Shown here one piece after another: positions 1 through 33,724 of a stretch of DNA of 33,724 nucleotides. Positions within the stretch are counted from its first letter, which is position 1; each line of letters begins with the position of its first letter. Both the position numbers and the translations under genes were made by a program. The notes below the pieces were generated by a model. It searched no databases and was not told the DNA's origin. It saw only the letters and a program-made list of their open reading frames with translations. The stretch comes from Coriobacteriales bacterium (lineage in GTDB: Bacteria > Actinomycetota > Coriobacteriia > Coriobacteriales > UBA8131), in assembly GCA_031279835.1 (NCBI GenBank), contig JAITHV010000037.1:1-33724 (forward strand). The letters run 5' to 3'.

Positions 1-147
1 CTGTCACGCTGGCGCTGCCTCAAGCAAGGAAGACCTTGTCCAAAAACGGCGAGTATTGTTGCGTCGCAGCGCGTACAATCGTCTTCGAGCTGCACGATGG
101 CATACAACAAGTGACCCGAAAGCCCACTTGAGGGAGGATGAGGCGCG

Positions 148-1665
148 ATGCGGCAGAATGACGCAAGCCTGTACTCGGCGTTCAAGGCAAAAGACGCTCG
201 CTTCGACGGCTGTTTTTTTGTGGGAGTCACGTCCACAGGCATATACTGCCGCCCGGTCTGCAGGGCCAGGATGCCGCTTTTTGAGAACTGCCGCTTCTTC
301 TCCTGTGCCGCCGAGGCCGAGCAGGCCGGTTATCGCCCCTGCCTGCTGTGCCGGCCAGAGCGCGCGCCCGGGACGCCGGCCACGCGCTGCGACTCTCGCC
401 CCGCTTACACCGCCGCGCGCATTCTCGAGGGCGGCTGCACAAGCGGCATGCGCATCAGGGACGTAGCGGGGCAGGTCGGCTGCTCAGAGCGGCAACTGCG
501 CCGACTGTTTGCCGCAGAGTACGGCGTCTCGCCTACGCAGTTCCTCCAAACCAGCAGGCTGCTTCTTGCCAAGAGCCTTCTGGTCGAGACAGACCTGTCG
601 GTGCTCGACGTGGCGATGGCCGCAGGGTTCGGGAGCCTGCGCAGGTTCAACGACTTGTTCAGGAATCGCTACCGCCTCACGCCCACAGCGCTCAGGCGAC
701 AACGGGGCGCGGACAAGCAGCAGCCTGACGGGCTTGTCGTGTCGCTGGCGTATCGTCCTCCCTACCCCTGGGAGCACATGCTCGCGTTCTTGGCCGCGCG
801 TGCCATAGGCGGCGTGGAGAAGGTCGAGCAGGGAGAATACGCGCGCACGGTGCGCCTGACAACCGACCACGGCCATGAGGCCTGCGGCTGGCTGCGCGTC
901 GCCAACCTCCCCGACGACGGGCTGCTCAGCGTCACGGTGAGCGAGGGGCTTCTCCCCGTGATCCCTGAAGTCCTCGCACGCGTCAAGCGCTTGTTTGACG
1001 TGCGCTGCGACCCTGCGGCCATCTATGACGTGCTGCACGTGATGAACCGCATCCGCCCGGGGCTTTGCGTCCTCGGCACGCGCGTGCCCGGCTGCTTCGA
1101 CACCTTTGAGATGGCGACAAGGGCGGTCCTCGGCCAACAGGTCACCGTAAAAGCCGCGAGCACGCTCGCACGCAGAGTGGCGCAGGCTTGCGGCACGCCA
1201 ACAGACACGGGGATCGACGGACTCACGCACCTGTTCCCGTCTCCTGAAGACCTGCTTGCCAAACAGGCGCCCCTTGAAGACAGGCTGGGCGTTCTCGGCA
1301 TAACCTCTGCGCGGTCGCGCAGCATCTATGAGCTGGCCAGAGCCGTCATCAACCATGAGATCGAACTCGGGCTGAGCGTTTGCCCAGAAGAGGAGACACG
1401 AAAGCTCACGGGCATCAAGGGCATCGGCAACTGGACGGCGCAGTACATCGCCCTGCGCGCCATGGAGTGGCCAGACGCCTTCATGGAGACAGACGTCGGC
1501 ATCAGGCGCGCGCTCGCGCCGCGCTCGCCCCACGAGATCCTGGCACTTTCGCAGGCATGGCGGCCATGGCGCAGTTACGCGACGCTCAGCCTTTGGAACT
1601 CGCTGGAGCAAGCGGTGGACAAACCCGACACGCAGCACTATGCACAGACAAGGAGACACGCATGA
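148..1665 (+). CDS. alkA: Ada-AlkA fusion: alkylation sensor/activator plus 3-methyladenine DNA glycosylase
   Basis: 505 aa. Order of domains: Ada-type zinc domain (about residues 1-75) with C34, C38, C65 and C68 in the spacing of E. coli Ada C38/C42/C69/C72; AraC-type helix-turn-helix (about 85-185); AlkA N-terminal domain (about 190-310); HhH-GPD glycosylase (about 315-490) with the hairpin KGIGNWTAQ near 425 and an aspartate at 449 (ETDVGIRR) matching the AlkA catalytic Asp. From the families, the Ada domain takes methyl groups from DNA phosphotriesters and becomes a transcriptional activator, while the AlkA part excises alkylated bases. The Ada methyltransferase domain is absent here and is encoded by the next gene, which overlaps by 4 nt. 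ATG at 148 follows GGGAGG with about 10 nt spacing. Fused Ada-AlkA followed by ogt is also known from mycobacteria. Confidence 0.95.
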   Translation: MRQNDASLYSAFKAKDARFDGCFFVGVTSTGIYCRPVCRARMPLFENCRFFSCAAEAEQAGYRPCLLCRPERAPGTPATRCDSRPAYTAARILEGGCTSGMRIRDVAGQVGCSERQLRRLFAAEYGVSPTQFLQTSRLLLAKSLLVETDLSVLDVAMAAGFGSLRRFNDLFRNRYRLTPTALRRQRGADKQQPDGLVVSLAYRPPYPWEHMLAFLAARAIGGVEKVEQGEYARTVRLTTDHGHEACGWLRVANLPDDGLLSVTVSEGLLPVIPEVLARVKRLFDVRCDPAAIYDVLHVMNRIRPGLCVLGTRVPGCFDTFEMATRAVLGQQVTVKAASTLARRVAQACGTPTDTGIDGLTHLFPSPEDLLAKQAPLEDRLGVLGITSARSRSIYELARAVINHEIELGLSVCPEEETRKLTGIKGIGNWTAQYIALRAMEWPDAFMETDVGIRRALAPRSPHEILALSQAWRPWRSYATLSLWNSLEQAVDKPDTQHYAQTRRHA

Positions 1666-2168
1666 TCAGCTCAACCGTTTGCCCGTCACCTGTTGGCGAG
1701 TTGACCCTGGCATGCGACGAGACTGGCCTTTTGGGCCTGTGGCTGTCGGGACAAAAGTATCACGGCAGCACCCTTGGGCTGGCCATGACGCAAAACGCCG
1801 ATGCCCCCGCGCTCAGGGAGGCCGTGCAGTGGCTTGACCGCTACTTTGCGGGCGAGCGACCTGACGCTGCTGCGCTCACGCTTGCGCCGCGAGGGAGCGC
1901 CTATCGCCAAGAGGTCTGGCGCGCGCTTTGCGAGATCCCCTATGGAGAAGTTGCCAGTTACGGTCAAGTGGCGCAAACCGTCGCGCAACGGCTTGGGACG
2001 CAGCAAGCGTCTGCTCGCGCAGCGGGAGGGGCCATCGGGCACAACCCTATCTCGATCATCATCCCCTGCCATCGCGTGATAGGCTCAAACGGGAGCCTGA
2101 CCGGATACGCAGGCGGCCTTGAGCGCAAGACCTGGCTGCTTGAGCTTGAAGGAGCTGTTATACTATAA
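1662..2168 (+). CDS. ogt: O6-methylguanine-DNA methyltransferase
   Basis: 168 aa suicide methyltransferase that moves the methyl group from O6-methylguanine or O4-methylthymine to its own cysteine. The active-site motif IPCHRV is present, with C136 as acceptor, followed by the family's SLTGYAGGLERK segment; a short RNase-H-like N-terminal part precedes it. The start is ATG 1662, inside an ATGA overlap with the stop of the ada-alkA fusion and preceded by AAGGAGA (1650-1656); the open frame runs further upstream, but that part is only a shadow of the previous gene. The overlap implies translational coupling, so this gene should be induced together with the Ada-AlkA sensor. An AT-rich stretch follows the stop. 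Confidence 0.95.
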   Translation: MISSTVCPSPVGELTLACDETGLLGLWLSGQKYHGSTLGLAMTQNADAPALREAVQWLDRYFAGERPDAAALTLAPRGSAYRQEVWRALCEIPYGEVASYGQVAQTVAQRLGTQQASARAAGGAIGHNPISIIIPCHRVIGSNGSLTGYAGGLERKTWLLELEGAVIL

Positions 2169-2215
2169 TAGCTTTTGATTTATTTCTCTTAATAATAGTA
2201 GTAATAATATCTATA
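2169..2215. repeat. AT-rich low-complexity tract between ogt and a convergent gene
   Basis: Almost purely A/T with short AAT/GTA-type repeats (about 2190-2211), in sharp contrast to the GC-rich surroundings. It separates two convergent reading frames and could serve for transcription termination, but I see no clear stem-loop. Confidence 0.4.
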
Positions 2216-2586
2216 TCAGCTGGAAGAACTACTTGACGTTGACGAGTCCGTCATGACGAACAACACCATGAGGATCATGGAGATAAGAGTCAGCACCAAG
2301 GCAATGTCTATGACTACCTTCAGCGCCTTGTTGAAGCTGAAGTCGTCTTCGAGCGTTTGTATGGGCACCCTACCAACGCGCCTTGAACAACAAAGAGAAC
2401 CAGCCCGATAAACAAGAACAGCAACAGCGGGATCGATCTGCCGAGAAAGAAGTCCGACAACACCAACCACCCCGTGTCATCAAGCCCCGAGCTGCCGCAA
2501 AAAACGAACCACGCTGTGGGAATGACCGGAGAAAGCACGCAATACACCCACCAGGGCACCCGCTTCTTCGCACCATAGTTCGCCAC
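2216..2586 (-). pseudogene. Small membrane protein, apparently frameshifted
   Basis: Unrecognised hydrophobic protein. GTG at 2586 follows a good GGGAGGTG ribosome site, giving MANYGAKKRVPWW and two hydrophobic segments (around WVYCVLSPVIPTAWFVF and IPLLLFLFIGLVLFVV). That frame then changes character and stops at 2320. A neighbouring minus-strand frame continues from about 2370 as VPIQTLEDDFSFNKALKVV, adds a third hydrophobic helix (IALVLTLISMILMVLFV) and ends in a serine-rich tail at 2216. The two halves join if one G is restored in the GGG run near 2370 (minus-strand sense), giving a three-helix protein of about 123 aa. This may be a genuine inactivating deletion, a homopolymer sequencing error, or two unrelated short frames; the first two seem likelier. 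Confidence 0.5.
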
Positions 2587-2674
2587 CGTTAACACCTCCC
2601 TGTGTTTTGACAGCCGCTGCGCACGGACCGGCAGACGCGTCAAACCATCACTGTATCGCATTAACCATGACGCG

Positions 2675-2703
2675 TCGTCACGTTTACCCTGGCCATCTAT
2701 ACT
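2675..2703 (+). promoter_or_regulatory. Putative promoter of the ACR3-like permease, possibly leaderless
   Basis: TATACT at 2698-2703 with TCGTCA 17 nt upstream (2675-2680, 4 of 6 matches to TTGACA). The ATG at 2710 lies 6 nt after the -10 box, so transcription would begin on or next to the start codon. No Shine-Dalgarno sequence is visible. Confidence 0.5.
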
Positions 2704-2709
2704 GGGCGC

Positions 2710-3690
2710 ATGAGCATTTTGTCAAAACTACAGCCGGTCTGGATAGTCGCTTCTGCCTTGGTAGGCGTGCTGGCCGGGCAAGCAGCCCTGGTCGCGAATA
2801 ACGCTGCAGCCTTGATTGAGGTCTTTTTAATGGCACTGCTCTTTGTGGCCTTCTCGTGTGTGGACATCCGCGACATCCAGAAGTCGTTTGCCAACCTAAG
2901 GTTCTCGGTTGCTGCACTGGCAATCAACTTCGTCTGGGTTCCGGTTTTTGCGTTCCTGCTCGGCAAGGCGTTTCTCGCCGAAAGCCTCGACCTTCAGATA
3001 GGCCTGTTGATGCTGCTGGCAACGCCTTGCACCGACTGGTACCTGATATTCACGGGACTCAGCCGAGGCAACGTGCCGCTCGGCGCCTCGGTGCTGCCGA
3101 TGAACCTCGTGCTGCAGATCCTGCTCATGCCGCTGTACCTCGGGGTTTTTATGGGCGGCACAGCCGCCTTTGCTCCTACGCAGATGCTCCTCAGCGTCGT
3201 CATGGTCTTGGTCGTCCCCTTCGCAGCCGCCAACGCCTTAAAGCTGCTGTTGCGCAGAGTCGGTCGCAATGAGCCGGCAGCGGCGTTTTTCATCCGGCGC
3301 GGAGACGACCTTCAACTCGCACTCCTTTGCCTGGCGGTGGTTGCCATGTTCGCGTCGCAAAGCACACTGCTCGTGCTAAACCTCGCTCTTTTTGGTCAGC
3401 TCTTTGTGCCTTTGGTTGTATTCTTTGTGGGGGCGCTGCTGTTAGCCATGGCCGTCGGCACGGTCTTGCACATGCCGCCAGCCGACAAGGCGGCACTCCT
3501 GTTCACCACATCGGCGCGCAACTCCCCCGTTTCGCTCGCCATAGCCGTTGTCGCGTTTCCCGACCAGCCGCTCATCGCCTTGGCGCTTGTCATCGGGCCG
3601 CTCATTGAGCTGCCCATTCTGGCAATCGACTCGAGCATCCTGCGCGCGCTGCATCGGGCGCAACGCAAGCCAGGAGGCAAGGTGCACTAG
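2710..3690 (+). CDS. ACR3/SBF-family permease (arsenic resistance protein-like)
   Basis: 326 aa, about ten hydrophobic segments in the order expected of the bile acid:sodium symporter (SBF)/ACR3 superfamily. The segment LLATPCTDWYLIFTGLSRGN (about residues 104-123) resembles the conserved 'TPCxDxxxxFTGLxxG' stretch of the actinobacterial arsenic-resistance-like branch, followed by a long LxMNLVLQILLMPLYL helix. Members export arsenite or carry organic anions; the substrate here cannot be read from sequence, and no arsR or arsC lies nearby, so arsenic is only one possibility. It stands alone, convergent with the LCP gene 25 nt downstream. The start lacks a Shine-Dalgarno and sits right behind a TATACT box. 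Confidence 0.75.
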   Translation: MSILSKLQPVWIVASALVGVLAGQAALVANNAAALIEVFLMALLFVAFSCVDIRDIQKSFANLRFSVAALAINFVWVPVFAFLLGKAFLAESLDLQIGLLMLLATPCTDWYLIFTGLSRGNVPLGASVLPMNLVLQILLMPLYLGVFMGGTAAFAPTQMLLSVVMVLVVPFAAANALKLLLRRVGRNEPAAAFFIRRGDDLQLALLCLAVVAMFASQSTLLVLNLALFGQLFVPLVVFFVGALLLAMAVGTVLHMPPADKAALLFTTSARNSPVSLAIAVVAFPDQPLIALALVIGPLIELPILAIDSSILRALHRAQRKPGGKVH

Positions 3691-3715
3691 CACGCTTGCC
3701 AGTCTTTATCCCGCG

Positions 3716-4903
3716 CTATTGCACCACGTTGTTCAATGCGACGTTCTCGCCGTCTTTTTCTGTAGGGGGAAGGCCTGCGTCGACGCGGGCCATCATGGCG
3801 TCAAACGCCGGCACGTCGATGGCCACGTATGAGACTTCGTCATGATAGTTGGGATACGACGGGACCGTGTCGAGGTACATGCTGTCGGCGCTCATTCCTT
3901 GCAGGCGCAGCAGCAAGTCGATGGCCTCGGTCGCCTCAAGGTCGGTCCCGACGCATTCGGCCAACGACGAGACCAGGCCGGGCATGTCGATGATGGAGGC
4001 CGAGAGCACGCGCTTGGCGACTGCCTGCATGAGCAGTCGCTGGTTGACGACGCGCTGAAAGTCGCCCATCGGGTAGTTCCTGCAGCGGCTGAAGACGAGC
4101 GCCTGTCGTCCGTCGAGCGTCTGTGTTCCCGGATCAAGGTGAATGCCCTCGAAATCGACCGTCACCGGCACCTTGACCGACACCCCGCCAAGCCTGTCGA
4201 CCAGCGAGACGACGCCGTTGAAGTCCACTTCCACATAATGGGCGATGTCGACGTCGCAGAGCTTCGAGACGACTGCCACCGCGCCAGCAGCGCCGTCGTA
4301 GGCATAGGCGGCGTTGATCTTCTTCGTTCCATGGCCCTCGATCTGCACTTCGGTGTCGCGTGGTATGGAGAGTATGGTGACCTGCGGCTTGGACGGGTCG
4401 ATGCGGCACAGCATGAGCGAGTCGGAGTTCCCGGACGTGCCGCTCACGCGCGTGTCGGATCCCACGATGAGCACGTAGAAGGGCTCGTCGGTGCGCTCGG
4501 GCTTCACGAGCACCTTGTTGAGGCTCTCGAGATCGAAGGCGCCAAGGCTCGACGTGTGGATGGCATTATTTATCTGAGAGATAAAGACTGCTGCAGAGAT
4601 GCCGATGGCGGCGATAAGGCAGACCACCGCGCCGACTATCCATATTATCACCTTGGTGCGCAGGCGCATCCCCGTTCCGGCATGACCGCTCCGCTTGCGT
4701 GCGCGATCGCGAACCGACTCGGCCGACTCGTGCGCCCAAGGCGCAGACCCGTCGTCAACGAACACGCGATCGTCGTTTGGCCATTCCTGTTTTTGTTTGC
4801 TTGTTCGGTTGCTCAGACGCCCCTCAGGGCCTCTCGCCGAGCGGGCATCCCTCTTTGAGTAGCCGTTGCTCGCGTCGCTTGAGCCAGTTTTGTCCTTTCG
4901 CAT
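3716..4903 (-). CDS. LytR-CpsA-Psr (LCP) family cell-wall glycopolymer ligase
   Basis: 395 aa from ATG 4903. Cytoplasmic, charged N-terminus (1-82), one membrane helix (about 84-108), then an extracellular LCP domain (about 140-330). Conserved LCP signatures are FYVLIVGSDTR (D150, R152), LSIPRDTEV (R172, D173) and the arginine-rich SRCRN...GDFQRVVNQR block, which bind the lipid pyrophosphate. LCP enzymes transfer undecaprenyl-linked polymers such as teichoic acids, capsule or arabinogalactan onto peptidoglycan. The longer open frame to 5002 is unlikely: a TATACT box lies between that start and 4903, and the ATG at 4903 is 7 nt from it. Divergent from the restriction-modification module. Confidence 0.9.
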   Translation of the reverse strand: MRKDKTGSSDASNGYSKRDARSARGPEGRLSNRTSKQKQEWPNDDRVFVDDGSAPWAHESAESVRDRARKRSGHAGTGMRLRTKVIIWIVGAVVCLIAAIGISAAVFISQINNAIHTSSLGAFDLESLNKVLVKPERTDEPFYVLIVGSDTRVSGTSGNSDSLMLCRIDPSKPQVTILSIPRDTEVQIEGHGTKKINAAYAYDGAAGAVAVVSKLCDVDIAHYVEVDFNGVVSLVDRLGGVSVKVPVTVDFEGIHLDPGTQTLDGRQALVFSRCRNYPMGDFQRVVNQRLLMQAVAKRVLSASIIDMPGLVSSLAECVGTDLEATEAIDLLLRLQGMSADSMYLDTVPSYPNYHDEVSYVAIDVPAFDAMMARVDAGLPPTEKDGENVALNNVVQ

Positions 4904-4910
4904 GCATTCG

Positions 4911-4919
4911 AGTATAGCA
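4911..4919 (-). promoter_or_regulatory. Extended -10 promoter of the LCP gene, leaderless start
   Basis: On the minus strand TGCTATACT reads as an extended -10 (TGn-TATACT). The -10 box occupies 4911-4916 and the ATG lies 7 nt downstream at 4903, leaving no room for a 5' leader. No good -35 box is visible, as is usual for extended -10 promoters. Confidence 0.5.
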
Positions 4920-5052
4920 CAAGGCGCCATCCGCCCGTAAACAACGGTATATGCCCGTATACTGTTCGTTGACGCATGTCTTTGGCTTGTGCTCACGTGC
5001 AACGAGCCTACTCGAACGATCCAGTGCGTCTCCCTTTTGGATTAACATGCAG

Positions 5053-5079
5053 GGGATATCAGGCATGGGATATCAGGCA
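5053..5079 (+). repeat. Two direct copies of GGGATATCAGGCA upstream of the methyltransferase promoter
   Basis: The 13-bp sequence GGGATATCAGGCA occurs at 5053-5065 and again at 5067-5079, a 14-bp period, each containing the palindrome GATATC. CAGGG (5050-5054) and CCCTG (5080-5084) bracket the pair. They sit about 25-50 bp upstream of the TATACT box at 5105, the usual place for an operator. Confidence 0.7.
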
Positions 5080-5104
5080 CCCTGGGCTGCCGAAGGGTTT
5101 CAGG

Positions 5105-5110
5105 TATACT
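5105..5110 (+). promoter_or_regulatory. -10 box of the restriction-modification operon
   Basis: TATACT at 5105-5110. Transcription would begin near 5117, upstream of the ribosome site at 5136-5140, which supports the start at 5148 over the ATG at 5112. No convincing -35 box was found. Confidence 0.5.
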
Positions 5111-5147
5111 AATGGCAACACGCGCACTAATGCAGGAGATTGGGTAT

Positions 5148-6134
5148 ATGAGCAGGAACTTAGAACAGTCAGGCTTGCAGTCCATTGAGATATGCGCGGG
5201 AGCAGGCGGCCAGGCACTTGGACTGGAACAGGCAGGCTTTCGACATGCCGCGCTGGTAGAAATCGACCCGCATGCCTGCGCAACCTTGCGAGCCAATCGT
5301 CCACATTGGAATATCATCGAAGGCGATGTCAAGGCTTTCTCGGCCAAACCATATTATGCTATTGACTTGTTGGCCGGCGGAGTCCCTTGTCCGCCGTTTT
5401 CTGTTGCGGGCAAGCAGCTGGGAAAAGACGACGAGCGCGACCTGTTCCCCGATGCGATCAGGCTGGTGGGGGAATGCTGCCCGAAGGCAATAATGCTCGA
5501 GAACGTCAGAGGTCTCTTTTTTAAGAAATTCGACAGCTATCGTGCTGCCATCGTACAAGAACTGCACAAAATGGGCTATGCCTGCTTCTGGAACTTGGTA
5601 GAAGCCAACCAGTATGGAGTGCCGCAGCGGCGCACGCGAACAGTTCTTGTGGCATTAAAAAACGAATATGCTAACTTTTATACCTGGCCGCTTGGATCCG
5701 TTTCGCCACCACCCGACGTCGGTCAGCTGTTGTTCACAGAAATGCAAAAGCATGGTTGGGAGGGTGCCGCAGCCTGGGCGAAAAAGGCAGCGGGCATCGC
5801 TCCAACTATAGTCGGCGGCAGCAAAAAACACGGCGGTCCCGACCTCGGGCCAACAAGAGCCAGGCAGGCATGGGAAAAACTGGGCGTAGACGGCAGAGGG
5901 ATTGCTGATGACGCGCCAATGCCTGGGTTTGTGGGAGCCCCGCGGCTCACCGTTAAGATGGTGGGTCTTCTTCAGGGATTTCCGGCTGAATGGGAGTTTG
6001 CAGGGAAGAAAACTGCGGCTTACAAGCAGGTGGGCAACGCGTTTCCGCCTCCTGTTGCGCGAGCCATTGCCGTGTCAATCCAAGAGGCTCTCTATAAGGG
6101 GGCGGCTCATGCAGTAGAAAAGAGAGCGGTATGA
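5148..6134 (+). CDS. DNA (cytosine-5) methyltransferase of a type II restriction-modification module
   Basis: 328 aa. C5-methyltransferase motifs in order: SAM-binding ICAGAGGQALGLEQAGF (motif I), motif IV GGVPCPPFS with the catalytic cysteine C81, ENVRG (motif VI, E118), QYGVPQRRTR (motif VIII), a target-recognition stretch with GGSKKHGGPDLGPTRAR, and KQVGNAFPPPVARAI (motif X). Methylates C5 of cytosine in a target I cannot deduce. ATG 5148 follows AGGAG at 5136 with good spacing; the upstream ATG 5112 lies only 1 nt after the -10 box. Its stop overlaps the HNH nuclease start (ATGA at 6131-6134). Base composition is clearly lower in GC than the flanking genes, suggesting horizontal acquisition. 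The gene appears intact. Confidence 0.93.
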   Translation: MSRNLEQSGLQSIEICAGAGGQALGLEQAGFRHAALVEIDPHACATLRANRPHWNIIEGDVKAFSAKPYYAIDLLAGGVPCPPFSVAGKQLGKDDERDLFPDAIRLVGECCPKAIMLENVRGLFFKKFDSYRAAIVQELHKMGYACFWNLVEANQYGVPQRRTRTVLVALKNEYANFYTWPLGSVSPPPDVGQLLFTEMQKHGWEGAAAWAKKAAGIAPTIVGGSKKHGGPDLGPTRARQAWEKLGVDGRGIADDAPMPGFVGAPRLTVKMVGLLQGFPAEWEFAGKKTAAYKQVGNAFPPPVARAIAVSIQEALYKGAAHAVEKRAV

Positions 6135-6712
6135 GTAACGGTGCGCGAAGCAAACTGCGCTACTTCTTTCTTGACCATATTGGTGAAATTTTGAACGCAA
6201 AGGAACTTCAAGAAGCATCGGGCGGCACAAGTGAGTGGGCACGGCGGATTTGAGAATTGCGGAATGAAGAAGGTTATCAGATTCTCACTCATAATGATCG
6301 CTCAGATTTGAAACCTGGGCAGTATATTCTTGTCAGCGAGTCGCCAAAGCCTTCGTCTGTACGAAACATTAGCAAGGAGAACAGGGCTTTTGTGCTTGAC
6401 AGAGATGGTTTTACGTGTCAAATGTGTGGGGCTGTTGCAGGCGAACCACATCCGTATGACCCAAGCAGGAAAACGCGCCTTCATATAGGGCATATAATCG
6501 ACAAGAGCATGGGTGGCACCGATGCGACGTCGAATCTTCGTGCGTTGTGCAGCATATGTAATGAAGGTGCAGCGAACCTGACTCTTGACAGGCCATCACG
6601 AGAAAAGCTATTAGTTCAGGTCAGAAGAGCAACTAGCTCAGACCAGATTGAGGTCCTGAAATGGCTATGCCGTAAGTTTCCTGACGTAGCAAAAACCATA
6701 CTGAATGAGTGA
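6131..6712 (+). pseudogene. HNH endonuclease (cognate restriction enzyme), interrupted by an in-frame TGA
   Basis: Translation from ATG 6131 (ATGA overlap with the methyltransferase) gives 40 residues ending WARRI, then TGA at 6251-6253, then in the same frame ELRNEEGYQILTHNDRSDL and a complete HNH domain. The HNH part has a zinc pair C-Q-M-C and a second C-S-I-C, with HIGHIIDKSMGGTDATSNLRA as the nuclease core. The sequence across the stop reads naturally as RRI-R-ELRNEEGY, so a CGA arginine codon turned into TGA by one C-to-T change is the simplest reading. The full protein would be 193 aa. Restart at TTG 6257, 4 nt past the stop, is conceivable and would give the HNH domain alone (151 aa). 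More AT-rich than the chromosome average. Confidence 0.85.
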
Positions 6713-6929
6713 CATTACGTAAACACAGGCGACCCTATGCGGGGCGACACAGCCAGGCGTTATGACAAAAATGTACCGTAACCGTTATGGATTCTTTATG
6801 TGTTTAACACCCTTGGCGCACTCACGCCTTTGAACATTGCGCTATACTAAAAGTCGTACATCGTCTGTTTGGGGTTTTCAGTTTTTGAGTTAGATGCAGT
6901 GTGCGCCGTCGCACTGGGGAGGTACCAAC
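6713..6929 (+). promoter_or_regulatory. AT-rich intergenic region with -10 box upstream of the WYL regulator
   Basis: No gene recognised in 6713-6893. TATACT at 6843-6848 is the best -10 candidate; no good -35 box. A strong ribosome site GGGGAGG (6916-6922) lies 7 nt before ATG 6930 and decides the start against the in-frame ATG at 6894. An imperfect inverted motif CCGTAAC/CGTTATGG is seen near 6775-6790. Confidence 0.45.
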
Positions 6930-7964
6930 ATGAATGACAGCCAGCCTAAAAAAATGATGCCTATCAACATCCTGAGAATACTCCAGGAGCGCACTGACGC
7001 CGAGCACACGCTGAGCGCAAAAGACATCATGGACATCCTTGAGTCCGACTATCAGATGATCGTGGACCGCAAAAGCGTCAAGCGCAATTTGGTGAGCCTT
7101 GTTGAGGAAGGCTTCAACATCGCCTACACCACAACGGTGCGCACCGGCAAAGAGGGCACAAGCGAGATCTACTCGAACTGGTATTACGTGCACGAGTTCG
7201 AGCCGAGCGAGCTACGACTGCTCATCGACAGCATCTCTTTGTCCCATCACATCCCGCCCAAGCAGTCCCGCGACCTTGTGGACAAGCTCAAGCGGCTTTC
7301 AAACCGCTACTTCTCGCCGCACGTCAAGCATGTCGCGAGCCTTCCCGAAAAGGGCATCGTCAACAAGGAGCTGCTCTTCATCATCGAGGTGCTCGACTCC
7401 GCGATCAGGACAAAGCGGCGCGTCGCCTGCAACTACGGCACCTACGACACCGACAAGAAGCTCAAGCCGCGCCTGGGCCCCGACGGCAAGCCGAAGCGCT
7501 ACCTGCTCAACCCCTACCAGCTCGCCTCTACGAACGGGCGCTACTACCTGGTCTGCAACAACACCGAGCACGAAGGTCTCATGAACCTGCGCGTGGACCG
7601 CATTATGCGCATCGAGCCGCTCGATGAGCCGGCGACGCCGCTTTCTAAACTCGACGGCCAGCACGGCGAGCTCGACCTCGCCCGGCATGTTTCCGAACAT
7701 ATATACATGTTCTCTGACACCGTCGAGGACGTGCGCATCCGCGTCGCCCGCGAGGACCTCATGCACGTGTTCGACTGGTTCGGCACCGACGTGAGGATCA
7801 TTGCGCAGACGGACAAGGACGCAGACGTCTTGCTGCGCGCCGATGTGACTGCAATACAGCATTGGGCGCTGCAGTTTTGCAAGCATGTTGAGATACTCGA
7901 GCCTGCCTCGCTGCGCAAGCAGATGCAGGCGACTGCCCAGGAGCTGGTCGCGCGCTACCAATGA
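6930..7964 (+). CDS. WYL-domain transcriptional regulator
   Basis: 344 aa. An N-terminal winged helix (about residues 10-75, with ILRILQERTDAEHTLSAKDI and the recognition-like RKSVKRNLVSLVEEGF) is followed by a WYL domain (about 145-240: RRVACNYGTYD, then KRYLLNPYQLASTNGRYYLVC and LRVDRIMRIE) and a WCX-like C-terminal domain (about 255-340). WYL proteins bind nucleic acid or nucleotide ligands and act as regulators, some of them controlling phage-defence genes. It lies just downstream of the restriction-modification module, in the same direction, but has its own promoter region and returns to high GC, so the link may be only positional. A long hairpin follows. Confidence 0.85.
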   Translation: MNDSQPKKMMPINILRILQERTDAEHTLSAKDIMDILESDYQMIVDRKSVKRNLVSLVEEGFNIAYTTTVRTGKEGTSEIYSNWYYVHEFEPSELRLLIDSISLSHHIPPKQSRDLVDKLKRLSNRYFSPHVKHVASLPEKGIVNKELLFIIEVLDSAIRTKRRVACNYGTYDTDKKLKPRLGPDGKPKRYLLNPYQLASTNGRYYLVCNNTEHEGLMNLRVDRIMRIEPLDEPATPLSKLDGQHGELDLARHVSEHIYMFSDTVEDVRIRVAREDLMHVFDWFGTDVRIIAQTDKDADVLLRADVTAIQHWALQFCKHVEILEPASLRKQMQATAQELVARYQ

Positions 7965-8067
7965 CGCGAGCCGGCTCCTGCCGTTTCGGCCTGCCTGCCC
8001 CTGCCCCCATGGAATAGGCAGCGTCTGGATTAGTTTCCAGGAGGGCCATAGAGGGGGGATCACGGGC

Positions 8068-8106
8068 GCGCCCGCTCTCGCTGCCAAGCGCAGTGAGAGC
8101 GGGCGC
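8068..8106 (+). terminator. Strong GC-rich hairpin between the WYL gene and larC
   Basis: GCGCCCGCTCTCGCTG (8068-8083) pairs with CAGTGAGAGCGGGCGC (8091-8106) over 16 bp with one G-U pair and a 7-nt loop. No T-run follows, so it is either a GC-type terminator of the WYL transcript or another structured element. It lies upstream of the larC promoter. Confidence 0.6.
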
Positions 8107-8120
8107 AAGCACTCAAGGCG

Positions 8121-8149
8121 TAGACAACTGGACGACCCCCGTCTAGACT
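8121..8149 (+). promoter_or_regulatory. Promoter of larC
   Basis: TAGACA (8121-8126, 5 of 6 to TTGACA), 17-nt spacer, TAGACT (8144-8149, 4 of 6 to TATAAT). Predicted start near 8156, leaving about 27 nt of leader that contains the ribosome site AGAGAGGAG before ATG 8183. Confidence 0.6.
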
Positions 8150-8182
8150 TGTCTGCATATCCCCCAGAGAGGAGCACTCGCC

Positions 8183-9457
8183 ATGATTCTCCACCTCGAG
8201 CTCAGTACCGGCGCCTCGGGCGACAAGCTGCTTGGAGCCTTGCTCGAGGTCTGTGAGACGCTCGGCACGGCAAGCCTTGACAGTCTTTGCGCCCTGGGAT
8301 CCGCTTTGCTCCCTCGTGCCACGATACGCCGAGAGCGCGTGGTGCGCGGCGGTGTCGCCGCCACCTTTCTGACCGTTGAGGAGCCAGACGCGCAGGCGCG
8401 CCATTGGGACGAGATCCAAGACATGATCACGGGCGCCGAGGCCGATGGGGCGCTGTCGGCAACCGCTGCACAGCGAGCCCTGGCTGCGTTTGAGGCGCTG
8501 GCGCGCGCCGAGTCAGAGATTCATGGCGTGCCGGTCAACCGCGTGCACTTCCACGAGGTGGGCGCAGCAGACTCGATAATCGACATGGTGGGCACAAGCT
8601 GCCTCCTTGACTCCCTGGCCCCTGAGGCCGTCCATGCGACTCCTCTGGCACTGGGCAGTGGGACCGTATTTTGCGCGCACGGCGTGCTGCCGGTGCCTGC
8701 CCCTGCGACCGCGCGCCTCATCGAGGGGCTTGTTGTTTGTGCGGGGTCTTTTGAAGGCGAGCTCACCACGCCCACCGGCGCCGCGCTCGTCAAGGCCAAC
8801 GTGACGAGCTTTGACCCGTTGCCCACGGCAAAAGTCTGTGCACTCGGGCACGGCGCCGGGTCGCGCGAGCTGGATGGCGGCTCGAACGTCGTGCGCGCAA
8901 TTGCCGCAGTGCCAGCCGCGACTCAGACGGCCGCTGACGCCGACGCCGACAGCGGGACTGCGGCGCGGGCAGGGCTGACCCTCGAGGGATGCATGCTGCT
9001 TGAGAGCAACATTGACCATCTGAGCCCTGAGGCACTTGCCCATGCGTGTGACGTCTTGCTGGCTCGAAACGCGTTGGACGTGTGGCAAGAGCCCATCCAT
9101 ATGAAAAAAGGCAGGCTGGCGGTGCGGCTGTGCGTCTTGTGCGCCCCGGCCGACGCTGCCCGCCTCACCCACGACATAGTAGCGCAGACCGGCACCCTCG
9201 GCGTGCGGCGCCGCCTCGTCGAGCGTGTCGTCACCGAGCGCAGGGTTGTCGTTCTCCAGACCACGTATGGACAAGTCCCCTTTAAGATGGCGCGCCTCGG
9301 CGCAGTTGACGAGGGCTACGTCGCCCCGTGGCTTCGCCCCGAGCATGATGCTGTGAACGCGTTGGCGCGCGAGCACGGGCATGCCTACCAGGACCTCTAC
9401 GAAGACCTGACCGCCCAGGGGCTCAAGGCGCTTGGCCTTGGCATCAAGCGCCCCTAA
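8183..9457 (+). CDS. larC: LarC-family nickel-insertion protein (nickel-pincer cofactor cyclometallase)
   Basis: 424 aa, single uninterrupted frame covering both LarC1 and LarC2 parts, which in Lactiplantibacillus plantarum are joined by ribosomal frameshifting. Signatures: TGASGDKLLGALLEVCE at the N-terminus, VNRVHFHEVGAADSIIDMVG (about 113-132), LPVPAPATARLI, TTPTGAALVKANV, LESNIDHLSPE (about 273-283) and WQEPIHMKKGRLAVRLCVLC. LarC inserts nickel into the pyridinium bisthiocarboxylate cofactor of lactate racemase-type LarA enzymes, using CTP. Two family positions differ: the usual GDM is GDK, and the usual NIDD is NIDH, so it may be a divergent paralogue. No larA, larB or larE lies in the window. 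Confidence 0.85.
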   Translation: MILHLELSTGASGDKLLGALLEVCETLGTASLDSLCALGSALLPRATIRRERVVRGGVAATFLTVEEPDAQARHWDEIQDMITGAEADGALSATAAQRALAAFEALARAESEIHGVPVNRVHFHEVGAADSIIDMVGTSCLLDSLAPEAVHATPLALGSGTVFCAHGVLPVPAPATARLIEGLVVCAGSFEGELTTPTGAALVKANVTSFDPLPTAKVCALGHGAGSRELDGGSNVVRAIAAVPAATQTAADADADSGTAARAGLTLEGCMLLESNIDHLSPEALAHACDVLLARNALDVWQEPIHMKKGRLAVRLCVLCAPADAARLTHDIVAQTGTLGVRRRLVERVVTERRVVVLQTTYGQVPFKMARLGAVDEGYVAPWLRPEHDAVNALAREHGHAYQDLYEDLTAQGLKALGLGIKRP

Positions 9458-9468
9458 GGCACGGCGAC

Positions 9469-9504
9469 CAGCCTTACGGCCAGCCTTACGGCCAGCCTTG
9501 CGGC
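9469..9504. repeat. Three tandem copies of a 12-bp repeat between larC and dnaE
   Basis: CAGCCTTACGGC at 9469-9480 and 9481-9492, then CAGCCTTGCGGC at 9493-9504 with one change. It fills most of the 58-bp gap between the convergent stops of larC and dnaE. On either strand each unit carries GGCC-like pairing potential but no clean terminator stem. Confidence 0.9.
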
Positions 9505-9515
9505 CTGACCTCGAC

Positions 9516-12500
9516 TCACGCAGTCTTGATGCCGCTCTCCCCCACGATGTCTATGAGCCGATAGCGCAGCTCGGGCGAGGCAGAGTCAACCTTGAGCGGC
9601 AGCTCTGCCCGCAGGCAGGCGCCGCTGTCTTGTCTCACCACAAGCGACACAGGGTCGCAGCCAGGATAACGCCTGAGCAGCTGGGTTATCGAGTCGCTCG
9701 TCTGCTGGTCGAACTGCTCGACGGGCACAGACACCTCGAGGGACGCGCGGCGCTCCTTGACCTGGTCGAGCTCGATGGCATGCACCTCGTTTACCAGGAT
9801 CTGCGAGCCGCGGTCAGAGCGCTCGTAGCGGCAGCGCACCTTGACGACGGCCTCGTCGGCAAGCCGGTCGCCGCAGCGCTCCAGATAGGTCGGAAACACA
9901 ATCGCCTCAACGGAGGCGTCCAGGTCCTCAAGGGTGAAGCGGGCATAGCGCTTGCCCGTCTTGTTGACCTGTACGCTCAGGTTTGAGACCATGCCCGCTA
10001 GGGTGATCAACTTGCCTTGCGGAACCTTGCCGCGACGCTGGCCAAAACCGCCGCTGCTCCCTGCGCCGCCGCTTGTCGTCTCGTCTTCTGAGCCAGTCGC
10101 GTCGTTAAGCTCCAACTCTTCCTCATCGCCCTGCTCGGCGCCTTGAAGCGCTGCCAGCGAGTACTCGCCCGCGCGCGCCAGCGCCTCGGCGTAGGGGCTG
10201 AGCGGGTGGTCGGAGACGTACATCTTCAGGATCTCCTTCTCGAAGCCGAGCTTCATGCGCCGTTCCCACTCCTTGCCGTCAGGAGCGGGTATGTCTTCGG
10301 AGAAGCCCGAGTCCACACCCTGTTCCTCGAACATGTCGAACAGCGAGACCTGTCCGTCGGACTTGTCGCGCCAGCGCTTTGCCGCCACGTCCATGAGGTT
10401 GTCTAGCTCGAGAAAGCGCATCATCTGGCGGCGCGTGTAGCCGGTCGAGTCGAAGGCGCCCGCCTTGACGAGCGCCTCTACCGCACGCTTGTTGCAAGCG
10501 GTGTTGGGGACGCGAAACACAAAGTCGTGCAGCGAGCTGAAGCTGCCGTTTTTCTCCCGCTCCTCTATGATGACGTTGGCGGCGCCCTCGCCGACGCCCC
10601 TGATGCCGGCGAGGCCGAAGCGGATGCCCTCGGCAAGCGGCGTGAAGTCGCGCCCGGAGGAGTTGACGTCCGGAGGCAGCACGGCGATGCCCCATTTGCG
10701 GCACGACACGATGTAGTGGGTGAGCCGGTCGGCCTTTCCCACGAAGCTAGAGAGCACCGCTGCCATGAACTCGATGGGGTAATAGGCCTTTAGCCAGGCC
10801 GTCTGCATAACGAGGATGGCATACGCCGCCGAGTGCGACTTGTTGAAGGCGTACTCGGCGAACTTCTCCACATCGTCCCAGATGCGCTGGGCCACCGCGC
10901 GGCTGTAACCGTTGCGCACGGCTCCGTTGAGCCAGTGGTCTTCCATGGTCTCGCTGGCGCCGTCAGCCCATGTGCGTATGTCCTCGCGCATGAGCTTGAT
11001 TTTCTTTTTTGCAACCGCGCTACGGACTACGTCGCTCTCGCCGGCGGTAAAGCCGCTCATTCGCATGGAGATGCGCATGAGCTGCTCCTGGTAGACCATG
11101 GTGCCATAGGTCTCCTCCAGGATGTCGGCGAGGCGGTCGTCGTAGTACTCGACCTTGCGCTTGCGCGTCCTGCGGTCTACGAAGTCCTTGGCCATCCCTG
11201 AGTTGAGCGGCCCTGGCCTAAACAAGGCGATGGCGGCCACCACGTCGGAGTAGCGGTCCACGTTCATCGACCGGAAAAGCGCCGTCATGCCTGGCGACTC
11301 GACCTGGAACACGCCCGCCGTCTCGCCACGCTGGAGCAGCTCGAAGACCTTGGGGTCGTCAAGCGGCAAGCTTTCAATGTCGAGGTCTACCCCATGGTTT
11401 GCCTTCACATAGTCGCGGGCCCGCATGAGCACGTTCAAGGTGCGCAGCCCGAGGAAGTCCATCTTGAGAAGACCGAGCGCGGCGTTGTGCTTGTGGTCGT
11501 ACTGGGTCAGGAGCACGCCGCCTTTGGTGTCGAGCTTGACGGGCACATGCTCGACCACCGCGTCGCGGCATATGATGACGGCGCTCGCGTGAACCCCCTC
11601 GCCGCGAATGGTTCCCTCGAGGGCAAGGGCTGCGTCCACGATCTTCTTCGTGTCGGGATCGTCGTTGTAGGCGTTTATGAGGTCGGGGCTGCCCTGCTCG
11701 CTGTTCTTCTTCTCATCCTCGTCTATCTTGAGTACCGCCTTGAGCGAGGTGTCTTGGCGCAGCGGGATCATCTTCGAGATCTTCTGGCCGATGTAGATGG
11801 GGTAGTCAAAGACCCGCGCGGCGTCCACGACGGCCTGCTTGGCCTTGAGGGAGCTGTAGGTGATCACATGGGCGACCTTCTCGGACCCGTAATAGTCGCG
11901 TAAGTGCTCGATGACCTTGAAGCGCCCGTCTTCGTCGAAGTCTATGTCGATGTCGGGCATCTCGACGCGCTCCAGAGACAAGAACCGCTCGAAGAGCAGG
12001 CCGTTTGCAAGCGGGTCGAGCGCGGTGATGCCGAGGGCATAGCTGATGATGGAGCCTGCGGCGCTGCCACGGCCGGGGCCGACGCCCACGCCGTTGTCTT
12101 TGGCCCATTGCACGAACTCGGCAACCACGAGGAAGTAGGCAGGGAATCCCTGTTGGCATATGATCTTATATTCGTACTCGAAGCGCTCGAGCACCTCGGG
12201 CGGCAGCGGGTCGCCATAGCGCTCCACGAGCCCAGCGAGCGCCTGCTTGCGCAGCATCGTGTCGTCTGTCTCCCCCTCAGGCAGCGGGATGACCGGCAGC
12301 ACGTAGTGGTTCGGCAGCCGCACGTCGCACTTCTGTGCAACCTCGACCGTGTTGTCGCAGGCCTCAGGGAAGTCTTTAAGCGCGCTGCGCATCTCGTCTT
12401 CTGATTTCATGTAGAACTGGTCGTTCGTGAAGCGCATGCGGTCGGGGTCGTCGAAGCGCGCCCCGGTGCCGATGCAGAGCATGATGTCTTGAGTGGTGGC

Positions 12501-13205
12501 GTCTTCGCGGCGCAAGTAGTGCAGGTCGTTTGTGGCAATGGTCTTGAGGCCGAGCTCGGAGGCGAGCGTGGAGAGGCGGCCATTGAGCTCGCGCTGCGTG
12601 ATGGCACGCGCGATGGAGAGCCCTGCGTTGTCTTGGAGGTCCACCGACTTGCTGCGCTCAAGGGGGTCGATGCGTATGCCCTGGTCCTGCAGCTCGATGT
12701 AGAAGTCGCCGGGCGCGAACAGCTCGGCAAAGCGTTCCGCCCATCGCTGCGCCTCGTCTTTGTTGTCGGCGATAAGCGCCCGGGGGATGATCCCCGCCAT
12801 GCAGGCCGAGGTGGCGATAAGCCCGGACGAGTGCTCGCGCAGCATCTCGAAGGTCACGCGAGGCTTGTAGTAAAAGGCGTCGGTTGCCGCGCGCGAGCAG
12901 ACCTTGAGCAGGTTGTGGTAGCCGCCCAAGTCTTTTGCGAGCAGGATAAGGTGGTAGAGGTCGGGCTTTCGGTCGCGCCGCAGCTCGTCGTCGGGCGTGA
13001 AATAGACCTCGCAGCCGATGATGGGCCGTACGCCCTGGTTCTTGCAGGCGTCAACAAAGGCCGGCACGCCGTAGAGGTAGCCGTGGTCGGTGATGGCCAC
13101 CGCGTCCATCTCGAACTCCTTGGCCTGAAGTGCCAGGCCCTCTACTTTGGTCGCCCCGTCAAGCAGGGAGTACTCGGTGTGGTTGTGGAGGTGCACGAAG
13201 GCCAT
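9516..13205 (-). CDS. dnaE: DNA polymerase III alpha subunit (replicative polymerase)
   Basis: 1229 aa from ATG 13205 (MAFVHLHNHTEYSLLDG), the family's usual start; the frame is open for 77 codons further upstream, but that part overlaps the preceding gene. Order: PHP domain (about 1-280) with HLHNH, ITDHGYLYG, GCEVYF and NDLHYL; palm/fingers with PDIDIDFDEDGR (aspartates 418, 420 and 422); a KSHSAAYAILVMQTAWLKAYYP segment; helix-hairpin-helix (GIRGVGEGAANVIIEE); an acidic, Gly/Ser-rich linker (about 1025-1055); OB fold (LAGMVSNLSVQVNKTGKRYA). The PHP metal-binding histidines look intact, as in actinobacterial DnaE1 enzymes whose PHP domain proofreads. The TrpR-like gene ends 5 nt upstream, so they are co-transcribed. 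Confidence 0.97.
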   Translation of the reverse strand: MAFVHLHNHTEYSLLDGATKVEGLALQAKEFEMDAVAITDHGYLYGVPAFVDACKNQGVRPIIGCEVYFTPDDELRRDRKPDLYHLILLAKDLGGYHNLLKVCSRAATDAFYYKPRVTFEMLREHSSGLIATSACMAGIIPRALIADNKDEAQRWAERFAELFAPGDFYIELQDQGIRIDPLERSKSVDLQDNAGLSIARAITQRELNGRLSTLASELGLKTIATNDLHYLRREDATTQDIMLCIGTGARFDDPDRMRFTNDQFYMKSEDEMRSALKDFPEACDNTVEVAQKCDVRLPNHYVLPVIPLPEGETDDTMLRKQALAGLVERYGDPLPPEVLERFEYEYKIICQQGFPAYFLVVAEFVQWAKDNGVGVGPGRGSAAGSIISYALGITALDPLANGLLFERFLSLERVEMPDIDIDFDEDGRFKVIEHLRDYYGSEKVAHVITYSSLKAKQAVVDAARVFDYPIYIGQKISKMIPLRQDTSLKAVLKIDEDEKKNSEQGSPDLINAYNDDPDTKKIVDAALALEGTIRGEGVHASAVIICRDAVVEHVPVKLDTKGGVLLTQYDHKHNAALGLLKMDFLGLRTLNVLMRARDYVKANHGVDLDIESLPLDDPKVFELLQRGETAGVFQVESPGMTALFRSMNVDRYSDVVAAIALFRPGPLNSGMAKDFVDRRTRKRKVEYYDDRLADILEETYGTMVYQEQLMRISMRMSGFTAGESDVVRSAVAKKKIKLMREDIRTWADGASETMEDHWLNGAVRNGYSRAVAQRIWDDVEKFAEYAFNKSHSAAYAILVMQTAWLKAYYPIEFMAAVLSSFVGKADRLTHYIVSCRKWGIAVLPPDVNSSGRDFTPLAEGIRFGLAGIRGVGEGAANVIIEEREKNGSFSSLHDFVFRVPNTACNKRAVEALVKAGAFDSTGYTRRQMMRFLELDNLMDVAAKRWRDKSDGQVSLFDMFEEQGVDSGFSEDIPAPDGKEWERRMKLGFEKEILKMYVSDHPLSPYAEALARAGEYSLAALQGAEQGDEEELELNDATGSEDETTSGGAGSSGGFGQRRGKVPQGKLITLAGMVSNLSVQVNKTGKRYARFTLEDLDASVEAIVFPTYLERCGDRLADEAVVKVRCRYERSDRGSQILVNEVHAIELDQVKERRASLEVSVPVEQFDQQTSDSITQLLRRYPGCDPVSLVVRQDSGACLRAELPLKVDSASPELRYRLIDIVGESGIKTA

Positions 13206-13210
13206 GGTCC

Positions 13211-13540
13211 TCAGCCTGCCTCTGGTCGCGGGAGCGGCGCGCCGCGCTGCCCTTGCAGCCGGTCGAACACGGTCGAGTAGCCGCCGGCACCGTGGTAGAG
13301 CGCCTTGGACACACGGGCAATGGTCGTCGCCGAGGCGCCGGTCTGCTCCGAAATGGCCGTGTACGGCAACGAGTCTAAAAGGAGCCGTGCGACCGTGAGG
13401 CGCTGCGCCATCTCGTTGACTTCGCGGATAGTGCACAGGTCTTCTAGGAGCAGCGCGATGTCGCGCGCGTCGTTGGTAGAGGCGAGCGCCTGGTAGAGCA
13501 GGTCAAGCTCGTCAGATGTCGTGCGCTTGTTGGAGGTCAT
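13211..13540 (-). CDS. TrpR/YerC/YecD-family small regulator
   Basis: 109 aa. Helical DNA-binding protein of the YerC/YecD family, related to the Trp repressor: ALLLEDLCTIREVNEMAQRL (helix), VARLLLDSLPYTAISEQTGASATTIARVSKAL (helix-turn-helix, about 50-82), then a GAGGYSTVFDRL tail. ATG 13540 follows GAAGGGAAGG with suitable spacing; the frame is open further upstream but without a ribosome site. Family targets are poorly known. It is encoded 5 nt ahead of dnaE on the same strand, which suggests co-transcription with the replicative polymerase rather than tryptophan genes. Confidence 0.85.
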   Translation of the reverse strand: MTSNKRTTSDELDLLYQALASTNDARDIALLLEDLCTIREVNEMAQRLTVARLLLDSLPYTAISEQTGASATTIARVSKALYHGAGGYSTVFDRLQGQRGAPLPRPEAG

Positions 13541-13697
13541 GGACCCTTCCCTTCTGAGGGGCGCGTCTGGGCAGGAGGCGTTGGTTGTTCCGCCAAGCCC
13601 CGGCGCCTCGCGACCGCCCTGCTGCCTTCGAGGCAGGCTGTCGTGAGCGCGTGCCGTTGCGACAAGGCTGCAGGCTGCCGGTTGCTGGCTGCTGGCC

Positions 13698-14894
13698 TTA
13701 TTGTAGCAAGTGAGACATAAGCCTGAAGCCCTCCTCGACCACAAGCCCCGTTGCAGCAGCCTCGCCCTCAGTCAGCCTGGCGGCGCCGTTCGGGCTGATG
13801 CCCGGGCCCGCGAGCACAAAAGGAACCGGCTCGCGCGTGTGCCGCTTGGTCGCCACGGGCGTCGGGTGGTCGGGCAAGGCGAGGATGCGCAGGCGCCGGC
13901 CTTCTCCCCATGCGCGCAGGCGCGACAGTATCTCGCGGTCGATGGCCTCGACGGCCGCCTTCTTGCCGACAGCGTTGCCGTCGTGGCCCTCTGCGTCTGG
14001 CGCCTCGACATGGATGATCGCCACGTCGCACGCCTCGTCTTCGAGCATGCGCAAAGCGCCTTCTCCCTGCGCGGCATAGTCGTTGTCGGGCCCGTCGGTC
14101 ACTCCCTCAAAGTGCCAGGTGCGTATGCTCGAAAGCTGCGCTATGCCGTTGAGCAGGTCCACGCCGCTCATCATCCCGGCCGAAACGCCATAGAGCTGCC
14201 TGAACGGCTCCATGCCGGCAGGGCGCTGTCCTGGCCAGAAGGCGAAGACGTCGGTGGACCTCATCTTGCCCGCTGCCTCGCGTCGCGCGTTGGTCGGGCT
14301 GGCGGCGAGCACCTCGCGGGCGCGGGCACAGTAAGCGGCGACAAGGCCAGCGGCAGGACCGGAGGAAGGGTAGTCGTCGACCAGCTCGTCGGTCATGTTG
14401 TGTGCCGCCGCAAATGTCGTGTCCATGAGGCCGGGGTGTCCCTTGACCACGAGAATGCCCCGAAACCCAGTGCCTGCGTGCAGGGTGAAGGTGTCGTCGT
14501 CGAGGGCGGCGGCAAGCTCGTCGAGCAGTGCGTGGCCGTCTTCTCCCGAAATATTGTCAGTCGAGTAGCTCACCATGACGCCCTCAGGCGACACATGCGT
14601 GAGGTTGAGCCTGAGTGCCACCTCGTCGTCGGCCAGCTTGATGCCGAGGGCGGCGCCTTCGAGCGCCCCGCGGCCGATGGGGTAACGTGCCGGGTCGTAG
14701 CCGCAAATAGAGGTGCAGGCGACATTGGATGACGGCTCCAGTCCCTCTGGCACGTTGCGCGCGAGCCCGACTTGCCCTGCGCTGGCCAGGGCGTCAAGGT
14801 GCGGGGTGTAGGCGGCCTCGAGCGTCGTTCGCCCCCCATGTGCTGCAAGCGGCTCTCCTGACGCGCCGTCCATTATACAAATGGCATACTTCAT
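13698..14894 (-). CDS. ApgM-like alkaline-phosphatase-superfamily enzyme; probable homoserine kinase analogue
   Basis: 398 aa from ATG 14894, preceded by AGGAAGGA at 7 nt. Matches the archaeal-type cofactor-independent phosphoglycerate mutase family: N-terminal metal site IMDGASGEPL, SSNVACTSICGYDP with the presumed serine/threonine nucleophile, YPIGRGALEGAALGI, the metal site IHVEAPDAEGHDG and the C-terminal LPDHPTP. A bacterial subfamily of these proteins has been proposed to be homoserine kinase because it occurs beside threonine genes in genomes lacking ThrB. Here it is divergent from threonine synthase, 140 bp away, which fits that role; a glycolytic mutase remains possible. Followed by a 157-bp gap to the TrpR-like gene, with a small CTGCCT-TCG-AGGCAG hairpin at 13622-13636. 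Confidence 0.8.
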   Translation of the reverse strand: MKYAICIMDGASGEPLAAHGGRTTLEAAYTPHLDALASAGQVGLARNVPEGLEPSSNVACTSICGYDPARYPIGRGALEGAALGIKLADDEVALRLNLTHVSPEGVMVSYSTDNISGEDGHALLDELAAALDDDTFTLHAGTGFRGILVVKGHPGLMDTTFAAAHNMTDELVDDYPSSGPAAGLVAAYCARAREVLAASPTNARREAAGKMRSTDVFAFWPGQRPAGMEPFRQLYGVSAGMMSGVDLLNGIAQLSSIRTWHFEGVTDGPDNDYAAQGEGALRMLEDEACDVAIIHVEAPDAEGHDGNAVGKKAAVEAIDREILSRLRAWGEGRRLRILALPDHPTPVATKRHTREPVPFVLAGPGISPNGAARLTEGEAAATGLVVEEGFRLMSHLLQ

Positions 14895-15022
14895 GCCGAG
14901 ATCCTTCCTCATAGTCCGTGCGCTTGTGCAAGCCCCTGGCTTGGACGCGCCTCATGCGTGTGCGCGCCGCTGCGGCGAGCGTGACGTAGCGGCCTTGGTG
15001 GAGGCTCGGCTGCGCGATGCGG

Positions 15023-15028
15023 TATCAT
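15023..15028 (+). promoter_or_regulatory. -10 box of thrC, leaderless start
   Basis: TATCAT at 15023-15028 with the ATG of threonine synthase 6 nt later at 15035, so transcription would begin at or next to the A of the start codon. No Shine-Dalgarno and no good -35 box are seen. The same spacing occurs at the ACR3-like gene. Confidence 0.5.
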
Positions 15029-15034
15029 GGTCAC

Positions 15035-16624
15035 ATGACAGATCCCATGGATTATACCAACACCTACCTCGACACGCGCGGGTCTCAGGCAACAGGACCG
15101 TGGCCGACCTTCACCGAAGTCATCGTCAAGGGCATCGCCGACGGAGGCGGGCTTTTTGTGCCGCGCGTCCTCCCGCGCTTTGCCTGCGAGGAGCTCGCGT
15201 CGCTTGCGTCGCTGCCCTATGCCGCTCTTGCGACCGAGGCCTACCGGCGCTTTGGCGTGGACCTCCCGGCTCAGACCGTGAGCAGCCTCATGTCTGCTGC
15301 CTATGGCCGGCAGTTTGACGACGAGGCCATCGCCCCCGTGCGCACGATCGACGCACGCACGCACGTCCTTGAGCTGTGGCATGGGCCGACCTCGGCCTTT
15401 AAGGACATGGCCCTTCAGTGCCTGCCGCTGTTCTTCTCGGAGGCCCTGGCCGGCCAGAGCTGCCAGGGCGGCCAGGCTGGCCAGAGCGGCCAAGGCCCCG
15501 GGCACCTCATACTAGTCGCTACCTCAGGCGACACCGGCACAGCGGCGCTCAACGGCTTCGCTGACCGAGAGCATATCAGCATAGTGGTGTTTTATCCTCA
15601 TGGCGGGGTCAGCGACATCCAGTACCGCCAGATGGCGACCCAGCGCGGCAACAACGTGGCGGTCTTTGGGGTTCGCGGAAACTTCGACGACTGCCAGGCG
15701 GCCGTCAAGCGCGCCTTTGCCGACGCCGCGTTCAACGAAGAGCTCTTGCGACGCCATTCGCTCAGCCTCTCAAGCGCCAACTCGATTAACTGGGGGCGCT
15801 TGCTGCCGCAAGTGGTCTACTATTTGAGCGCATACCTCCAGCTGCTCGCTAACGGCTCCGTGCGCGCAGGCGACCCCATCGACGTCTGCGTTCCCACCGG
15901 GAACTTTGGCAACATACTCGCAGGATATTATGCCAAGATGATAGGCGTCCCCATTGACCGTCTGCTGTGCGCGAGCAACGAGAACCGGGTGCTCGCCGAC
16001 TTCATCAACACGGGGACCTACAGCATTGTGAACCGGCCTTTTGTGCTCACGCCTTCTCCCTCGATGGACATCCTCGTCTCGAGCAACTTGGAGCGTCAGC
16101 TCTTTGAGCTGAGCGGCCGTGACGCGGCGCTCATCCGGGACTGGATGGGCGAGCTTGCGCAGACGCGGCGCTTTTCTGTGGGCAAAGACGTGTTTGCTGC
16201 GCTCCGGGAGCACTTCTCGGCGGACTGGGTCTCTTCAAACGACTCGCTCTTGACGATACGCAACGTGTTTGAGGCGCATGGCTACCTCATCGACCCCCAC
16301 ACGGCCGTTGGCTGGGAGGTGGCCGAGCGCCTGCGCGGCGACAACCCAGTGGTCATCGTGTCTACAGCCCACTGGGCAAAGTTCGGCGCCGACGTCTACC
16401 GTGCGCTCAAGGGCCTCCCTGCAGGCTCGCCGCTCCCCGCAGAAGCGGCAGGCAAGAGCGGCGCCGAGCTCAACGCGCACATGGGTCGTGCCTTCGGGGC
16501 CTGCGACGTGCCGACGCGGCTGCGCGGCATCGACGAGCAGCATGTCCGCTTCACCGAGGTCGTGGACGCAGACACCGCGTCACTCGAGGCTGCCGTGACC
16601 GGCTGGCTGGCTACAAGACGCTGA
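15035..16624 (+). CDS. thrC: Threonine synthase
   Basis: 529 aa PLP enzyme (fold type II) converting O-phosphohomoserine to threonine. The N-terminal TRGSQ...FTEVIVKGIADGGGLFVP is typical of the long ThrC class; the PLP lysine is K123 in TSAFKDMALQ; the phosphate-binding SGDTGTAAL follows at about 166; later come GNFGNILAGYYAK and VSSNLERQLFEL. ATG 15035 is chosen because it follows the -10 box by 6 nt and starts near the family's N-terminus; an in-frame GTG/ATG at 15017 would lie before the box. Odd feature: residues 139-156 are a Gly/Gln-rich insertion made of two 9-aa units. Divergent from the ApgM-like gene, which may supply its phosphohomoserine. Confidence 0.93.
   Translation: MTDPMDYTNTYLDTRGSQATGPWPTFTEVIVKGIADGGGLFVPRVLPRFACEELASLASLPYAALATEAYRRFGVDLPAQTVSSLMSAAYGRQFDDEAIAPVRTIDARTHVLELWHGPTSAFKDMALQCLPLFFSEALAGQSCQGGQAGQSGQGPGHLILVATSGDTGTAALNGFADREHISIVVFYPHGGVSDIQYRQMATQRGNNVAVFGVRGNFDDCQAAVKRAFADAAFNEELLRRHSLSLSSANSINWGRLLPQVVYYLSAYLQLLANGSVRAGDPIDVCVPTGNFGNILAGYYAKMIGVPIDRLLCASNENRVLADFINTGTYSIVNRPFVLTPSPSMDILVSSNLERQLFELSGRDAALIRDWMGELAQTRRFSVGKDVFAALREHFSADWVSSNDSLLTIRNVFEAHGYLIDPHTAVGWEVAERLRGDNPVVIVSTAHWAKFGADVYRALKGLPAGSPLPAEAAGKSGAELNAHMGRAFGACDVPTRLRGIDEQHVRFTEVVDADTASLEAAVTGWLATRR
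15449..15502 (+). repeat. Imperfect 27-bp tandem duplication inside thrC
   Basis: Two in-frame 27-bp units (15449-15475, 15476-15502) encode AGQSCQGGQ and AGQSGQGPG. They share GGCCAGAGC (15452-15460, 15479-15487). The insertion lies in the loop before the conserved HLILVATSGDTG strand. Confidence 0.8.
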
Positions 16625-16760
16625 CGACTCGCTGGCCGAGGGTCTCTCAGAAGCACCGCACGCGCAAGGAAGGGCAAGGCCTTTTGCCGCATTGCCATCA
16701 ATTGTTCATCATGTGACACAATCCGTTCATGCCCCGTAACCAAGTATTAACTAGACTTCC

Positions 16761-16779
16761 TTATCTGTTGATGAGATAA
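16761..16779. promoter_or_regulatory. Inverted repeat TTATCT-N7-AGATAA upstream of the ModE-like gene
   Basis: Perfect 6-bp arms (16761-16766 and 16774-16779), centre-to-centre distance 13 bp, in an AT-rich intergenic region. It lies about 21 bp upstream of the -35 box, where an operator of a winged-helix dimer could lie. Confidence 0.5.
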
Positions 16780-16799
16780 TACAAAACATTCAGAAAGAC

Positions 16800-16828
16800 T
16801 CGACAATGCTCAGATGTGGTTTTATAAT
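16800..16828 (+). promoter_or_regulatory. Promoter of the ModE-like gene
   Basis: TCGACA (16800-16805, 5 of 6 to TTGACA), 17-nt spacer, TATAAT (16823-16828, perfect). This is the best sigma-70-type promoter seen in the window. Predicted start near 16835; GGAGA then lies 6 nt before ATG 16883. Confidence 0.75.
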
Positions 16829-16845
16829 TGTGTCCTCGACCACAT
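16814..16845. promoter_or_regulatory. Inverted repeat ATGTGGT / ACCACAT bracketing the -10 box
   Basis: Perfect 7-bp arms at 16814-16820 and 16839-16845, 18 nt apart, with the TATAAT box between them. A protein bound here would cover the promoter; the transcript itself begins inside the repeat, so an RNA hairpin is unlikely. Confidence 0.5.
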
Positions 16846-16882
16846 AATCTTACTACAGTCACTATTGGTTTGGAGATAGTAC

Positions 16883-17227
16883 ATGAGAAGCATGAAGCAC
16901 CTCGGGATCAAGACCAGGATCACCATCTACTCGGGCAAGCACTTGGAAGACGGAACCTTCGGCAAGGGAATAGCCATGCTCTTGCGCGGCATTATTGAGA
17001 CGGGATCACTGAACGCCTCTGCCAAAAAGATCCACATGGCCTACAGCAAGGCATGGCGCATCGTCAAAGAGACCGAGCAGAGCTTCGGCTACAACATCAT
17101 CATCCGCGACGGCGCGCGTGGCTCGACGCTTTCGAAGGAAGGCGCCAAGCTCCTCGATGTCTACGAGCAGCTTGAGTCAGAGGCGAGCGCGTTTCTCGAG
17201 CAGCGCTTCAACGAGCTCGTGCGCTAA
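16883..17227 (+). CDS. ModE-type winged-helix DNA-binding protein (no molybdate domain)
   Basis: 114 aa. The whole protein corresponds to the LysR-like winged helix of ModE: FGKGIAMLLRGIIETGSLNASAKKIHMAYSKAWRIVKETEQSFGYNII followed by GARGSTLSKEGAKLLDVYEQLE (wing and dimer helix). Classical ModE also has a C-terminal molybdate-binding (Mop/TOBE) part, which is absent, so any ligand sensing must come from elsewhere. Such single-domain ModE/LysR-like proteins are common in anaerobic actinobacteria. It precedes the kinase operon by 59 bp in the same direction, with its own strong promoter and two inverted repeats upstream that may be autoregulatory sites. Confidence 0.85.
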   Translation: MRSMKHLGIKTRITIYSGKHLEDGTFGKGIAMLLRGIIETGSLNASAKKIHMAYSKAWRIVKETEQSFGYNIIIRDGARGSTLSKEGAKLLDVYEQLESEASAFLEQRFNELVR

Positions 17228-17286
17228 GGCACCAACGCGGTGCTGACGGCCAAGGCGGCCGTCAGCGACTTTAAAGGGCTGTGCCT

Positions 17287-19218
17287 ATGGACCAAAAGCC
17301 GTTGCTCAACCGCTTTAAGCCGCTGCAGCGACGTGGTCGCGGGGGCTTTGGGACGGTGGACGTGGCCTACGACAACGTCCTGCGACGCAATGTGGCCATC
17401 AAGCGCATCCCCCTTCCTGACACCACCGCTGGCCTGCCGGGAATCAAAGAGGCGCGCATCGCCGCCAAGCTCATGGACCCGCACATCGTTGCCGTCCATG
17501 ACTTTGTGATCGCCGGCAACGAGGCGCTCATCATCATGGAGGACATCGACGGGCCGACTCTCGCCGAGCTCATGCAGGCATGCCAGGAACTGCTCGACCT
17601 CACAAGCATCAACGCAATCGTGTCATCAGTTGTACAAGCACTCGAGTGCGCCCACGAGAACCAGGTCCTCCACCTCGACATCAAGCCGTCCAACATCCTC
17701 ATCGACCGCAAAGGGCGCGTCAAAGTGAGCGACTTTGGGCTCGCAGAGCTGGCAGGCACCGCTGGCTACAACGAGCCTGAGGGCGGCACCATCGGCCACA
17801 TGCCCCCAGAACAGCTCGAAGGCGAGCCAGTTGACGAGCGCAGCGACCTTTGGGCGTTAGCGGCGCTCACGTATCAGCTCCTAACAGGTGAGAACCCCTT
17901 TTACGCCCCCGACGTGGCCAGCTCGCTCGCAACCGCGCTTTATGAGCTGCCCCCTGCGCCCTCTGAGCTGCGGCCAGGGCTTGACCCTGCGGCCGACGAG
18001 GTGATCCTTCTGGCGCTGAGCGCGGACAAGGACATGCGCCCCGAGTCCGTCACCGTCTTCTGGAACGAGCTCTCTGCGCATCTGGGCCGCTTGAAGGCAG
18101 GGCGACAAAAGCTCAGGGCGCTCGTCGCGTCCTGGGAGGAGGCAGGTGGAGGGCTCATGCCCGCCTGCGGCGATGACGGCCTCAGCGCGGGGCTTGGCGA
18201 CGACCTCGGTGACGGCCTCAGCGCGGGGCTTGGTGACGACCTCGGTGATGGCCTCGGCGCGGGCGCGGGCTTCGAGGACGCCGGGCAACCCCACAGCGCT
18301 CAGCGACAGTCGGAACTTGCCCGGCGTGCCCGAGGCATCGCCGCGCGCGTCGCGGCGGCAGTCGGCTGCGGCAGCTACGCCCTGCTCGGCGCGAGCGGCC
18401 TTCGCGCATTAGCCAGCCAGCTTGACGCCGGCCTCGCGGGTGGCACAGCCGCTGGGCTTAGCCCTGCAGCAGACGCGGCAGGTGTCTCTGTCGTCGCGCT
18501 TGCCGTCGCAGGCGCCGTCGCGCTCGTCGGCTTTCTCTCTCCCTCGCTCGGAGTGGCGCTTGCAGGCGTCCTGCTCGCAGTGGGGCTTGTTGCTGCAGGC
18601 TACCCGCTTGCCGGGGCAGCTGCGCTGGCCGCGCTGGCCGCATGGTGGCTCTTGTGCGGCAGGCTCTCGGCTGTTGACGCGACCGTCATGTCGCTTGTCC
18701 CGCTCGCCGCAGCGACAGGCGTCCCACTGGCCATTCCCCTGCTCGCTGGCTGCTTCCTCGCGCTTCGGCGCTCTGTGCCGCTCGCCCTTTATGCCGCGGC
18801 CCTATTGGCTGCCCTCGGCGCCTTGACTTCCGCGCCGCTCCTGGCGATTGCGGGAGGTCCTTTGACGAGCGGGCTTGCGCTGCGCCTGTACGGCGCGCCC
18901 GAGGCCTTCGATGGGCTTGTTGCGGCCTTTACGGATGGCGCGACGCTGCTTGGGCTGCTGGGCGCAGCGCTCGCGGCGGCGATCATGTCGCTGGTCGGCA
19001 GGCGCCGCACTCAGGTATCATACGGAGTAGCTGTTTTCCTGGCAGTCGGCGTATACGGGCTTCTCGCCTTCGCGGCGCCGGTGATGACATCTCTCGCGCC
19101 GGCGCGACTTGCCCCGGCCGAAATTATCGTTCAGCTTGCGGTGCCTGTGCTCGTGCTCGTCGCCCTCAAGGGCGCAGGAGCGCTGCCTGACGCCGAGAGA
19201 GACCAGACAAAGGAGTAG
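17287..19218 (+). CDS. Polytopic membrane serine/threonine protein kinase (non-RD type)
   Basis: 643 aa from ATG 17287, preceded by AAAGGG. The N-terminal Hanks kinase domain (about 10-265) has GRGGFGTV (17-24), the ATP lysine K39, HLDIKPSN (129-136), SDFGLAE (DFG 149-151) and MPPEQLEG. The HRD arginine is leucine (HLD), so it is a non-RD kinase, and the activation loop has few Ser/Thr. Next comes a Gly/Asp-rich linker with tandem repeats (about 297-330), then about nine hydrophobic segments (370-635) instead of the usual single helix and PASTA sensor. It heads the fhaA-fhaB-phosphatase-SEDS/PBP cluster and ends 2 nt before fhaA, so it is probably the PknA-position kinase. The membrane half resembles nothing I can name. 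Confidence 0.85.
   Translation: MDQKPLLNRFKPLQRRGRGGFGTVDVAYDNVLRRNVAIKRIPLPDTTAGLPGIKEARIAAKLMDPHIVAVHDFVIAGNEALIIMEDIDGPTLAELMQACQELLDLTSINAIVSSVVQALECAHENQVLHLDIKPSNILIDRKGRVKVSDFGLAELAGTAGYNEPEGGTIGHMPPEQLEGEPVDERSDLWALAALTYQLLTGENPFYAPDVASSLATALYELPPAPSELRPGLDPAADEVILLALSADKDMRPESVTVFWNELSAHLGRLKAGRQKLRALVASWEEAGGGLMPACGDDGLSAGLGDDLGDGLSAGLGDDLGDGLGAGAGFEDAGQPHSAQRQSELARRARGIAARVAAAVGCGSYALLGASGLRALASQLDAGLAGGTAAGLSPAADAAGVSVVALAVAGAVALVGFLSPSLGVALAGVLLAVGLVAAGYPLAGAAALAALAAWWLLCGRLSAVDATVMSLVPLAAATGVPLAIPLLAGCFLALRRSVPLALYAAALLAALGALTSAPLLAIAGGPLTSGLALRLYGAPEAFDGLVAAFTDGATLLGLLGAALAAAIMSLVGRRRTQVSYGVAVFLAVGVYGLLAFAAPVMTSLAPARLAPAEIIVQLAVPVLVLVALKGAGALPDAERDQTKE
18175..18246 (+). repeat. 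36-bp tandem repeat inside the polytopic kinase gene
   Basis: Two nearly identical 36-bp copies (18175-18210, 18211-18246), with a decayed third starting at 18247. They encode the 12-residue unit DGLSAGLGDDLG in the linker between kinase and membrane domain. The copy number is likely to vary. Confidence 0.85.
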
Positions 19219-19220
19219 GT

Positions 19221-20327
19221 ATGGCCATGAGGCGCCCACAGCCTGGCCGGCAGCCTGGCCGGCCTTCTGGCAGCCGCCCCCCAGCGCAGCCAAAGCGCGT
19301 CCCCACAAGGCAGCTCGCAGGCCCACCCGCGAGACAGCCGGCAAAAAGACCGCGCCAAAACGTGCTTGACCGTCTTGAGAACGGCATGGAGAACGCGGTG
19401 GACGCGGCGGCAGGCGCGGTCTTCTCCTCATCAATAGAGCCTGCGCAGATCGCCAAGAAGGCCGAGAAGCGCATGAAGTCGGCGAGGCTCGTCGGCGCTG
19501 GGCGCCAATACGCCCCGACGCTTTACAACGTCTTGGTGAGCCAGGTGGACGACCAGCGTCTCTTTGGGTTCTACCCTACCATTGCCGCCGAGGTCGAGAC
19601 CTATCTCATGGCCAAAGGAGCCGACGCGGGGCTGGACTTCGACGGGCGCCCGCTCGTGCGCTTCATTGTGGACGCGAAGCTGCGCAAGGGGCGCTTCGAC
19701 GTCATAGCAGAAAACGTTGCCGCGCCCATCGTCCGCCAGCTGCGCGACGAGGAGATGGCGTATTACGGGATCACTCCCCCGGGCAAGAAGGGGACAAGCC
19801 CCGATGAGCTTGCCGAAGGCATTGCGCTTCCGGTCATCGAGTACCTCGACGAGAAGGGCGGCGGGGACGAGAAGGGCGACGCCCCCGGCACCGCCCCGTC
19901 AAGCCTCCCCAACCTCCCCGGTTTTAACGGCCTTGGCGCCCAAGCCCCAGCCTTGGCCGGCGCGCCTAGTGGGGCTGCCACGGCCTTTGCCTTGTCGGCG
20001 ATGCCTGACGCGGCAGACGAGGACGAGCCCCTGCCAAGCAAGGGCAACGCGGCGTTCATCGAGTTCGGGACGGGCACGGTCTACCGGCTTGGCCTGCGCG
20101 TCATGGAGCTGGGACGCGACCCAAGCTGCCCTCTGTGCGTCAATGACGCAAACGCGTCGCGCCGCCACGCTCGCGTCACGCAAGATGCGATCGGCGCTTG
20201 GAAGATCACTGACCTCGGCTCGACGAACGGCACCCTGCTCAACGGGACGCCCGTCTCCCAAGCGGCCTTGAACGAGGGCGACCTCGTGACCATTGGGACG
20301 ACGGAGCTTGAGTTTCGCAACGGCTAA
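19221..20327 (+). CDS. fhaA: FhaA-like protein: DUF3662 plus FHA domain
   Basis: 368 aa. A Pro/Arg/Gln-rich N-terminus (1-45) precedes a DUF3662 (FhaA N-terminal) domain (about 47-175: VLDRLENGMENAVDAAAGAVF, then YAPTLYNVLVS). A flexible Gly/Ala/Pro linker leads to a C-terminal FHA domain (about 275-367) with LGRDPSCPL, ASRRHARV and LGSTNGTLLNG, the phosphothreonine-binding residues. In mycobacteria FhaA is a substrate of PknA/PknB, binds phosphorylated partners and helps regulate peptidoglycan synthesis at the membrane. Start ATG 19221 with AAAGGAG upstream, 2 nt after the kinase stop, so translation is coupled. Confidence 0.9.
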   Translation: MAMRRPQPGRQPGRPSGSRPPAQPKRVPTRQLAGPPARQPAKRPRQNVLDRLENGMENAVDAAAGAVFSSSIEPAQIAKKAEKRMKSARLVGAGRQYAPTLYNVLVSQVDDQRLFGFYPTIAAEVETYLMAKGADAGLDFDGRPLVRFIVDAKLRKGRFDVIAENVAAPIVRQLRDEEMAYYGITPPGKKGTSPDELAEGIALPVIEYLDEKGGGDEKGDAPGTAPSSLPNLPGFNGLGAQAPALAGAPSGAATAFALSAMPDAADEDEPLPSKGNAAFIEFGTGTVYRLGLRVMELGRDPSCPLCVNDANASRRHARVTQDAIGAWKITDLGSTNGTLLNGTPVSQAALNEGDLVTIGTTELEFRNG

Positions 20328-20438
20328 GGCCATGAGACAAGCCGCGGCCGCACATCCTGCCCTACCTTGGCCAGACAACCCTGGACTGAGCTTGCGCCAT
20401 GCACTCGTAGCCACGACAGGCAAGGAGGCCAAGGCCGC

Positions 20439-20852
20439 GTGATAGACATAACCTTGCTGGCCGGCCGGCTGCTGCTCATTGCGTTGCTGTTCTTGTTCCT
20501 GTTCGCAGTGATGCGCACAGGAATCGGGCTGGTGCGCGGCCAGAGCAAGCGCGCCGAGCGCTGGGCTATCGCTGTCGAGCGCGGCCCGCGCGAGCTGCGT
20601 GGCGTGAGCATCGACGTCATCGGCCCGATAGTCGTCGGGCGCTCTCCTGGCGCCGACATCGTGGTTGCCGCCGACTTCGTCTCGGGCCGCCACGCACGGT
20701 TCTCGCTCCTGGGAGACGAGCTCGTCGTCGAAGACCTCGGCTCGACCAACGGGACTCTGGTCAACGCACGGCGCATCGACGCCCCCACTGCCCTTGCCTC
20801 GGGCGACCTGGTAGTCATCGGCGACGTCACACTGCGGGCACGATACTCATGA
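20439..20852 (+). CDS. fhaB: FhaB/FipA-like membrane-anchored FHA protein
   Basis: 137 aa from GTG 20439 (AAGGAGG 10 nt upstream). One N-terminal membrane helix (about 5-22, LLAGRLLLIALLFLFLFAV) is followed by a cytoplasmic FHA domain (about 45-135) with VVGRSPGADIV, SGRHARF and LGSTNGTLVN. The FhaB homologue of mycobacteria is a PknB-phosphorylated partner in divisome/elongasome control. This start gives the helix directly at the N-terminus; the longer frame to 20367 lacks a ribosome site. It overlaps the PP2C gene by 4 nt (ATGA). Confidence 0.9.
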   Translation: MIDITLLAGRLLLIALLFLFLFAVMRTGIGLVRGQSKRAERWAIAVERGPRELRGVSIDVIGPIVVGRSPGADIVVAADFVSGRHARFSLLGDELVVEDLGSTNGTLVNARRIDAPTALASGDLVVIGDVTLRARYS

Positions 20853-22063
20853 CACCACAGCAGAAAGCCTTCGGTGCGCGGACCGACGTCGGCTGCGTGC
20901 GCACGCACAACGAGGACTCCCTCATCGTCAGCCCGCCGCTGTACGCCGTCGCCGACGGGATGGGCGGGCATGCCGCCGGCGAGGTGGCCAGCGAGGTGGC
21001 AGTGCAGGCGCTTGCCGAACGTGCGCCTGCGACGCTCGACAAGGAGCTGCTGCGCCAGGCCGTCGTGCATGCCAACAACGCGATCATCGACGCGGCGCGG
21101 CGCGGCGCGGGCAAGCCGGGCATGGGCTGCACGCTCACGGCAGCCTTGCTTGAAGGCACCAAGCTGCTGGTCGCCCAGGTAGGCGACTCGCGCGCCTACC
21201 TTCTCACCAGCCAAGGCGAGCTCATCCAGCTGACGCGCGACCACTCGCTCGTCGAAGAGCTCGTCGCGAGTGGCCAGATCACGCGGGACGAGGCTGCCGT
21301 GCACCCGAAACGCTCCATCATCACGCGCGCGCTCGGTTCAGTCCCCGATGCCGAGCCCGACCTGTTCGAGCTTGACGTGCTCGTTGGCGAGCGGGTCCTC
21401 CTGTGCTCAGACGGTCTTTCGGGCATGGTCAGCGACGAGACGATGAGCGCCATCTTGCTCAAGGAGCGCGACCCGCAGCAGGCAGCCGACGCCTTGGTCG
21501 AGGAGGCGCGCGCCAACGGCGGCCTGGACAACATCACCGCTATTGTCGTCGTGGCAGACGACCCACACGCCTCAGCGCCCAGCACGGGCGCCGAGAGGCA
21601 GCCTCACGGCACCAAGCGCGCAGGCGAGGCCAGGCGCGCAGGCAAGGCCAGGCGACGGCCAAGGGCGTCCGGACGTGCGGGCAAGCGGCTGCCGCTGGGG
21701 GTCATAACCTTTCTGATCCTGCTCGTGCTGCTTGTGGGCGGCGCGGTGGGCGGCGTGTGCCTCTATGCGAGCAATGTCGCGTTCTTGCGCGTTGAGGACG
21801 GGGCGGTAAGCGTGTACCGGGGCCTGACCACAGAGGTGCTGCCGGGCGTGCGGCTTGAATGGCTTGAGGCGCGCACTGAGGTCCCTGCCGACCTCCTGCC
21901 GAGCACCACCCGCGAGCGTCTGGTGCTCGGCATCCAGGTGGACTCGCTCGGCGACGCCTGGGCGCTCGTGGCCCAATACGAGAGCGACTATGCCACCACG
22001 GGCAGCGACCAGGCGCCTGACGTGCGCACGGGCACCGGACCCGAGGGGCAGGCGGCGCCGTGA
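20849..22063 (+). CDS. pstP: PP2C-family serine/threonine phosphatase (PstP type)
   Basis: 404 aa. Metal-dependent phosphatase domain (about 5-240) with the PPM motifs TDVGCVRTHNED, VADGMGGHAAGE, VGDSRAYLL, LLCSDGLSGMV and GGLDNITAIVV. Then a very basic Ala/Arg/Gly/Lys linker (about 245-280, encoded by short repeats around 21616-21655), one membrane helix (281-307) and an extracellular tail of about 95 residues. It would reverse phosphorylation by the two kinases of the cluster. Overlaps fhaB by 4 nt at its start and the SEDS-PBP gene by 1-4 nt at its end, so the unit is translationally coupled. Confidence 0.93.
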   Translation: MTPQQKAFGARTDVGCVRTHNEDSLIVSPPLYAVADGMGGHAAGEVASEVAVQALAERAPATLDKELLRQAVVHANNAIIDAARRGAGKPGMGCTLTAALLEGTKLLVAQVGDSRAYLLTSQGELIQLTRDHSLVEELVASGQITRDEAAVHPKRSIITRALGSVPDAEPDLFELDVLVGERVLLCSDGLSGMVSDETMSAILLKERDPQQAADALVEEARANGGLDNITAIVVVADDPHASAPSTGAERQPHGTKRAGEARRAGKARRRPRASGRAGKRLPLGVITFLILLVLLVGGAVGGVCLYASNVAFLRVEDGAVSVYRGLTTEVLPGVRLEWLEARTEVPADLLPSTTRERLVLGIQVDSLGDAWALVAQYESDYATTGSDQAPDVRTGTGPEGQAAP

Positions 22064-24870
22064 TGAGCGTCACGTCTGCCCACTTGGCCAGGCGCACCGT
22101 CGAGCTGCTGCTTCTCCTTGCGGCCTCGCCGGTCGTTGTATTATTATTTATTCTAGCTATTTTAAATGACGGTCGCCCCCTTGACGCCTACTCGCTCGCC
22201 GTGCCCGTCGGGCTGTTCGTCGCCTTTCTCGCCTCGCACCTTGCCGTGCGCTTCTTGGCGCCCCAGGCAGACCCGGCGCTGCTGCCGCTCGCCTTTCTTC
22301 TGAGCGGCATAGGCATTGCCTTCGTCATGCGCCTTGACGCCCAGCTCGCCGAACGTCAGGTGCTCTGGCTGTTCTTGAGCATCGCCGCCATGCTACTCGT
22401 GCTCATCGCAGTGCGCTCGGTGCGCAGGCTCGGCGACTACAAGTACACGATACTCGTGCTCGGCCTCGTGTTTCTCCTGCTCCCCGCCTTTGTCGGCACA
22501 GAGCACAACGGCTCGCGGATCTGGCTCAATTTCGCGGGCTTCTCCTTCCAGCCAGGCGAGCTTGCCAAGGTGCTCATCGTGCTGTTTCTGGCCGGGTACC
22601 TAGCCGACAACCGCGAGATGCTCTCGGCAAGCGGCCGGCGTCTCGGAGCACTGCACATCCCTGATTTTCGCACGCTCGTACCACTTGTCGTCATGTGGGG
22701 CATCAGCTTTCTCGTCGTCGTCTTTGAGCGGGACCTCGGCAGCGCGCTGCTGTTCTTCGGGCTGTTCGTGCTCATGCTCTACGTCGCCACGGGGCGCATC
22801 AGCTTCGTCGTCATCGCCGTCATCCTCGGCGTCGTCGGCGCCGTAGCCGCCTACTACCTGTTCGACCATGTGCGCGCGCGCGTCAGCATTTGGATAGACC
22901 CGTTCGCCTTCTCGAAGACGAGCGGCTACCAGTTGGTGCAGGCCCTCTACTCGCTCGCCGACGGCTCTCTTGTCGGCACCGGCATCGGGCGCGGCAACCC
23001 CACGCTCATCCCCATTGTAGAGAGCGACTTCATCTTTGCCGCCATTGCCGAGGAGATGGGCCTGCTCGGCGCCGCAGGGGTGCTCATCGCCTTCATGCTG
23101 CTCGTGGTGCGCGGCTTAGCTATCGCGAGCACCGCGCGCTCCGACCAGGAGGCGTTCACTGCCGCCGGCCTGACAGGCGCGCTCTCGCTCCAGGCCGCCG
23201 TCATCGTCGGAGGCGTCACGGGCCTCATGCCCCTCACCGGCGTGACGCTCCCCTTCATGAGCCAAGGCGGCTCCTCACTGCTGGCGAGCTTTGTCATTGT
23301 CGGGCTTCTGCTCCGGGTCAGCAACGACGCTCCCGGGCACGCCCATGAGCTCCAGACGGCTATCTCGTTGTCGGGAGGCGTGCTCGGGCGTGTCGCGCTT
23401 GGCAAACGACTCGTCACCGTTGTTACCTGTTTTTGCCTCGTCTTTGCCGTCTGCATCGGAAACCTCACCTGGCAGATGGTGGTCCGCGCCCCCGAGATAC
23501 GGGCGCTCCCGGCAAACAGCCACCGTCTCATCGCAGAGACGCGCATACAGCGCGGGGCCATCCTCAGCTCTGACGGGGTAGTGCTCGCGCGCAGCGTCGA
23601 CACTGAGGACGGCAGCTATCGGCGCGAGTACCCGCAAGGCCAGCTTGCCGCCCATGTGGTCGGGTACTCGTCGGTCCGCTATGGGCTTGCCGGCGTCGAG
23701 GCGAGCCAGCAGGAGACCCTTCGGGGAGAGTCGGGCTTCACGAGCTGGAGCGAGGCGATAAGCTCGCTTGCTGGGGCCGGCGTCGGCGGAAACGACGTCA
23801 CTTTGACCATCGACAGCCGCCTTCAGGCAAAGGCCGAGCAGGTGCTCGCCGGCCACACGGGCGCCGCCGTGCTGCTGGATGCCGAGACGGGAGAAGTGCT
23901 CGCCTGCGCGAGCGCGCCGACCTACGACATCAATCTCGTGGAGGAACTGCTGGCCGGAGAAGTCGCGGCCGCCTCTGACGGCATCGAGGGCACGCCTGGC
24001 GACGCGGGCACAGACGCGGCCGGCTCTGCGTTGTTCAACCGCGCCACCATGGGGCTGTACGCGCCTGGCTCCACCTTCAAGATCGTCACGCTCACCGCCG
24101 CCTTGCAGCGCGGCGGCATCAAGCTCACCGACAGCTACAACGCGCCGAGCTCGATCGACATTGGCAACGCCCCGGTGACGAACTATGAAAAGCAGGACTA
24201 CGGGCGCCTGAGCGTCAAGCGCGCCTTTGAGATCTCGTCCAACACCGCCTTTGCGCAGATAGCTGCTCAAATAGGCGCGGCGGCGCTTGTCTCCACGTCC
24301 CGCAGCTTTGGGTTTGGCCAGCAGGTCGGACAAGACTTCAGCGTCGCCGTGTCGCTCATGCCCGACCCCGGCGTCATGACCGAGTGGGAGACTGCCTGGG
24401 CAGGCGCCGGGATGCCGGTGGGCAGCCACCGCGGCTCGCCGCCCGGCCCGCAGGCCACTGTGGTCCAGATGGCCCTGGTCGGCTCGGCCTTTGCCAACCA
24501 AGGCGTCGTCATGAACCCCTTTGTGGTGGCCAAAACTACCGCGCCCAACGGCACAACGCTCACCCGCACCGCAGCCCAGCCGCTCAACACCGTCGCCTCC
24601 GCCGACGTAGTGGCCTCGGTCAACGAGGCGATGGCTGGCGTCGTGGCCCAAGGAACGGGCGTACAGGCCCAGGTATCAGGCCATACCGTCTATGGCAAGA
24701 CCGGCACCGCAGAGACCGGCGACGGCAAGAACAACTCATGGTTCGTGGGCCATGTGAACGTCGGCGGGCGCACGGTGGCAGTCGCCCTCGTGTTCGAGCA
24801 GGCCGCCTCCGGCGCAGCAACTGCCCCGGCCCGCCAGATACTCGAAGAGGCGGTCGCGGTCTATGGCTAG
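22060..24870 (+). CDS. Natural fusion of a SEDS glycosyltransferase (RodA/FtsW) and a class B penicillin-binding transpeptidase
   Basis: 936 aa from GTG 22060 (ATG 22063 equally possible; both overlap the PP2C stop). N-terminal SEDS half (about 1-430): ten or so helices, with NGSRIWLNFAGFSFQPGELAK, the loop aspartate D323 in VESDFIFAAIAEEMG matching the catalytic Asp of RodA, and PFMSQGGSS. A linker helix (about 447-465) leads to a transpeptidase half (about 490-936) with a short PBP dimer-like region (RGAILSSDG, YGLAGVEASQQETL), the SxxK serine S671 (GSTFK), SSN (726-728) and KTG (880-882). One chain thus polymerises glycan and crosslinks stem peptides. In mycobacteria rodA and pbpA are separate adjacent genes at this locus. 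Codons 22135-22167 are abnormally AT-rich. Confidence 0.95.
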   Translation: MMSVTSAHLARRTVELLLLLAASPVVVLLFILAILNDGRPLDAYSLAVPVGLFVAFLASHLAVRFLAPQADPALLPLAFLLSGIGIAFVMRLDAQLAERQVLWLFLSIAAMLLVLIAVRSVRRLGDYKYTILVLGLVFLLLPAFVGTEHNGSRIWLNFAGFSFQPGELAKVLIVLFLAGYLADNREMLSASGRRLGALHIPDFRTLVPLVVMWGISFLVVVFERDLGSALLFFGLFVLMLYVATGRISFVVIAVILGVVGAVAAYYLFDHVRARVSIWIDPFAFSKTSGYQLVQALYSLADGSLVGTGIGRGNPTLIPIVESDFIFAAIAEEMGLLGAAGVLIAFMLLVVRGLAIASTARSDQEAFTAAGLTGALSLQAAVIVGGVTGLMPLTGVTLPFMSQGGSSLLASFVIVGLLLRVSNDAPGHAHELQTAISLSGGVLGRVALGKRLVTVVTCFCLVFAVCIGNLTWQMVVRAPEIRALPANSHRLIAETRIQRGAILSSDGVVLARSVDTEDGSYRREYPQGQLAAHVVGYSSVRYGLAGVEASQQETLRGESGFTSWSEAISSLAGAGVGGNDVTLTIDSRLQAKAEQVLAGHTGAAVLLDAETGEVLACASAPTYDINLVEELLAGEVAAASDGIEGTPGDAGTDAAGSALFNRATMGLYAPGSTFKIVTLTAALQRGGIKLTDSYNAPSSIDIGNAPVTNYEKQDYGRLSVKRAFEISSNTAFAQIAAQIGAAALVSTSRSFGFGQQVGQDFSVAVSLMPDPGVMTEWETAWAGAGMPVGSHRGSPPGPQATVVQMALVGSAFANQGVVMNPFVVAKTTAPNGTTLTRTAAQPLNTVASADVVASVNEAMAGVVAQGTGVQAQVSGHTVYGKTGTAETGDGKNNSWFVGHVNVGGRTVAVALVFEQAASGAATAPARQILEEAVAVYG
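22135..22167 (+). other. AT-rich rare-codon patch in the first membrane helix of the SEDS-PBP gene
   Basis: Eleven consecutive codons all end in A or T, including three TTA and one CTA for leucine, in a gene that otherwise uses almost only G/C-ending codons. They encode part of the first helix. The patch could slow translation, act as an internal promoter-like element, or reflect local selection on the mRNA. Confidence 0.8.
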
Positions 24871-24973
24871 GCTCACGCGCCCAGGGTGCTTCACGGGGAG
24901 TGGACCGTTTTTGTCCCCCTTGCCTACAGGGCGCACGTCAGTAGTTGTCCATCGTGCCGCGTACGCAGTACGG

Positions 24974-24979
24974 TATCAT
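24974..24979 (+). promoter_or_regulatory. -10 box upstream of pknB
   Basis: TATCAT at 24974-24979 in the 137-bp gap after the SEDS-PBP gene. A start near 24986 gives a leader of about 22 nt that includes AAGGGA (24995-25000), 7 nt before GTG 25008. It suggests that pknB can be transcribed separately from the upstream cluster. No good -35 box. Confidence 0.45.
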
Positions 24980-25007
24980 AGTTCAGACATTATTAAGGGA
25001 GTCAGCA

Positions 25008-27056
25008 GTGATAGATAGGATATTCGGCGGCAGGTACCGCCTTCTTGAGAGAATAGGCGTCGGCGGCATGGCCGAGGTCTACAAGGCGTCCGACGAAGTC
25101 CTCGGTCGAACGGTCGCTGTCAAGGTCATGCTCCCCCATTACGCTGCCGACCCGACCTTTGCCACGCGCTTCAAGCAGGAGGCACAGGCGGCCGCCAACC
25201 TCCAAAGCCCCTATATCGTCAACATCTACGACTGGGGGCACGACCAGGTGGACGACACGTACTACATCGTCATGGAGTATGTGCGCGGGACCGACCTCAA
25301 GACCGCCATCGAGCAGCGCGGCGCCATCGGCATGCGCAAGGTCGCCGAGATTGGCTCGCAGGTCTGCTCGGCGCTCAACGTCGCGCACGGCTACGACATC
25401 ATCCACCGCGACATCAAGCCGCACAACATCATGGTGCAGCCTGACGGCAACTCGAAGGTCATGGACTTCGGCATCGCGCGCGCCAACAACGCGAACCTGA
25501 CGCAGACTGGCTCGGTGCTCGGCACCGCATATTACGTGTCGCCCGAGCAGGCTCAGGGCAAGCCCCTCAGCACCGCCACCGACATCTACTCTCTCGGCGT
25601 GGTGCTCTACGAGGCCGCCACCGGGCAGGTGCCTTTCGAGGGCCCCGACCCCGTGTCGATCGCGGTCAAGCAGGTAAACGACGAGCCCGTGCCGCCTTCA
25701 GAACTCAACGCCGACATCGACCCGATGCTCGAGTCCATCATCATGAGCGCCATGCAAAAAGACCCTGCACAGCGCTTCAGCACCGCAGAGCAGATGCGCG
25801 TAGCGCTCAACGACTACCTCGCGGGGCGCGAGACCTCTGTGGCGGTCGACCCGTCTGCCCGCACACAGGTCCTCAACGGCCAAGGGCGGCCTGTGCGCGG
25901 CCCGGGAGGCAGCGCCGGCGGAAACGGCGCGCTGGGCGGCGCCCGTGTGCCTTATGGCGAGAGAGACGAGGGCCCGCGCGTCATTCCTGAGCATGTGACC
26001 GCCGTGCTGCCCCCGGTCGGCGCCACCCGTCCCGTAGCCGCCTCAGGACGCGCCGGCCGTCCGGGGCGCCCCGGCAACGCTGGGCGCGACAAAGACATCG
26101 GCAAGCGCGCCGCGCTTATCGTCGCCGCCATAGCCGTTGTCGTGCTCGTCGTCGTCGGCGGGCTCATCGTCTTTAACGTCCTTGGAGTCGGCGGCAACGC
26201 GACCATCGCCGTGCCGCGTGTGACCGGCATGTCCGAGACAGAGGCTGCCAGCGCGCTGCGCGAGTCAGGCTTCGAGGTGGGCCAGGTGACCAGAGAGCCG
26301 AGCGAGAGCATCGAGGCGGGGCGCGTCATCCGCCAAAACCCCTCTGCCACCGCCAAGGCCCCGAAGGGCGCCAAGGTGGCCCTCGTCGTGTCGTCGGGCT
26401 CAGACAAGGTGGCGGTTCCCGACCTGCGCGGCAAGACCCCCGACGAGGCCAAAGACCTGCTCAAAGGCCTTGGGCTTGAGTACGGCACCGGCCAGAACAA
26501 GCCCGACCCAGCGGTCGAGTCCGGCAGGATTGCCTCGCAAAGCCCCGCGAAAGACACCATGGTGTCGCCAGGAACCAAGATCGTCTGCGACCTCTCCTCT
26601 GGGCCCGAGAACAGGACGGTGCCCAACGTCTACGGGCTTTCACTCACTGAGGCGCGCGAGGCGCTTGAGCGCGACGGCTTCGTGGTGGCGGTCGGAGATG
26701 AGGTCTACTCGTCGGTAGTCGAAGCCGGCTGCGTCACGCGCCAAGACAAGACGGGGAGCGTGCGCATCGGCGACACGGTGACCCTGACGCTCTCAAAAGG
26801 CCCTGAGCCGGTGCAACCGCCGAAGGTCGATGTGCCTCCCGTGGTCGGCATGGGCCTCTCCGCCGCCAACGCGGCGTTGACGAACGTCGGCCTGGTCCTC
26901 GACTACGAGTCAGAGCCAGGCCCTGGCATGGTGGTCAAGACGCAGCTGCCGGTCGCCGGGACCTCAGTGGAGAAAGGCTCGCGCGTCAAGGTGGTCTTTG
27001 GCCCCAGCACTCCGGAACTCCCGGACGACCCCTCAGGCGGTGGGGTCACCCCCTAA
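25008..27056 (+). CDS. pknB: Serine/threonine protein kinase PknB with four PASTA domains
   Basis: 682 aa from GTG 25008. Kinase domain (about 10-275): IGVGGMAEVYKA, ATP lysine K39, HRDIKPHN (133-140), DFG at 153-155, and an activation loop with NANLTQTGSVLGTAYYVSPEQ that offers the usual phosphothreonines. A Gly/Pro/Arg linker (about 285-365) precedes a single membrane helix (about 368-390). Four extracellular PASTA repeats follow (about 397-465, 466-533, 534-603 and 610-672), each with a PxxxG-type core such as VPDLRGKTPDEA. PASTA repeats bind peptidoglycan fragments or lipid II and drive kinase activation, here presumably controlling the SEDS-PBP fusion and FHA proteins upstream. Unlike the first kinase of the cluster, it is a canonical RD kinase. 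Confidence 0.97.
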   Translation: MIDRIFGGRYRLLERIGVGGMAEVYKASDEVLGRTVAVKVMLPHYAADPTFATRFKQEAQAAANLQSPYIVNIYDWGHDQVDDTYYIVMEYVRGTDLKTAIEQRGAIGMRKVAEIGSQVCSALNVAHGYDIIHRDIKPHNIMVQPDGNSKVMDFGIARANNANLTQTGSVLGTAYYVSPEQAQGKPLSTATDIYSLGVVLYEAATGQVPFEGPDPVSIAVKQVNDEPVPPSELNADIDPMLESIIMSAMQKDPAQRFSTAEQMRVALNDYLAGRETSVAVDPSARTQVLNGQGRPVRGPGGSAGGNGALGGARVPYGERDEGPRVIPEHVTAVLPPVGATRPVAASGRAGRPGRPGNAGRDKDIGKRAALIVAAIAVVVLVVVGGLIVFNVLGVGGNATIAVPRVTGMSETEAASALRESGFEVGQVTREPSESIEAGRVIRQNPSATAKAPKGAKVALVVSSGSDKVAVPDLRGKTPDEAKDLLKGLGLEYGTGQNKPDPAVESGRIASQSPAKDTMVSPGTKIVCDLSSGPENRTVPNVYGLSLTEAREALERDGFVVAVGDEVYSSVVEAGCVTRQDKTGSVRIGDTVTLTLSKGPEPVQPPKVDVPPVVGMGLSAANAALTNVGLVLDYESEPGPGMVVKTQLPVAGTSVEKGSRVKVVFGPSTPELPDDPSGGGVTP

Positions 27057-27152
27057 AGCCCTGGCAAGGCCTACGCTCGGCACTGTGACTCCCGGTGACT
27101 GCCTCTTGCGCTATTTCCCACTAAACCACTAGGAATTCTTCTCAGCATGTTT

Positions 27153-27158
27153 TATACT
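27153..27158 (+). promoter_or_regulatory. -10 box of the MOSC/Fe-S operon
   Basis: TATACT at 27153-27158. Start expected near 27165. An in-frame ATG lies 7 nt downstream (27166), the same geometry as the LCP gene, but a later ATG at 27220 has an AAAGGA ribosome site. No convincing -35 box. Confidence 0.5.
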
Positions 27159-27219
27159 AGGCGCAATGAGCGCCAGATCTCCGCTGGCGCAGCACTCGGG
27201 AAGAAAGGAACGTGGGCTT

Positions 27220-27801
27220 ATGACTGACACGTGTTGCTGGTGTCCTACCGACAGCGCCGGGCACGCCGCCGACGGCAACGCCGCAAAAGGCGTCGTCACC
27301 TCCATCAACGTCTCGGCTAAGAAAGGCACGCGCAAGACACCGCTTGCCGAGGGCAAGGCTCAGATAGAGCCGTCGCTCGGCGTCGCAGGAGACGCGCATG
27401 CGGGGGACTGGCACCGTCAGGTGTCGTTTTTAGCCGAGGAGTCCATCGAGAAGGCGCGCACGGCCGGCCTTGACGTCAAGGCCGGCGACTTTGCCGAGAA
27501 CTTCACCACCTCAGGGCTCGAGTTGTTCAGCATACCGGTCGGGACCGTCTTGCGCGTTGGCGCTGCCGAGGTCGAGATCAGCCAGATCGGCAAGGTGTGT
27601 CACACGCGATGCGCCATCTATCACCTGGCAGGCGACTGCATCTTCCCGCGCGAGGGCATCTTCGGCGTCGTGCGCGCCCCCGGCGAGGTCAAAGTCGGCG
27701 ATCCCATAGAGGTAGTCCGACTGGGCGACGGCACCTGTGACGCGACGCCGCCCGAGGCCTTGGCCGAAGTCGAAGAAGCCCGTGCGGCAGGCACACTATG
27801 A
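27220..27801 (+). CDS. MOSC-domain protein
   Basis: 193 aa from ATG 27220 (ribosome site AAAGGA 10 nt upstream); a leaderless start at 27166 would add 18 residues. Stand-alone MOSC domain (about 25-185): GVAGDAHAGDWHRQVSFL, DVKAGDFAENFTTSGL, IPVGTVLRVGAAEVEI, and the cysteine-bearing IGKVCHTRCAIYHLAGDC followed by FPREGIFG. MOSC domains occur in molybdenum cofactor sulfurase and are thought to bind or transfer sulfur, often to molybdenum cofactor. Unusual here is an N-terminal cluster CCWC (residues 5-8). It overlaps or abuts the cysteine desulfurase gene (11-nt gap from its stop to ATG 27813), suggesting that the desulfurase feeds it sulfur. Confidence 0.88.
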   Translation: MTDTCCWCPTDSAGHAADGNAAKGVVTSINVSAKKGTRKTPLAEGKAQIEPSLGVAGDAHAGDWHRQVSFLAEESIEKARTAGLDVKAGDFAENFTTSGLELFSIPVGTVLRVGAAEVEISQIGKVCHTRCAIYHLAGDCIFPREGIFGVVRAPGEVKVGDPIEVVRLGDGTCDATPPEALAEVEEARAAGTL

Positions 27802-27812
27802 AAGGACCGTCT

Positions 27813-29012
27813 ATGGACAAGCTCATTTATCTCGACAACGCCGCGACGACCTCGGTGCTGCCCGCCGTCGTTGACGAGATGATCCCCTACTTCACCGATG
27901 GCTTCGGCAACCCCTCGTCGCTTTACGAGTTCGGGCAGCGCGCCCGCGCGGCCATCACCGACGCGCGCGTGCGCATCGCCGCGCACCTCGGCGTCGATGC
28001 CCCCGAGGTCTACTTCACGGGCAGCGGCACCGAAAGCGACAACTGGGCCCTCAAAGAGACGGCCTTCGCCTATCAAGACAAGGGCAGGCACATCATCACC
28101 AGCTCCATTGAGCACCATGCCGTCTCGCATACCTGCGCCTGGCTTGAGAAGCGCGGGTTTGAGGTCACCTACCTGCCGGTTGACGCCGAAGGCATCGTCT
28201 CTGTTCACTCGCTCGTAGACGCGCTTCGCGACGACACCACGCTGGTGAGCGTCATCTTGGCGAACAACGAGATTGGCACCATACAGCCTATCAAGGAGCT
28301 CGCCGAGGCAGCACACGCCCGGGGCGCGCTCTTTCATACCGACGCGGTCCAGGCCGTGGCGCACCTCCCAGTAAACGCTGCCGAGCTCGGCGTCGACATG
28401 CTGAGCGCAAGCGCCCACAAGTTCCACGGCCCCAAGGGCGTGGGCCTTCTCTATATAAAAAAAGGCGTCAAGACGCGCTCGTTCATGGACGGCGGGGCAC
28501 AGGAGCGCAAGCGGCGCGCCGGCACCGAGAACGTGCCCGGCATCATGGGGATGGCCAAGGCGCTCGACTTAGGGATGGCCGACCTCGCAAGCCGTGCCGC
28601 CCATGATCAAGAGCTGCGCGACCGGCTCATTGACCGCGTGCTGGCCGAGGTCGAGCATGTGCGCCTCAACGGACACCGCACCCAGCGCCTGCCGGGCAAC
28701 GCCAACTTCAGCTTCGAGTTCGTCGAAGGCGAGTCGCTGCTGCTCACGCTCGAGCAAAAGGGCATCCTCGCCTCCAGCGGAAGCGCCTGCGCGTCAGGCT
28801 CGCTCGACCCGAGCCATGTGCTGCTGGCCATCGGCCTGCCGCACGAGATTGCCCATGGCTCGCTGCGCTTGTCCCTCGGAGAAGAGACCACGGCCGCAGA
28901 CATCGACTACACGGTCGAGGCTATCAAAGAGGTCGTCGTGCGCCTGCGGGCCATGAGCCCGCTGTACGAGGACTTCGTCAAGGGGCGCAAGCCTATCAGC
29001 GCCGTCAAGTAA
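27813..29012 (+). CDS. iscS: Cysteine desulfurase (IscS/NifS type)
   Basis: 399 aa PLP enzyme that removes sulfur from cysteine to form an enzyme persulfide. MDKLIYLDNAATT at the N-terminus, GSGTESDNWALK (aromatic/substrate site), the EHHAV histidine, PLP lysine K203 in SAHKFHGPKG, RAGTENVPG, and the mobile catalytic loop SSGSACASG with C326. ATG 27813 is chosen for AAGGA 6 nt upstream; the in-frame ATG 27798 in an ATGA overlap with the MOSC stop is an alternative. Next to IscU, 51 bp downstream, it forms a minimal Fe-S assembly set without hscA, hscB, iscA or ferredoxin. Confidence 0.96.
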   Translation: MDKLIYLDNAATTSVLPAVVDEMIPYFTDGFGNPSSLYEFGQRARAAITDARVRIAAHLGVDAPEVYFTGSGTESDNWALKETAFAYQDKGRHIITSSIEHHAVSHTCAWLEKRGFEVTYLPVDAEGIVSVHSLVDALRDDTTLVSVILANNEIGTIQPIKELAEAAHARGALFHTDAVQAVAHLPVNAAELGVDMLSASAHKFHGPKGVGLLYIKKGVKTRSFMDGGAQERKRRAGTENVPGIMGMAKALDLGMADLASRAAHDQELRDRLIDRVLAEVEHVRLNGHRTQRLPGNANFSFEFVEGESLLLTLEQKGILASSGSACASGSLDPSHVLLAIGLPHEIAHGSLRLSLGEETTAADIDYTVEAIKEVVVRLRAMSPLYEDFVKGRKPISAVK

Positions 29013-29063
29013 CCAAGCCGCGCGCCGCGTCGTGCGCCGCGCCCATCACAAAGGAGACCTGCT

Positions 29064-29507
29064 ATGGCATACAGCGACAAGGTAATGGACCACTTCTCAA
29101 ACCCCCGCAACATGGGAGAGATCGACAACCCCAGCGGTGTCGGCACCGTCGGCAACGCCCAATGTGGAGACATCATGCGCGTGTACTTCGACATTGACGA
29201 CGCTGGCATCATCCGCGACGTGAAGTTCAAGACCTTCGGCTGCGCCGCTGCTGTTGCCACGAGCAGCATGGCCACCGAGCTCGTCAAGGGCAAGAACGTG
29301 CAAGACGCGCTCAAAGTCACCAACAAGGCGGTCTGCGAGGCGCTCGACGGGCTGCCGCCGGTCAAGGTCCACTGTTCCCTGCTCGCCGAGGAGGCCATCC
29401 ATGCGGCGCTCTGGGACTATGCGGAGAAAAACGGCATCGCCATCGATGGCCTCAAAAAGCCCAAGAGCGACATCCACGAGGATGAGAGCGAGGACGAGGA
29501 GTACTAA
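29064..29507 (+). CDS. iscU: Fe-S cluster scaffold protein IscU/NifU-N
   Basis: 147 aa. Matches IscU: SDKVMDHFSNPRNMGEIDNPSGVGTVGNAQCGD, FKTFGCAAAVATSS and PPVKVHCSLLAEEAI. Ligand cysteines are C34, C60 and C104, with D36 and H103 in the family positions. No SufU-type insertion or NifU C-terminal Fe-S domain; instead a strongly acidic tail (HEDESEDEEY). AAAGGAG lies 8 nt before ATG 29064. It receives sulfur from the upstream desulfurase and builds [2Fe-2S]/[4Fe-4S] clusters for transfer. Its TAA overlaps the ATG of the Rrf2 gene (TAATG). Confidence 0.95.
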   Translation: MAYSDKVMDHFSNPRNMGEIDNPSGVGTVGNAQCGDIMRVYFDIDDAGIIRDVKFKTFGCAAAVATSSMATELVKGKNVQDALKVTNKAVCEALDGLPPVKVHCSLLAEEAIHAALWDYAEKNGIAIDGLKKPKSDIHEDESEDEEY

Positions 29508-29938
29508 TGAAGACCTCGTCCAAGGCCCGCTATGCCATCTATCTGGTAGTTGACATAGCACGCTCGCAAGCAGCGGGCCCGGTGCGCCTGCGCGAGATTG
29601 CCGAGCGCCTGGACATCTCGGTCAAGTACCTTGAGAAGATTGCTACTGAACTTAGCAAATCTGGGTACCTCAAGAGCTTTCGCGGGGCCCAGGGCGGCTA
29701 TGTGCTTGCGCGATCGCCCGAGATGATCAGCGCGGGCGACATCGTGCGCACTGCTGAGGGCGGCTTCTTGCCGGTCGCCTGCCTCGACGGACTAGCTGAG
29801 GGGTGCCCGCGCCAAGAGCACTGTTGCTCGACATCGGTGTTTTGGGCGGGCCTCATGAAGGCCATAGACACGTACCTCGACAGCGTCTCGATAGCGCAGC
29901 TCGCCGTCCCGCCCAAAGACCTGCGCCATGTAGGGTAG
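29507..29938 (+). CDS. Rrf2/IscR-family Fe-S-sensing transcriptional regulator
   Basis: 143 aa. Rrf2 winged helix: KTSSKARYAIYLVVDIA, LREIAERLDISVKYLEKIATELSKSGYLKSFRGAQGGYVLAR (recognition helix and wing), then a cysteine loop with C92, C100 and C106/C107, resembling the three cysteines that hold [2Fe-2S] in IscR. Likely represses or tunes the MOSC-iscS-iscU operon according to cluster supply. Usually iscR is the first gene of such operons; here it is last, coupled to iscU by a 1-nt overlap. A 13-bp perfect hairpin follows the stop. Confidence 0.92.
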   Translation: MKTSSKARYAIYLVVDIARSQAAGPVRLREIAERLDISVKYLEKIATELSKSGYLKSFRGAQGGYVLARSPEMISAGDIVRTAEGGFLPVACLDGLAEGCPRQEHCCSTSVFWAGLMKAIDTYLDSVSIAQLAVPPKDLRHVG

Positions 29939-29941
29939 CCT

Positions 29942-29982
29942 GCGGCGGTTGTCGTCGGCAGCATGTCACCGACAACCGCCGC
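29942..29982 (+). terminator. Perfect 13-bp hairpin after the Fe-S operon
   Basis: GCGGCGGTTGTCG (29942-29954) and CGACAACCGCCGC (29970-29982) with a 15-nt loop, beginning 3 nt after the Rrf2 stop. No T-run follows, so it may be a GC-type terminator or a 3'-end stabiliser. Confidence 0.65.
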
Positions 29983-30066
29983 CATGGCATCCAACCCGCT
30001 TGTGCGCCCTCAGCCTTTGGCCTTTCTCTATAAATTGCCTCATGCGCAGCGTCACGACTTGCCTGT

Positions 30067-30094
30067 TTGAGGTACTATTATGCAGGTATATAAA
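30067..30094 (+). promoter_or_regulatory. Possible promoter of the cytochrome gene
   Basis: TTGAGG (30067-30072), 16-nt spacer, TATAAA (30089-30094); TATTAT at 30076-30081 is an alternative -10. A strong AGGAGGT lies 6 nt before ATG 30116. Confidence 0.4.
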
Positions 30095-30115
30095 GTCTGT
30101 TTAGGAGGTATCGCC

Positions 30116-30859
30116 ATGAGCGAAGATCTTGACGAGAAGTCAACCCCCAAGAAGAAGGCTCAAGACGCCGGGACAGCACCTGACGACACGGGGGTCCCTT
30201 CACTCATCGTGGAAGACAAGCCAAAGAAGAAGCGCAGCAAGGTAAAGATTGTAATCTTGTCCGTCGTGATCGTCTTTGTGGTCCTCCTCGGCGCCGGCTT
30301 TGGCGGTTACACCGTCTTTCACAGCAACCCCGCCTTTTGCAACTTCATCTGTCATACGCCGATGGACCCCTATGTGGCGAGTTACGTCGACGGCATATCG
30401 GTGCGGCCGAACCAGCAGGGCAAGGCGCTCGCTGGTCTTGGCGTGGTGGTCCACCGCGACAGTGACCAGAACGTGAACTGCCTGACCTGCCACGACGCCT
30501 CGCTCGAAGAGCAGATCAGAGAGGGAATCGCATGGGTCACCGGCGATTACTCCGTCCCGCTGTACAAGAGCGAGGACCACATCAGCCTGGTCACCAACGA
30601 GGCGACTGCGCCCAACGAGCGAATGGGCGCGGAGTTTTGCCTACGCGAAGGCTGCCACAGCGTGACGACCGTCGAAGAGCTCAAGGCGTCAACCGCCTCA
30701 CAGGTTCGCAACCCTCATGACTGCCCACACACTACCTATGACTGCGGCTCATGCCACAACATGCACGAGCAGTCCGTCATGCAGTGCGCGTCATGCCACG
30801 ACAATGCCAAGGTGCCAGACGGCTGGCTCAAGAAGGCGCCGTCGGCAACCGAGCCTTGA
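30116..30859 (+). CDS. Membrane-anchored pentahaem cytochrome c
   Basis: 247 aa. Charged cytoplasmic N-terminus (1-42), one membrane helix (about 43-64), and an extracytoplasmic domain with five haem-attachment motifs: CNFICH (75-80, CX3CH), CLTCH (122-126), CLREGCH (175-181, CX4CH), CGSCH (210-214) and CASCH (224-228). The first and third have non-standard spacing. HTPMDPYV after the first site offers a methionine, as in NapC/NrfH-type quinol dehydrogenases, so a role in passing electrons from menaquinol to a periplasmic or surface reductase is likely. No reductase gene is adjacent. Start ATG 30116 has a strong AGGAGGT. A bidirectional-looking terminator follows. Confidence 0.88.
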   Translation: MSEDLDEKSTPKKKAQDAGTAPDDTGVPSLIVEDKPKKKRSKVKIVILSVVIVFVVLLGAGFGGYTVFHSNPAFCNFICHTPMDPYVASYVDGISVRPNQQGKALAGLGVVVHRDSDQNVNCLTCHDASLEEQIREGIAWVTGDYSVPLYKSEDHISLVTNEATAPNERMGAEFCLREGCHSVTTVEELKASTASQVRNPHDCPHTTYDCGSCHNMHEQSVMQCASCHDNAKVPDGWLKKAPSATEP

Positions 30860-30886
30860 TGCTGATCACAGATTGCTGTGCCCCCT

Positions 30887-30920
30887 ACAGGGCAGGACGA
30901 CATACGTTGTCCTGCCCTGT
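30887..30920 (+). terminator. Intrinsic terminator between convergent cytochrome and aminopeptidase genes
   Basis: ACAGGGCAGGACGAC (30887-30901), loop ATAC, GTTGTCCTGCCCTGT (30906-30920): a 15-bp stem with one G-U pair followed by TTATGT on the plus strand. It directly abuts the stop codon of the minus-strand aminopeptidase and probably serves both genes. Confidence 0.85.
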
Positions 30921-32273
30921 TTATGTATGAGCAGCCCAGCCGCCGTCCTTGAAGACCGGCACCTCAGTGCCATCGGCATGTATGCCGATGATCTCTAAGT
31001 CGGGAGTCCCGATCATGAAGTCCACGTGAATGGCGCTCTCGTTTACGCCTGCGGCCTTAAGGCCCTCCTGGTCAAGCGACTGGCCGTCTTGTACACAGTC
31101 CGAGAAGCCCTTGCCGAGGGCAAGGTGGCAGGCGGCGTTCTCGTCAAACAGCGTGTTGTAAAACAGGATGCCCGAGCGCGCTATGGGCGAGCCGTGTGGC
31201 ACGAGAGCAACCTCACCAAGCCGGCACGATCCCTCATCAGCCCCAATGAGTGCCTCGAGCATCTCGCCGCCCTGATCAGCAGTCGAGCTTACGACACGCC
31301 CTCCTTCGAAGCGCAGCGAGAAGCCGGTGATAAGGCTGCCGTTGTGCACGAGCGGCAAACTCGCGACGGCAACGCCGTCAGCCTGCGTGAAGTCGGGCGT
31401 CGTGAAGACCTCTTCGGTGGGCATGTTCGGAAAAAACGCCACGCCGTCGATCGTCACGTCTCCCCCGCCCTGCCATATGCCGCGACTGTTGAGTCCGACG
31501 GTCAAGTCGGTGCCCAAGGAGTTGCGGTAACGCAGCGCAGTGAAGCGCTCCCGGTTGAGCCATGCCTTGTGTTCCTCAAAGGCTCTACGATGCCGGTCCC
31601 AGGCATCGAGGGCGTCGGTTGCGACACGCGCAGACACCGAGCCCGTCGTCGCGTCCTTTGCATCGTGCGCGCCCGCGCCTTTCTCCGCGCCCGCGCCCGC
31701 GCCTTCGCCCACGCGCACGCACGCGAAGATGGCATCCCAGAGGCTTGCAAGCGCCTCTTGTGGCCCGAGGTGCGCGAACACGCGCTCAGCCCAGGCAGGA
31801 CTGGCTGCCGCGACAATGCACCACACGCAACGGCCCTTGTCGAGCGCGTCGAAGTACTCCTTGCAGGCCGTGTGTGCCGCGCGCGCGGCGGCCATCGGCT
31901 TGGCGGGGTCGATGCCGGTCATGGCAAGCGGGTCCTCGCTCGTGATGCTCAGCATGGCCGCGCCTTCCTGCGCAAGCCAGTTGTTGCGCAGCGCCAGCCA
32001 TTCTGGAACCGTCTCAAAAAGCGCGAGGTCGCAGTTGTCGTAGTGCAGGCGGGCAACCCGCTCGTCTCCGTATGCAACCGTCACATGCTTGGCACCGCTG
32101 CGGTAGGCCTCTTCTACGAGCAGGCGCACAAAAGGAGCGCACTCGACTGAGGCTTGAATGAAGAGCCGCTGGCCGTTTTGGAGGTTGCAGCCCTTGCGAA
32201 CAACAAGCGTGGCGTAAGCGCGCAGTCGCTCCTCAAAGGATGCGCCCTGCGCCTTGATCGGGCAGTCGCCCAT
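30921..32273 (-). CDS. M29-family aminopeptidase (thermophilic metalloprotease type)
   Basis: 450 aa. Matches AmpS/AmpT-like M29 peptidases: NLQNGQRLFIQASVECAPFVRLLVEEAYRSGAKHV near the N-terminus; LGTDLTVGL; FFPNMPTEEVFTTPDF with a metal-ligand glutamate; VVSSTADQGGEML; and FYNTLFDENAACHLALGKGF with metal-ligand Glu and His; HVDFMIGTPDLEI near the end. Releases N-terminal residues from peptides using two divalent metals; cytoplasmic, no signal peptide. ATG 32273 follows AAAGGAGGG. A Gly/Ala-rich low-complexity insertion (about residues 190-212, DNA around 31663-31724) is not typical of the family. Transcribed with the upstream lipoprotein gene, 53 bp away. Confidence 0.92.
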   Translation of the reverse strand: MGDCPIKAQGASFEERLRAYATLVVRKGCNLQNGQRLFIQASVECAPFVRLLVEEAYRSGAKHVTVAYGDERVARLHYDNCDLALFETVPEWLALRNNWLAQEGAAMLSITSEDPLAMTGIDPAKPMAAARAAHTACKEYFDALDKGRCVWCIVAAASPAWAERVFAHLGPQEALASLWDAIFACVRVGEGAGAGAEKGAGAHDAKDATTGSVSARVATDALDAWDRHRRAFEEHKAWLNRERFTALRYRNSLGTDLTVGLNSRGIWQGGGDVTIDGVAFFPNMPTEEVFTTPDFTQADGVAVASLPLVHNGSLITGFSLRFEGGRVVSSTADQGGEMLEALIGADEGSCRLGEVALVPHGSPIARSGILFYNTLFDENAACHLALGKGFSDCVQDGQSLDQEGLKAAGVNESAIHVDFMIGTPDLEIIGIHADGTEVPVFKDGGWAAHT

Positions 32274-32326
32274 AAACCCTCCTTTAGGTTCCGCGCCGCT
32301 GCTGGCGCCGTTGTTGAGCGTTGGCG

Positions 32327-33553
32327 CTAGTTGAGGAGCTTGAGCTCGTCGATGGTTTGCGACATGCCCAGCTCAAACTGCTTGAAGGCGTCGTCGAGCT
32401 TCTTGCGCTCTTCTTGCTGTCTCTCGATCGACAAGAGCGAGGCGTCGAGCGACTTGTAGGCAAGCGCCTTGAGGTCGGTGTAGCTCATGCGGTGCGCCAG
32501 GGCCATGGTGAGGTAGGCGTCCGACAGCTCGATGTAGGAGCCGGTCCCATTGTCGGTGACGAGCGTGGCCGGGACGCCCATCGACGAGAAGAGGCGGTAC
32601 GCGCTCACGTCGCTCGCCACCGGGTTGGCAACGCCGGGAGCAGGCACAACGGTAAAGCTCACGGTCACCCCCGGCTCGCTTTTGGCCATGTCGGTGACCA
32701 GCTGGTAGAGGTCGCCCTCGAGGGCGGCAGAGGCACAGAAGTCAATGCGCAGGGGATGGCCAAGCTTGAGCGCCGGGGCAAGGCTCTCGCGTGCGCCCTC
32801 GTATCCGAGCTTGGAGAGCGTGGCCGCGTCCAGGGGGATGGAGAAGCGCGGGGCCTTCGAGTCGCCCGCAGGCAGCCCGTCAGTCCCTCCGTTTGCGCGA
32901 TATACCTCGTCAATGGCCGCAAGCTGCTCCAAGAAGACGTCGTAACTATAGGCGCCGGTGGCAGGGATGACGGTGATGCCGACGATGCGCTCAGAGGACT
33001 GGTAGAGCGCGACGGCCGCCTTGAGCTCTTCTTTAAAGCGCGCGATCGGGAAGTTCGCGTCAACGCAGGCAAGGTAGTTCACCGTGACGTCGAAGCCGAG
33101 GCCTTTGTCCGCGTATTCTTTGGCCACTTGCTGCTGGATGGCGTCGAGCTGCGCGATATGCTCAGGCGTGACGTTCACCATGACCTCAAGGTAGCCTATA
33201 CGCTGCGTGACAGCATGGGTGATGATGGAGCGGTAGTCGGCCTCTGTGAGCGGCAAAGCGGCCTGAAGCTGGGTTGGCGGCACCGTCCAGACGGTGTAGA
33301 GGCGCACGTCGCCGCCTTTGGGCATATGGTTGAGAAAGGCGCTCAGGCTCGTTCGGTCGTCTTTAACCAGGTCGAAGTACCGCCCGACCTTGCTCTCGAT
33401 GACCACGGCCTCGCGCTGCTCAGGGGTAAGCACCTGGGATTCAGAAGTGTCCGTGGGACTGGTGAGCGAGCCGCAGCCGGCAAGCATAAGCACTGCGGCA
33501 AGAACAAGCGAGAGCGCCGCAGCAACACTGCAGCGAGGGCGTTTGGTGTTCAT
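32327..33553 (-). CDS. Lipoprotein with a degenerate adenosine-deaminase-like fold
   Basis: 408 aa from ATG 33553 (AAAGGA 6 nt upstream; ATG 33559 is alternative). Lipoprotein signal peptide with lipobox LAGC (C27). The mature part can be laid against ADGF/adenosine deaminase proteins: NHMPKGGD (75-82) where enzymes have MPKGGDLHNHLSG; IVGITVIPATGAYSYDVFLE for the VVGxxLxGxE strand; FSIPLDA for SLHAGE; LKLGHPLRIDFC for ELGHxxRIGHG; and SMGVPATLVTDNGTG then AHRMSYTDLKALAYKSLDAS for AGVPVxLSTDD and the C-terminal helix. Every histidine ligand is replaced (HxH, HAGE, GHG) and the second aspartate of TDD is Asn, so it is probably catalytically dead. May bind nucleosides or another ligand at the cell surface. 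Shares a transcription unit with the aminopeptidase. Confidence 0.75.
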   Translation of the reverse strand: MNTKRPRCSVAAALSLVLAAVLMLAGCGSLTSPTDTSESQVLTPEQREAVVIESKVGRYFDLVKDDRTSLSAFLNHMPKGGDVRLYTVWTVPPTQLQAALPLTEADYRSIITHAVTQRIGYLEVMVNVTPEHIAQLDAIQQQVAKEYADKGLGFDVTVNYLACVDANFPIARFKEELKAAVALYQSSERIVGITVIPATGAYSYDVFLEQLAAIDEVYRANGGTDGLPAGDSKAPRFSIPLDAATLSKLGYEGARESLAPALKLGHPLRIDFCASAALEGDLYQLVTDMAKSEPGVTVSFTVVPAPGVANPVASDVSAYRLFSSMGVPATLVTDNGTGSYIELSDAYLTMALAHRMSYTDLKALAYKSLDASLLSIERQQEERKKLDDAFKQFELGMSQTIDELKLLN

Positions 33554-33724
33554 ACGCATCCTTTAGCTGGTAGCAAACCCGTCAAAAGCGTCCGTATCAT
33601 TGTAGCCCAAGCCAACGTTACTAGGAGCAGTCAAGCCGCGATGTTCCCAAGTGGCCCTCTTTGGCCCTCTTTGACCCGCCTCAGCCCTCTTGCACGGATG
33701 CCAAAACGCGTGGGCGCGCCTTCA
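33554..33724 (-). promoter_or_regulatory. Upstream region of the lipoprotein gene
   Basis: No gene seen. On the minus strand TACAAT (33599-33604) is a possible -10 box with a leader of about 40 nt; no -35 box stands out. A short direct repeat GGCCCTCTTT occurs twice near 33653-33670. The window ends here. Confidence 0.35.

Follow-up and report, generated by a model that had tools for sequence, protein, structure and literature searches.

The methyltransferase-nuclease locus

The window referred to here is the whole stretch of DNA that was analysed: 33,724 nt of contig JAITHV010000037.1 (assembly GCA_031279835.1) from a Coriobacteriales bacterium (UBA8131, class Coriobacteriia) whose genome is represented by 2.02 Mb in 134 contigs and is 91% complete. 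It contains an intact gene for a C5-cytosine DNA methyltransferase, followed directly by a broken gene for an HNH nuclease. The features of the locus are as follows.

5148..6134, + strand: C5-cytosine DNA methyltransferase, intact, M.NgoMIV/M.NgoAIV-like, predicted to modify GCCGGC (Pfam, identity, motifs)
6131..6712, + strand: broken gene for an HNH restriction nuclease, with 193 residues and a single internal stop (frame, Pfam, relatives)
6236..6268, + strand: stretch encoding helix 3 of the N-terminal winged-helix domain, the predicted recognition helix, with the stop inside (AlphaFold2 model of the relative L004, alignment register)
6251..6253, + strand: in-frame TGA stop; the residue here is Arg in 93 of 94 relatives (frame and alignment)
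6257..6712, + strand: possible restart ORF from a TTG, 151 aa, with GGCGGA (6243-6248) in front; no relative starts here (ORF reading)
6416..6565, + strand: HNH catalytic/zinc core, CxxC...CxxC, intact in sequence (PF01844; residues 96-145 of the read-through frame)

The end of the methyltransferase gene and the start of the nuclease gene overlap in an ATGA, by which translation of the nuclease is probably coupled to that of the methyltransferase. The longest methyltransferase reading frame could begin as early as the ATG at 5112; since homology begins at about residue 22, the ATG at 5148 is the likelier start. The G+C content is about 0.62 in the flanks and 0.47-0.59 over the pair, which is consistent with an origin elsewhere and acquisition. 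No direct repeats marking an inserted island were found within 4850-7050, and an empty site was not located because the neighbours of the pair are non-syntenic across the family genomes compared. Directly downstream of the pair, at 6894-7964, lies the gene for a WYL-domain regulator; matches at E <= 1e-40 were found in just 9 of the 33 family genomes, so it may belong to a variable region.

A single stop codon in the nuclease frame

When read through, the nuclease frame runs from MSNGARSKLR to SEWARRI, meets the TGA at codon 41 of 194, and continues from ELRNEEGYQ to ILNE and its terminal stop. This TGA is the sole internal stop, and there are no frameshifts. The initial annotation had described a restriction nuclease killed by one stop while its methyltransferase survives, with the HNH core intact downstream, and both descriptions hold: Pfam recognises HNH families only, PF01844 at 34.5 bits (cut-off 21.4) and PF14279 at 33.2 bits (cut-off 27.5), and the HNH motif with its paired CxxC is present. 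The window copy of the nuclease is the only one in the 91%-complete genome. Because the TGA breaks the nuclease frame, the locus is a degraded, non-working member of the type II restriction-modification (R-M) systems.

Relatives were gathered in a scan of one genome per species, which gave 347 stretches, the best 80 of which were kept and joined by 17 viral loci; the query was the C-terminal 151 residues of the nuclease, so lesions in that part of the protein are under-counted. Nuclease and methyltransferase lie side by side in about 90 of these loci, spread over many phyla, and both genes are intact and adjacent in 83 of the 96 loci scored, as in a conserved cognate pair. Judged by this conservation, the gene pair is real and beyond chance. 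At the position of the stop the aligned relatives (from the best 80 of 347 and the 17 viral loci) have Arg in all cases but one, which has Gln; none carries a stop at codon 41, and no intact one starts downstream of it. The case named in the initial annotation as refuting its reading, homologues that share the stop and use a separate downstream start, did not arise among these relatives, the intact ones starting upstream. The segment before the stop is conserved (SEWARRVRELRNEEGYQ...), the pre-stop part aligns to the relatives as well as the post-stop part does, beside the same methyltransferase. In an alignment of 26 sequences, with identities as low as 51%, column R40 does not vary. As first proposed, the TGA would most simply have arisen from an Arg codon by a C-to-T change.

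Two minor observations were made among the relatives. In L033 (1478-3912) a transposase ORF and ambiguous bases surround a methyltransferase fragment and an intact HNH nuclease, an arrangement that may be an assembly gap. The HNH protein of E. coli phage Louie was rejected as another pair, there being no methyltransferase beside it.

Age of the lesion

The view that the frame has no other lesion stands for stops and frameshifts but not for substitutions. The nuclease is changed at 2 of 64 near-invariant positions (F76S and N92D; the median of the relatives is 0), has 8 states unseen in any relative (median 1), and is on average less identical to its clade than any other member (73.9%). The ratio of the nuclease terminal branch to that of the methyltransferase is 1.01 for the window and 0.51 overall, or about twice as high; it is 0.10 for L010, which also has a stop. 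These values suggest that the nuclease is under mild relaxation, part of which may be ordinary variation, N92D being conservative. The mutation had also been called recent, which the single lesion favours and the mild relaxation qualifies: the loss of the nuclease is probably fairly recent yet not brand new, since a gene long free of constraint would have diverged far more. Given that relaxation is only mild, some residual nuclease function may remain.

What the stop would remove

An AlphaFold2 model was made of the intact relative L004 and registered to the window by alignment. Its N-terminal domain is predicted to be a winged helix, with helices at residues 5-15, 23-30 and 35-45 and a wing strand at 63-66; the pLDDT block means are 83-97 over residues 1-70, and the HNH part is less confident. 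The third helix is the recognition helix of the winged-helix fold, and the window stop falls in the middle of helix 35-45 of the model, inside the predicted DNA-recognition helix. Restriction would be lost because the nuclease ends within this helix.

A fold search with the whole model against the PDB gave no significant match. The match of highest probability was to part of NaeI (1ev7; E 0.35, probability 0.97), an enzyme that also recognises GCCGGC; NaeI was not found by profile search, and since winged helices are common the fold match can serve only as a lead.

The methyltransferase, its predicted target and its partners

The methyltransferase is full length. It matches DNA_methylase (PF00145, 3.1e-67), and the motifs PCPP, ENV, QYGVPQRR and QVGNAFPPPVA can be read directly. 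Its identity is 62.7% to a Neisseria gonorrhoeae protein and 61.0% to a methyltransferase that adjoins an NgoMIV-family nuclease on plasmid pLM16A1; plasmid pGT2 of Acidithiobacillus ferriphilus has the HNH arrangement, with an intact nuclease. The best PADLOC model is DruM2 (3.7e-143), and a reading of the window ORFs revealed no Druantia partner genes.

In a survey of 400 genomes of the class, the methyltransferase was present in 18, the window's included. Among the other 17, the partner was an intact HNH nuclease in 2 and an NgoMIV-type nuclease in 13; one genome (G029) had a decayed joined pair and one had neither nuclease adjacent. The NgoMIV-type assignment rests on a Pfam scan for 4 of the 13 (PF09015, 383-406 bits) and on common sequence blocks for the other 9; one class-mate nuclease matches NgoMIV itself (PDB 1fiu) at E 1.7e-121. 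The window nuclease carries HNH families alone and no NgoMIV domain, and PF09015 had no match in the window genome, a search in which the control genomes were silent too. Two further arrangements were seen. Arthrobacter phage Soondubu (L122; 1645-2445 and 2516-3475) encodes a methyltransferase of 59% identity and, upstream of it, an HNH protein that is longer and more distantly related, a third arrangement; and in L112 (G132 C88) a distant member of the methyltransferase family lies beside a Vsr gene and a helicase-like ORF, with no nuclease of either kind.

In a quick tree of 107 methyltransferases, made without bootstrap, 4-5 changes of partner type are required, and well-supported (starred) branches force no fewer than 3 of them. 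No column of the target-recognition region separates the HNH-paired from the NgoMIV-paired methyltransferases, and the block APTxVGGSKKHGGxDLGPxRA is common to both sets. NgoMIV cuts G/CCGGC (PMC4081073), and methylation of GCCGGC has been reported for M.NgoAIV (PMC12871193). The simplest reading of these comparisons is that GCCGGC is the predicted target of the window pair: the methyltransferase family, with the window's member in it, would modify this site, and the HNH nuclease would cut there. We consider it likely, from the sequence comparisons, that the winged-helix/HNH nucleases are GCCGGC-specific enzymes of an unrelated fold that have repeatedly been swapped with NgoMIV under a fixed methylation target.

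The genome has 1683 GCCGGC sites against 1359 for the reversed control, which is within the family's range and not clearly depleted; the site counts therefore give no independent indication that GCCGGC was once restricted, and site avoidance was set aside as an uninformative test of specificity. Self-inflicted deamination at the system's own methylated site is not supported as the source of the stop, which is not in a GCCGGC context; the parallel stop in L010 has yet another context.

Decay in relatives and elsewhere in the genome

Damage to the pair takes several forms. In L010, from a Propionibacteriaceae MAG, the same helix is interrupted by a stop at the Trp codon, and the methyltransferase is intact; L054 has lost the N-terminus of the nuclease; in L097, a viral contig, the nuclease is interrupted by an apparent transposase reading frame; and L017 has frameshifts. 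In G029, from the window's own family, the methyltransferase contains a stop, and a deletion has joined it to the nuclease.

Other R-M genes are present in the same genome. On contig C116 (L136) a C5-methyltransferase, starting from about 1500, has an internal TGA, the stop lying at locus position 2209, and the Eco29kI-family nuclease after it (230.7 bits) has an internal TAG; since this pair is also broken, R-M decay is not confined to the window locus. On contig C62 (L133) a C5-methyltransferase and a HaeIII-family nuclease (350 bits), at 501-1472 and 1547-2458, are apparently intact. A gene for a Vsr mismatch endonuclease lies on contig C42 (L132, 1438-1902); the 3.2-kb locus around it shows no adjacent C5-methyltransferase.

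Discussion

The reading that best accounts for these data, to which we assign a probability of about 0.87, is that a type II pair with the predicted target GCCGGC was acquired horizontally and that a nonsense mutation then ended its nuclease. The pair would have consisted of a C5-methyltransferase and a small nuclease with an N-terminal winged helix and a C-terminal HNH domain, probably translationally coupled. The mutation would end the nuclease after 40 residues, inside the predicted DNA-recognition helix, so that restriction is lost, and the intact methyltransferase would stay as a solitary modification enzyme, presumably still methylating about 1,700 GCCGGC sites.

An error of sequencing or assembly, or a minority allele in a population that has a working nuclease, could also put a stop in an otherwise intact frame, and the assembly is a single consensus in 134 contigs at 91% completeness. 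However, the residues unseen in relatives and the lengthened nuclease branch are as expected under weaker constraint, consensus errors are more usually indels than substitutions, and another R-M pair in the same genome is broken in both genes; we regard this explanation as improbable. Slightly less credit is given to reinitiation, by which the TTG at 6257 would yield an HNH protein of 151 residues that has kept cutting or nicking activity, perhaps at reduced specificity. This TTG does begin 4 nt after the stop ends, as initially noted, and opens a 151-codon ORF without the first 42 residues; a Shine-Dalgarno-like GGCGGA is found 8 nt upstream, and with its HNH core intact and the HNH domain alone recognised by Pfam, the catalytic part may be separable. 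Against this, the restart product would keep the HNH core but be without helices 1-2 and half of helix 3 in the predicted DNA-binding domain, and the GGCGGA consists simply of the codons of a conserved Arg-Arg; a working truncated enzyme, which the initial annotation had allowed for, is unlikely for both reasons. Further, the methyltransferase would give no protection against an unspecific restart nuclease. Since the product would be without its helix and no relative is built in this way, the data are best read as loss of the nuclease.

It is also conceivable that the TGA is read as an amino acid, through recoding or a changed genetic code, and the good homology that continues after it would fit. 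This was rejected: the relatives have Arg and neither Sec nor Trp, folding of the local RNA is no better than that of shuffled sequences (z 0.29), and stop usage is normal, 9 of the 23 window genes ending in TGA and none having another internal TGA in about 10,000 codons. We give it hardly any weight.

When an R-M system decays, the safe and expected order is for the nuclease to die while the methyltransferase lives on, and solitary methyltransferases are known to arise in this way; the window locus is ordinary gene decay, a well-known phenomenon. One genome here displays three stages of it: the apparently intact HaeIII-like pair, the half-dead window pair and the Eco29kI-like pair broken in both genes. 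The new elements are the target prediction and the exchange of partners. The comparison gives a probable target to a nuclease family that has hundreds of relatives in species-level genomes, and it points to a single methyltransferase lineage working with two unrelated nucleases.

Among known systems, NgoMIV/NgoAIV, a type II R-M system for GCCGGC, has the same methyltransferase family and target-recognition block as the window, and the same order, methyltransferase first and nuclease directly downstream; the window nuclease, in contrast, is an unrelated winged-helix/HNH protein and is broken. McrA (EcoKMcrA; 6ghc), which cuts modified DNA, shows weak similarity to the window nuclease (E 0.0039), in the HNH part only. 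The HNH system of Paracoccus DYTN-1 was rejected as an equivalent, its HNH protein (408-bp gene) being different and smaller and matched to an N4/N6 methyltransferase (PMC11473606). The Aeromonas prophage PhiO23A has an HNH nuclease and a C5-methyltransferase (ORF48/ORF49), and the methyltransferase blocks cleavage by PdiI (GCCGGC) (PMC5446998). By description these are the same gene types as the window pair; the listed order is nuclease first, whereas the window has the methyltransferase first, and the PhiO23A evidence covers methylation, not cutting. The wH-HNH nucleases, SruGXI and others, combine a winged helix and an HNH domain in one chain and have been studied as m6A-dependent enzymes (PMC11037411); again by description, they have the same domain pair as the window nuclease, whose family, however, adjoins its cognate C5-methyltransferase (83/96 loci).
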